From a virus: a DNA stretch of 41,797 bases. This document shows positions 1 to 41,797 of this stretch, one piece after another. The stretch spans positions 1 through 41,797 of IMG/VR virus record IMGVR_UViG_3300035698_012210. The stretch is one strand, 5' to 3'. The notes under the pieces are model-generated. The model was given only the letters and a program-made list of their open reading frames with translations, searched no databases and had not been told where the DNA came from. Numbering within the stretch: position 1 is the stretch's first letter; the number at the start of each line of letters is the position of its first letter. The translations under genes and the position numbers were made by a program.

Positions 1-127
1 TCTTGAAGCGTCAATTGCTACCTGGTAGCTTGTGACTATAAGCTCGTTGTCTGTTACGGCGTCTTCTATTATTTTTTGATCGCTTTCGCTATTCTCTTTA
101 TCTGAAGCGTTTATCTTGGGTGGCTCA
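1..127. repeat. Terminal direct repeat, left copy (circular closure)
   Basis: These 127 bases are identical to the last 127 bases of the window (41671-41797). Joining the ends restores one uninterrupted portal reading frame across the junction, so this is a circular assembly overlap. The length 127 is a common assembler k-mer size and the repeat lies inside a coding sequence, so I read it as an assembly overlap and not a physical terminal repeat of the virion DNA. The unit genome is 41,670 bp. Confidence 0.97.
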
Positions 128-375
128 CCAAATAATAGATCTGCAACTTTTAAGCTCATTAGTTTCTGGTAATTTAATATTAGCGGGTAACTTACTACGT
201 CACTAAAATTGTCTATTACCCTGTCTATTCTCTGGAATTGCTGCTGGTATACTACGGCGTGTTCTCCGTTAAATATATCCTGGTTATCGCTATATCTCTG
301 CAGTCTTTCGGTTGTTTCCTTTTCTTTAGGTGGCCATTGTTTGCCTTCTCCTATAAATGCTAAATTCGTCAACAT
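1..375 (-). CDS. Portal protein, N-terminal part (split by the contig ends)
   Basis: The portal forms the dodecameric ring at one capsid vertex through which the terminase pumps DNA. The ATG at 375 follows an AGGAG site seven bases upstream, just after the terL stop. The 125 codons to position 1 stay open and continue in frame at 41670 through nine codons into the frame ending at 40618, giving 475 residues. The N-terminus (MLTNLAFIGEGKQWPP) and the segment ending ADLLFGEPPKI resemble portals of the SPP1 gp6-like group. Its place between the large terminase and the minor capsid gene is the standard order. Only the linear cut of the contig makes it look partial; I see no frameshift. Identity rests on context and general sequence character, since portals lack short diagnostic motifs. 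Confidence 0.88.
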   Translation of the reverse strand, partial: MLTNLAFIGEGKQWPPKEKETTERLQRYSDNQDIFNGEHAVVYQQQFQRIDRVIDNFSDVVSYPLILNYQKLMSLKVADLLFGEPPKINASDKENSESDQKIIEDAVTDNELIVTSYQVAIDASR

Positions 376-389
376 GATAAATCTCCTGT

Positions 390-1655
390 CTATATATATA
401 CTGTAACCGTCCCTGGTCGTTCTATAATATCGTCCTCTACTGCGTATCTTACACCATCTATTATATGGTTGTTCTTATCTACCGGCAAGGGTAAGACTTC
501 TCCCATTTTATTCTCTTTGAATTTTGCTAACATAAACTCGTTCTGTGTGTTCTGCAGTTTAATGTCTATTATTATCTTATATGACTGTAAGTTTCTGATC
601 CCCTGTATGATACTACCTGGTCCCTTTTTAGCTGCATAGGCATTGATACCGTACTTTGTTCTATATTCCAGGATAGACTTAGGCTCAGCGCTATCACAAG
701 CTACTCGGTCTTCTCCACAATAAGGTTTAATAAGTCCAGCGCTCTCTTCATTGGTTAGTCCAGTAGCATATATCTCTTCAAATAGATATAACTCCTTCCT
801 CATAACATCTATGTGCATCTTACTGTAGGCAAACGGATCAGCTGCGAATCCCCAGTCTACTCCATGTCTGAGTTGATCAAAATCTTTCTTCATAGATGAG
901 AGATCAGCTGTAGTCCAGTTTTTAAAGATAAGATTACCAAGAACACCCCAATTACCTAGCGTATAAACGTTATAGTAGTATTTGTCATCCTCATTCTCTA
1001 AATCGTATACATCTTCCTCAGACAAAAATCGGACATTGTCCTTATATGTTGTTTTTAGGATAGATAGATCCCCAGTGGCCTGGTATTGTGGTCCGTTATC
1101 ATTCCAGAATCCGAGAAAGAATTCCTTATATATTGGATGTGTTTGATAGATTGGATTGAATAAGAGAGTAATTCTCTTTTTAACTTTTGAGAGACCACGC
1201 TGTCTCTTCATTAGATCCTTTATGATGTTTATTTTAATGAGCTCTGTAGCTTCTTCTACAATGACATCTGTAATTGGACCGTCCATCGGTCTGATAGATT
1301 TTACTTTCTGAACATCATCTAGGCCCTTAAAGATTATCTGTTTCTTATTGATTTTACAGGTGATCACTCGTTCTGTCTTATTTACATAAAACAAAGAACT
1401 TATCTTGAAGTTCTCTATTGAGGCCATAACCTCATTCCACACTGAGTGAGTAATCGTATTACCAGTCTGTCTGCATATCAGATAGTTTCTCTGTCCCTTT
1501 AGCATATCAAGGACAGTTCTTTGTCCTACTATAGCATAACTCTTTCCTGAAGAGGATCCTCCATAGTATATCTGAACTCTCGTCTTATTGTTCATTGCAT
1601 GTTTATAATAAACTTCGTTAAACACTCGACTGTCTATATTGATGTCAATTGCCAT
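390..1655 (-). CDS. terL: Terminase large subunit
   Basis: This is the ATPase/nuclease motor that packages and cuts phage DNA, docking on the portal. Visible ATPase motifs are the Walker A YGGSSSGKS (residues 31-39), the Walker B VIVEEA (131-136) and the coupling motif LLFNP (164-168). The C-terminal RNase H-like nuclease has acidic residues in GVDWG (Asp267), DSAEP (Asp321) and IIDGVRYA (Asp400). The length of 421 residues and these motifs fit the PBSX/Terminase_3 family, whose members are often headful packagers. It begins two bases after the small-subunit stop and ends 14 bases before the portal ATG, so the three are co-translated. All catalytic residues appear intact. Confidence 0.96.
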   Translation of the reverse strand: MAIDINIDSRVFNEVYYKHAMNNKTRVQIYYGGSSSGKSYAIVGQRTVLDMLKGQRNYLICRQTGNTITHSVWNEVMASIENFKISSLFYVNKTERVITCKINKKQIIFKGLDDVQKVKSIRPMDGPITDVIVEEATELIKINIIKDLMKRQRGLSKVKKRITLLFNPIYQTHPIYKEFFLGFWNDNGPQYQATGDLSILKTTYKDNVRFLSEEDVYDLENEDDKYYYNVYTLGNWGVLGNLIFKNWTTADLSSMKKDFDQLRHGVDWGFAADPFAYSKMHIDVMRKELYLFEEIYATGLTNEESAGLIKPYCGEDRVACDSAEPKSILEYRTKYGINAYAAKKGPGSIIQGIRNLQSYKIIIDIKLQNTQNEFMLAKFKENKMGEVLPLPVDKNNHIIDGVRYAVEDDIIERPGTVTVYI

Positions 1656-1656
1656 A

Positions 1657-2169
1657 TTAGTCCTCTACTTCTTCATTGTCAATTGTGATGTTAATCTTAG
1701 CATTAGTTAGATCCATGATGTTGTCGTCCCACATCTTATGTCTTTTACCAATAAGGTTTGCGGCAGCAATTATAGCGGTATGTGACGGTTTAAGAGTCTC
1801 TTTTGTAACTTCTGTTTCTAATCCATCTTCTGTGTTTTTCTTCTTTGTCTTTTCAGTAGTTATAAGCAACTCTCCCCTCACAACACTCGTTAATATCTCA
1901 AGTACTTCTGTAGCTGACGCAACACGATTAGACTCCAATGCATCCATGAATATTGCTATATACTCGGCAATGTACGGTTTTGTTAGGTTTTCTCTCCCGG
2001 TGTTTCTTGCTGTTCTCACAGCATATTTTGCATCTCTGGCGGCTTTGGCTGCGTTAGGGTTCACTATATAAAACTGACAAAATGCCAGTTGTTTCTCAGT
2101 CATCCTAGCAGCTAGTTGTTTTGCCTTCTTTATTTGTTCTTTTGTTAAATTATATTCTTTATATTTCAT
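1657..2169 (-). CDS. terS: Terminase small subunit
   Basis: The small terminase recognises the packaging site on phage DNA and loads the large subunit. The 170-residue protein has MTEKQLAFCQFYIVNPNAAKAARDAKY near its N-terminus (written here as adjoining parts MTEKQLAFCQF, YIVNPNAAK, AARDAKY), the hallmark of the Terminase_2 family: a helix-turn-helix with an asparagine-alanine-alanine turn. Further on, ATEVLEILTSVVRGE is also typical of the family. The C-terminus is acidic and may contact the large subunit. A GGGAGG ribosome site lies about seven bases before the ATG. It is the first gene after a hairpin and an extended -10 promoter candidate, so it may start the late operon. Confidence 0.93.
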   Translation of the reverse strand: MKYKEYNLTKEQIKKAKQLAARMTEKQLAFCQFYIVNPNAAKAARDAKYAVRTARNTGRENLTKPYIAEYIAIFMDALESNRVASATEVLEILTSVVRGELLITTEKTKKKNTEDGLETEVTKETLKPSHTAIIAAANLIGKRHKMWDDNIMDLTNAKINITIDNEEVED

Positions 2170-2192
2170 GGGTGTTCCTCCCTGGTGTGGTT

Positions 2193-2221
2193 ATTATAAC
2201 AAATTAGCCGCCTATTATAAA
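2193..2221 (-). promoter_or_regulatory. Candidate promoter for the packaging/late genes
   Basis: Reading the minus strand, TTTATA (2221-2216), a 17-base spacer and TATAAT (2198-2193) lie 24 bases before the terS start. The -10 is preceded by TGT, giving an extended -10 element TGTTATAAT. It follows the hairpin at the end of the HNH gene. The -35 is weak; the extended -10 supports it. Confidence 0.5.
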
Positions 2222-2231
2222 ATAGGCAGCT
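2206..2231 (-). terminator. Hairpin between the HNH gene and terS
   Basis: An 11-bp stem with one G-T pair and a four-base loop spans the stop codon of the HNH gene. On the plus strand it is followed by a run of five T. On the minus strand, the direction of all genes, it is followed only by AATTTGTT, so termination there would be weak or partial. It marks the boundary between early and late blocks. Confidence 0.55.
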
Positions 2232-2733
2232 TTTTATTCGCTTCATTTATGGCCATCATAGCTCTTACTACATTAAGTCCAGTAATAGTAACTTCTGCAT
2301 TGTGATATATAAAATTATACTTATTCATAATCGCTAGTTCTTCTCTTAATACTAATAATAGATTCTCTTTGCTAAAATCTGTCTTGTCCTTGTTAGCAAA
2401 TATAATACACCCATCTATGGGTATTGGTTCTCCATTATATTTTTCCCACATTATTCTACTTTTTCTTGTCCAATTGTTTTTATTGTTTCCCATCGATGTT
2501 TTAACTTCGACATGCCCTCTATCGTAATTTCTTTCTGATCCTAATGGCTTTTCATGAAAAGTTGTATATCCTGATACTAATTTCCTGGTCTTCTTGTATA
2601 TGCGCACTTTCTTATAAGTGGTATCTATACTGAATTTTTCATTTAACATCTTGACCAGCTGCTTGGTATTTATGCCTAAATAATTGTCTCTTATATATTG
2701 CTCTTGTTCTTTTGTAAAAGTATGTCTTGGCAT
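2215..2733 (-). CDS. HNH endonuclease-like protein with N-terminal helix-turn-helix
   Basis: The 172-residue protein starts with a helix-turn-helix-like segment (FTKEQEQYIRDNYLGI to about residue 52) that probably contacts DNA. It is followed by a region like the HNH_3/NUMOD-associated nucleases: SRIMWEKYNGEPIP (about residues 92-105), then an acidic turn and SKENLLLV (about 121-128). The usual HNH histidine before the acidic turn is not obvious, because the corresponding stretch reads CIIFANKDKTD. It may be a divergent or inactive nuclease. HNH proteins next to terminase genes aid packaging in some phages, for example HK97 gp74, which could apply here. Its ATG overlaps the upstream stop as TAATG without a strong ribosome site, so translation is probably coupled. 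Confidence 0.7.
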   Translation of the reverse strand: MPRHTFTKEQEQYIRDNYLGINTKQLVKMLNEKFSIDTTYKKVRIYKKTRKLVSGYTTFHEKPLGSERNYDRGHVEVKTSMGNNKNNWTRKSRIMWEKYNGEPIPIDGCIIFANKDKTDFSKENLLLVLREELAIMNKYNFIYHNAEVTITGLNVVRAMMAINEANKKLPIL

Positions 2734-2960
2734 TATGTTAGCAGCACTGCGGGTGCCGTTAGGTGTGTAGGTAGACTTTTTGTATACTGATCAGCTTTTA
2801 GTATAAGCTGCGCATTAGCTATAATAGTTATCCCTACTTTAGTTAAGGCCTCAGCTCTTTTAATCTCTGCTGCCAGGTCTTTGCCTTTTAGTTCCTCTTC
2901 ACCTAACCTCTCTATTTGTGCGAATAGGTGGTTGTTTAGATCCGCTAGTTTATTTCTCAT
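2733..2960 (-). CDS. Small conserved phage protein, unknown function
   Basis: A 75-residue, mostly helical protein. The pattern MRNKLADLNNHLFAQIERL followed by AEIKRAEALTKVG and IIANAQLILKA resembles a small protein family that is common just upstream of HNH and terminase genes in phages, but I know no assigned function. Its stop overlaps the next start (TAATG), and it lies 11 bases after another HNH-like gene. The location suggests a link to packaging or nuclease regulation, which is inference only. Confidence 0.75.
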   Translation of the reverse strand: MRNKLADLNNHLFAQIERLGEEELKGKDLAAEIKRAEALTKVGITIIANAQLILKADQYTKSLPTHLTAPAVLLT

Positions 2961-2971
2961 TTGTTTCCCTC

Positions 2972-3280
2972 CTATAGATAGTTCTTCTTGAAATTGTCCA
3001 TGAACTGCTCCCTGGTAAATCTCTCCTCATATAATTCCTGGCCTAGTCTTCTATACTTGTATCCCATATCGTTTTGCTCTAGTGTGGCTTCTCTGTGGCA
3101 TGTAGCGCATAGATCAAATACTAGATCATACCAATCTGACCATTTACGGTTGCTTCCTCCCAGCGCGTGGTGTGGGTCGCACCAAGCTGGTTCCTCGCAA
3201 TTGTGGCATACCGCGTGTCTTCCTCCTTTGTGCTTTATCTTGTATTTCTTTGGTATCTTCCTGGTAAATGGTCTAGGCAT
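2972..3280 (-). CDS. HNH-type zinc nuclease-like protein
   Basis: A 102-residue basic protein with two cysteine pairs, CHNC (about residues 25-28) and CATC (about 58-61), around the HNH-like core CDPHHALGGSNRK and ending CHREA. The doubled histidine followed by a short loop and a second Cys-x-x-Cys-His resembles small HNH endonucleases that bind a structural zinc and use histidine to activate water, as in DUF968/HNH phage proteins. It probably nicks or cuts DNA during recombination or packaging. It overlaps the gene before it by eight bases and has AGGAG before its ATG. This is the second HNH-like gene within 1 kb of the terminase. Confidence 0.75.
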   Translation of the reverse strand: MPRPFTRKIPKKYKIKHKGGRHAVCHNCEEPAWCDPHHALGGSNRKWSDWYDLVFDLCATCHREATLEQNDMGYKYRRLGQELYEERFTREQFMDNFKKNYL

Positions 3281-3485
3281 CTTTCTTCTCCTCTTCTTCT
3301 AGCATTTTATCAAATTGATCTATTTGTCTATCCCATTGCTCTTCACTCTCTTTGCTTAGTTGCAATATAACTTCTTGCTTTTTAATTTCCATAAAAGCTC
3401 TATCTTTATCACTCTTAGCACGACTTTTTGATACCACTAAACTATACCTGTATTTCTTCGCCGCTTCTGTTAATAGTTCTGCCAT
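3273..3485 (-). CDS. Small charged helical protein, unknown
   Basis: A 70-residue protein made almost entirely of charged and hydrophilic residues, predicted to be one long helix or coiled coil. The C-terminal half is strongly acidic (MLEEEEKKD). I do not recognise a family. It shares its boundaries with its neighbours: the ATG overlaps the previous stop and the end overlaps the HNH-like gene, so it lies inside a tightly packed early operon. Confidence 0.65.
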   Translation of the reverse strand: MAELLTEAAKKYRYSLVVSKSRAKSDKDRAFMEIKKQEVILQLSKESEEQWDRQIDQFDKMLEEEEKKDA

Positions 3486-3853
3486 TATTCTGCCTTCTTT
3501 CTTTTTTTATTCTCTCTTCTTTTAATTCCTAGTATGCAGTACCCCTTCTTTACGTACGTAGGATCTGTCATTACGTACGTAATTACTACCTGTCTATATA
3601 CTCCAGAAGGTTCAAATATTATAGCTCCTCCATCTTCTACCCCTTCGTCTGTAAATAATTCAAATTTCTTAACTAAGTTATCTCCGGCTTTTGCTACCTC
3701 TTCTTTGTCTTTAGTATGTAGTAGCTCTCCACCTTTTAACTGAAGGATATCTCCTGTTTGAAAATCTCTATCATTTTTTCTTACTTCAAACATTTTACTG
3801 CCGTCCATTATCCTGTCTAAATATTTAGTTTCAATTTTTAGATCGTGTCTCAT
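3485..3853 (-). CDS. DUF3850/ASCH-like (PUA fold) protein
   Basis: The N-terminal half shows the DUF3850 pattern: HDLKIETKYLDRIMDGSKMFEVRKNDR followed by DFQTGDILQL (given as the adjoining parts HDLKIETKYLDRI, MDGSKMFEVRKNDR, DFQTGDILQL). A later strand VVITYVMTDPTYVKKGYCIL completes the barrel. ASCH/PUA-fold domains bind RNA or modified nucleic acids. Small stand-alone versions are frequent in phages, with unknown targets. The 122-residue length fits, with an insert of about 40 residues (47-90) between the two halves. It has a good ribosome site (GGAGG) and overlaps the upstream stop by four bases. Confidence 0.8.
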   Translation of the reverse strand: MRHDLKIETKYLDRIMDGSKMFEVRKNDRDFQTGDILQLKGGELLHTKDKEEVAKAGDNLVKKFELFTDEGVEDGGAIIFEPSGVYRQVVITYVMTDPTYVKKGYCILGIKRRENKKRKKAE

Positions 3854-4128
3854 TTCTCCTCCTCTACTTTTTCATAGTGACTCTCAAATACAACGCGTTC
3901 GCATAGAATAATTCCACTTGGAGTCTTTATTATGTAATCAGTAGGATCTACCTGCTTTAAGTGTCCCTGTATTCTTACAAGTAATAGTCTTTTACTTTTG
4001 CACTTATACTCATCATAGTGCTCTTCTTCGGTTACTCCTGATCCTATGAATTTTTCTACCTCTGAGCAGTTCTCTCCTGTGTACTGAATAGCATCTACAA
4101 ATTCTTCTATTTTCTTATATTTCGCCAT
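3850..4128 (-). CDS. Small phage protein with DYIIK motif
   Basis: A 92-residue protein beginning MAKYKKIEEFVDAIQYTGEN and ending in a segment DYIIKTPSGIILCERVVFESHYEKV. That last pattern (glycine/aspartate-DYIIK, then a short loop, C or P, then F--HYE) is seen in a widespread family of small early phage proteins of unknown role. It is probably a small beta-rich domain. The start follows GGAGAG with good spacing. It overlaps the DUF3850 gene by four bases (ATGA), indicating coupled translation. Confidence 0.75.
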   Translation of the reverse strand: MAKYKKIEEFVDAIQYTGENCSEVEKFIGSGVTEEEHYDEYKCKSKRLLLVRIQGHLKQVDPTDYIIKTPSGIILCERVVFESHYEKVEEEK

Positions 4129-4143
4129 TTTATCTCTCTCCTT

Positions 4144-4503
4144 CTAATCTATTCTAAATGGTATGTAAAATCCTTTCTCCAAAACCCATATATGGTACAT
4201 GTTAGCATGATCTACTAACTCTTTATCAACTGGGAATACTTCTATAGCCACTCTGTCTTTTCCAAACAACTCATTTTTTATGCGGTATTTCTCAGACCAG
4301 CGTATGTCTGTACTCTCCTTGTTACGTATAGCAGCGTGTTCCACTGTACCCCACTCTGTTTCTATTGTTCTTATTAGGACCACATACGTGCCATCTAAGG
4401 AGGCATAAGCCTCATCTAGCTCTCCTGCCCATCCTGATCCTACATGTTTTTCATTTGGAGATGGCTTTCTGATCCAGTTTTTTATTTTTCTGTTCTTCAT
4501 CAT
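4144..4503 (-). CDS. DUF7694-like phage protein
   Basis: The 119-residue protein contains an alpha/beta pattern with WSEKYRIKNELFGKDRVAIEVFP followed by ANMYHIWVLEKG (first part written as WSEKYRIKNELFGK, DRVAIEVFP). A tryptophan-rich segment, an F-P pair and N-H-LW resemble the phage DUF7694 family. I have no function to offer. Its start uses the cassette TTGAGAGGTGAATGATG, nearly identical to that of the gene at 4759-5028, and the ATG overlaps the stop of the gene upstream. Confidence 0.65.
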   Translation of the reverse strand: MMKNRKIKNWIRKPSPNEKHVGSGWAGELDEAYASLDGTYVVLIRTIETEWGTVEHAAIRNKESTDIRWSEKYRIKNELFGKDRVAIEVFPVDKELVDHANMYHIWVLEKGFYIPFRID

Positions 4504-4772
4504 TCACCTCTCAATAATTCTAGTGCCAATTTAAGTCCATTAACTTTATTGCGATTTGCAAAAAGACCAGCATCACCATAAATGGGTAAACTTTCAATTC
4601 TTGCAATTTCTTCTTCTATCTTTGCTATTGGTGATGGCATTAATTGTTCTTCGTTATAAACATTCATTAAAATTAAATCATTGTCTTTAAATCTAACTCC
4701 GATAACCCCATCTTTTATATTATCAACAGTTACTTTTAAATATGCATTATCTCCTGCTTTATATTTCATCAT
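4500..4772 (-). CDS. Small unknown early protein
   Basis: A 90-residue protein. The first 45 residues (GDNAYLKVTVDNIKDGVIGVRF) look like a small beta-barrel of the Sm/SH3 type. The second half is a helical hairpin (IEEEIARIESL, then KLALELLRGE). I do not recognise a family. The end LLRGE, followed by an MMK start, repeats at the junction 5025-5028, which suggests that the translation-initiation region has been duplicated. Confidence 0.65.
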   Translation of the reverse strand: MMKYKAGDNAYLKVTVDNIKDGVIGVRFKDNDLILMNVYNEEQLMPSPIAKIEEEIARIESLPIYGDAGLFANRNKVNGLKLALELLRGE

Positions 4773-5028
4773 TCACCTCGTACATTCCGCAGGCTATATC
4801 CTTTTTCCGTATGTCTGTTGCTGTACTATGTGATACCCCTTTTAATTCGCATTTGAAAAAGCTATAATATTCCATTCTTAAAAAGTATTTACAATCTCCA
4901 CACTTCTTTCCTTCTAGTTTCCCGTATTTCTTTTGCATATCTACATACTTACGATATGGCTCTTTTTTTGTTTTCTGTATTGCCTCATCATATTCTATCT
5001 CACCTGTTATTGTTATCTGTTTCATCAT
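4759..5028 (-). CDS. Small cysteine-rich protein, possible metal site
   Basis: An 89-residue protein with CGDCKYF (about residues 43-49), KCELKG (about 58-63) and a last cysteine in ACGMYEV (about 79-85). The spacing suggests a four-cysteine zinc knuckle. This layout (CxxCKYF...C...C) is common in small phage proteins of unknown function. It overlaps both neighbours by short ATGA-type junctions. No catalytic motif is visible. Confidence 0.65.
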   Translation of the reverse strand: MMKQITITGEIEYDEAIQKTKKEPYRKYVDMQKKYGKLEGKKCGDCKYFLRMEYYSFFKCELKGVSHSTATDIRKKDIACGMYEVNDEI

Positions 5029-5789
5029 TCGCCTCTCAATAACTCTATTTCTTCTGCTGCAATCTTGATATGTCTTTTTACTTTTTCTAGTTTGCTGAAA
5101 TCAAAGCCTGTTATGTTTTTTTCTATTAAGCCATATATCTGATCTGGATAATAATTGCTATATTGGTTCTTTATGTTTTTTTCTGTTAGTATTTTTTCTA
5201 ACTCTTTCCACTTCTTTGCGTCTCTTTCGGCAATATGCATTTTAGTTCTTTCGGCTATTAACGAATTACTAATTACCTTTTTATTTTCTCTGCCTAACCT
5301 CTCGGTTTCCATCTTGACCGCAACATCTAGTTCATAATCAATTTGTGTTTTTGGTCCGTTGATATCTTTGTACATATGAAATTTCCAAAACATGATATGT
5401 AGGATCGTGTTCCTCATAATTGTCATGTCTAATCTGTCAGTTCTTGGCGCGTATTTTTTTGTAATTATTTTACCTGAAGGATAAATATACTTTAATCCGG
5501 CATATTCTGGTACCTCTGTTTTATCTATTAATCCTTTTGGGGTAATAAAATATAATTGATTACATGCTTTCAAATATTCCTCATGTTTCTTATCGTTCAT
5601 AAAGTCTCGTCTTGATGTCTTTATTTCATAACCTACTATCGTTACTGGAGACCATGTTGGTTCTATTGCTACAAAATCTATTATTCTTCTTCCTGCGCTT
5701 CCCATTTTTACTTGACTGGCGCATATGTTTTTTTTGTTTGCGTCAAATAATGCGTTTGTAATTGATGCTTCTGTGTTATATTCACTCAT
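5025..5789 (-). CDS. MmcB-like PD-(D/E)XK nuclease
   Basis: The N-terminal domain (residues 1-130) has a nuclease-like core: RRIIDFVAIEP, then VGYEIKTSRRDFMNDKKHEEYLKACNQLYFITP (given as VGYEIKTSRRDF, MNDKKHEEY, LKACNQLYFITP). The aspartate of IIDFV and the E-x-K of GYEIK match the catalytic PD-(D/E)XK arrangement of the MmcB/DUF1052 DNA-repair family, in which EVK-S--DF is the signature. The remaining half (130-254) is helical and may bind DNA or a partner. It could process DNA during replication or recombination and might supply the nuclease missing from the recombination cassette. The family assignment is by motif only. Confidence 0.75.
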   Translation of the reverse strand: MSEYNTEASITNALFDANKKNICASQVKMGSAGRRIIDFVAIEPTWSPVTIVGYEIKTSRRDFMNDKKHEEYLKACNQLYFITPKGLIDKTEVPEYAGLKYIYPSGKIITKKYAPRTDRLDMTIMRNTILHIMFWKFHMYKDINGPKTQIDYELDVAVKMETERLGRENKKVISNSLIAERTKMHIAERDAKKWKELEKILTEKNIKNQYSNYYPDQIYGLIEKNITGFDFSKLEKVKRHIKIAAEEIELLRGE

Positions 5790-6023
5790 CTAGTACCTCT
5801 CCCCTATATTGGCCAAGATCATTTGATCAATTATATCTACTTGTAAATGACCTAATAGTTCCTGCTTTGTTCCGAAGTCGTTTTTAAAATATGCCGTCAT
5901 TACAGAGCCATCTTTTAATTTAACGGCTATAGAGACAGCCTCAACTTCTTCTTCAAGCTCTAATATTTGGTTTACAATCCCTCGTAGGGTGTCTTTGGGT
6001 ATTAGTCTTTTTATCTTTGCCAT
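5790..6023 (-). CDS. Small unknown early protein
   Basis: A 77-residue protein starting MAKIKRLIPKDTLRG. The ATG at 6023 is chosen because GAGAGG lies seven bases upstream; an in-frame TTG at 6038 would sit before that site and is unlikely. The central part alternates beta strand and helix (VEAVSIAVKLKDGSVMTAYF), which resembles small phage proteins of unknown function. It ends one base before the next gene. Confidence 0.65.
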   Translation of the reverse strand: MAKIKRLIPKDTLRGIVNQILELEEEVEAVSIAVKLKDGSVMTAYFKNDFGTKQELLGHLQVDIIDQMILANIGERY

Positions 6024-6034
6024 TTTTTTACCTC

Positions 6035-6349
6035 TCAATTTATTTCCAGTTCTGTAAATATCTTGTTCATTTTAGAATATTGTAACGCTATCCAGTCTAC
6101 TGTTTCTTCATTATGTATGTCGTTGTTGTTTTCCCATATTCCTCCTTCAAACATCATAGCGTGTATTATTTCATGTCTTACTATAAAATTTCTTAGTGTG
6201 ATTATGTCTTCGCATGATCCTTCAAATTCTTTATCTAGTCTTTTTGTGATTCTTATAAGTTTAGTGGAGTAATCTGTTTCTCCTGCCGCTTCTATATCGC
6301 TTCCATATTCTATAGTGTACTCAACGCCTAGTATATTAACTTTTTGCAT
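6035..6349 (-). CDS. Small zincin-like metallopeptidase
   Basis: The 104-residue protein has the zinc-binding helix FIVRHEIIHAMMFEGG (about residues 55-70), carrying HExxH, and the downstream acidic helix HNEETVDWIALQ (about 79-90), which would supply the third ligand or support. This matches compact gluzincin-like proteins found in phages and related to the ImmA/IrrE and SprT groups. Such proteins may cleave host regulators, but the target is unknown. No signal peptide is visible, so it acts in the cytoplasm. It overlaps the next gene by one base. Confidence 0.8.
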   Translation of the reverse strand: MQKVNILGVEYTIEYGSDIEAAGETDYSTKLIRITKRLDKEFEGSCEDIITLRNFIVRHEIIHAMMFEGGIWENNNDIHNEETVDWIALQYSKMNKIFTELEIN

Positions 6350-6588
6350 TATCTCTCCCCTCTGTGGCTTCTTGGTATAGACATTAACTTAGCTAGTAGT
6401 CCGGCCATGCCTGGCATTTCTGAATATCCTACTCCACTTTCATGTGCTGCTCCGGAATTTGATTTGTGTGCCGGCCCTTTTCTTCTTCCGTTGTACTTTC
6501 CTGATTGATGAGTCCTGCCCCTACCTTGGTTTTTACCATCTTCATTCCTTGCTCTGTTCCTGCTGATTCTTCTTGTTACTGATCCCAT
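6349..6588 (-). CDS. Small basic, low-complexity protein
   Basis: A 79-residue protein rich in Arg, Gly, Ser and Asn (VTRRISRNRARNEDGKNQG), with HKSNSGAAHESG in the middle and MPGMAGLLAKLMS near the end. It is strongly basic and probably disordered, so nucleic-acid binding is plausible. I do not recognise it. The start is supported by GGGGAGATTATAATG, one of the repeated initiation cassettes in this region. Confidence 0.6.
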   Translation of the reverse strand: MGSVTRRISRNRARNEDGKNQGRGRTHQSGKYNGRRKGPAHKSNSGAAHESGVGYSEMPGMAGLLAKLMSIPRSHRGER

Positions 6589-6600
6589 TATAATCTCCCC

Positions 6601-6819
6601 TCATACTTCTTCTATTTTATCAATATCATCAATATCGATTGTGATTTCTACTAATGCTTTATCTATTTCAACATCTATTGTATCTTCATCAATTTCTTTT
6701 AAGACTCCAAATATTACACTTTCACTTATTTCAACTTTTATAGTAGCACCAACTTCTATTATTTCGCACCCCTCCTCTTCTACTAAAATTCGTCTTGTGG
6801 ATATTACGCTAATACTCAT
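6601..6819 (-). CDS. Small acidic beta-rich protein (Sm/SH3-like)
   Basis: A 72-residue, strongly acidic protein with alternating strands (VGATIKVEISESVIFGVL, KEIDEDTIDVEI, ALVEITIDIDDIDKI). The pattern fits a small five-stranded barrel, similar to small clostridial-phage proteins whose role is unknown. Its ATG follows TAGAGAGGAGATTATA, identical to the ribosome-site cassette at 7037 and 7624. It overlaps the preceding gene by one base. Confidence 0.65.
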   Translation of the reverse strand: MSISVISTRRILVEEEGCEIIEVGATIKVEISESVIFGVLKEIDEDTIDVEIDKALVEITIDIDDIDKIEEV

Positions 6820-7037
6820 TATAATCTCCTCTCTACTTCTTCCTTTTCATCTTCCACCAACTTTATATAATTAACCATCTGTCCCTCTGTTTTATAAAAC
6901 CAGTCTGGTCTATCATCATTTTTCAAGTAATTAGTCCATAATAGTTTCATATCGTTATTCGTATACATCTTACCATCATTGCAATGTAGTCCCTCAATCC
7001 TGTGGTCTAATTCAATAATATATTTATATTTAGCCAT
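6819..7037 (-). CDS. Small unknown early protein
   Basis: The 72-residue protein starts at the ATG at 7037 (MAKYKYIIELDHRIEG), seven bases after AGGAG. An upstream in-frame extension to 7127 would run deep into the YopX-like gene without a ribosome site. The sequence has WTNYLKNDDRPDWFYKTEGQ in the middle and ends in an acidic helix. I do not recognise a family. Confidence 0.65.
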   Translation of the reverse strand: MAKYKYIIELDHRIEGLHCNDGKMYTNNDMKLLWTNYLKNDDRPDWFYKTEGQMVNYIKLVEDEKEEVERRL

Positions 7038-7050
7038 TATAATCTCCTCT

Positions 7051-7425
7051 CTATTCTTCCTTATCGTGTATGTTTTCGATTTTTTCATATTCTTCTTCTG
7101 TCCGACACATAAACAATGGTCCACCATTTATTTTGCCATCTTCTATGTTTCTAACCCAATAAGAATCTTTTTTGTTTATGATAACGTATTTATCAGTTAC
7201 ACTTTTCTCTGTTAATGGATTAATATAAGTTTTACCTATAATATCTCCCTCAAATAGTTTTACTTTATTCTTATCAGTTCTATTTGTGTACATCATAAAG
7301 ATATAGTCGCCACATTCCCCGTTCTTTATATTCAATACATCGTTTTCTTCAAACCACCATAGGTCATTTATTTCTATCATTTCTTTGGTTCGTTTATTCC
7401 ATGCTATTAATAATAACTCATCCAT
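7051..7425 (-). CDS. YopX-like protein
   Basis: A 124-residue protein matching the YopX fold: IFMMYTNRTDKNKVKLFEGDII (written as IFMMYTNRTDKN, KVKLFEGDII) is the family hallmark, normally YTGLKDKNG followed by IYEGDIV. YopX proteins are very common in Bacillota phages and form small beta barrels; their function is not known. The N-terminal part (about 45 residues) is a strand-rich extension with DLWWFEENDV. Start supported by TAGGAG. Alone in its frame, with no overlap to the next gene. Confidence 0.85.
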   Translation of the reverse strand: MDELLLIAWNKRTKEMIEINDLWWFEENDVLNIKNGECGDYIFMMYTNRTDKNKVKLFEGDIIGKTYINPLTEKSVTDKYVIINKKDSYWVRNIEDGKINGGPLFMCRTEEEYEKIENIHDKEE

Positions 7426-7441
7426 TATGCGCTCCTATCAA

Positions 7442-7624
7442 TCATATTAATTTTTTTATTTCATTTTCAAGGTTTTCAATGCAATCATTCATAGTAAAAC
7501 TTACATAATATCCCTCTTTTTTTTGTTTGTATCCCTCAATTATATCTTCCAAACGGTATGTATATCCCCATTTTTCTATATATTCTTTTATTGTTTTAAC
7601 TGCTTTTACATCTTTAATCTTCAT
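7442..7624 (-). CDS. Small unknown early protein
   Basis: A 60-residue basic protein (MKIKDVKAVKTIKEYIEK) with a central GYYVSF strand and a C-terminal helix ENLENEIKKLI. No family is recognised. Start uses the repeated cassette GAGAGGAGATTATAATG, which strongly supports translation. Confidence 0.6.
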   Translation of the reverse strand: MKIKDVKAVKTIKEYIEKWGYTYRLEDIIEGYKQKKEGYYVSFTMNDCIENLENEIKKLI

Positions 7625-7642
7625 TATAATCTCCTCTCTATG

Positions 7643-8140
7643 CTATATGTTTGAATAATCTACTGATCCTATTATATCTTTCCCACATTTACTGCATTTT
7701 TGCGTCCATCTTTGCGGTACTAAATCTCCTAATTTCTTCAATGTTTCGTTTGGTGGTGTCAAGTCTGTCATTTCTCCACACCATCCACATCTCACAGTCC
7801 CTATTACCGTTTCTTCTCCCCATGTACCCAGTAGCTCCTTTGGGTATGTTTTTGCGTCCTTGAAGCCGTCCAGGTATCCTTCTGAATATCCGCTTGTTAA
7901 TTCCTTGATCCTTTTATATTCATAATGACTTAAGGCATAAAAATCACCATCATTCATATCAACATCTGTAGCCTTAGTTATGATAACCTTGTCTCCAAAC
8001 TCTTTAGCTAGTCCATCTAAGATTTCTCCAGGAACATTTTTGTGCAAAAAGACTACAGTATCTAGATCATTAATCTCTAGCTCTTGACTCACTAGCTCTC
8101 GTATCTCTATATAAGCATTCTCAACTTCTTCTATTTTCAT
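7643..8140 (-). CDS. Protein with C-terminal zinc ribbon, unknown function
   Basis: A 165-residue protein. Residues 1-80 look like a compact alpha/beta domain (DTVVFLHKNVPGEI and FGDKVIITKATDVDMNDGD). Residues 85-105 hold a glycine/aspartate-rich turn (GYSEGYLDGFKDAK), and the C-terminus has two cysteine pairs, CGWC (about 118-121) and CSKC (about 149-152), typical of a zinc ribbon. The zinc ribbon suggests contact with nucleic acid or protein. The start overlaps the previous gene by 20 bases. I do not recognise a characterised homologue. Confidence 0.65.
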   Translation of the reverse strand: MKIEEVENAYIEIRELVSQELEINDLDTVVFLHKNVPGEILDGLAKEFGDKVIITKATDVDMNDGDFYALSHYEYKRIKELTSGYSEGYLDGFKDAKTYPKELLGTWGEETVIGTVRCGWCGEMTDLTPPNETLKKLGDLVPQRWTQKCSKCGKDIIGSVDYSNI

Positions 8141-8324
8141 TTTTCTTTTCCTTCCTACGCTTAGTGTTCTCAGCTGATTTTTTAAGTCCTTTTGCTACTA
8201 GCGATAGTTCACTTCCCATTGCCGCCTTAGCTTGTCCTAACAGGCTTTTGTATTGCTGATAGGTGATTAGACCTAGATGCTTGTATAACCTTATATCGTT
8301 TATTACGTCTTCCCTACGTGGCAT
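8121..8324 (-). CDS. Small basic protein, unknown
   Basis: A 67-residue protein with a helical N-terminus (REDVINDIRLYKHLGLITYQQY) and a lysine/arginine-rich tail (KRRKEKKNENRRS). LITYQQYKSLLGQAK resembles small phage proteins that may bind DNA or RNA. Good AGGAGG site 5 bases before the ATG. No assigned function. Confidence 0.6.
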   Translation of the reverse strand: MPRREDVINDIRLYKHLGLITYQQYKSLLGQAKAAMGSELSLVAKGLKKSAENTKRRKEKKNENRRS

Positions 8325-8333
8325 AACTACCTC

Positions 8334-8729
8334 CTAATGAGTTATCTGAACTGTGCCATTAAGATTCCTAACCTTCTCGACATACTCTATGGCAATGATT
8401 AAATGATTAATCGCCACATTGGCCTGGTTTCTTTTTTGCATATATTCTTTCTTACTCAGAACGATAACACCTTTTTGTTCGATCATCTGTAATTGGACCT
8501 TAGTGCTTTCAAGCTCATCTCTCATTGCGGGAAGGTCAAGCTGATTAGCTACGTTGATCATTTGGAAGATCCCTATACCATTCAACTGTCTTTTCCTAGC
8601 AGTTTCTCGTTCTTCCTGAGTCATCTCTACTACGTGACCTGTTGTAGCTGCCTTAGCCCTTGCTTCTTTTTTAGCTATTTCATCTTTGTATGTTTGAGCT
8701 GTGATTTTCTTTATTGGTTTTTTTGGCAT
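8334..8729 (-). CDS. Helical phage protein, unknown
   Basis: A 131-residue protein, mainly helical. The N-terminal third is charged and likely extended (KKPIKKITAQTYKDEIAKKEAR). The rest forms two long helices (LPAMRDELESTKVQLQMIEQKG and KEYMQKRNQANVAINHLIIAI, given in parts of under 20 residues as DELESTKVQLQMIEQKG and RNQANVAINHLIIAI). It ends in a short strand (NLNGTVQITH). No family recognised. It starts in a TAATG junction with the gene upstream, with AAGGAG within that gene's end. Confidence 0.6.
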   Translation of the reverse strand: MPKKPIKKITAQTYKDEIAKKEARAKAATTGHVVEMTQEERETARKRQLNGIGIFQMINVANQLDLPAMRDELESTKVQLQMIEQKGVIVLSKKEYMQKRNQANVAINHLIIAIEYVEKVRNLNGTVQITH

Positions 8730-8959
8730 TATGTTATCTCCTTGCTCTTCTGGCCTTCATAGTATCCTACTACATAGCCTGCGTCATATCCTTCTTTATT
8801 ACCTTCCATGTGGCCTTCTTCGTACCACTTTTTCATTTGAGCAGCTACTCTTGAGTCTAATAACTTTAGTTCTGCTTCTGTTTTTTTATTTATACTTTCA
8901 ATAAATGCATCCACGACTTTTTTTATAGAAATTAATAAATTAATTATTGCTTCTTTCAT
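8729..8959 (-). CDS. Small helical protein with glycine-rich repeats
   Basis: A 76-residue protein with a hydrophobic N-terminal helix (MKEAIINLLISIKKVVDAF) followed by a charged coiled-coil and a tail of short glycine repeats (GHMEGNKEGYDAGYVVGYYEG). The GxxxGYxxGYxxGY pattern is the kind seen in small phage proteins that may form amphipathic helices along membranes or phage particles. Function unknown. Strong ribosome site AAGGAGG. Confidence 0.6.
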   Translation of the reverse strand: MKEAIINLLISIKKVVDAFIESINKKTEAELKLLDSRVAAQMKKWYEEGHMEGNKEGYDAGYVVGYYEGQKSKEIT

Positions 8960-8960
8960 G

Positions 8961-9146
8961 TCATCTCCTCCTTGAGATAAATTCCATCCTGTTGATTCTC
9001 ACTTTTTTACCTTCATCTTTTTCAATATGGTTCTTAATCCTCAACTTTTCTTTTCCACTAATATTTTCATCATGATCCGTTGTAACAAGTAAAACAGTCT
9101 TTTTCTTGTCTCCCACTCTGTAGGTTACTTTGTACACGTTTTTCAT
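8961..9146 (-). CDS. Small basic protein, unknown
   Basis: A 61-residue lysine/arginine-rich protein (MKNVYKVTYRVGDKKKTVLL). The ATG at 9146 is preferred over an in-frame TTG three bases upstream because AGGAGG lies seven bases before it. Beta-strand pattern then a basic helix (KLRIKNHIEKDEGKKVR). Its start overlaps the stop of the DUF1064-like gene. Function unknown; nucleic-acid contact is possible. Confidence 0.55.
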   Translation of the reverse strand: MKNVYKVTYRVGDKKKTVLLVTTDHDENISGKEKLRIKNHIEKDEGKKVRINRMEFISRRR

Positions 9147-9562
9147 CAAATATCCTCCTTCTTGATAACTCTAATTTCTAGGGTAGGATATCGAGCTTTG
9201 AACATTTTGTATGTCCTCTTCCACTCTGGAGTGTCATATCCTTTGGTGTCGATTATTTCAAATGTTAGATCATTGTGTAATATTAAAAAGTCTGATCTAT
9301 GAGTAATGGCCCTGGTGCCTTCAGCACCTTCTACTAAGATGAATTCCGGCTGCAGTACAAATCCTGCTATCTCTCCGGCCTTTTTCAGTATCTTCAGCAT
9401 CCCATAATATTTTGCTTCTAGTTGACTATTGAAAAATATGCCATCTAGCCACGTTCCTTTGCTTCTGTACCTTGTCTCTTTTTTAGGTTTCTCAAAGCTA
9501 GCCAGGGCTTTTTGGTTTCTCTTCCTAATGCTTTCCGGTAGATCGTCTATTTCCCAGGGCAT
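9146..9562 (-). CDS. DUF1064-like endonuclease
   Basis: The 138-residue protein has the DUF1064 pattern: DGIFFNSQLEAKYYGML (about residues 40-56), then FVLQPEFIL, and HRSDFLILHNDLTFEIIDTKG (written HRSDFLILHND, LTFEIIDTKG) with SDF and IDTKG as the likely acidic and lysine residues of a PD-(D/E)XK fold. The helix with E of SQLEAKYY is typical of the first conserved acidic residue. Members are thought to be restriction-like or resolvase-like nucleases in phage recombination regions. Overlaps the next gene by 16 bases. A candidate cutting enzyme for replication intermediates. Confidence 0.82.
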   Translation of the reverse strand: MPWEIDDLPESIRKRNQKALASFEKPKKETRYRSKGTWLDGIFFNSQLEAKYYGMLKILKKAGEIAGFVLQPEFILVEGAEGTRAITHRSDFLILHNDLTFEIIDTKGYDTPEWKRTYKMFKARYPTLEIRVIKKEDI

Positions 9563-10158
9563 TTTTTTCTCAGAATCTCTTCTGGGGCTACTGCTTGCTG
9601 ACCATTAATCCCCAGAGCATTGTTTGTATACTCTTCCGCCTTCATTGCTACAAAATCTTCAACAGATCCTACTATTACTCCGACTTTCCTGTCTATTATT
9701 GTATGGCATCCATTTTTGGGGTGTCTAACTATTGAATAGTCATATTTATTTGATTCTGCTTTTTTTCGGGTTCTACTCTCTGCTTGCTCCAGTAGGTAAT
9801 CCTCTACGCTTCCTATTATCTTATTACTTTTATTGTCTTTGATAATATGTTGTTTTGTTCTTGGGTTATTATAAATTACATATGGATCCTTTTTTGTTTT
9901 CTTCTTCTTTCCCAACATTTGAACAATCCCTGTTAGACAAGCGAAAAACAGTGGCATCGCTAGTATAGCAAATGCTACAAATAAGAAAGTCACCACACCT
10001 TGTGATATATTCCCACTAATTAACCCAGCTAGTAATCCAGCAATGATTGGTGCTGCAGCTGCTACCATAATTTTATTTCTATTACTTCTTCCTATTTCTC
10101 TTTTCTCCTTCATAATTTTTATTTTATACAGATCAACTGTAAATACTCTATTTTTCAT
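9547..10158 (-). CDS. Membrane protein with an internally duplicated domain
   Basis: A 203-residue protein with two hydrophobic segments (about residues 30-50, VAAAAPIIAGLLAGLISG, and about 55-80, VVTFLFVAFAILAMPLFF), a lysine-rich linker, then two copies of a roughly 36-residue soluble unit: residues 91-127 (YVIYNNPRTKQHII to IIGSVEDYLLEQAE) and 140-175 (YSIVRHPKNGCHTII to IVGSVEDFVAMKAE). The repeated GSVEDY/F helix start is clear. Both copies would lie on the same side of the membrane. The 10158 start has only a weak ribosome site; an internal ATG at 10113 has none better. Function unknown. Confidence 0.65.
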   Translation of the reverse strand: MKNRVFTVDLYKIKIMKEKREIGRSNRNKIMVAAAAPIIAGLLAGLISGNISQGVVTFLFVAFAILAMPLFFACLTGIVQMLGKKKKTKKDPYVIYNNPRTKQHIIKDNKSNKIIGSVEDYLLEQAESRTRKKAESNKYDYSIVRHPKNGCHTIIDRKVGVIVGSVEDFVAMKAEEYTNNALGINGQQAVAPEEILRKKCPGK

Positions 10159-10360
10159 TTTTTTTGCCGTTTAACATGTCCTTCAGATGATATTGATCAA
10201 TGGCTCTTTCGGCACGCTTCGATTCGTCCTTTGTCATCATGAATTGACATTCACCTTTTTTTATTCTTAAGGTAAGAATTCTGCACCCTCTAGTAATTAT
10301 TCTTTTTTTAGAATCCTTATCATTGGCACATCCTTCACAATCAGGATAAAACTTTCGCAT
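10148..10360 (-). CDS. Small cysteine-rich phage protein
   Basis: A 70-residue protein with CEGCAND near the N-terminus (about residues 8-14), then a lone C in ITRGCRIL and another in GECQFMM, giving a four-cysteine arrangement that could bind zinc. Similar small proteins with CxxC then two spaced cysteines are found in many Bacillota phages. The tail is charged and helical. GGGGAG ribosome site; overlaps the next gene by 11 bases. Function unknown. Confidence 0.65.
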   Translation of the reverse strand: MRKFYPDCEGCANDKDSKKRIITRGCRILTLRIKKGECQFMMTKDESKRAERAIDQYHLKDMLNGKKNEK

Positions 10361-10687
10361 CTAATCTCCCCTTCCAATCAAATATTCTACCAGCTGATTA
10401 TTGGATTCTATCAACTTGTTCATTTTTTCGGTGTTTAGTAGATCTCTATCTGTGGCTCTAATTTCGATTTCTAGGACTTTCTTCTCTAGCTCATACACTT
10501 CCTCAAGAATTTCTTTATACTTGTTATCCGGTTGAACTGTGGCCGCAGGTGTATAGTCTTGCCATTCAATCTCTGGATTAGATCTTCCTGTAGTGTATCC
10601 AATGGCGAATATCGTCATACCTAAAAGAAATAGTGCTACTACTATGAGAATTTCCATTGTCTTTTTAGGTAGTTTTTTTATACTCAT
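10361..10687 (-). CDS. Small membrane-anchored coiled-coil protein
   Basis: A 108-residue protein with a basic N-terminus (MSIKKLPKKTM), one membrane helix at about residues 12-31 (LIVVALFLLGMTIFAIGY), a short hydrophilic linker and a coiled-coil (EEVYELEKKVLEIEI and NKLIESNNQLVEYL). The positive-inside rule puts the short N-terminus in the cytoplasm and the coiled-coil outside. It lies in the early block, not the lysis block, so a role in superinfection exclusion or host takeover is possible but not shown. No family recognised. Confidence 0.6.
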   Translation of the reverse strand: MSIKKLPKKTMEILIVVALFLLGMTIFAIGYTTGRSNPEIEWQDYTPAATVQPDNKYKEILEEVYELEKKVLEIEIRATDRDLLNTEKMNKLIESNNQLVEYLIGRGD

Positions 10688-10965
10688 TATTCCACCTCTG
10701 AATGCAACTTCTGAACTTTACTAATCTCCCTAGTGATCCGATTCGACTTCTGTCTACAATTCTTATTGTCTCTTTCCTTCCAATAAATCTTAATTATATT
10801 CCAATACAGAGGTAACTTCGATCTCTTTTTATTAGCAAGTTTCTCGATCAATCTGTCTTTCCGTTGTTGACGTTTTGTTTTACGAGTTTCTTTTCTATCG
10901 TATCTTTTTTCTTGTATTGATAACGTTTGCCCTATTGACCTGCCGCCTTTAAAAATATGTATCAT
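10687..10965 (-). CDS. Small very basic protein, unknown
   Basis: The ATG at 10965 (MIHIFKGGRSIGQTL) is chosen because AGAGGGA precedes it with normal spacing; a longer frame starting at 11004 would overlap the end of the replisome organiser. The 92-residue protein is very rich in Lys and Arg (KETRKTKRQQRKDR). It may bind DNA or RNA. It directly follows the replisome organiser, so a replication helper role is possible. No family recognised. Confidence 0.5.
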   Translation of the reverse strand: MIHIFKGGRSIGQTLSIQEKRYDRKETRKTKRQQRKDRLIEKLANKKRSKLPLYWNIIKIYWKERDNKNCRQKSNRITREISKVQKLHSEVE

Positions 10966-10967
10966 AT

Positions 10968-11645
10968 CTATTCCCTCTTTTCTATTCCGTCTTCTTTCAT
11001 CCATATCTCTATGGTCTTAACTGGCTCAGCATATTGATCACCTGTCTTACACACTTGCTTTTCCATTTTTGTTATATAGATGTCAGTGTTTTCAAAACCG
11101 TATTTACTAACAAGTGAATTAAATTCATCAGATGGGAGTGTGAAAATATCGCTTATACTCTCTCCCTCTATATCTTGTTCTTTCTCTAACTCTTTCTCTA
11201 GTTCTATACTCTCTCTCTTACTCTTGTCGGACATTGTCTCAATTTGTCCTTTTTTAGCAGCTTCAACTTTCTTACGATATTCTCTTTTTTTACGGGCATA
11301 TACAGTCTCAGATCCAGTCATGCTTTTTATTCCAGTCATGAATATAGTGCCATCTTCTTGTACCTCAATAAGCTGTAATGACTCAACTGCAATTTTGAAT
11401 AACTTTTCTAGTTTTTCTTTGTCAACTGATATAGCTGCGCATAATAAATCGTTAGTATATGGAATTTCATTTGAAAATCGCAAGGATCCATTATGGTCCA
11501 AGCTCTCTAGTAGTAGTTTTAAATATATTATTATAAGACTATCACCATCATCGCCGCCTAAATGCATGATGGCTTTCACATCGTGCCGCTGGAAGAATCC
11601 GCGGACGAGTTTTAGCCAATAATATTTGGTTGTGCTTTCACTCAT
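10968..11645 (-). CDS. Replisome organiser (phage replication protein)
   Basis: The 225-residue protein begins with the Phage_rep_org_N pattern: KYYWLKLVRGFFQRHDVKAI (given as KYYWLKLVRG, FFQRHDVKAI), followed by GDSLIIIYLKLLLESLDHNG and a winged-helix type body to about residue 120. A lysine/arginine linker (ARKKREYRKKVEAA) leads to a C-terminal part, about 170-225 (YGFENTDIYITKMEKQ and IEIWMKEDGIEK), like the DnaD-type C-terminal domain. Such proteins bind the phage origin and recruit the host helicase and loader. No DnaC-like loader gene follows, so the phage probably uses the host's. The origin may lie in this gene or in the gap upstream. Confidence 0.87.
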   Translation of the reverse strand: MSESTTKYYWLKLVRGFFQRHDVKAIMHLGGDDGDSLIIIYLKLLLESLDHNGSLRFSNEIPYTNDLLCAAISVDKEKLEKLFKIAVESLQLIEVQEDGTIFMTGIKSMTGSETVYARKKREYRKKVEAAKKGQIETMSDKSKRESIELEKELEKEQDIEGESISDIFTLPSDEFNSLVSKYGFENTDIYITKMEKQVCKTGDQYAEPVKTIEIWMKEDGIEKRE

Positions 11646-11854
11646 TATTTTTCTCCCAAGTCCATAAATTGGTCATTTGTCATCCCAATGTGTTCGCATA
11701 GATTGTGAAGATCCATCGCGCTAATCTGAGTGACTCCATTTAGGTAATTGCCAACAGTCTGTGGTGTGCAGTCTAATATTTTAGCCAGATCATCTCTGCT
11801 TAAATCTCTCATTATTCTGGCTATCTCTAGTTTTTTATTTAGTGCTAATTTCAT
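11645..11854 (-). CDS. Cro/CI-type helix-turn-helix regulator
   Basis: The 69-residue protein is a single HTH_3 (XRE) domain: MRDLSRDDLAKILDCTPQTVGNYLNG (written MRDLSRDDLAKIL, DCTPQTVGNYLNG) contains the helix-turn-helix, with the recognition helix near TPQTVGNYLNG. It has no oligomerisation or protease domain, so it is Cro-like. Upstream is a promoter with a perfect 12-bp palindrome between the -35 and -10, a probable site for autoregulation. Its stop overlaps the replisome organiser start (TAATG), so the two are co-expressed. AGGAGG precedes the ATG. Confidence 0.83.
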   Translation of the reverse strand: MKLALNKKLEIARIMRDLSRDDLAKILDCTPQTVGNYLNGVTQISAMDLHNLCEHIGMTNDQFMDLGEK

Positions 11855-11875
11855 GGTATTACCTCCTCTGCTTAT

Positions 11876-11904
11876 ATATTATCAAAATATTTTGCTGTCT
11901 GCAA
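11876..11904 (-). promoter_or_regulatory. Promoter with 12-bp palindromic operator
   Basis: On the minus strand TTGCAG (11904-11899), a 17-base spacer and TAATAT (11881-11876) lie just upstream of the AGGAGG of the HTH gene. The spacer contains a perfect palindrome CAAAATATTTTG (11883-11894). This layout suggests repression by the protein encoded immediately downstream. The -35 and -10 are each about four of six to consensus. Confidence 0.5.
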
Positions 11905-11933
11905 ATTTATTTTCGTAATTAGTGTTAGAAAAA

Positions 11934-12006
11934 CCAGGGAGTGTTAAAAAAACAAACTTTTACGGAGGTCATTTTTAGATAAAAGGGGTTAAACTTTTCT
12001 CCCTGG
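11934..12006. repeat. Widely spaced inverted repeat in the largest gap
   Basis: The gap 11855-12083 (229 bp) is the longest stretch without a gene. It holds a perfect 8-bp inverted repeat (CCAGGGAG at 11934-11941 and its complement at 11999-12006) with 57 bases between, and on the minus strand the second arm is followed by TTTTTC. Inside the loop are two copies of AAAAGTTT. It could be a structured terminator for the recombination operon or part of the replication origin. No ORF of note is present. Confidence 0.4.
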
Positions 12007-12083
12007 CCTGGTCTGTTACCCTGTCCTAGTCATGCTTTTTATATTGCGCAGCATGGTGTCGCATGAAATTGGCCTCGCTTATC

Positions 12084-12446
12084 TTATCTGCTTCCAGTAG
12101 CTTCTTTCGGCAGTGCGATTACTTGTTGCCCCATTGGGATAATTGTTTGCTCAATTTTTTCCTGTCCTTCTATTATCTTCAATTCTCTTTTAAGATGTCT
12201 TCTAGTTTTAAAGAAGGAAAATATATAACTTTCAACTTGTTTTAGTTGTTTTCTTACCTCTTCTTTTGTAGTAGGTTTCCAATATCCAGCTGACTTAGTG
12301 CTGCTACAAATTATGACACCTCTGTCTCTTGAATCAGCGATAAGTAATCTTATTTTCCTGTCAGATATACCCAAGTTGTTGCATAATGTTTCACGTGTAA
12401 CCCGGTTTTCTTTGCCTTTTGGAATAAATATTTCTATATTAATCAT
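12084..12446 (-). CDS. Winged-helix DNA-binding protein
   Basis: The 120-residue protein has a winged-helix pattern: ENRVTRETLCNNLGISDRKIRLLI (given as ENRVTRETLCNNLGI, SDRKIRLLIADSRDRG), then a strand pair IICSSTKSAGYWKP and a helical tail (QLKQVESYIFSFFKTRRHLKREL). The same layout is known in a family of small clostridial-phage proteins next to recombination genes. It overlaps the helicase stop by ATGA and is the last gene before the 229-bp gap. Likely binds DNA; whether it regulates the cassette or loads replication proteins is open. Confidence 0.75.
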   Translation of the reverse strand: MINIEIFIPKGKENRVTRETLCNNLGISDRKIRLLIADSRDRGVIICSSTKSAGYWKPTTKEEVRKQLKQVESYIFSFFKTRRHLKRELKIIEGQEKIEQTIIPMGQQVIALPKEATGSR

Positions 12447-14296
12447 GATAACACCTCAATAGTATCCTTGTAAAATTGGCTAGGACAAGATGATAATAAC
12501 ACACTTCCGAATCCACCCAACTTTTGTTCACTTGATGTGATTCTTAATTCTTCCTCAGCTCTGGTGATCGCCACAAAGTATAACCTTCGTTCCTCTTCGA
12601 TGTTCCCATTTTTATTTGGGAATACCCCATCTGTAACGCCAGGGATAATAACCTTACTGAACTCTAATCCTTTTGATGCATGAACAGTCATGATCTTGTG
12701 GCCTTTAGGCTCTTCCTCTAGCTCTGCTTGGATGTCACGAATCATAATGTACAACAGGAACGCTTCTATGGATACAGGCTCTCCTATCGTCAACTGTCTG
12801 ACTTCCCATTTTGTCACTTTACTCTTCAATGTATTAAAATCTTCAGCTCTATTGTCCAAACCGATTTGTCTCTGAAGTTCAATAACATTGTAGTAATTCA
12901 ATACGAGGTTAATGGCATCTCCAGCACTATCCTCTTCCTTTATCCTATCAACTATTTCAATATAGTTCTTTGCGCTTTGGCCATAACCAGAAATCCAACT
13001 CTTAAGTCCTTCGTACATGCCTTCTTCTTCATGGTTAGCAGTCTGTCTTACCTCATTAATTTCTCTAGCATTAAGTGATCTAGCGAATTGATTGATCGTA
13101 TTCACAAATGAATGATCATCTAGTTCATTATTGGCCATCTTTAAAAATGAAAGAATCGATCTAATATGTGGTTTCCTGAAAATATTGTTCTTACTGCTGA
13201 TAATCTGTAAATCGATACCTAATCGAGAAAGCATTTGGCTATAGTATTCCACTTGGCCATTAGTTCTACAGAGAATAGCGACCTCTTCTTTTGAGCCGTT
13301 GCTAATATCATCAGCAATATATTGGACCTCATCATAAAGAGAATCTGTCGTATGCGCCTGTATAGGATCATTGATATTATTATTGGTGAAAAAAGGGATC
13401 AGTGTCTTATCTGTCCTATTTTTGTTCTTAAGAATTATTTCATTAGCTAACTCTAGGATGTCTTCACCTGATCTGTAGTTGGTTTCTAGCTTGATAACTT
13501 GATACCCATTCTCAGGAGACTCTGCAGCAATCCTTACTATATTCTCCGGGACTGCGTTTCTCCATTCGTAAATAGATTGGTAATCATCTCCTACGATGAA
13601 TAGATTGTTAGGATTAATTAACCTAATTAGTTCAGCCTGTGCTTCGTTAGTATCCTGAAACTCATCCACAAAGACATATTTGTATTTATAATTCAGTTCC
13701 ATTCGGAGATCCTCGAAGCTTTTTAATAAAAACACAGTTTTTGATATAAGTGCTGATAGATCGATAGCATTATAGCTTCTCAATCTATACTCGTATTCGT
13801 TAATAACATTGATACAAGCATTCTTCTCTATTTCATTCTTGTATTTCACGTCACCACCTGTGTATATTTTGATAGCCTTTGTAACAGAAATCAATAGCTG
13901 GTATTCTTTTATGATGTTTTTGAAGATAGATTGCCTATCCTGATCGTCATAAATTGAAAACCCTTCATCCAGGCCAATTCTATAACCATCTTCTTTTAGC
14001 ACTTTAAGACAAAATGCGTGGAACGTATTACAGAATACTTTCTTACCTTCATCCCCAATCAAGTCTATGATCCTCTTCTTCATCTCTTGGCCAGCTAGTC
14101 TAGTAAATGTCAGTGCTAGCATGTTAGAAGTGCCTTCTCTTTGTTGATTTAGGTAAGCAATCCTGGCGGTCAGGGTACGGGTTTTGCCCGTCCCTGCTCC
14201 GGCAAGACATAGTATTCTAGGTTCTGTTGAAGTGGCAGCGATATACTGCATTTCGTTAAGTCCCTCAATGTAGGCATTTATTTTATTAGCTGCCAT
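12443..14296 (-). CDS. UvrD/Rep-type superfamily 1A DNA helicase
   Basis: The 617-residue enzyme has all SF1A motifs: Walker A AGAGTGKT (32-39), motif Ia ALTFTRLAGQEM (61-72), Walker B VDEFQDTN (210-217), motif III GDDYQSIYEWR (236-246), motif IV-like ETNYRS, motif V TVHASKGLEF (537-546) and motif VI VAITRAEEEL (575-584). It should unwind DNA 3'-to-5' using ATP. At 617 residues it is slightly shorter than UvrD or PcrA (about 720), mainly at the C-terminus. It overlaps the SMC-like gene by 19 bases. Phage copies serve replication restart, strand displacement or recombination. No nuclease domain is fused, unlike AddA. Confidence 0.95.
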   Translation of the reverse strand: MAANKINAYIEGLNEMQYIAATSTEPRILCLAGAGTGKTRTLTARIAYLNQQREGTSNMLALTFTRLAGQEMKKRIIDLIGDEGKKVFCNTFHAFCLKVLKEDGYRIGLDEGFSIYDDQDRQSIFKNIIKEYQLLISVTKAIKIYTGGDVKYKNEIEKNACINVINEYEYRLRSYNAIDLSALISKTVFLLKSFEDLRMELNYKYKYVFVDEFQDTNEAQAELIRLINPNNLFIVGDDYQSIYEWRNAVPENIVRIAAESPENGYQVIKLETNYRSGEDILELANEIILKNKNRTDKTLIPFFTNNNINDPIQAHTTDSLYDEVQYIADDISNGSKEEVAILCRTNGQVEYYSQMLSRLGIDLQIISSKNNIFRKPHIRSILSFLKMANNELDDHSFVNTINQFARSLNAREINEVRQTANHEEEGMYEGLKSWISGYGQSAKNYIEIVDRIKEEDSAGDAINLVLNYYNVIELQRQIGLDNRAEDFNTLKSKVTKWEVRQLTIGEPVSIEAFLLYIMIRDIQAELEEEPKGHKIMTVHASKGLEFSKVIIPGVTDGVFPNKNGNIEEERRLYFVAITRAEEELRITSSEQKLGGFGSVLLSSCPSQFYKDTIEVLS

Positions 14297-16359
14297 ATCG
14301 TGTATCCTTCCAAGTCCTCCGCTACAGGTTTGATTGCTCCTGCTATAATTACGTTATCAAAGTTTTTAGTAAAAAGCAACAAACTTTTCATGGCGCTCCC
14401 TCTGCTATATTCGTCAAAGTTTTCAACACTATCTAACATGAATATTTTTGTAGGTAGACTTAAATTATCAACGATTGTAGTGAGCAATGCAGCCGATAAG
14501 ATACCCTTTTCACTCGTACTGAGCGCTGGGAATAAGACCTGATTGTCTTTTTCATCTATCCAGCCATACTTGAACACTTCTCTGTCAGTGTCGTTAGTGG
14601 TTACAAAGACAAATGTATGCTGCTTATAGGCTTGGATCATGCGTAACTTATCAGTGATCTGTGCTTCTATTGGTGTCAAGATAGCCTTAACGATCTCTCC
14701 CTGTACACCTGAAGGACCTAATGCTCTGTGAATATCCATGTATATTACATACTTCACTTCGGCTTCCTGGGCCTCTGAAGTGGCTTTGAGAAGGTTATTC
14801 AATGTGGTCTTGGCTTGTTCTTTATCACTGATCAACTTTTTAGTTGCGACTCTTTCTGCCTTATAACCTTCCATCAACTTTTCAAAATCAACAAGAACTG
14901 CACCGTCAGGAGCAGAACTACCCTCATCTTTCATGGCTGAAATGTCTTTCTTGGTTTCAGTTATTGATGCTGTAATAGTCTCAATTTCTTTAACAAGGCC
15001 ATCGATGTAGATTTTAGAAGCTGCTTCAATTTTATCTGCTTCAGTATTTTGGAAAATCTTAGAATCCATCTTTCGCTCTTGTGAAGTAATAAGATTTTGA
15101 AGCTTTTCTATCTCAACTATATGACCTTGTGAACGATCCTCTATTTCATAATATTCATCGTGTAAAGATTTAAGTTGTTTTTGTTTTTCTTCATGTTTCA
15201 TAGGCTGTAGATTTGGACAGGTCCACTCACTATCAACTGGGCATATATCAAGTGCTTCGTTTGGCATCATCTCTTTTAATTTTTTTATGCTTTCATATTT
15301 AGAGTTCATTTCTGAGAGTGTAGACGCCTTTTTGTTTACTTCTTTTATAGTATGCTCTCGGTATTTTGACAGTTGTCTTTCATGAACGGCAATATCTTCA
15401 GCTGAATATCTAATAACATTAGGAGATTTATAGCCTAACATCTCTGTTGTTAATTCTCTAAGCTTAGTTAGCATAGAATTTAGGATGTTTTCTTTTCTAG
15501 TACGCTCAACTATTCCTCGTCTATAAGTAGCGATTGCAGCTTTGCACTTACCAATGTCTTCAGAAAGATCTTCAATCTTCTTGTCAAGTCTAACAACACG
15601 TTGTCTCTCTTCAGATATTCCCTTGTCAGTCTCAGCTAAAGCATTCTTATACTCCAGGAGCTTCTTAGAGGCACTTTGTGCTTCTTTTCTTTTGACCTTG
15701 TACTCTACGACTTTTTCCCAGGCATATGTCTGTAAACTATTCAAGACCTCATTCAAGGTCATTCCATCAGGATAGATCCCCATGACACTATTAATTGCCT
15801 TGACCGTTTCTTCTCTTACTTCATCATCAACAATTGAAATAATATCTTTTCTTAAGAAATCATTGACATAATCTTTGCCGAATTGAGACTGATCATACTC
15901 GGCGATGTTATAGATAAAGTCTCTGCGCTGATTGTCAGTCATGCTGTTCAGCTCATTGAAGTCAAACATCATAGGGAATTTACCGATTTCCGCTTGGATT
16001 CTTATTTCTTTTTCCTTGTTACTGGTCTCTCCATGAGATGGAGCAACTGATAGATACTGAACAATTTTAGTTTCTTTTGTCCCATCTTTTTTTGTTGTTC
16101 TTTTCTTGGTCCAAGTTCTTGCACACTCAAATCCAGTTGAAGTTTTAAGACCAACGGTCATGTCTATGCCTGTAGCATATTGAAATACATCATCGGCTTT
16201 CTTAAGACCGCCAGGTAAATAACCTAAACAGGTTAATGCTATTGCTTGCTGGACGGAAGTCTTACCGCTTCCGTTTGGTCCAACAAATACTTCTCGACCA
16301 CTGAGTGAATATTCACTAGTTTGCCCCTTGAAGTTCCTAAATGTAACTTTTGTAATCAT
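14278..16359 (-). CDS. SMC/Rad50-like ATPase (SbcC-type)
   Basis: A 693-residue ABC-type ATPase. The N-terminal head has Walker A GPNGSGKTS (27-35). Coiled-coil regions span about 215-350 and 390-535. They flank CPVDSEWTC (373-381), whose two cysteines sit where Rad50 and SbcC carry a zinc hook, though the spacing is wider than CxxC. The C-terminal head has an ABC signature-like ALSTSEKG (612-619) and a Walker B-like IFMLDSVENFD (639-649). Rad50-type proteins tether DNA and control a partner nuclease; no SbcD/Mre11 gene is next to it. It probably works with the annealing protein and helicase on either side. GGAGG before the ATG is good. Confidence 0.9.
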   Translation of the reverse strand: MITKVTFRNFKGQTSEYSLSGREVFVGPNGSGKTSVQQAIALTCLGYLPGGLKKADDVFQYATGIDMTVGLKTSTGFECARTWTKKRTTKKDGTKETKIVQYLSVAPSHGETSNKEKEIRIQAEIGKFPMMFDFNELNSMTDNQRRDFIYNIAEYDQSQFGKDYVNDFLRKDIISIVDDEVREETVKAINSVMGIYPDGMTLNEVLNSLQTYAWEKVVEYKVKRKEAQSASKKLLEYKNALAETDKGISEERQRVVRLDKKIEDLSEDIGKCKAAIATYRRGIVERTRKENILNSMLTKLRELTTEMLGYKSPNVIRYSAEDIAVHERQLSKYREHTIKEVNKKASTLSEMNSKYESIKKLKEMMPNEALDICPVDSEWTCPNLQPMKHEEKQKQLKSLHDEYYEIEDRSQGHIVEIEKLQNLITSQERKMDSKIFQNTEADKIEAASKIYIDGLVKEIETITASITETKKDISAMKDEGSSAPDGAVLVDFEKLMEGYKAERVATKKLISDKEQAKTTLNNLLKATSEAQEAEVKYVIYMDIHRALGPSGVQGEIVKAILTPIEAQITDKLRMIQAYKQHTFVFVTTNDTDREVFKYGWIDEKDNQVLFPALSTSEKGILSAALLTTIVDNLSLPTKIFMLDSVENFDEYSRGSAMKSLLLFTKNFDNVIIAGAIKPVAEDLEGYTIWQLIK

Positions 16360-16394
16360 CTTGTTTCCTCCGTTTTATTTCTCTTATTTTCTTT

Positions 16395-16405
16395 ATTGTA
16401 CCACA
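16395..16405 (-). promoter_or_regulatory. Possible extended -10 element before the SMC-like gene
   Basis: On the minus strand TTGTGGTACAAT lies 36 bases before the SMC-like start. TGGTACAAT fits an extended -10 and resembles two stronger promoters here (TGGTATAAT at 19265 and 39238). The -35 region is not recognisable, so an internal weak promoter is all that can be proposed. Confidence 0.3.
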
Positions 16406-16420
16406 AGTTTCCTTTTGTTT

Positions 16421-17551
16421 CTACTTTGCAGCCAGTTCTTTATTAAGACGGTTGATAGCAACACTTCTTTCAATTCTTCCCAATTGGTCATATGTTTTGC
16501 CATCAAAATTATCAGCTATAATCTTAGCTACTTCGTTTGGGAACAACTCATACATGGATTCATATTGCTTATCAAGATTAGATGTCTCTGTCTCTTTTTC
16601 ATCTACGATTTCACCATCTTGAGTAATGATAACAGCCTCTTCATCTCCTGGCTCAATAGAGGCATCTGTTTCTTCAGCTTCTTCATATTTTTCATCAATA
16701 TGGATATCAATCAAGCCAGCTGACTTTGTCTGAAGAGTGGCATTTTCTACTCTATTCTTCAATTCAGTTAACTGTGCATCAGAGAAATCATTTATCCATC
16801 CAACTACAGGTACTCTAGCATTGCCCTCGCTGTCAGCAACTAAGTGTGATCCACTGCTCAACGCAGGATGTGATTTCAACGCATTTCGTTCACAAATAGT
16901 CTGTGCTTTTCGTTCAGCATATAATCTATTCTGAATATGAGTTCCTAGTGCCTTTAGAACATCAGCATTTGATGGATCTGCCCATACACCGATTCCTTGT
17001 TCAATTTCAAAGAATACGCCTTTAGCTTTTTCGTCTTCAGATAACTGAGAATAAGCACATACTTTGCCTGCACTTTTATTTTTCTTAATTTTCTTCAATA
17101 GGTCCTGGATGAAATACATTTGAATATCATACAGCAAAGTTCTTGAGGTCATTACAAGATTACCAGTTGGGCTGTATCCTATACCTATTTTCTTAACCCA
17201 AACTTTTTTAATAGATCCTGTTTTCTCATCAACTATTGGATAAGGATTCACGACAATTTCTCCGCTTGGCAGTTTCATAGTATCAGGAGTAATGATTGAG
17301 ACACCAGCTATTTTGTTAAGGTGATCATACCCTACTTTGGTAATCATATTTTTTTCCTGTATGTTTACAAAGTGACCTTTCACGCTTGATAGTATAACTA
17401 CAGCTTTAACAGCTTTAACGAATCCGTCTTCAGTTCTTCTAACGAATACATCTCCATCTCCAAGGGATCCTATTTCTGGTTTGATAGCTAGTTTCTTTCT
17501 TAGTTCTAACAGTTCTTTGTCCTTAGGATCCATTACTTCATTTTCATTCAT
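16421..17551 (-). CDS. Putative single-strand annealing protein (recombinase)
   Basis: The ATG at 17551 (MNENEVMDPKDKELL) follows GGAGGG by seven bases, so the 376-residue form is preferred over a longer frame from 17593. The protein has a soluble alpha/beta core up to about residue 285, including VGYDHLNKIAGVSIITP (about 74-90), YSPTGNLVMTSRTLLYD (about 120-136) and a helix YAERKAQTICERNALKSHP (about 215-233). Helices with A-x-T-x-x-x-RNAL lie at a comparable place in several annealing-protein families (RecT, Sak, Erf). An acidic, low-complexity tail follows (EEAEETDASIEPGDEEA), as in many ssDNA-binding proteins. Context beside SMC and helicase genes supports recombination. I cannot assign it to one family. 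Confidence 0.5.
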   Translation of the reverse strand: MNENEVMDPKDKELLELRKKLAIKPEIGSLGDGDVFVRRTEDGFVKAVKAVVILSSVKGHFVNIQEKNMITKVGYDHLNKIAGVSIITPDTMKLPSGEIVVNPYPIVDEKTGSIKKVWVKKIGIGYSPTGNLVMTSRTLLYDIQMYFIQDLLKKIKKNKSAGKVCAYSQLSEDEKAKGVFFEIEQGIGVWADPSNADVLKALGTHIQNRLYAERKAQTICERNALKSHPALSSGSHLVADSEGNARVPVVGWINDFSDAQLTELKNRVENATLQTKSAGLIDIHIDEKYEEAEETDASIEPGDEEAVIITQDGEIVDEKETETSNLDKQYESMYELFPNEVAKIIADNFDGKTYDQLGRIERSVAINRLNKELAAK

Positions 17552-17753
17552 TTTGTTTCCCTCCGTTATTTGTTTCTCTATGCCAATTCTCACAAGTCCC
17601 TATATCAAATCTAGGGGGTGCTTTTGGCCCTGTGCCTAATCTGTACTCGATTGGCATTCCTTGTCTCATGTACTTACTGATCGTCTGTAAGCTTACACCG
17701 AAATGTGTAGCAATCTCCTTTTTACAAACGAATGGTGTTAGTGTTTGTGCCAT
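17544..17753 (-). CDS. Small helix-turn-helix (MerR/excisionase-like) protein
   Basis: The ATG at 17753 (MAQTLTPFVCKKEIATHFG) follows AAGGAG; an upstream ATG at 17771 overlaps that site and is not favoured. The 69-residue protein has a HTH_17-type winged-helix: VCKKEIATHFGVSLQTISKYM (given as VCKKEIATHFGV, SLQTISKYMRQGMP), then MPIEYRLGTGPKAPPRFD, resembling DNA-binding modules of excisionases and small terminase-like proteins. With no integrase in the genome it is more likely a regulator. The perfect inverted repeat in its own promoter is a natural target. Overlaps the next gene by eight bases. Confidence 0.75.
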   Translation of the reverse strand: MAQTLTPFVCKKEIATHFGVSLQTISKYMRQGMPIEYRLGTGPKAPPRFDIGTCENWHRETNNGGKQNE

Positions 17754-17789
17754 TTTTATGACTCCTTTCATTTTCCTTTGTTTTCTTTT

Positions 17790-17818
17790 ATTGTATATTA
17801 AATTCCTTTAATATTCAA
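17790..17818 (-). promoter_or_regulatory. Promoter of the recombination cassette with inverted-repeat operator
   Basis: On the minus strand TTGAAT (17818-17813), a 17-base spacer and TACAAT (17795-17790) are placed 37 bases before the helix-turn-helix start. A perfect inverted repeat, ATATTAAA-TTCC-TTTAATAT on the plus strand (17795-17814), fills the space between the two boxes and overlaps both. A dimeric repressor bound there would block polymerase. Confidence 0.55.
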
Positions 17819-18012
17819 ATCTTTCTACTATTGTTGGTTGAATTACCCACCTTCTGACAAGAGTGTTTACCCTTTATTGGTGTGATGTTCCTACGATGTT
17901 TTACCTGGCGAATCATCTCCCTCTCAGCACTGTATGCCTGGTACTCGTCGCATTCGTCATGGTAAGCTCCGCATCCTTGCTTCTTGCATTTTCTACATGG
18001 GTTTTCCTTCAT
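17815..18012 (-). CDS. Small cysteine-rich protein (zinc-knuckle-like)
   Basis: The ATG at 18012 (MKENPCRKCKKQGCGAYHD) follows AAGGAG by seven bases and overlaps the stop of the upstream gene (ATGA); longer frames upstream lack a site. The 65-residue protein has CRKCKKQGCGAYHDEC, a C-x2-C-x4-C-x6-C pattern typical of small phage zinc-binding proteins, then a basic tail. Function unknown; nucleic-acid binding is plausible. Confidence 0.65.
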   Translation of the reverse strand: MKENPCRKCKKQGCGAYHDECDEYQAYSAEREMIRQVKHRRNITPIKGKHSCQKVGNSTNNSRKI

Positions 18013-18176
18013 GATCCTGCTCCTTGCATTACTAAAACGAATATGGTTGTAAGAAACCAAAAAATAAATACTAAAATAAATACTTGTATTGCGTAATATA
18101 GTAATTTATATTTATACCAGGTACGTCTAGGCTTCATGCCCCTGGCCATTAGTAGTTGCTCGATTCGTTCTATCAT
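18009..18176 (-). CDS. Small membrane protein (55 residues)
   Basis: A short frame starting MIERIEQLLMARGMKPRR and holding one hydrophobic helix at about residues 26-50 (QVFILVFIFWFLTTIFVLV). The positively charged segment MKPRRTWYKYK before the helix suggests that the N-terminus stays in the cytoplasm. AGGAG lies ten bases before the ATG, and the end overlaps the next start as ATGA. It fills what would otherwise be a gap between its neighbours. Function unknown; it may act on the host membrane. Confidence 0.6.
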   Translation of the reverse strand: MIERIEQLLMARGMKPRRTWYKYKLLYYAIQVFILVFIFWFLTTIFVLVMQGAGS

Positions 18177-18554
18177 CTAAATCTCCTCTCGTTCTTCTAC
18201 AATATTAAACATTAATTGTACGGTCTCATTATTTTCTTCTTCTGTAATAACTTCACACATTGGTCTTCTCAAGATGTTTTTTAATCCGTCCTCATGCCCT
18301 TTATTATATCCTCTGTACTCGCAATTATTAATATGCTGTACAAAAACTCTATTTGCGATATCTACGGTATGAGCCGCAACGTACTCCGCCGTTTTATGAT
18401 GAAACTTTAATGCATTAATTAATGCTTCTTCTCTATATTCTGAGATTTGAAATGCAGAGTATTTTTCTCCTAAGAATTGCCATCGGTCCCTTTTGTCCTC
18501 AGTTCTAATTTTTGCTTTATTTATTTCTTTTTGTAACCACTCTATATATTCCAT
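18177..18554 (-). CDS. Early protein, unknown function
   Basis: A 125-residue, mostly helical, charged protein beginning MEYIEWLQKEINKAKIRTE. It contains two histidines in KFHHKTAEYVAAHTV and a region GYNKGHEDGLKNILRRP. I do not recognise a family or a catalytic motif. A modest ribosome site (AAAGG) precedes the ATG, and the stop is immediately adjacent to the next start. Confidence 0.6.
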   Translation of the reverse strand: MEYIEWLQKEINKAKIRTEDKRDRWQFLGEKYSAFQISEYREEALINALKFHHKTAEYVAAHTVDIANRVFVQHINNCEYRGYNKGHEDGLKNILRRPMCEVITEEENNETVQLMFNIVEEREEI

Positions 18555-18555
18555 A

Positions 18556-18729
18556 TTACACCTTTACCCATTTTAGAAGCATCCCATTATTGGTTATGCC
18601 TCCTCTAGATAATTTTGATCTAATACTTCCTACTGTCATTTCCAAATAATCAGCAGCTGCTTTAATGTTGTCAAACTGTGCTAGTGGGACTTCATTTCGA
18701 TCATAAATCATTAATACTCTTTTTATCAT
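18556..18729 (-). CDS. NUMOD1-like small DNA-binding protein
   Basis: The ATG at 18729 (MIKRVLMIYDRNEVP) lies downstream of GAGGATTAAGGGA and is preferred over 18744. The 57-residue protein matches the NUMOD1 helix-turn-helix: FDNIKAAADYLEMTVGSIRSKLSRG (given as FDNIKAAADYLEM, TVGSIRSKLSRG), ending with the usual aromatic (LKWV). NUMOD1 is normally a DNA-binding module of homing endonucleases; here it stands alone, so it may be a regulator or a remnant of such a nuclease. Confidence 0.6.
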   Translation of the reverse strand: MIKRVLMIYDRNEVPLAQFDNIKAAADYLEMTVGSIRSKLSRGGITNNGMLLKWVKV

Positions 18730-18733
18730 TCCC

Positions 18734-18895
18734 TTAATCCTCAAATTCTATATCATTATCATAACAATAGTTTTCATGTTCATCTCTTAATCTGTCTATT
18801 TCTAGTTCTACATCATCATCATTTTCAGATGTGTCGCATATTATTCCATCTAAATCTTGGCCATATTCCATTATTAAATATTCGTTAAATGTCAT
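18734..18895 (-). CDS. Small acidic protein (53 residues)
   Basis: A 53-residue frame starting MTFNEYLIMEYGQDLDGII, with a very acidic core (SENDDDVELEIDRLRDEHE). It has the start cassette AGAGAGATTATAATG, close to those at 6819, 7037 and 7624, which supports real translation. Acidic small phage proteins can mimic DNA or titrate host regulators; no evidence here beyond charge. Confidence 0.5.
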   Translation of the reverse strand: MTFNEYLIMEYGQDLDGIICDTSENDDDVELEIDRLRDEHENYCYDNDIEFED

Positions 18896-18965
18896 TATAA
18901 TCTCTCTTTCTTGATAGGGAAGCGTAAGAGGGGTTTAACGCCCTCTGCATGATGTCCACCCCCTT

Positions 18966-19232
18966 TTATTTTGTTATTGCTAATAATTCGTCATAATGTT
19001 GACCTATAAAATCTGTCATGTCTGGATGTAGTTTATCTAATTTCACGCTATATTCAGGACGGATTAACGCTTTGCTTGCCCTGTGGATAATGTTATGACT
19101 AGCCCATACGATATAAGGAACCATGTCATTGGCTCTAGCGTCTGATTTAAATGAATTTTTCGTAGGATAATAATTTACCATATGTCTTATATTCCCTGTT
19201 GATTTTTCTTTATATATTAGTAAGTATTTCAT
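18966..19232 (-). CDS. First early gene, unknown function
   Basis: An 88-residue protein (MKYLLIYKEKSTGNIRHMV) directly behind the strongest promoter candidate of the genome and an AAGGAGGAG ribosome site. Its composition is mixed alpha/beta with many basic residues. It is probably made first after infection, so interaction with the host is likely, but no family is recognised. Confidence 0.65.
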   Translation of the reverse strand: MKYLLIYKEKSTGNIRHMVNYYPTKNSFKSDARANDMVPYIVWASHNIIHRASKALIRPEYSVKLDKLHPDMTDFIGQHYDELLAITK

Positions 19233-19264
19233 TTGTTTTCTCCTCCTTGCGTTTCCGCAGCGTT

Positions 19265-19293
19265 ATTATACCACCGTTGCTTTCTATTGTAAA
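19265..19293 (-). promoter_or_regulatory. Strong early promoter
   Basis: On the minus strand TTTACA (19293-19288), a 17-base spacer and a consensus TATAAT (19270-19265) with TGG directly in front, an extended -10. It is located between the late terminator and the first early gene, with a leader of about 30 bases. Nearly ideal for the housekeeping sigma-70/sigma-A polymerase, so the early block needs no phage factor. Confidence 0.85.
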
Positions 19294-19303
19294 CTATTAC
19301 TTT

Positions 19304-19322
19304 CTATATTGTTCTATAAAAA
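19304..19322. repeat. 19-bp element next to terminator (copy 1)
   Basis: CTATATTGTTCTATAAAAA on the plus strand lies between the late terminator and the early promoter. Only one base differs from the copy at 23133-23151. It might be a transcription-factor or RNA-processing site, which I cannot tell apart from sequence. Confidence 0.6.
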
Positions 19323-19327
19323 TACGC

Positions 19328-19363
19328 AAAAAGCGACCGGGGCGCCTTATGCGATCCCCGGCC
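19328..19363 (-). terminator. Strong intrinsic terminator after the endolysin
   Basis: On the minus strand, a GC-rich stem (GCCGGGG pairing with CCCCGGT, extended by a CGC/GCG inner helix and an ATAA loop) is followed by TCGCTTTTTGCG. It lies 26 bases after the endolysin stop and before the early promoter, so it should stop late transcription before the early block. Confidence 0.9.
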
Positions 19364-19388
19364 ATAGAGAAATATAAAATGAAGAAAC

Positions 19389-20015
19389 CTATTTAATTGC
19401 CGCCATTACTTTGGCTAGCGCTGCGAACATTTCGCCTCGTGTTACTTCTTTCTTGTAATTCTTTTCACTGAAGTCTACCCCGTTATTTTCTAGGTACTCA
19501 TAATATGGATCCTGCCATGCCTTATTTGGGATGGCTAGTTCGAGTCTTCCATAGTAGTTCCAGTTGCTATATTGTTTGCTGCCTGTAGTGATTACTCCGT
19601 AATCTGTACCCCTGGCATGGATCACTTCTCCAAAGCCATCACAGATTCCTACATGTTTAGCGGTTCCACCTTTAACTACAAACGCTAGATCTCCTGGTAC
19701 GGTCTCCGTATAGTTGATCTGCTTACATTTCATTCTTAGTCCTTCGGCTGTCATATCGCTTTTTATAACTTTTAGTTCCATTAATATCATGACAATTAAT
19801 CCGCTGCAGTCTGCTGCGTATTTTCCGATCCATTTTTTTACTCTGGCGCTGTCATAATATCCTGGTCCTCCTGGGGCCCATTTACCATATAGGCTTTTTA
19901 GCTTGTCTAATACTTCTTGGGTTATTAATTGGCCCTGGGCTCCGTATACATAGCCATAGCCGCCTTCGCCATATATCTGTATAATAGCTTTTGCTTTTGC
20001 ACTTAATCCGTTCAT
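19389..20015 (-). CDS. Endolysin, NlpC/P60 amidase/endopeptidase
   Basis: The 208-residue enzyme cleaves peptidoglycan stem peptides during lysis. The papain-like catalytic residues are visible as Cys70 in AADCSGL, His121 in AKHVGIC and His133 in EVIHARG. A glycine-rich N-terminal portion (residues 1-55) precedes the domain. The last 35 residues (NGVDFSEKNYKKEVTRGEMFAAL) resemble half of an S-layer-homology motif (the ...VTRGE-FA-L signature), a likely cell-wall anchor. There is no signal peptide, so it depends on the holin for export. Last gene of the late operon. Confidence 0.92.
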   Translation of the reverse strand: MNGLSAKAKAIIQIYGEGGYGYVYGAQGQLITQEVLDKLKSLYGKWAPGGPGYYDSARVKKWIGKYAADCSGLIVMILMELKVIKSDMTAEGLRMKCKQINYTETVPGDLAFVVKGGTAKHVGICDGFGEVIHARGTDYGVITTGSKQYSNWNYYGRLELAIPNKAWQDPYYEYLENNGVDFSEKNYKKEVTRGEMFAALAKVMAAIK

Positions 20016-20026
20016 TATTTCCCCTC

Positions 20027-20341
20027 CTATGCTCCGTCATAATCTGGTATGATTGATTTTAAAATATCCATAGTTGTTTTTTGAATAACTCCTATGTCAT
20101 TATCATCTGTATCCTTTATCTTTGCTTCTGTAGAATATGTCCCAAGCATTAGCCTGGTAGTTGCTGCGTCTAGTTCTGCTTCAAATATCCCAGCTGTTAT
20201 GGTCGCTACTATTTCTATAGTTGTTCCATCTTGGGTATAAGCAAAGACGCCATCAGCGTTTAGATCTGTTAGCGTCGCTCCGTCTGCATCTACAATTGTT
20301 AGTTTAATTTTAAGCGTTGCGCCCTGGTATCCTTCAATCAT
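20027..20341 (-). CDS. BppU-like baseplate/tail protein (N-terminal domain)
   Basis: The ATG at 20341 (MIEGYQGATLKIKLT) is chosen over 20374; AAGGAG lies about ten bases upstream. The 104-residue protein has the beta-sandwich pattern of the BppU N-terminal domain: KIKLTIVDADGATLTDLNAD, a strand IFEAELDAATTRL and the end GTYSTEAKIKDTDDNDIG. Such domains attach receptor-binding proteins to the tail tip. It overlaps the end of the large fibre gene by eight bases, so the two are probably assembled together. No receptor-binding part is attached. Confidence 0.7.
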   Translation of the reverse strand: MIEGYQGATLKIKLTIVDADGATLTDLNADGVFAYTQDGTTIEIVATITAGIFEAELDAATTRLMLGTYSTEAKIKDTDDNDIGVIQKTTMDILKSIIPDYDGA

Positions 20342-22727
20342 ATATAATCCACTCCTTTTCGTATGTGACATCAAATGTCGCTATTTCTTCTATAGTTATA
20401 TTATAAAGCACTGTAGCTTCATATACTACGGTCCTATTTATATTTTCTTCAAAATCTTTTAGCTCTACGATTTTAGAATAAATTATACTATAAGTTACTA
20501 TTGATTCATATACTGTTCTGTCTGATACGTCTTCTAGCTCCTCTATATAAATTGCTTGATCTGTGTACGTAATATTAAATACCGCTATAGCTTCGTATAG
20601 TATTCCTCCGTCTACGGTACTTGTGTATTCCTGAAGCTGTACTTGTGTTTTATATGTAATATTATATACTGCAGTACTTTGGTATAGATTCCCTAAATAG
20701 TAGGATATTCCTTCGTATCCCCTAGCTGCGCTTCTAATTGTCAAGGTTTGAGCGGCGGTACCGCTTGTTAGTTTTTTGCCTGTTTCTGTTAGATTAATAG
20801 CTATATTTGTTATACTGGAGCCATTTCCGTTACGTTTTCCCTGGCTATTTGTTATGATGGCGCTGCTCATGACGGTTGATCCAAGCCCTGTTTTGTATCC
20901 TGTAGCGCTATTTTGTATTATTAGCGTTATGCTTGATGATCCTGTTTTACTCTCGGTTCTTTTTCCTGTTGCTGTAGAAGTTACTACTATACTTATTATT
21001 GATGATTCTTTACCGGCTTTGTCCCCTTCAGCTGTTTGGTTTATAGTTAGGCTATTTATTACGGGCGGCGCCCTGGCTTCTTTCTCTCCTTCAGCTGATT
21101 GCTGTATTACTATCGTTATACTTGATGATCCGCTGTAATTCTCTTGTCTGTTTCCTTCGGCGCTGCTCTGAATGGTAAGCGTTGTCGCTGTGTCTCCGGC
21201 TCCTGCCTTATCTCCTGTTACGGTACCACTTACGCTATTTGATATGCTGCTAGTGCTTAGGGCTGATTTGAGGCCCTCGGCTGTTAAATTGATAATTACT
21301 GAAATAGTAGAGCTTGCGGCCTTGCTTTTATTTCCTGCTGCTGCTAGTTGTATCGTAAGTTGATCTTCTGCTAATCCGTATCCTGTTTTGATTCCCTGGG
21401 CTGCGTTAGTTAATACAAGTGTTATCTCTGAAGAACCCGTATTTGCTTTTTGTCCTGTGGCTGTTGTTTGTATTACCGTACTAATAGCCGCGGTTCCGTC
21501 TGATTCCTTTGTACCTGAAGCCGCGGTCTGTACTGCCGCGCTTGCTGCTGATATTCCTTTTCCCTCTTTTTCGCCTGCTGCTGATTGCTGCACTATTATT
21601 GTTATTGATGATGTTCCGCTGTAATCTTCGCCGCTGTCTGCTGGCAATTCTACTGTTGCAAAAGTCATATACTGTGTTTGGCCGTTATCGCTCTGTCTGT
21701 GTATTATTTGTGTTGTGCTATAAATCATGTGATTGATATATCCACGGGGTTGCGCTGTACCTGTACCTGTGCAGTCGTTTGTGTACGACATTATCGCTGA
21801 ATTATCCAGGTCGCTTAGCGTGTTTGTTAAAGTCGTGTATTGTATTTCTTCTTCTCCGCCGGCGTTTAGCAGCACGTTCTGGTTCCATTGGACCTTCATG
21901 GCTTTGTCTGTTGCGGTTTCGCTGTTTGAAATTATAAATACTCTATTTATCTTTGTCGCTGCATTTGTGGAAGTAGTGCAATCTGCGGTTAGCGTTGTTG
22001 TTGTTATTCTTATTTGTGTGGCCATATCGTCCAGGCCGCTATTGTTGTCTGCTAGTCTATATTGTGCGTGGTAAAATGAACGCTCCAGCGTTATTGTTGG
22101 GCTTAGCGTTGCTGTCCCGGTACTGTTACTGAATTCGTGTTTTTGTATATCCCAGTTCGATCCTGTGAATTCTATTATTGCGTATGCTGCGTATGCTTCG
22201 CTTGTTGATTGTCCCCTGGTTGCGGTTAGCGTTGTCCCCGCTAGCGCTAGGGTAAATCTCATTGCCGCGTTATCGCCTCTTCCTGTGTTGGCCGATCCTT
22301 GTCCTGTTATCCAGGGTACACAATCGCTTATACTGGATATCCCTGATATTGAAGCGGTCCCGGTAAGGCTTCCTCCTGCTGTTGTTATAACACCTTTTTG
22401 TCTTACTATTATTTCGTTGGCTCCACCTGCCGATCCTATGTACTGGATAATTTGCCAGTCAACTCTGCAGTTGTTGGCTGTCCCTTTTCTGGTTAGTATC
22501 GTGTTTTCTCCACTTTGTACTGGGTGTACGGTTGTGTCGTCTGCGTTTTGCGATCCGCCGCTAGCCGTCTTTCCCATACCTGAGAAGTAAGAATTAGTTA
22601 TATGAAAAAACCACGCTGTATCGGCTATTCCAGATTCCAGCGTGTAATCGGTTCCTTCTGTAAGCGTCAAGGTTAAGTCCCCGGCCGCTATTATTGATGA
22701 TCCTCTTATGACTTTGAAATCTGCCAT
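20334..22727 (-). CDS. Large repeat-rich tail fibre/adhesin-like protein
   Basis: A 797-residue protein. Residues 1-365 are a folded, beta-rich region with many Ser, Thr and Gly residues and few charges. From about 369 to 672 there are about 15 imperfect repeats of 20-25 residues of the form SSSITIVIQQSAEGEKEG, each probably one beta-strand pair ending in a GxK turn. From about 678 to 790 lies a second family of about four units of 28 residues with the pattern VYEAIVxYNITY. The N-terminus MADFKVIRGSSI probably attaches to the tail. It is preceded by AGGAG and followed by the BppU-like gene. Likely a cell-binding appendage. The repeat sequence is unlike any family I can name. Confidence 0.7.
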   Translation of the reverse strand: MADFKVIRGSSIIAAGDLTLTLTEGTDYTLESGIADTAWFFHITNSYFSGMGKTASGGSQNADDTTVHPVQSGENTILTRKGTANNCRVDWQIIQYIGSAGGANEIIVRQKGVITTAGGSLTGTASISGISSISDCVPWITGQGSANTGRGDNAAMRFTLALAGTTLTATRGQSTSEAYAAYAIIEFTGSNWDIQKHEFSNSTGTATLSPTITLERSFYHAQYRLADNNSGLDDMATQIRITTTTLTADCTTSTNAATKINRVFIISNSETATDKAMKVQWNQNVLLNAGGEEEIQYTTLTNTLSDLDNSAIMSYTNDCTGTGTAQPRGYINHMIYSTTQIIHRQSDNGQTQYMTFATVELPADSGEDYSGTSSITIIVQQSAAGEKEGKGISAASAAVQTAASGTKESDGTAAISTVIQTTATGQKANTGSSEITLVLTNAAQGIKTGYGLAEDQLTIQLAAAGNKSKAASSTISVIINLTAEGLKSALSTSSISNSVSGTVTGDKAGAGDTATTLTIQSSAEGNRQENYSGSSSITIVIQQSAEGEKEARAPPVINSLTINQTAEGDKAGKESSIISIVVTSTATGKRTESKTGSSSITLIIQNSATGYKTGLGSTVMSSAIITNSQGKRNGNGSSITNIAINLTETGKKLTSGTAAQTLTIRSAARGYEGISYYLGNLYQSTAVYNITYKTQVQLQEYTSTVDGGILYEAIAVFNITYTDQAIYIEELEDVSDRTVYESIVTYSIIYSKIVELKDFEENINRTVVYEATVLYNITIEEIATFDVTYEKEWIIYD

Positions 22728-22745
22728 AGATCAACTCCTGCCTAT

Positions 22746-23096
22746 TTAACCGTTCAAATCTATATCTGCGTCGGTCAATGTATAAGTTCCCTGGCCGGTG
22801 TACGCTTCGTTAGTTAGTCCGTCATATCCATAAAATACGCCGCCTATAGCTAATGACCAATAGCCTACATATTTAACTGTTTCTCCTGCTGGAATATCAA
22901 AGGCCGGTTGATTTGAGCTGTCAAGCGCTCCGCCGGCTGCTGCGTTCCAAGTGATCGCTTTTCTTGCATATGCTGGGGTTCCTCCTGTGATTTCGTTTAA
23001 TCCGGTTATTCCTGGATCGTCATTATGCATTGAAACAAAAACGGCAGCTCCTGCAAATTCTTCTAGCATTAAATTTTTTGCTGTTGCATTAAGCAT
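22746..23096 (-). CDS. Small tail protein of the minor tail/appendage type
   Basis: A 116-residue protein that begins MLNATAKNLMLEEFAG and continues VFVSMHNDDPGITGLNEITGG, TPAYARKAITWNAAAGG and FDIPAGETVKYVGYWS. The HxxDPG--G--E--GG-PAYARKA-TW pattern is known from small tail or appendage proteins in many phages, including actinobacteriophages. It forms a beta-sandwich and probably caps or attaches fibres. Good AGGAGG site. It follows the holin and a terminator. Confidence 0.8.
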   Translation of the reverse strand: MLNATAKNLMLEEFAGAAVFVSMHNDDPGITGLNEITGGTPAYARKAITWNAAAGGALDSSNQPAFDIPAGETVKYVGYWSLAIGGVFYGYDGLTNEAYTGQGTYTLTDADIDLNG

Positions 23097-23132
23097 TGTT
23101 TTTTCCTCCTGTTTTATCTATAAAAATAGTGC

Positions 23133-23151
23133 CTATATTCTTCTATAAAAA
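23133..23151. repeat. 19-bp element next to terminator (copy 2)
   Basis: CTATATTCTTCTATAAAAA on the plus strand matches 18 of 19 bases of the element at 19304-19322. Both copies directly follow a terminator in the direction of transcription and precede a new gene block. The role is unknown. Confidence 0.6.
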
Positions 23152-23169
23152 ACCCGTAAAACGGTTTTT
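23147..23169 (-). terminator. Intrinsic terminator between holin and small tail gene
   Basis: On the minus strand a stem of AAAAACCGT pairing with ACGG(G)TTTTT, with one bulged base and a three-base loop, is followed by TTTTTTATAG. The stem is AT-rich at its base. It is symmetric enough to work on both strands. Confidence 0.6.
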
Positions 23170-23185
23170 ATTTATTTTTGGTATC

Positions 23186-23194
23186 CTTGTACCA
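23186..23194 (-). promoter_or_regulatory. Possible extended -10 after the holin
   Basis: The minus strand reads TGGTGGTACAAG, matching the TGGTAYAA core of the other extended -10 elements, but no -35 is visible and a terminator follows within 20 bases. If used, the transcript would start before that hairpin. Weak. Confidence 0.2.
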
Positions 23195-23201
23195 CCAATT
23201 T

Positions 23202-23294
23202 TTACAATCGCACACAGCGGCTTGTATTCCTCACGCGGGTGCTGTCTTTACATTGTTTTCTATATTTAGCTACATTTTCACCAGTATATGTCAT
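23202..23294 (-). CDS. Possible 30-residue peptide after the holin
   Basis: A 30-codon frame (MTYTGENVAKYRKQCKDSTR) starts in an ATGA overlap with the holin stop and ends before the terminator. The ribosome site is poor (AGG, three bases away), so it would rely on translational coupling. It is basic and has two cysteines. It could be chance. Confidence 0.3.
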   Translation of the reverse strand: MTYTGENVAKYRKQCKDSTRVRNTSRCVRL

Positions 23295-23803
23295 TCCTGG
23301 TCTTTTTTCACCTGGTCTTTTTTCACCTGGTCTTCTACGGCTGCAACTTTTACCAACATTCCAGCGTTATCTCTTACCAAGCCGAATGCATTCGATATAA
23401 AATCGGGTACATTAACGCCGATTAATATTAGATTCTGTATACAGCTAAACCCTTCGGTTCCTATTAAGTAAATTGTTACTGCGTAACCAAATAGCCCGTT
23501 TACTGGTAGTACCACTCCTAATTTTTCTACCATAAAAATTATTACGTAATCGATCAAAAACCCTAATAAAATCAAAACGCCATATAGTAGTTTTTTTACT
23601 ATTCCCCATATCGCTGTTTTGCCATTAAATCCTTCGTTCTTCATAGCTGCTATCATTCCTACTATGTAGTCTAGTATTATGAGTGCTAAAAGTACGATCA
23701 CCAATTCGGTCATAGCGTTAGCTAAATATCCGAATACTCCTACTACCAAACCTAAGAATGATTTGGTTCCTGGGTTTTCCCCTATGTTCTGTAATCTTTC
23801 CAT
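23291..23803 (-). CDS. Holin, phage_holin_4 (TcdE-like) family
   Basis: The 170-residue protein forms membrane holes that release or activate the endolysin. It has hydrophobic segments at about residues 14-30 (FLGLVVGVFGYLA), 33-55 (LVIVLLALIILDYIVGM), 68-92 (VKKLLYGVLILLGFLIDYV) and 100-118. The motif LDYIVGMIAAMKNEGFNGKT is the signature of the TcdE/phage-lysis holin family (Pfam Phage_holin_4). The charged C-terminal tail repeats DQVKK, encoded by a 15-bp tandem repeat at 23296-23334. It is longer than the usual 130-145 residues because of that tail and a longer N-terminus. It is separated from the endolysin by several tail genes. Confidence 0.92.
   Translation of the reverse strand: MERLQNIGENPGTKSFLGLVVGVFGYLANAMTELVIVLLALIILDYIVGMIAAMKNEGFNGKTAIWGIVKKLLYGVLILLGFLIDYVIIFMVEKLGVVLPVNGLFGYAVTIYLIGTEGFSCIQNLILIGVNVPDFISNAFGLVRDNAGMLVKVAAVEDQVKKDQVKKDQE
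23296..23334. repeat. 15-bp tandem repeat in the holin C-terminus
   Basis: CCTGGTCTTTTTTCA occurs twice in full and a third time in part (plus strand 23296-23310, 23311-23325, 23326-23334). It keeps the reading frame and yields DQVKK repeats in the holin tail. Such repeats change length by slippage without a frameshift. Confidence 0.9.
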
Positions 23804-23821
23804 TATTCCTGTCCCTTCAAT

Positions 23822-25153
23822 TTATGTATACGCTCGCGTCGAGGTAGTATCCTGCTTTTGTATTTTAAGGATATAATCGCTTAGGCGTCCTATTCCTTCT
23901 ATGCCTCCGCTGTCTACTGCAAAATCTGTTGTATATCCTTTTTGCCCCATGTTGTGTGTTATGGTCGTTATGATTCCTATTGTTCTTACATATCCGTCTT
24001 TTGTAATTTTGGCTGTATCTCCAGGAATAATATAAGGCCTGAACGGTCCCCTAAATGTTTCTATCGTTCCTACGTTGGATAGCTTGCCCGCTAAATCTAG
24101 CGCTATAACATCGCAGTCTCCTTGCGTTGTTCCATCTGCTACTTTTACGTATTTTGTCTTTTTTGTTCCAATGGCCCAACTTTCGTATATTGTTACTTCG
24201 GCATAGGCTATCTGTGAATAGCCGCTAGTATGAACGCATACTCTTGTGTAACTTTCTCCGTCGTCATCTATGCTATTTCGTGAGTAGCAATCCGGGCCAT
24301 AAATAAATTCGTAATCTCCTACAGTTGTAAATTCGCTATATCCACTTGATCCAATTACTATAACGCCGTCTGCTTTTTCTCTAATCTGCCAACCTGTTGC
24401 TTCTAATATTTCTTGTATTCCTTTGTATAAAGTTTCTGATCTATCAAATGTCATACCTATGTTATTAGTGGTTGTCTCTATTGAATATTCGCTTGTCTGA
24501 TATCCGGCTAATTCCATTATGTCAGTTAGTATAGAAGTTACGGTTGCGTAGCTGTAATAGTAGCTTTCATCAAATGTTTGATCGTACAGCGGCTTTCCTA
24601 TGATTCCCCTACAAGCTAATCGGGCTTGTGCCTTTTTATCTTCGTAGTTGCTTCTATCTACATAAAATTCGCCCATGTCATACCATTCACTATCTCCGGC
24701 CTGAAATCTTATCGATACGGCTGCGCCTGGGTTTATAATAGATCTTTGGTCTTCAATTAAAAATTCTGGTATTACTATAAAACCGATATCTCCTCTGTTT
24801 ACTGGCGTCTTTATGTCATATCTAATAGTTGAATTTATAAGCTGATCGCTTACGTCGTATTGTAATAAATATATTACTATCTGTTGTTTGTCTCCGAATA
24901 GCCATGATCCGTAAATTCCTTCTAGGCTTAATATCCTTAAGCTGGCATTCTCTACATTTGTCTGGTTAGCGCAAATCCCTACGCTATCAAAAGTTAGCCC
25001 GTCAAATTCTCCCTCAACTACTGGGCTTGTCTCTCCCTGCAGGTTTCCGCTCCCGTCGTTATACCAATGCTCTATTGACGCGTCAGGAAACTGCAAGGCT
25101 AGGCCTTCAGTTCCGTCTGCTAATTTTCTTTGATATTCAAATGATAATAACAT
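23822..25153 (-). CDS. Tail-tip/baseplate hub-like protein
   Basis: A 443-residue protein with an all-beta N-terminal part (residues 1-160: LSFEYQRKLADGTEGLAL, DDLTF-like FDGLTFDSVGICANQTN). Next comes a segment like XkdQ/gp27-type hubs, with TSILTDIMELAGYQTSEY (about 205-222) and YKGIQEILEATGWQIREK (about 242-259), and a C-terminal region with RPYIIPGDTAKITKDGYVRT and ITTITHNMGQKGYTT (about 365-415). The order, MELAGY then ILEATGW then IxxGD and ITHxx, is typical of baseplate hub proteins and of domains that hold cell-wall puncturing devices. It starts in a short overlap with the 33-residue gene upstream. No enzymatic domain is visible. Confidence 0.7.
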   Translation of the reverse strand: MLLSFEYQRKLADGTEGLALQFPDASIEHWYNDGSGNLQGETSPVVEGEFDGLTFDSVGICANQTNVENASLRILSLEGIYGSWLFGDKQQIVIYLLQYDVSDQLINSTIRYDIKTPVNRGDIGFIVIPEFLIEDQRSIINPGAAVSIRFQAGDSEWYDMGEFYVDRSNYEDKKAQARLACRGIIGKPLYDQTFDESYYYSYATVTSILTDIMELAGYQTSEYSIETTTNNIGMTFDRSETLYKGIQEILEATGWQIREKADGVIVIGSSGYSEFTTVGDYEFIYGPDCYSRNSIDDDGESYTRVCVHTSGYSQIAYAEVTIYESWAIGTKKTKYVKVADGTTQGDCDVIALDLAGKLSNVGTIETFRGPFRPYIIPGDTAKITKDGYVRTIGIITTITHNMGQKGYTTDFAVDSGGIEGIGRLSDYILKIQKQDTTSTRAYT

Positions 25154-25156
25154 TTG

Positions 25157-25258
25157 TTATCTCCCACTTATGTCTTTCATGCATTTTACTATTACTATTA
25201 CCACTAGTATTCCTATTCCTATTACTGTCCAAAATATAAATTGGCTAGCTGCTTCCAT
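25157..25258 (-). CDS. 33-residue single-helix membrane peptide
   Basis: The frame MEAASQFIFWTVIGIGILVV encodes one hydrophobic helix (residues 7-25) and a short basic tail (VKCMKDISGR). AGGAGG lies six bases before the ATG, stronger than many known genes here, and the stop overlaps the next start region. It lies between two tail-tip genes, where holin-like or membrane-access peptides are unexpected. It could be an accessory lysis peptide or a tail-tip membrane-interaction peptide. Confidence 0.65.
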   Translation of the reverse strand: MEAASQFIFWTVIGIGILVVIVIVKCMKDISGR

Positions 25259-25268
25259 GATTCTCCTC

Positions 25269-26627
25269 CTATGCTGGAACTGATCCATTTGAAAATGTAA
25301 GTGCGAATTCTAAATCCAGCACATAATCATTGCTCTTTGCAATGTATGGAACGGTCCAAGTCCCTGTTACGACTGCTGCTGCTGCTGGTATTGATCCCGA
25401 TTCAAATGTTACTTTACCAAGTGTATCATTATAGGTGTAATCGGTTGTTACCGTCTGCAGTACTCCATCAACTTTAACAGATAACGTTCCGCCTGTGATT
25501 TCGTTCCATAGCCATGTGGATGATAAATTATCGGTTTCTGTTAATGTGAACTCGTCCTCTACTCCGTCTCCCACTCCTATTTGATAATCTGTAAAAGTTG
25601 TACCTGTATAAATTCCTGTTATTGGTAGGATAGCCCTAAACAATGGCTTATATGCTAATGAAGTGCTTACTCCGGTATTTAGATTTAATCTCATTTTCAT
25701 GCCAAACTCTTTTATTTTTCCGTTGCCTTCATCGGTGCCAAATCTCTGCGCATATGTCACCTCATAGCCTACTTTAGTTGGTGTGATTATAGAACTCCGG
25801 TCGATTTCTGTTTCTACAGCATCATCCGTTTCTTCGTCTATTGCAGCATCATTGCTACCTACATAAAAATACGAGGTAGGATATAAATCGTCATCGTAGT
25901 CTCCCCAAGTTCGTGATAACGGAAGGTTATTTGCGCAACAAGAAAATAATGCGTTTCCCTCTGTTGTTCCATCTACCCACTCTAGGTTGTTGTATGTAAT
26001 AGATCCAAGTACAAGGTACAACTTACTATAAATTTCTATTTGCATTGTTGCGGTTTTTGTTATTGTTAAAGGATCACCTTCGCTGTCAACTATTAAAGCT
26101 CTAGTGCTAGTGTATGAGTTAGCTGGTCCACTAGCAAGTCCGATCTCTTTTAGTGTAGCTCCTACATTATCTGCCGGTGCTAAAGTGATTTTTTGGGTAA
26201 ACCATGCATATCCATCCACAATGTCAGTACCTGCGTCTTCTGCATCCTCCGCTTGCTTATATCCAATATAAGTTTCCATACCTGTGTCTGTTATTGCTGG
26301 GGCTGTGTTTCCTGACCCATACACAATTGCACCGCCAAACGAATAATCAAACTCTGAGTGCGGTGAATGAGCACTTCCAAAATACTCTAACATTGGAAAC
26401 CTAATATACCCATTATTATACTGTGATTGTGTTCCAGGCGCTAATTGCCAAGCTAATTTAGCCAGTCCTTGGTTTAACACAACGTTATAAGCTTTAAGTT
26501 CTTTGTATGATTTTATGCTGTTTATATCTACTTCTCCAGCAGCGTTTTTATTAAACTCTGTTATTTTTAAAGTAAATTCATTATGCAGTTTTATTTGTTT
26601 TCTTATTTTGTGTTTTTTGTTTTTCAT
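25269..26627 (-). CDS. Tail fibre/receptor-binding-type protein
   Basis: A 452-residue protein with a basic N-terminus (MKNKKHKIRKQIKLHNEF) and a beta-rich body of Ser, Thr, Gly and aromatic residues (YNNGYIRFPMLEYFGSAH; GTEGNALFSCCANNLPLS). C-terminal segments include VGDGVEDEFTLTETDNLS and SVKVDGVLQTVTTDYTYND, the latter like the fibre repeats VDG--QT-T-DYTY that occur in phage tail-fibre proteins. No enzymatic motif. Its place between a structural tail protein and the hub suggests a tip fibre. Function inferred from composition and location. Confidence 0.6.
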   Translation of the reverse strand: MKNKKHKIRKQIKLHNEFTLKITEFNKNAAGEVDINSIKSYKELKAYNVVLNQGLAKLAWQLAPGTQSQYNNGYIRFPMLEYFGSAHSPHSEFDYSFGGAIVYGSGNTAPAITDTGMETYIGYKQAEDAEDAGTDIVDGYAWFTQKITLAPADNVGATLKEIGLASGPANSYTSTRALIVDSEGDPLTITKTATMQIEIYSKLYLVLGSITYNNLEWVDGTTEGNALFSCCANNLPLSRTWGDYDDDLYPTSYFYVGSNDAAIDEETDDAVETEIDRSSIITPTKVGYEVTYAQRFGTDEGNGKIKEFGMKMRLNLNTGVSTSLAYKPLFRAILPITGIYTGTTFTDYQIGVGDGVEDEFTLTETDNLSSTWLWNEITGGTLSVKVDGVLQTVTTDYTYNDTLGKVTFESGSIPAAAAVVTGTWTVPYIAKSNDYVLDLEFALTFSNGSVPA

Positions 26628-26637
26628 CTTATCCCTC

Positions 26638-28002
26638 CTATGGATCTATATCATCGATATGTGTTCTTACAACCGATAGTCCTGCAAACGCTACGTTTAT
26701 TGCCTCTTCTGGGTAATTCTTGATAAAAACAATTATTATTCTATCAATTGTTAGTCCCTCTAGTGCTACGTTTATTGCCTCTAGTTCTCCTGGGTTGTTT
26801 ATTGGTAAAAGTGCGGTTGGCGTAAAAGTTATATCAAAATTTTCTACCTGTGGGCTTCCTGATGCTGCTCCTGCCAATGTTCCTATTGTAGCATTGTACT
26901 GAACTCTTATGTCTCCAGTATCTTTATTAAAGCCAGCCCATCCATTGATTAATATCCATATAGCCTTTTCGTTTTTAGTATCTTTTATCACTGCAAGTAA
27001 CTCGCTTATCTCGGGTGTCCCTCCACTTCCAACTTCTAACTCTATTTTAACCCATAAATATTTTCCTGTTAAGTCATCAAATTCATTGACTCCGTTTATG
27101 CTTCCTCCGTTTGTTGATATTGCATATGTTGGTTCAACTCCTTGTGTGCTGCTAATACCTGTACTTATAACTGCTATAGCACCTGTTGGTAGTAATTCTG
27201 TCCATTCTATAATACTTTCTGAAACTGATGTTACTTCATCTGTAGATATTTCATATTTTGCTATTCCTTCATCCCCTGTAACTGGTGCCCCTGGTGATAG
27301 GATCATAGGCCCACAATATTGGCAGTATGAACTTACACTTATTGTCGTAGATGTATAGTTTTTATAGCCTACTATTTTTATACCTGTAATGCTTTCTACC
27401 GGGTACGAAGATGGCCCATAACGACAATCTACTCCATCATCTGTTTCATTTCCTATCCAGTATCTTTCCCCATCTTCTAATTCTACTGGTGTAGTAAATA
27501 CTAAATCTTCATATGCATTAGCTGTAACTGAGAAATTTTGGCTATATACTCTTGTAGCTGTATTTGTTACATTACTAGCACCATCTAATTTATGTACTCT
27601 CATTTGTTTTGTTCCGCTTTGTTCAGGATATACTCGTATTCCTCCGAGTTTAAATCCGCTTCCAGTTACTTCAATTATTAGTCCTCTAGGATATGAAGTA
27701 ACTGATGTCGACGAATATGTTAATGGCGCGGACTGTTCTTCTGCGTCTTCTCCTGCTACTTGTAAGGCTTCATCTTTTACCAAGGCATCCGTATACTCTC
27801 CTCCTAGTACACTTTTTTGTGCTGCAAATTTATAGGCTGGTCCTACATTTTCTATATCATATATTTTAGCGTCTTCTTCCCCTCCTGGTATATAGTCATA
27901 TTCATTCCCGGTTATTGTAAGGGCTGCTTTATTTCCAGATATGCTGCTTTCCTTAATATCTTCATCAAAGTTTACTTGAATTATTTTTCCTTTTTCTGCC
28001 AT
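26638..28002 (-). CDS. Tail/fibre protein with paired C-terminal repeats
   Basis: A 454-residue beta-rich protein. The middle contains a CBM-like or lectin-like sandwich (SGFKLGGIRVYPEQSGTKQM, LEDGERYWIGNETDDG, and ISVSSYCQYCG). The last 53 residues (402-454) hold two copies of a short unit: INVALEGLTIDRIIIVFIKNY and INVAFAGLSVVRTHID. The preceding gene contains the same unit. The two genes share one base (stop TAA overlapping ATG), which supports a common assembly. The N-terminus GKIIQVNFDEDIKESSI has the start of a SwmB/Ig-like strand. Probably part of the tail tip or a side fibre. Confidence 0.6.
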   Translation of the reverse strand: MAEKGKIIQVNFDEDIKESSISGNKAALTITGNEYDYIPGGEEDAKIYDIENVGPAYKFAAQKSVLGGEYTDALVKDEALQVAGEDAEEQSAPLTYSSTSVTSYPRGLIIEVTGSGFKLGGIRVYPEQSGTKQMRVHKLDGASNVTNTATRVYSQNFSVTANAYEDLVFTTPVELEDGERYWIGNETDDGVDCRYGPSSYPVESITGIKIVGYKNYTSTTISVSSYCQYCGPMILSPGAPVTGDEGIAKYEISTDEVTSVSESIIEWTELLPTGAIAVISTGISSTQGVEPTYAISTNGGSINGVNEFDDLTGKYLWVKIELEVGSGGTPEISELLAVIKDTKNEKAIWILINGWAGFNKDTGDIRVQYNATIGTLAGAASGSPQVENFDITFTPTALLPINNPGELEAINVALEGLTIDRIIIVFIKNYPEEAINVAFAGLSVVRTHIDDIDP

Positions 28003-29609
28003 TATATGACCTCCTCCCCTTCTACATTTTCTGCGTCTTGTGCTTCTGGTGGTGGAATAACTGGGGCGTCTAGGTCGGTTGGTGTAAAGTCAAATGTTTG
28101 TGTTGTTAGATCCTGTCCTGCTGCTCCTGTTAGTCCCGTTCCTGCGGCTAGTGTATAAGTGATCGTTATATCTACGCCTTCTGCTGCATTGAAGTCTGTG
28201 CAAGTAAGAACGATCGTTTTTGAGGTTCCGAGTTTGTACGCTATTGCAGTCGGTGGATAACTTGTGATGTTATCGTCTTCAATTGTAAATCTACTATAAT
28301 TGCCCGTTAAATCATATACGTCCTCATCAAATGTTATCTCTATTTTAAACCCGTAGTCTCCTTCTCCATCATCTATGTTTTCTGCTGCTGTAATTAGCGG
28401 ACTGATACCATATAATCTGTCTGTTGTTAATCCCTCTAGAACTACGTTAACCGCTTCTTCTGGGTAATTCTTTATAAAGTCTAATTTTGTGGATGTAACT
28501 GAAAGATTACCTAGACTAACATTTACTGTCTCAGGTCTAATTGCTAACCCAGACCATTGTCTAGTTGTTATGGTCCACCATGTTTCGTCGTCGTCTGTAG
28601 TTACCATAAATCCTGTACGGTAATCGTTAGTTTTGAATAGTGAAACTTTTACGGCGTTTCCTGTCTGCTCGGCATAGGCTGTTGTTATTGTTAGGCTTGA
28701 TCCGGTGTCTCCTGTTAAATTAGTAAAATCTGCGGCTAATCCCGAAGTCTCTATTGATCTGTCAAATGTGATCAAAAAATCGCTGCCGGCTGCTACTGTT
28801 ACTTTGCCTGCCCCGTATAGTCCTTCTAGCGCTGCTTGTATAGTCGCAGCGCTGTCATTATAGTTTAATGTTTCGGTATCTAGGTCGTATGTGCCTCCTG
28901 TTGCTCCTCCTAGGCTTAATGCTAGGGTTTCTTCTGTTTCGTTGAACAGTACGCGTCTTTCTATATCCCACACGTACGTCTCTCCTATGGCCTCGTAGGT
29001 GTAGTTCCGGTAGTATAGATATCCGTCGCTTTTTATGTATGCTACGATAATTCCCTGGTCTGATTGTAGATTTGTTGAGCTCCGCCATGCGCGCGTACAA
29101 TCGATATACTGCGCGTCTGTTGCTAGTGTTAATAAATCTGTGTCGTCTTCCCATGTTTGTACCTTCAAATTATCGCTATCGTCTGTGTAAAATATAAATG
29201 GATCCCCTTCTGTTACTAATATATATTTTCCCTTTTGATAGTTCCATTCCCACCATCCATTAAATACTATACGGCATCTGATCCCGTCTGCTATCTTGAT
29301 TCCGTCTACCCATTCATTTTTTGATATTGCTGGCATCTTCCTGGTAGCGGTCCTAATTTCGCCGTTATCGTCATGAACTTCATATATGTATGTTGGGGCT
29401 ATATTTACGCTATCTCTCTTTAGATCTAATCCTATGTCTCCCAGGCCTGTCTTCTCTCGTATAGTGTCTACCTGGAACCTGGAAGTATCCGTAACGCTGA
29501 ATTTCGGACGTGAAATTAGAACCTCAACTTTCGGATCTGCATTTCCGGCTGGGGTTCTAAATTGTTTTTTTAGTCTATTTGTAAGATCTGAACTAATATA
29601 TCTTGGCAT
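28002..29609 (-). CDS. Large tail-tip protein with several beta domains
   Basis: A 535-residue protein. Residues 1-220 are a beta-rich region with KYILVTEGDPFIFY and a repeated aromatic pattern that suggests a propeller. Residues about 226-310 form a known phage domain type (SLGGATGGTYDLDTE, YNDSAATIQAALEGL). Residues 357-398 carry two copies of the unit VNVSLGNLSVTS and VNVVLEGLTTDR, shared with the next gene. Residues about 403-515 look like a SwmB-type Ig domain (FKIEITFDEDVYDLTGNY, VDITITYTLAAGTGL). The C-terminal 20 residues are proline/acid rich. A tail tip or fibre attachment role is inferred from location. Confidence 0.62.
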   Translation of the reverse strand: MPRYISSDLTNRLKKQFRTPAGNADPKVEVLISRPKFSVTDTSRFQVDTIREKTGLGDIGLDLKRDSVNIAPTYIYEVHDDNGEIRTATRKMPAISKNEWVDGIKIADGIRCRIVFNGWWEWNYQKGKYILVTEGDPFIFYTDDSDNLKVQTWEDDTDLLTLATDAQYIDCTRAWRSSTNLQSDQGIIVAYIKSDGYLYYRNYTYEAIGETYVWDIERRVLFNETEETLALSLGGATGGTYDLDTETLNYNDSAATIQAALEGLYGAGKVTVAAGSDFLITFDRSIETSGLAADFTNLTGDTGSSLTITTAYAEQTGNAVKVSLFKTNDYRTGFMVTTDDDETWWTITTRQWSGLAIRPETVNVSLGNLSVTSTKLDFIKNYPEEAVNVVLEGLTTDRLYGISPLITAAENIDDGEGDYGFKIEITFDEDVYDLTGNYSRFTIEDDNITSYPPTAIAYKLGTSKTIVLTCTDFNAAEGVDITITYTLAAGTGLTGAAGQDLTTQTFDFTPTDLDAPVIPPPEAQDAENVEGEEVI

Positions 29610-29613
29610 TTTT

Positions 29614-29958
29614 TTAGCTCCTTATCGATGCACTAAAGCGGGCCCGGTACCATCTGTTTGTCGCTTCGCCTCTATTGGTTAATGTGAACTGCGGGTTTTT
29701 TTTAATATAGCATTCATATGATGTGCCTTCTTGCTCTATGTTTATTATTTCTCCTGTAGCTGCTGCGTCTATTAAAGTTAGCATATCTGCGTATAATACA
29801 TGGCATGTTATGTCTAGTTGTTGTTCTGGTGTTCCTATGATCTGAACATCTAATTGGCCGTCTAATGTTTGATTCTCTATTTTTATTGCATTGCTTCTCG
29901 GTACTACTTGCGCTACTCTGGATAGTAAATTATTACTACTGTCGTATATTTTAGCCAT
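29614..29958 (-). CDS. Small tail protein after the tape measure
   Basis: A 114-residue, beta-rich protein (VPRSNAIKIENQTLDGQ; LDITCHVLYADMLTLIDAA). It directly follows the tape-measure gene, overlapping it by eight bases with AGGAGG inside that gene's end. Its place matches the distal-tail or minor-tail proteins of siphoviruses, but it is much shorter than a standard Dit. Function by context only. Confidence 0.6.
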   Translation of the reverse strand: MAKIYDSSNNLLSRVAQVVPRSNAIKIENQTLDGQLDVQIIGTPEQQLDITCHVLYADMLTLIDAAATGEIINIEQEGTSYECYIKKNPQFTLTNRGEATNRWYRARFSASIRS

Positions 29959-32533
29959 TAGCCCTGGCCTCCTCTCTTAGAATATCTCCTACTACTATTT
30001 CTATAACTCCTTGTAATTCTCCCTGGTTGTTTATTCCCTCTACAATTATTGTACCGGTATGAACTACTTCTCTATAGGTTGATCCTCCTGATCCTCCCTG
30101 GCTTCCTTGATTTTGAGCTGCGTTTAGTACGTCGGAGAACTTGCTTTCTGGTATTACCATTTCTGGTTCTTTTTCGTTGTATCGGTACATTTGTCCTGCT
30201 GGTGCTACTCCTCCTTGTGCAAATCCCGGTATTCCTAATTCTTTAAGCCTCTCTGCTTCCGCTGTTAAGCGTCTTTCAAATCCTGCTATTCCGCCTCTGC
30301 TAATAGTCTTCCATGATAATGGGTTTTTTAGCGCTTCTTGTAATTGTTCGTTTAATTCCATGTATGTGGACATCGCTGCCATATTAGCGCTTGCGGCTGC
30401 TAGTCCGCTATCTTTCACTTTCGCTGATGCTAATCTTTCTAATTCTACTATTTCGGCATCTATTCGCTCTTTAGCTGCTAATAGTTTTGCGTCTTCAGCT
30501 GCTTGTTTATCTATTACTTGTTGATCTAACTGCTCGAGGTAAGCTGTCGTTCCGTCTTTTACTGCAGTTATTTCATCTTCTATTGCTTGTTTAGCGGCTT
30601 CATATTTTAATGTAGCGGCTGCTTCAGCTGCCATTCTAGCTTCCTGAATAGTAAGTATTTCGGCGTCTCTTCTTTGGTTATATATTATAATAGATGATTC
30701 TAATGCTGTTTTGGCGTCTATCCTTTTTTGTTCTGCTTCGGCCTCTAATATATCTCTCTGGCTGTCTGCGTTATCTTCTAAGTCGCTAATTTCTAATTCT
30801 AGTGCCTCTTTTTTTATGTCTCTTTGCTCTAGTACTTGAGCCCTTAATAGTTTATCTAAATACTCTTGTAGCTCTGCTTGTGCTTCTTTTTTATCTTCAT
30901 CAGTTTCGGCGTCTGCTACTTTCGCTTCTAGTCTAGCTACTTTTTCGGCTTCTGCTTTTCTGTCTAGTGCGGCTTCTTCTGCTTCTGTCTTTTTGTCTAT
31001 AGCATCTATTTTATCTTGTAAGGCCCTTACTTCTTCGCTTGTTGAATTATCTAATAATGTTAGTTGCGCTGCTAGTTCGTCGTCTATTAGCTGAATTTTT
31101 ATTTTATGCGCTTTTTCGGCTTGGTCTATTTGATTATCATAATAATCATTTACCATATCTGTTTTTGATTTGGTCGTATCTTTTTCATAACCGTATAGGT
31201 CCCTTATAGATTCTATTTCTTCGTCATGGGCCTCTTCCAACATATCTAGCTGGTCTTTTAGCCCTTCTTCATAAATCTTTAGATATTCTTCTCTCATGCT
31301 TTCCTCAAGTGTAATTCGATCTTCGGATGCTTGTACTAATGCGTCATATCCTATGTTTAAAGAAGCGATCTTTTCGGTCTCTTCTTTTTTAATATTTGCT
31401 ATCACATTTTGTGTTACTTGATTATTCCATTCGATATTAGATAAAGCCCCTATAGCTATTTCTTCTTTTAGCTTAGCGCTTTCTATGATTACTCCTGCTA
31501 TTACCATTTCTATGGCTGCTATGGCTGCTACTGTGGCTATGGCTGCTATGTTTGCTCCTGCCATTGCAATTTGTAGCGCTTTAAATCCTGCCGCTAGCTT
31601 AGGTAATGCAATAAGTAATTTGCCTCCTATTAGTAGTACTGGGCCTAATGCTGCAGCTACTCCAGCTATTGTTACTATTGTTTTTTTCTGTTTATCGTCT
31701 AGGTCTGCAAACCAACTTGTTAGTTCTCTTATTTTTTCAACTGCTTTTAGTACTATTGGTATAAGCTGTTGTCCGAATTCTATGCCTACTTGCTCAAGCT
31801 CACCCTTTAGTATTCTTAGTTGATTAGTTGGGCTTTCGATAGTCCTGGCTAAGTCTCCTTGTGCTTTTTGGGTTTGTTCCATAATAGCGATATATCTTGC
31901 CTGAACTTTTTGTTGTTCCGTTAGTGCTTCTCCTGCTTTAGCTATTCCATTAGCGTATGCAATTTGTTTTACTGTTGTTTCGTTTATTAAAATACCGAGC
32001 CTTTTTAGTGGTTCGATTTCGCCTGTTATTCCTGCTTGTAATTTTTGGAATGCTATTTCTGGATCAAGATTATAAAATGAGGCCATATCATACGCTAGCT
32101 GGGTCATGCCCTTACTCATATCAAACGCGGCTTGCTCTCCAAATTTCATAGAGTCAAACATTACGTTAAATGTTGATATATTCTTTCTTACTTCGTATTC
32201 ATTTAATCCTAATTGCTCTCTTAAATCTTCGCTCCATTTACGCGCGCTGTCTCCCATATTGCCCATAGATACTTCAAATAGGTTTTCGCTTTCTTCCGCG
32301 TCTATAGCTAGCTTGGCTGTTGCTATTCCTATTCCTGCTATTGCGGTTGTAACTCCTAATGTCATTTTTCTACCGATTGAAGACATCTTAGTTCCTGTTT
32401 TAGTAAGTTTTGCTGCTAGGTCTTTTGTCGTTTTTTCTGTTTGCTTCTTCGCTTTTAGCAAATCCTTTTCTAGCTTCGTTAAATCTCCGCTTATCTCAAC
32501 ATGTGCTTTTCCTAATTCTTGCGATCTTGGCAT
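29951..32533 (-). CDS. Tape measure protein (TP901 family)
   Basis: The 860-residue protein sets tail length. The N-terminal coiled-coil (LEKDLLKAKKQTEKTTKDLA) is followed by the TP901 core domain, about residues 85-260 (FEVSMGNMGDSARKWSED; ITGEIEPLKRLGILINET; YIAIMEQTQKAQGDLART), the family signature. Hydrophobic helices at about 285-350 (TIVTIAGVAAALGPVLLIGG) may insert into the host membrane. Long charged coiled-coils follow (about 375-720). No lytic domain is visible. About 0.15 nm per residue predicts a tail near 130 nm, which is an estimate. It follows the tail chaperones, the standard order. Confidence 0.94.
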   Translation of the reverse strand: MPRSQELGKAHVEISGDLTKLEKDLLKAKKQTEKTTKDLAAKLTKTGTKMSSIGRKMTLGVTTAIAGIGIATAKLAIDAEESENLFEVSMGNMGDSARKWSEDLREQLGLNEYEVRKNISTFNVMFDSMKFGEQAAFDMSKGMTQLAYDMASFYNLDPEIAFQKLQAGITGEIEPLKRLGILINETTVKQIAYANGIAKAGEALTEQQKVQARYIAIMEQTQKAQGDLARTIESPTNQLRILKGELEQVGIEFGQQLIPIVLKAVEKIRELTSWFADLDDKQKKTIVTIAGVAAALGPVLLIGGKLLIALPKLAAGFKALQIAMAGANIAAIATVAAIAAIEMVIAGVIIESAKLKEEIAIGALSNIEWNNQVTQNVIANIKKEETEKIASLNIGYDALVQASEDRITLEESMREEYLKIYEEGLKDQLDMLEEAHDEEIESIRDLYGYEKDTTKSKTDMVNDYYDNQIDQAEKAHKIKIQLIDDELAAQLTLLDNSTSEEVRALQDKIDAIDKKTEAEEAALDRKAEAEKVARLEAKVADAETDEDKKEAQAELQEYLDKLLRAQVLEQRDIKKEALELEISDLEDNADSQRDILEAEAEQKRIDAKTALESSIIIYNQRRDAEILTIQEARMAAEAAATLKYEAAKQAIEDEITAVKDGTTAYLEQLDQQVIDKQAAEDAKLLAAKERIDAEIVELERLASAKVKDSGLAAASANMAAMSTYMELNEQLQEALKNPLSWKTISRGGIAGFERRLTAEAERLKELGIPGFAQGGVAPAGQMYRYNEKEPEMVIPESKFSDVLNAAQNQGSQGGSGGSTYREVVHTGTIIVEGINNQGELQGVIEIVVGDILREEARANG

Positions 32534-32548
32534 TATGTCACCTCTTCT

Positions 32549-33087
32549 TTATGGTTCTATCTGGTCTATATATACAAGTTTCGGTTCTTTTTTTGTTTCA
32601 TATATCCAGTTTTCATATCTCATTAATTCGTATAATTTCCTTAGTGTAGATCCCCAGAATTCTTCTTCACTCATATTGCCCTCTACTACAAATCTATAGT
32701 AAAGGGCTGTGTAGTCTATACCACTTTCTTTATTTCTTTTTTTTCTGCTGGGAGCTCTACTTTGGGCTTTTTTCCTTCGCTCTTATCCTCTGTAGGCATT
32801 AGGTTAGATAATGCCCTAGATAGTAATGGCCCTACTTTTACTATGTCTGGAAGTGCGAATGATTTCGCTATATAGTCTACTGTTATATCTGATTTTTCGT
32901 GCTGTAATCCAGCCCATATAACTACTGGCAATGATTTAAAAGTTACGTTTAGTGTCATTTCTATTATGTCTGCATATGAGTATCCTTTTTCTTCTAGTGC
33001 CTGGTAAGCTAGCATATCAAATCTTAGCTTGTGTTGTTTTCCCTCTATTTCTATTGGGTGTTCTTGTACGTGCATATGGTTTTTCAT
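32549..33087 (-). CDS. Tail assembly chaperone, frameshifted long form (GT-type)
   Basis: A run of eight A on the minus strand (32744-32737) with the zero-frame grouping A-AAA-AAA-G is a canonical -1 slippery site. It lies 117 codons into the upstream gene. A -1 shift there extends the product by 62 residues to the stop at 32551-32549, for 179 residues in all. The extension (GIDYTALYYRFVVEGN, MSEEEFWGSTLRKLYELM) has the pattern typical of the frameshifted half of siphovirus tail chaperones. The long form binds the tape measure while the short form coats it. An internal ATG (MSEEEF) could alternatively start a separate 41-residue product. Confidence 0.88.
32716..33087 (-). CDS. Tail assembly chaperone, short form (G-type)
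   Basis: A 123-residue protein made without frameshifting. It has LRFDMLAYQALEEKGYSYAD and MLNVTFKSLPVVIWAGLQHE-type helices (written here as two parts: DIIEMTLNVTF, KSLPVVIWAGLQ) matching the gp14/XkdN-like family of chaperones. It ends in a lysine/glutamate tail (PAEKKEIKKVV) that covers the slip site. In related phages this form greatly outnumbers the long form. It follows the major tail protein and a terminator. Confidence 0.88.
   Translation of the reverse strand: MKNHMHVQEHPIEIEGKQHKLRFDMLAYQALEEKGYSYADIIEMTLNVTFKSLPVVIWAGLQHEKSDITVDYIAKSFALPDIVKVGPLLSRALSNLMPTEDKSEGKKPKVELPAEKKEIKKVV
32737..32744 (-). promoter_or_regulatory. Programmed -1 frameshift site
   Basis: Eight consecutive A on the mRNA allow both AAA codons to slip back one base. 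The zero frame ends seven codons later at TAG. No strong stem-loop is evident in the next 40 bases, so efficiency would depend on the heptamer itself and on other context. Confidence 0.85.
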
Positions 33088-33128
33088 TTTTGTTTTCTCC
33101 TATTTCTCTATTTCTTTCTAAACGATAG

Positions 33129-33158
33129 AAAAAAGGCCGCAATTCCTGCGGCCCTTTT
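33129..33158 (-). terminator. Intrinsic terminator after the major tail protein
   Basis: A perfect GGCCGC/GCGGCC stem with a seven-base loop is followed by TTTTTTC on the minus strand and AAAAG on the other side. Genes continue beyond it (chaperones, tape measure), so it is likely a partial terminator that lowers expression after the abundant tail tube gene. Confidence 0.85.
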
Positions 33159-33171
33159 ATGCTTCTTGTTA

Positions 33172-34071
33172 TTAGGCTTTAGCCGCTGCGGTGTCGGTAT
33201 TCGATGTTCCGTTGGAAGCTCCGCCGATTACAATTAATCTTACGGTATAGGTATTACCCGCCGTTAGACCTTCAATGATCGCGCTGGTGCTTATTTCGGT
33301 AATTGCTGCCGTTGTGGTAGCGTCTGTCCATGTGCCGAATGCGGCGTCATAAATTTGTGCTTTCACGCTTGTCGCTCCTGTAGGCGCTGTAAAGGTTAAG
33401 TCTATTGTTCCTGATACTCCTACTCCTACAACTGATACTAGATCGCTAAGTGGGGTTCCTGGTGCTACTGGTGTATAGTCTGGGTCGGAGAACCATCCGC
33501 TTACTGCGCTTACTAATAATGTGTCTGTCAAGCCTGTTGGTGCTAGTGGATCGTTGCTATCATAACGGCGTCTCTTCTTACCGTCATAATCTCTGTTGAT
33601 CGCTTTAAATGCTATGTCTTGGCCTTGCATATTAATAGTTTCGGTCTTTGTAGTTGTTTCTTCCTGTGGTTTTGAGAACCTTCCCTTTTGTAGCCATACA
33701 TATCTGTAGTAGCCGTCTGATTTTTGGGTTCTGTATCCTAATGCGTAAAGTGGGGGGTTATCTGTTTTTGCTTCGTCAATAACTCCGTTTGCCGCGTCCT
33801 GGGTTACTCCCATCATCAAAGCATAATTTGCTGGTAGCAAATCCGCTACGTTTATTGTGGCGTCCATGTCGCCGTCCTGGCTTACTGTTTCATAAGCCGC
33901 GTCATCCGCATAGTAAGTGGCTAATTGTGAATTAGGGTTTACGCCGATTGATGTTACTCCTAATAGGGCTATTGGGGCTCCATAAACGACGCCGCTTATA
34001 TCATCTGCTGTTAATGGTGCTATATAGAGTTTGTCTACTCCTATACGTGGTAATGGTTTATTATTACTCAT
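33172..34071 (-). CDS. Major tail (tube) protein with Fn3-like C-terminal domain
   Basis: A 299-residue protein. Residues 1-190 match the phi13/TP901-type major tail protein pattern: KLYIAPLTADDISGVVYG (about 14-31), then GVTSIGVNPNSQLATYYADD and DPPLYALGYRTQKSDGYYRYVWLQKGRFSKPQEE (as separate parts NPPLYALGYRTQKSD and YYRYVWLQKGRF). Residues about 210-299 look like a fibronectin-III or Ig-like domain (SGTIDLTFTAPTGATSVKAQ and ITEISTSAIIEGLTAGNTYT), which would decorate the tube. Many copies stack to form the tail. A terminator follows. Good AAGGAG site. Confidence 0.88.
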   Translation of the reverse strand: MSNNKPLPRIGVDKLYIAPLTADDISGVVYGAPIALLGVTSIGVNPNSQLATYYADDAAYETVSQDGDMDATINVADLLPANYALMMGVTQDAANGVIDEAKTDNPPLYALGYRTQKSDGYYRYVWLQKGRFSKPQEETTTKTETINMQGQDIAFKAINRDYDGKKRRRYDSNDPLAPTGLTDTLLVSAVSGWFSDPDYTPVAPGTPLSDLVSVVGVGVSGTIDLTFTAPTGATSVKAQIYDAAFGTWTDATTTAAITEISTSAIIEGLTAGNTYTVRLIVIGGASNGTSNTDTAAAKA

Positions 34072-34483
34072 TGTTTCTCTCCTTCGCTATTATATAATTT
34101 TGTACGGTGTTGTGCCGTTTATTTTTGTCCCTTTCAGCAGGAATTACTCCGCCTTGTGGTTCTATCCTGGTATAGAGCGTGTTATTGATCGTGACTCCCT
34201 GCGCTAGATCTATATCGTCTCCATACTCGTTTCCTACTTCTTGCAGTAGATCTTGTATCGCTTGTAATTTTGATCTGCCTATATCCCATGTAGTACTTCT
34301 GGCTCTTACCTGAAGCCCTGGTAAATCATACCCGGCTTGCATTTCTGGTGGTCGTCCTGTGTATTCGTATAAAATGACACAATTATCCGGCGTGCTAGGT
34401 TCTGTAGCTATGAATAAATCTACTTGTAATGTAGCTATTCCAGAAGCTGTTATGTATTGGGCTATGTCTTTTAGCATACTCAT
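34064..34483 (-). CDS. Tail terminator/minor capsid-like protein
   Basis: A 139-residue protein between the gp10-like gene and the major tail protein. It has LQVDLFIATEPSTPDNCVIL (about residues 19-38), GLQVRARSTTWDIGRSKLQAI (about 53-73) and RIEPQGGVIPAERDKNKR (about 107-124), typical of the head-tail terminator family (the D-CV-LYEY-G and LQI-VR-----A----I patterns). It should cap the tail tube where it joins the head. Overlaps both neighbours by a few bases. Confidence 0.75.
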   Translation of the reverse strand: MSMLKDIAQYITASGIATLQVDLFIATEPSTPDNCVILYEYTGRPPEMQAGYDLPGLQVRARSTTWDIGRSKLQAIQDLLQEVGNEYGDDIDLAQGVTINNTLYTRIEPQGGVIPAERDKNKRHNTVQNYIIAKERNNE

Positions 34484-34881
34484 TTATACAATCCTTTAGT
34501 TCCAGCCTTTTCTATGGCTTTTATGTAGTCTTTTTTCTTTAAGTTGAATGGATCCTCTAAATACTTAGCTTTCCCGCCTGTAGGATGCTTATACCACAGC
34601 ATTTCGTGCTGTACTAGGGCATACGGTAGTGTGTATCCAACTCGTGCTGTAAGCCGCGTTGTGGGAAGCTCTACATTTTTACCTTCTTTTGCTGGTGTTA
34701 ATATTTGTTTTTCAAATACTGCAGATGCGTTACCTCTTAGGTCTCCTTTGTCTACTGGTGCTTGTTCGCTGCTCCTTTGCTTTAAATCTAGCGCTGCCAT
34801 TTTTATGGTTTTTCCGATTTCTGATCCCATATTATTTAATATTTTATCGCCTTTCCATTCAAATGATATTTTGCTAGACAT
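34480..34881 (-). CDS. HK97 gp10-like tail completion protein
   Basis: A 133-residue protein with MSSKISFEWKGDKILNNM at the N-terminus, then IGKTIKMAALDLKQRSSEQAPVDKGDLRGNASAV (given as MAALDLKQRSSEQ and APVDKGDLRGNAS) and VGYTLPYALVQHEM. The APVDTG-LR-S and YA-YVE-G patterns define the gp10-like family of tail completion or minor capsid proteins. It is needed to join tails to heads. It overlaps the next gene. Confidence 0.87.
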   Translation of the reverse strand: MSSKISFEWKGDKILNNMGSEIGKTIKMAALDLKQRSSEQAPVDKGDLRGNASAVFEKQILTPAKEGKNVELPTTRLTARVGYTLPYALVQHEMLWYKHPTGGKAKYLEDPFNLKKKDYIKAIEKAGTKGLYK

Positions 34882-35164
34882 AAACTTCGTATCCTTCTAC
34901 AGTACCGTTTTTTTTCTTAAGCCCTGCTGCCTTTAGTATTTCTTTTCCGTCTAGTCGGTCTTCTTCGTTAACCTCTACGGCTGTAAAATATCGAGTCATG
35001 GCTTTTACTTCCTGTCCTGCGCTATTTCTAATTACTCTGCCGCTGTCTTCTTTCCTGCATGAAATAGTAACGGCTGTGTTGTATTCAGGGTCTCCCTCTT
35101 CAGTATTAGTCGCCTTGCGTGTTTCATGAGAGGCTGTTTCGTTTAAGTATCGGTTAATTCTCAT
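34874..35164 (-). CDS. Putative head closure/connector protein
   Basis: A 96-residue, beta-rich protein (NETASHETRKATNTEEGD; VTISCRKEDSGRVIRNSAGQ; MTRYFTAVEVNEEDRLDG). Location between the DnaT-like connector and the gp10-like gene is where siphoviruses carry their head-closure (stopper) protein. The strand layout with a loop at DRLDG fits that class. Identity by position and size, not by a clear motif. Confidence 0.6.
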   Translation of the reverse strand: MRINRYLNETASHETRKATNTEEGDPEYNTAVTISCRKEDSGRVIRNSAGQEVKAMTRYFTAVEVNEEDRLDGKEILKAAGLKKKNGTVEGYEVYV

Positions 35165-35679
35165 ATTATTCGGTAGCCTCCTGATATGAATTTCTCTACC
35201 ATTCCAGCTGCTTTTTTGCTGTTCAATACCATAAATGGGTTGGTAGATGTTCCCGGCGTTACTGTTTCGTATGATTCTGATAAATGGCCTATTGTATAGC
35301 TTTTCACTGGGCCGTTGCGGATCTCTTTATTTTCCGTATCGTCTCCCGGTTCTAGTATCTCTAGTGCCTCTTCTACTTGGGCATAAGCTATATCTTCAGG
35401 AACTGTTACCTCTGTTACTTCGCATGTATAGTAGTTTAGGTAATCAAACGAAGCTGGTAATATTCTTGGGAATTCTAATATCTGGTCGCATTCTGCTGCT
35501 ACTCCTAAAAATTTACACTGGTCTATAGCTTTTGTGGCTTGTCTTAGTATAACTTCTTTGTCGCTGTCGCTTGCGTTATTCCATGCTATTAGCTTTTCGT
35601 CTGTACTCAAGTAGTAGGCTGCTATATAAGCGCTGGCGTCTGCTACTGTAATATATGTGTCAGTTCCTACGGTTATCAT
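35161..35679 (-). CDS. Head-tail connector protein (DnaT-like fold)
   Basis: The ATG at 35679 (MITVGTDTYITVADASAYI) follows GGAGG by eight bases; a start at 35721 would sit inside the upstream gene. The 172-residue protein has the pattern of the DnaT-like/head-tail connector family: TYITVADASAYIAAYY, then VILRQATKAIDQCKFLGVAA and LEFPRIL. The helical bundle of such proteins stacks below the portal. The name DnaT-like derives from a fold match and does not imply replication. The C-terminus ends in a helix with FISGGYRII. Confidence 0.8.
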   Translation of the reverse strand: MITVGTDTYITVADASAYIAAYYLSTDEKLIAWNNASDSDKEVILRQATKAIDQCKFLGVAAECDQILEFPRILPASFDYLNYYTCEVTEVTVPEDIAYAQVEEALEILEPGDDTENKEIRNGPVKSYTIGHLSESYETVTPGTSTNPFMVLNSKKAAGMVEKFISGGYRII

Positions 35680-35680
35680 A

Positions 35681-36292
35681 TTAGTTTCCTCCGCCTGTTT
35701 CTGGATAGAAGAATATGGCAAGTTCTACATCTAGGGCGTCGTCTGTTGCGTGCTCATTCGTAAATCTTATAACATAATCTGTAGCTGCTTTTGCTACGTT
35801 TTCTTCTTCCGGATTAGCTATATTAGTATCGGTACTTTGACTCTGATTTGTGCTATTACCGATTACCTTTAAACGCTCCCATACTTCTCCGTCTTGGGTT
35901 GTTGTAAATGTTGGGGTTTTAAGGATAGTACAGCCACTTGATATCGCATAATTATCGTTTTTATTATTTGGTCCGATTAGATCTGCTCCTGGGTCTACTC
36001 CGTAGCTATCTATAACTAGCGGGTTAGCTGTTGTTCCTCTCATGATCTGGCAAGATACTGTAGCTCCTCTACACCATAATTTCATGTTTTTTATATGCGG
36101 GTATTCGCCAGCTGGTATCTGCATAGAATAATCTACTGTGACTCCCTGGGCAATTGCTCCTGGCTTAAGCCATAATTTATTACCTAAGCCATCATGTATA
36201 TAACTATGGTCTGTGCTAATTGTTCTCTGCCCGTTGGTTAGTCTGTCTATTTGGTTTCTTAGCGTTTCGGCTATTTTGGCTAACATACTCAT
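35681..36292 (-). CDS. Structural protein of unknown type in the head region
   Basis: A 203-residue, beta-rich protein (MSMLAKIAETLRNQIDRLT at the N-terminus, then WLKPGAIAQGVTVDYSMQIP, KNMKLWCRGATVSCQIMRG, ATDYVIRFTNEHATDD). The conserved-looking parts include a PAGEYPHIKNM loop and a C-terminal VELAIFFYPE. It lies between a SAP/HeH-like gene and the connector. It may be a decoration or head-fibre protein. I cannot name the family. Confidence 0.55.
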   Translation of the reverse strand: MSMLAKIAETLRNQIDRLTNGQRTISTDHSYIHDGLGNKLWLKPGAIAQGVTVDYSMQIPAGEYPHIKNMKLWCRGATVSCQIMRGTTANPLVIDSYGVDPGADLIGPNNKNDNYAISSGCTILKTPTFTTTQDGEVWERLKVIGNSTNQSQSTDTNIANPEEENVAKAATDYVIRFTNEHATDDALDVELAIFFYPETGGGN

Positions 36293-36303
36293 GTTATGCC
36301 TCC

Positions 36304-36642
36304 TTATACTTTATCAAAAAGTGAAATTATAGCTTTCTTTGATTTTAGGCCTGTTATGTCGATCCCTGCTGCTGCTGCATGCTCTTGTAGCTCTACAAAT
36401 GTTAGCTTACTTAGATCTAATTCCTTGGGGGTTCCATCGTCTGCAGGTGGTTTGTCTCCTTCAGGCGGTGTTTTCTTCTCTTCTGGCGCCTCTACTTCGT
36501 AGCCCATAGATTTAAATAGCTTCGCTTCTCCTGGGTCTTCTGTCGTATATACGCCTTCTTTGAACTGGCAATATTGGCCTGTGTTAAGTCTTACAATTAC
36601 TTTTTCACTCATTTGTGATGCTAATTTTTTTACTTTATACAT
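36304..36642 (-). CDS. Small head-region protein with HeH/SAP-like C-terminus
   Basis: A 112-residue protein with an N-terminal SH3-like strand region (KVIVRLNTGQYCQFKEGVYT), a proline/acid-rich linker (EEKKTPPEGDKPPADDG) and a C-terminal 35-residue helix-loop-helix (LDLSKLTFVELQEHAAAAG, then GLKSKKAIISLFDKV). The last motif is like the HeH/LEM-type fold found in small phage proteins near the capsid gene, which bind DNA or proteins. AGAGGAG site. Role probably in head completion. Confidence 0.65.
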   Translation of the reverse strand: MYKVKKLASQMSEKVIVRLNTGQYCQFKEGVYTTEDPGEAKLFKSMGYEVEAPEEKKTPPEGDKPPADDGTPKELDLSKLTFVELQEHAAAAGIDITGLKSKKAIISLFDKV

Positions 36643-36673
36643 TTTATTTCTCCTCTTTTATATTTCTATTACC

Positions 36674-37450
36674 TTAGGCGGTAAATGTTAATACGCCTGT
36701 TTTAGCTGTTAGAGTATATCCTAGTACTTCTAGTTCTGCCGCCGTTAAAGTAACCGTCTCTTTTGCTACTCCTGCGGCTGGATCTGATGAAGCACCAAAT
36801 GTAATACCAGTAGTATCGGTATCCGCAAATGCAATCTCCATTGTGGCGTCGTCTGCTGCTGGTGTAATGGCTGTTAATGAAATAGCCCCAGCTATATTTG
36901 TTGCTACGAAGAAAGCCCCTACGTCTGGGTCTGCGTTTAATGCTATAACCGCTTTATCTGCTACTTGTGTTACAGTATCGTCGCTGGTTAGGATCGCTAC
37001 AACTACATCTTTTGGTGAATTTGACATTCCTGCAGCTGTTACTGTTAATGTGATATCGCCTGCGCCCGTTGTTTCGCCTGCTGTACAAGTAATAGCTTTA
37101 ACTTGTGCCGTTCCGCCTAGCCATGCTGCTACGTCTCCGGTTACTGTGATTTCCGCTTTACCGTCTACAAATGTTAATGTCGTGCTTACGATTGTCGCGG
37201 TTCCTGCTGAGCTGGTATCTGCTATTGATATTCCTGTGGTTATTACTTTATTGTACCAATCGTGTACATTGCCTTCGGCGTCCTGAATAGTAACTACAAA
37301 CTTTTGCGTCCATGCCGCTGCCGTTGGTGCTTTGGTAGTGGTCGCCGGTGTTATTACTATTAGCATATCTCCTGCCATAGCTTTATCCCTAAGGTCTAGG
37401 GCTTCTCTTACGGCTTTCTGTATGCCTAATCTTGTTAATATTGCTCTCAT
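36674..37450 (-). CDS. Capsid decoration-like protein with Ig/BIg domains
   Basis: A 258-residue protein with a helical N-terminus (MRAILTRLGIQKAVREALDL) followed by two beta domains. The first, about residues 45-140, has Ig-like strands (FVVTIQDAEGNVHDWYNKVI, VDGKAEITVTGDVAAWLGG). The second, about 141-235, matches a phage domain pattern: AAGMSNSPKDVVVAILTSDD, QVADKAVIALNADPDVG and ITAITPAADDATMEI (last given as LTAITPAADDATME). Such proteins typically sit on the capsid surface or on fibres. It follows the capsid gene after an unusual long hairpin, consistent with a structural protein. A head-tail role cannot be excluded. Confidence 0.65.
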   Translation of the reverse strand: MRAILTRLGIQKAVREALDLRDKAMAGDMLIVITPATTTKAPTAAAWTQKFVVTIQDAEGNVHDWYNKVITTGISIADTSSAGTATIVSTTLTFVDGKAEITVTGDVAAWLGGTAQVKAITCTAGETTGAGDITLTVTAAGMSNSPKDVVVAILTSDDTVTQVADKAVIALNADPDVGAFFVATNIAGAISLTAITPAADDATMEIAFADTDTTGITFGASSDPAAGVAKETVTLTAAELEVLGYTLTAKTGVLTFTA

Positions 37451-37477
37451 TTGTCTTACCTCCTGGATAAGTTAAAT

Positions 37478-37517
37478 CCCAGGCCGCTATGTAAATATAT
37501 TTTATATAGCAACCTGG
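37478..37517. other. Long RNA hairpin between capsid and decoration genes
   Basis: The 84-bp gap after the capsid gene contains a two-part stem: six pairs CCCAGG/CCTGGG, a CC/AA internal loop and ten pairs (GCTATGTAAA with TTTATATAGC, one G-T), with a five-base loop. No T-run follows on the minus strand, so it is not an ordinary terminator. It may protect the capsid mRNA from 3'-exonucleases or pause polymerase. Confidence 0.7.
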
Positions 37518-37534
37518 GTATAATTAGGGCTTAA

Positions 37535-38470
37535 TTAAGTAGCTTTTAAATTCGTAATACTACCATGTAGGAAGCCGGGCGCGTGGTCTAATCCGGCCAT
37601 TCCAAATAATTGGGACTTGTCGCTCGCTCCTGTTTTGGCTAGCTCTTCATAGAAGAAATTACCCTTGCCAGGTGTGGGCTGTGTTACTGGTGCAATTACG
37701 CCCATATTGAAAAATCCTAATCTATCTGCTGCGATAAATCTGTGTGGTTTAGCTACTCCGATATTACCGTATGTTGTTACGATCTGCTTAATATTTAATC
37801 CGCCGATAGTTCTGTCTTCTGGTGCATACCCATATACATCACTAATCTGTTCTATCTGTAGCGCTCCGCCCCAGATTACCATATTACTAAAGTTAGCGCC
37901 GGCTAAGAACATTGCTCTTAATAGTGAGTCTATAACGTCTTTGTCTAATTCAGCTCCGCTATTGTCTATAGTGGTATTGCTTGCGCATAGTTCAAACATT
38001 CCTCTGGTTTTGTTTATCTGTCCTACTGCTGCGGCTTTGTTATATGTACCGTTCAAGAATGTATATTCCATGTTTCTAGCGATTACCATTAAATGCTGCA
38101 TAATCTGCCAGTTAACTTCATCTTGTACGTTGTTTCTTTCTCCCTGGGTGTTTAGTCCTGAAAGTCTACCCTTGTTAGCTTGTTTTACATAACCGATGTT
38201 GATCGCTTCATGAAAAATCTGCGCTACATTTTTTTCTTGGGTTCTAGCTATAATGCTAGCGGCTGGGGCTGTAAATGAGGCCTCTTCGCTTATCTCTGGT
38301 TGTTCGGCTGCTGGTAGTGTGTATAAGGATCCTGTCGCGAATTCCTCATTCTCTGTTTCCATGCCGCCTGCCATGCCGCCTATCATTGACAAAAACGGCG
38401 TTTCTGTCATATCGGCTGTGAATAATTCCCCGAAATAATTCGGTAGTGTATAAGTTGTTCCATTAGGCAT
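37535..38470 (-). CDS. Major capsid protein (SU10-like)
   Basis: The 311-residue protein starts MPNGTTYTLPNYFGELFTADMTETPFLSMIGG (given as TLPNYFGELFTADMTETP, FLSMIGGM), then EFATGSLYTLPAAEQPEISE, a helix KNVAQIFHEAINIGYVKQANKG, and RNMEYTFLNGTYN (about residues 133-145) and TRGMFELC. These match the SU10 major capsid protein family (HK97 fold), common in Bacillota phages. GGLNIKQIVTTYGNIGVAKPHRF would be the P-domain portion. Many copies form the icosahedral shell. It follows the scaffold gene with good spacing. No N-terminal delta domain is present, in line with a separate scaffold. Confidence 0.92.
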   Translation of the reverse strand: MPNGTTYTLPNYFGELFTADMTETPFLSMIGGMAGGMETENEEFATGSLYTLPAAEQPEISEEASFTAPAASIIARTQEKNVAQIFHEAINIGYVKQANKGRLSGLNTQGERNNVQDEVNWQIMQHLMVIARNMEYTFLNGTYNKAAAVGQINKTRGMFELCASNTTIDNSGAELDKDVIDSLLRAMFLAGANFSNMVIWGGALQIEQISDVYGYAPEDRTIGGLNIKQIVTTYGNIGVAKPHRFIAADRLGFFNMGVIAPVTQPTPGKGNFFYEELAKTGASDKSQLFGMAGLDHAPGFLHGSITNLKAT

Positions 38471-38496
38471 TGTGGGTTACCTCTTTCCTTAATATT

Positions 38497-39132
38497 TTAC
38501 TTTAAAACGATCCCTTTGGCCGCGGCTTGTCTTTTAAGTCCTATAATGGCCATGTTGTTACCGCTTTTAACTGCTGCTGCGTACTGTGTTTGTATGTCAG
38601 CTGGCTTGTTTCCTCCTGTTGGGTTGGCTCCGCCGCCTCCTGTTGGGGTTTTTCCCTCTTCTCCAAACAAGTACTTTTCTGTTTCTTTTAGGGCCTCTAC
38701 TTGCTCTGTAACTCCTGTTACGGCATCGTCTTTATAAACTACTTTTTCTTTGTCTATAAATGGCATAGCTGCCTTTACGTTGTGTACATTAGCTTTTATT
38801 AGCTCTTCCCTAATCGCATTCGTTTTACTGATATCGATTATACTTGCTTCATATGCGGCTGTACTGTCTTCATTTTTGGTTTGTAGCTCAGCTATAGTAG
38901 TTTTCAAATCTTCGTTGCCGGTCGCTGCTTTCTTTAATATATCCAGCTGGTCGTCCCGTTCTACTAATAGCTTCTTCGCTTCTCCTAAGCTCTCATTAAC
39001 GCTATCAAATTTTGCTTTTGGTATATAGCTGCCATCTGATCCGTTTACTATGCTTACTTTTTCTTTGCCTTCTAGAGCTGCTACAACTTGGTTATATAGC
39101 TCCTCGCCTATGATTACTTTTAACCATTCCAT
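38497..39132 (-). CDS. Scaffolding protein (phage GP20 type)
   Basis: The ATG at 39132 (MEWLKVIIGEELYNQVVAA) follows AAGGAG by seven bases; a frame start at 39177 is less likely. The 212-residue protein has the GP20 pattern: YIPKAKFDSVNESLGEAKKL, a long coiled-coil (LKTTIAELQTKNEDSTAAYE), KTNAIREELIKANVHNVKAAM and a Gly-rich tail (GGGGANPTGGNKPAD). Scaffolds guide capsid assembly and leave the head before packaging. It sits just before the capsid gene and behind an extended -10 promoter. Confidence 0.88.
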   Translation of the reverse strand: MEWLKVIIGEELYNQVVAALEGKEKVSIVNGSDGSYIPKAKFDSVNESLGEAKKLLVERDDQLDILKKAATGNEDLKTTIAELQTKNEDSTAAYEASIIDISKTNAIREELIKANVHNVKAAMPFIDKEKVVYKDDAVTGVTEQVEALKETEKYLFGEEGKTPTGGGGANPTGGNKPADIQTQYAAAVKSGNNMAIIGLKRQAAAKGIVLK

Positions 39133-39237
39133 AATATTTCTCCTTTTTCCCTTTAGGTTTTTAAACTGGTAACCCACCCAGCTTTCGGTCTTTTTATTTG
39201 GAATGCGAAATACTAAAACGCATCAATTTATACCTCG

Positions 39238-39266
39238 ATTATACCACCACAAAAAAACTGACACAA
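39238..39266 (-). promoter_or_regulatory. Promoter for scaffold and capsid genes
   Basis: On the minus strand TTGTGT (39266-39261), a 17-base spacer and TATAAT (39243-39238) with TGG before it form an extended -10 promoter. It shares GGTGGTATAAT with the early promoter. It lies directly downstream of the minor capsid gene and its hairpin terminator and would boost scaffold and capsid synthesis. Confidence 0.6.
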
Positions 39267-39278
39267 GGTACCAGTTTT
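39251..39278 (-). terminator. Terminator-like hairpin after the minor capsid gene
   Basis: On the minus strand AAAACTGG and TCAGTTTT form a stem (one G-T pair) with a nine-base loop, followed by a run of T. The stem is AT-rich. The hairpin overlaps the -35 of the next promoter, so read-through and initiation may influence each other. Confidence 0.5.
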
Positions 39279-39306
39279 ATTTGTCTATTTTGCTGTTATT
39301 TAGTTA

Positions 39307-40611
39307 CTATAGATTGCTTGGTGCTGTTAATAATGATTTTGGCGGTTTTATTGCGCCATTTGTTACGTCGTTTAAGTATTGATTATTTTTATATATAGTT
39401 AGGGTTTTAGTGCTGATATTATTATAGTCTACGGCTTGTGCCTTTAAATTAAAGCCTCTTATAGCTCCGCTCTTATTAGCTACAATCCATCTTTGATCTA
39501 GCTGCCTGGTTAATACTCCGTATTCTCTGTAATCGCTTTTTAGATCTATATAGCTTTGACTATTAAATTTCTTCATATTCCTGAAACCTGAAAAGCTGGC
39601 CGGTGCGTCTGCTCCAAGTGTGGCCTTGTATCTCTGGTACTGCTTACGATCGTTGTATCTGTCTCTTATGATCTTCTGCTGATTATTATATGCATTTAGC
39701 GTAGCGTCTGCTTTTTTCTTGTCCTTCCCTGACCACTCGTCTATGTCAAATGGTTTCTCACTTTTCTTTTTATCTGCAGCTAGCTCCTCTTCGCTTTTAA
39801 ATTCTGGTATGTAGGCATTAAATACGTGCTTACATCGTGGGTGTACATTTGCGTATTCTCCTGTCCAGGCTCTCTCTAGTGGTGGGTATGTTTCCGAGTT
39901 GCCGCTTATAGAATATACCCTTCCTTGTAGTGGTAAGCAAACGGGGCAAGTTGGGCTATGTTCGCTCATCTTTACTAGGTCGCTTCCTAATTCCATAGTT
40001 TGATTTACTGAAGCTAGATTCGTTGCCTCCCTGGTAGTTGATATAGCTACTGTTTCGGAGTAGGCGTTTAGTGTCATGTAGCTGCCGTCTTTTCTCTTAA
40101 TCGCCCTAATTCCCTGTTCTTGAAGTGATTTAACTAATAGCTTCTTTGTTTTTTGTACTGTGTTCCCCGTTAATATTTTATTAGCTATAGCCTCTTTCCC
40201 TACTACCTGTATTACGTCGTCTATCTTTCGTCCTACTCCTTTTATAGTTTTAGCTATAGTTAGGTCCGCTTGATCAAGTAGCGCTTTTACGGCCTCTGTG
40301 TGTACTACGCTGAAATCTTCCGGGTAAAAATCACCAGGTACCGTTACTCCTGCTTCTTTTGCTTGTAAGGCATAATCGGCGTTTATCTGATCTATCCCCT
40401 CTTTATATGCTTTCGGTATTTCTGTTTCAGCCCATTCGCTGGCCGCGTCTTCTAGCTTCCGTAATTCTTTATCTACTGCTTTTAGTACGGCTTTCTTAAA
40501 TTGGGTTTTGTTCCCACTCGCAGCTATTGCCTTTATATCTTTTTCTATCTGGGCGCTAGCGTTTTTATATAGATCTACAAGTTTTTGTTCTGTAGCTGTT
40601 AATGCTGCCAT
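39307..40611 (-). CDS. Minor capsid protein 2 / MuF-like head morphogenesis protein
   Basis: The 434-residue protein has a helical N-terminal part (LVDLYKNASAQIEKDIKAIA) and a core at about residues 185-265 with YMTLNAYSETVAISTTREA, HSPTCPVCLPLQGRVYSISG and YANVHPRCKHVFNAYIP. The cysteine-histidine pattern CPVCLPLQG-VYS and VHPRCKH is the signature of the minor capsid protein 2 family, which sits inside the capsid at the portal. The lysine-rich tail (330-434) is less conserved. The N-terminus of such proteins contacts the portal; the C-terminus sometimes carries a toxin domain, but I see none here. It begins six bases after the portal stop. Confidence 0.9.
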   Translation of the reverse strand: MAALTATEQKLVDLYKNASAQIEKDIKAIAASGNKTQFKKAVLKAVDKELRKLEDAASEWAETEIPKAYKEGIDQINADYALQAKEAGVTVPGDFYPEDFSVVHTEAVKALLDQADLTIAKTIKGVGRKIDDVIQVVGKEAIANKILTGNTVQKTKKLLVKSLQEQGIRAIKRKDGSYMTLNAYSETVAISTTREATNLASVNQTMELGSDLVKMSEHSPTCPVCLPLQGRVYSISGNSETYPPLERAWTGEYANVHPRCKHVFNAYIPEFKSEEELAADKKKSEKPFDIDEWSGKDKKKADATLNAYNNQQKIIRDRYNDRKQYQRYKATLGADAPASFSGFRNMKKFNSQSYIDLKSDYREYGVLTRQLDQRWIVANKSGAIRGFNLKAQAVDYNNISTKTLTIYKNNQYLNDVTNGAIKPPKSLLTAPSNL

Positions 40612-40617
40612 TTAGTC

Positions 40618-41797
40618 TTACATCCCCTCTACTGGTTTTTCATCTGTTAGTATGTCTTCGTATTCACCGGTTGCTTCTTCGTCGTTTACGTCGTCTAGGC
40701 GTTTTATAGCGCTAATCTGGCTAGTTGTTGCTTTTTGGCCAGTTCTTACTGCTTCTATCTCTGCTTGTTCTGCTGGGTCGTTTGGTAATCCGTCCTGCCA
40801 GCTGATGGCTATCTTGTTTTTTTCTATAGTCTTTCCGCTTGAAATCTGCGTATATAGTGAAATCGCTTTCTTAATTCCTGGGTCAAAATTCATACGTACT
40901 CTTTTTACTTTAGCCAGCGCGCTCATCATCATTCTTCTCATGGCCGTTCCGCTTGGTACTTGGCCGCTGTTAGTACTTGAGAAATCTCCTAATAGTGCTG
41001 CGCCTAATTCACTTATAATATATAGGTTGTTAGTTAATATTTCTATTTGTTTGAATGCTGCCTCTAATTCGGCGTCCCATGTAATATATTCTGTTGGTGG
41101 ATCTTCTTTTGTGTTCCTGGTAAAATAGTTACCCATTTTTAATCTCCAGCCTTTTGTCGCTGGGTCTCTCTCAAGTGCTGATGATGGTCCACTTACTGAA
41201 GGGGCGGCGTGTTTATCTAATATAATACTTACCTGGGCTATTCTTATCATAAGTTCGCTAATAATGCTGTCTACGTCCTTATAGTCGTCTAGTCCTGTTA
41301 CGGCGTCTGATGTCACTAGGCTCGGTATATGTATTACTGCGAAGTCGTCCATATTTGTGGTTATGGTTTCTTCGTTTATCATTGTTCCTATTGTGAACGG
41401 TCCTACTGGGCAGCCTTCCATTATTGATCCGGTTAAGTTATACTCTCTTTCTCTATAGCTTCCCTTTTCATGGATCTGTACAAATAGCTTTAGTATTTCT
41501 CCGCTGTTGCCTGCTGATTCTACCTCCTCTATTATTACCCATCCTAATACGTGATATTCTATCTTTTTAATATTACGCTGCGATACTACTGGAAACCAAA
41601 TAGATGGCTGCGTTAGCCCTATTACTGGGGCTGCTCCGTCCATGTATACGTGGTATAGCCCTTCTCCGTATCTTGAAGCGTCAATTGCTACCTGGTAGCT
41701 TGTGACTATAAGCTCGTTGTCTGTTACGGCGTCTTCTATTATTTTTTGATCGCTTTCGCTATTCTCTTTATCTGAAGCGTTTATCTTGGGTGGCTCA
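40618..41797 (-). CDS. Portal protein, C-terminal part (split by the contig ends)
   Basis: This frame stays open from the window end, so its 5' end is at position 375 on the circle. The 350 codons after the overlap plus 125 from the left end give 475. The region contains ISTRS-like IVSELMIRIAQVSIILDKHA (about residues 215-235 of the full protein), TNSGQVPSGTAMRRMMMSAL and PNDPAEQAEIEAVRTGQKAT. The SGTAMR--L and PxDPAEExE patterns are typical of SPP1-type portals. Charged C-terminus. An internal ATG at 41643 only looks like a start because of the cut. Confidence 0.93.
   Translation of the reverse strand, partial: EPPKINASDKENSESDQKIIEDAVTDNELIVTSYQVAIDASRYGEGLYHVYMDGAAPVIGLTQPSIWFPVVSQRNIKKIEYHVLGWVIIEEVESAGNSGEILKLFVQIHEKGSYREREYNLTGSIMEGCPVGPFTIGTMINEETITTNMDDFAVIHIPSLVTSDAVTGLDDYKDVDSIISELMIRIAQVSIILDKHAAPSVSGPSSALERDPATKGWRLKMGNYFTRNTKEDPPTEYITWDAELEAAFKQIEILTNNLYIISELGAALLGDFSSTNSGQVPSGTAMRRMMMSALAKVKRVRMNFDPGIKKAISLYTQISSGKTIEKNKIAISWQDGLPNDPAEQAEIEAVRTGQKATTSQISAIKRLDDVNDEEATGEYEDILTDEKPVEGM
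41671..41797. repeat. Terminal direct repeat, right copy (circular closure)
   Basis: Identical to bases 1-127, lying inside the portal coding sequence. It should be counted once in the circular genome. Confidence 0.97.

Follow-up and report, generated by a model that had tools for sequence, protein, structure and literature searches.

Does a phage operon that encodes a putative annealing protein, a Rad50/SbcC-like ATPase and a UvrD-type helicase, and no nuclease, represent a recombination system in its own right, or is the nuclease supplied from elsewhere? The question is raised by the early region of the phage record IMGVR_UViG_3300035698_012210, which carries a 127-bp terminal repeat and was analysed over its full 41,797 nucleotides (the window).

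Operon layout

The five ORFs that a preliminary description had read as one operon were confirmed at their coordinates, all on the minus strand. The first encodes a small helix-turn-helix (HTH) protein (17544..17753) with weak HTH/Nu1-like matches only, which is probably a regulator; it starts at 17753, where a good ribosome-binding site precedes the ATG, or at 17771. It is followed by the candidate single-strand annealing protein (SSAP or annealase; 16421..17551; ATG at 17551, preceded by GGAGGG), the Rad50/SbcC/SMC-like ATPase (14278..16359; 693 aa; preceded by GGAGG), the UvrD/PcrA-type SF1 helicase (12443..14296; 617 aa) and a small winged-helix-like protein of PHROG 2113 (12084..12446; E 2e-14). 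The HTH/SSAP, SMC/UvrD and UvrD/last-gene pairs overlap by 8, 19 and 4 bases, respectively, and the SSAP-SMC gap is 61 bases, which supports the reading as a single operon. A DnaD-like phage replisome organiser is encoded downstream (10968..11645, minus strand; Pfam Phage_rep_org_N, 5e-19), and thus places the genes in the replication region. The winged-helix-like protein is outside the conserved core described below, and in the relatives examined the HTH gene is not conserved along with the module.

Conservation of the three-gene set

The arrangement of annealase, SMC-like protein and UvrD helicase recurs far beyond chance, in dozens of phages that are unrelated to one another. A search anchored on the annealase yielded 20 loci (seven bacterial genomes and 13 viral contigs), and the order annealase-SMC-UvrD is kept in all 20, one locus being decayed. 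With the SMC-like protein as anchor, 57 viral loci were found, 51 of them with UvrD; the annealase family of the window lies directly or nearly directly upstream in 46 of these 51, and another protein occupies the annealase slot in the remaining five. The same gene order is present in a far relative at 33, 24 and 24% identity (L086). The annealase is rare in a search of one genome per species, with one new match (G308) in about 398 genomes; tblastn searches matched neither the annealase nor SMC to annotated phages, and SMC had no match in plasmids. UvrD matches in faecal 'phage' records were discarded as host PcrA loci, judging by gene content. These observations support inheritance of the three genes as a set, and a conserved, apparently unnamed annealase-Rad50-UvrD module is real; to call it an undescribed system, as had been suggested from the single locus, is fair for the three-gene set within the literature searched.

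The candidate annealing protein

The product of 16421..17551 is a member of PHROG 32428 (E 3e-101), a widespread family of unassigned function. No Pfam match over the cut-off and no NCBIfam match were obtained, and the proposed HMM comparison failed to place the protein in a named annealing family: hhalign against RecT, Erf and Rad52 alignments gave nothing significant, the Rad52 comparison being uninformative for its few Bacilli sequences, and Sak3 and Sak4 profiles were covered through the Pfam and PHROG scans only. An AlphaFold2 model built from an alignment of 49 sequences (A7) reached pLDDT 87.5 and pTM 0.79; an earlier run on 19 close homologues (pLDDT 56) was set aside. The model comprises a core of residues about 26-270 and a helical C-terminal tail (about 318-376). 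Its elements follow the order hairpin, helix, strands, insertion, helix, in agreement with the common core described for LiRecT and RAD52, i.e. beta hairpin, alpha-2, three-stranded sheet and alpha-3 (PMC9772228); the agreement is with the published description, Foldseek searches of the PDB and BFVD having returned no significant match. RAD52 was not among the top DALI matches of LiRecT either (PMC9772228).

The predicted DNA-contacting helix alpha-3 (residues 212-230, AERKAQTICERNALKSHPA; 16862..16918, minus strand) is the element on which the RecT and Erf profile alignments both fall, neither significantly. On this one helix, T148/K152/R153/R156 of RAD52 were paired by eye with T218/R222/N223/K226 of the candidate, following where an insignificant profile alignment pointed, and R210/N211 of LiRecT (numbering verified on 7ub2) correspond to R222/N223. 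Position 218 is T or S and position 222 is R or K in all 49 relatives; where the preceding helix begins, G74 (49/49) and Y/F75 (47/49) are conserved, the latter likened to Y110 of LiRecT. The PHROG 32428 protein may, on the basis of the model, belong to the RAD52/RecT superfamily or be convergent with it; we infer membership rather than assign it, since no profile or Foldseek match was significant.

Further evidence comes from the occupant of the slot. In two of the loci with another protein (L142 and L145), the annealase is replaced by a Rad52_Rad22 protein (PF04098, E 4e-23; PHROG 1097 annealing protein, 1e-57), and in the SMC tree these two loci are nested in a clade whose other members have the PHROG 32428-type annealase (SH-aLRT 99 and 94). 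The annealing slot is therefore interchangeable with a Rad52 protein, and this exchange, with the RAD52/RecT-like element order and the RAD52-like helix residues, upholds the proposal that 16421..17551 encodes an annealing protein. Elsewhere the slot is filled by families likewise without assigned function (L150/L157 and L172), and in L172 a different core (PHROG 3657) is joined to the same C-terminal tail, which indicates modularity.

The slot exchange also bears on the reading of the protein as one that binds ssDNA or mediates replication, such as an SSB or an Orf-like loader, with the gene set as a replication-fork module. Replication genes adjoin the module, several relatives have an acidic C-terminal stretch with a hydrophobic last residue resembling an SSB tail, and neither profile nor fold searches matched annealing proteins significantly; however, the Rad52_Rad22 protein in the same slot of a nested SMC lineage, the RAD52-like helix and element order of the model, and a separate SSB gene in a few relatives make this reading improbable.

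ATPase and helicase

The SMC-like protein matches Pfam AAA_23 (E 1e-6), SMC_N and PHROG 77 'SbcC-like' (E 1e-24), in line with its initial identification as SbcC/Rad50-like; its own family, the partner of PHROG 32428, is PHROG 32642. Two half-heads are linked by a coiled coil, Walker A is intact, and the cysteine pair C373 and C381 is invariant, so that by its sequence the protein has the head, coiled coil and hook of the Rad50 type. SbcCD and Mre11-Rad50 share these features, but the ATPase of the module has no SbcD/Mre11 nearby, its hook is C-x7-C and not CxxC, and its Walker B motif (hhhD[NS]) lacks the usual DE pair, whereas host SbcC controls have IDEGF. Across relatives Walker B ends in D-N or D-S in the Bacillota forms and in x-E in split forms, and a CxxC hook is found only in the split relatives. 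Among phages the clamp occurs either as a single chain or as two parts divided at the hook.

The helicase was correctly recognised as UvrD-type: the SF1A domains UvrD-helicase (E 9e-63) and UvrD_C (E 7e-43) span residues 13-590 of 617, with no nuclease domain, and the match to NCBIfam PcrA (2e-110) lies under the equivalog cut-off of that model.

An ABC-type ATPase gene adjoining a UvrD helicase gene is also the arrangement of Gabija (GajA OLD nuclease and GajB UvrD helicase), and PADLOC models of GajB match the helicase (E 2e-97) while those of LmuB weakly match the ATPase (E 1e-8). A Gabija- or Lamassu-type system in the prophage, directed against other phages or excluding superinfection, is nevertheless very improbable. 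The GajB models respond to UvrD helicases in general and are outscored by PcrA; the ATPase has no OLD/TOPRIM nuclease domain (no GajA match among the PADLOC matches listed, no TOPRIM in the Pfam scan), no effector gene is linked, and an annealing protein constantly accompanies SMC-UvrD among the early replication genes of dozens of phages. The defence assignment was rejected, the PADLOC matches being generic.

The missing nuclease

The absence of a nuclease holds for the family as a whole. An overlooked SbcD-type enzyme was sought, and neither SbcD nor YqaJ is encoded in the record, nor was either found in any of 31 module-bearing records (0/31 each). Among the 25 commonest neighbour families are RecU, RusA, DUF1064, SSB and replication genes, and no recurrent exonuclease.

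The initial expectation of a partner exonuclease had rested on the premise that phage systems pair the two, which in Firmicutes phages is true chiefly of RecT/Red-beta; where the annealing gene is erf, rad52/22 or sak3, the next one is usually ssb (PMC8093625). Modules of RecT/Red-beta and exonuclease (RecET, lambda Red, and recT linked to YqaJ or DUF3799 in Firmicutes phages) resemble the present one in the early operon, the annealing protein beside replication genes, a predicted core of comparable element order (hairpin, helix, sheet, helix) and the RN residues on the DNA-binding helix. The module differs in having no homology to them detected by profile comparison, a Rad50-like ATPase and helicase, and no exonuclease; the linked exonuclease of an SSAP-exonuclease system (SynExo) is absent. 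The Rad52_Rad22, Erf and Sak3 modules likewise normally lack an exonuclease, and Rad52_Rad22 takes the same slot in the two loci above, but they are of other sequence families and are usually linked to ssb and not to SMC and UvrD.

The operon could still be an ordinary SSAP-exonuclease system with its nuclease in trans, i.e. host SbcD, RecJ or AddAB, or the phage MmcB-like or DUF1064 protein. Rad50-like proteins classically work with Mre11/SbcD, and SbcD was over the cut-off in six of seven host genomes. A further parallel is found in Bacillales prophages, where an SbcC-like protein (PHROG 77) stands beside RecT, with an MBL-fold gene in several and no SbcD seen; an association of recT with lactamase B2 has been described (PMC8093625). 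There, however, the annealing protein is RecT, the ATPase is only distantly related, and UvrD was not adjacent in the short stretches examined.

Against a nuclease in trans stands a Schinkia genome (draft assembly) with an intact module and no SbcD or SbcC match above the cut-offs, which makes host SbcD unlikely as a general requirement and weakens its candidacy as partner. The two phage candidates fare no better, since neither is conserved with the module. The MmcB-like protein (5025..5789, minus strand; PF06319, 4e-7; PHROG 5429 'DNA repair protein', 1e-18) was met again in one other related contig only (L004/L025). The DUF1064 protein (9146..9562, minus strand; Pfam 9e-22) belongs to a Holliday junction resolvase family (PHROG 190, 4e-27) and is likely a partner in a late step, not a resection exonuclease. 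We therefore regard a nuclease in trans as unlikely, though the least so of the three alternatives.

Proposed function

The reading that we consider probable is a phage module for homologous recombination and replication restart, consisting of an annealase of a new family, a Rad50/SbcC-like ATPase without Mre11/SbcD, and a PcrA/UvrD helicase. The Rad50-like protein would bind and tether DNA ends or forks, possibly more through binding of ATP and closure of the heads than through rapid turnover, because its Walker B motif reads without the canonical DE. The helicase may unwind duplex, or strip RecA and other proteins, and so expose single strands. The annealase would coat these and, at gaps and forks, pair them with their complements. 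RecA-independent recombination of this kind could build and repair phage concatemers. The operon would be complete without an exonuclease, the helicase and replication, or else general host enzymes, providing the single strands; the joint would be finished by a resolvase, DUF1064 here and RecU or RusA in relatives. More tentatively, and with some doubt, the module may be a nuclease-independent machine, in which a dedicated UvrD makes the substrate of the annealase and a Rad50-like clamp lacking both a nuclease partner and normal ATP turnover holds it, the annealase core and the clamp architecture being freely exchanged among phages.

The proposal suggests a function for the widespread PHROG 32428 and its ATPase partner PHROG 32642, and it defines a conserved set of phage genes that links an annealing protein with a Rad50-like ATPase and a helicase, and not with an exonuclease. 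The source of single strands for annealing proteins becomes directly testable, and the family may provide new recombineering proteins for Gram-positive laboratory hosts.

Genome setting of the operon

The phage record comprises 41,797 bases and, given a direct terminal repeat of 127 bases (1-127 and 41671-41797), probably represents a whole genome assembled in circularly permuted form. The terminase is located at one end, the portal at the opposite end and the tail genes in the middle; a 797-residue ORF (20334-22727) with many imperfect repeats of the type SSITIVIQxSAxGxKxGxG probably encodes a tail fibre or adhesin. All five ORFs named in the preliminary description were found on the minus strand, with short overlaps and, where checked, good ribosome-binding sites; these encode a helix-turn-helix (HTH) protein (17544-17753), a candidate annealing protein (annealase; 16421-17551), an SMC-like ATPase (14278-16359), a UvrD helicase (12443-14296) and a winged-helix-like protein (12084-12446). 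Genes for a Cro-like HTH protein and for a replisome organiser of the DnaD type lie downstream, which places the operon in the early replication region.

Conservation of gene order and probable exchange of the annealing protein

Scans with the candidate annealase gave matches in viral contigs and in Bacillota genomes (Schinkia, Sporosarcina, Hathewaya, Brevibacillus and Bacillus). The order annealase, SMC, UvrD, whose conservation the preliminary description had left to be surveyed, was present in 20 of 20 loci of a first survey, one Brevibacillus copy being decayed, and the flanking genes differ between loci. A GC-rich phage (L086) retains the order at 33, 24 and 24% identity, respectively. 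When the SMC protein served as the anchor of the scan, 57 viral loci were obtained, 51 of them with UvrD on the fetched stretch and 46 of these with the window's annealase family, counts that take in near relatives and thus are not independent; the remaining annealase slots hold Rad52_Rad22 (two), PHROG 10048 (two) and a divergent relative (one, L179). The data support three genes that form one unit, in which the annealing slot is interchangeable.

At the two Rad52_Rad22 loci (L142 and L145), the gene immediately upstream of SMC encodes the PF04098 protein, whose Pfam matches pass the cut-off (E 4e-23 and 2e-21) and which also matches PHROG 1097, 'Erf-like ssDNA annealing protein' (1e-57). Since their SMC proteins nest, in a maximum-likelihood tree, within a clade whose remaining members are accompanied by the new family, with support of 99 and 94, the simplest reading is that one annealing protein replaced the other beside the same partners; this replacement is the strongest single argument for DNA annealing by the new family. 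At another locus (L172) the slot protein has a core from a different family (PHROG 3657), yet the new family's C-terminal tail recurs in its final 57 residues (E 1e-7), a pattern that would fit an adapter tail carried by interchangeable cores.

The annealase candidate

The 376-residue annealase candidate belongs to PHROG 32428 and its ATPase partner to PHROG 32642, both already catalogued without function; no match for the former was obtained in Pfam, NCBIfam or PADLOC. A structure model from 19 close sequences was useless. The core modelled from 49 diverse sequences (pLDDT 87.5, pTM 0.79) comprises, in order, a beta hairpin, a helix, short strands, two long strands, an inserted helix with strands, and a long helix, a sequence of elements that agrees with the core described as common to LiRecT and RAD52 (PMC9772228). 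RAD52 contacts DNA via the alpha-3 residues T148, K152, R153 and R156, and LiRecT binds DNA through K206, R210, N211 and K215 (PMC9772228; LiRecT numbering verified on 7ub2). The long helix of the candidate reads T218-I-C-E-R222-N223-A-L-K226, matched to these residues by eye, and 49 of 49 relatives have T/S at position 218 and R/K at position 222. Where the helix before it begins, G74 is invariant and Y75 (Y/F in 47 of 49) sits at the position of Y110 in LiRecT. RecT and Erf profile alignments both fall on the T218-K226 helix, neither significantly. Speaking against the assignment, Foldseek with the core model gave no significant match in the PDB and only weak matches in BFVD, a few of them named Erf, Rad52 or recombination protein.

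The last residue is hydrophobic or aromatic in 18 of 19 aligned Bacillota homologues, mostly after an acidic stretch, which resembles the SSB tail; the window copy, unlike these, ends in a helical tail.

The Rad50-like ATPase and the helicase

Domain and profile searches identified the 693-residue ATPase as Rad50/SbcC-like, with an intact Walker A motif and an invariant hook cysteine pair (C-x7-C in the window protein). Walker B is hhhD-N or D-S in the aligned one-chain forms and hhh-x-E in split forms, in contrast to IDEGF in host SbcC controls; hydrolysis by the module ATPase would, judging from these motifs, be slow or absent. The split forms occur in a second phage group (L161-L176), in which two genes meet at the hook (e.g. 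L163:6001-7011 and 6959-7567), the first ending in a CxxC hook (AGCxxCA) and the second carrying the signature motif and an EAAELD Walker B. The window ATPase has a very long branch, and because it shares 28% identity with its nearest relative, against about 50% between the annealase candidate and its relatives, it appears to be unusually fast-evolving or recombined. Another annealase-Rad50 set was observed in Bacillales prophages (L182, L183 and L185), with consecutive genes for an SbcC-like ATPase (PHROG 77), a RecT-type or similar protein and an MBL-fold protein, and no SbcD in sight.

The same searches assigned the helicase as an ordinary UvrD/PcrA-type SF1 helicase without nuclease domain. 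Intein-like insertions were seen in the UvrD genes of one contig (L003/L016; L016:12210-15062, between DDFQ and SIYQFR) and of L174 (4451-7120, after GDIDQ, apparently the same site), and an intein is also annotated in UvrD of phage SPO1. In L174, UvrD is separated from the split SMC genes by a gene (3066-3461) that by eye resembles NinB, a recombination protein.

Nuclease partners and proposed function

Neither SbcD nor YqaJ was found in any of 31 records searched, the window included and some of them fragments. Among 133 neighbours surveyed with Pfam were RecU, RusA, DUF1064, SSB, DnaB and other replication genes, and the 25 commonest families included no exonuclease; neither SbcD nor SbcC scored over cut-offs in the draft Schinkia genome, which has an intact module. 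The absence of a nuclease noted in the preliminary description thus stands, but it is less odd than was thought, since linkage to an exonuclease characterises RecT in phages of Firmicutes, whereas ssb comes next after most Erf, Rad52 and Sak3 genes (PMC8093625).

Helicases of the PcrA/UvrD family unwind DNA and remove RecA. In the module, the helicase might expose strands or clear proteins, the Rad50-like protein might tether DNA ends or forks, the annealing protein would pair strands, and a resolvase would complete the reaction. Red proteins are able to work on single-stranded DNA at replication forks (PMC2918612). A search of the open-access literature yielded no account of the three-gene set. 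It is a phage annealing-protein module with an unusual pair of partners.
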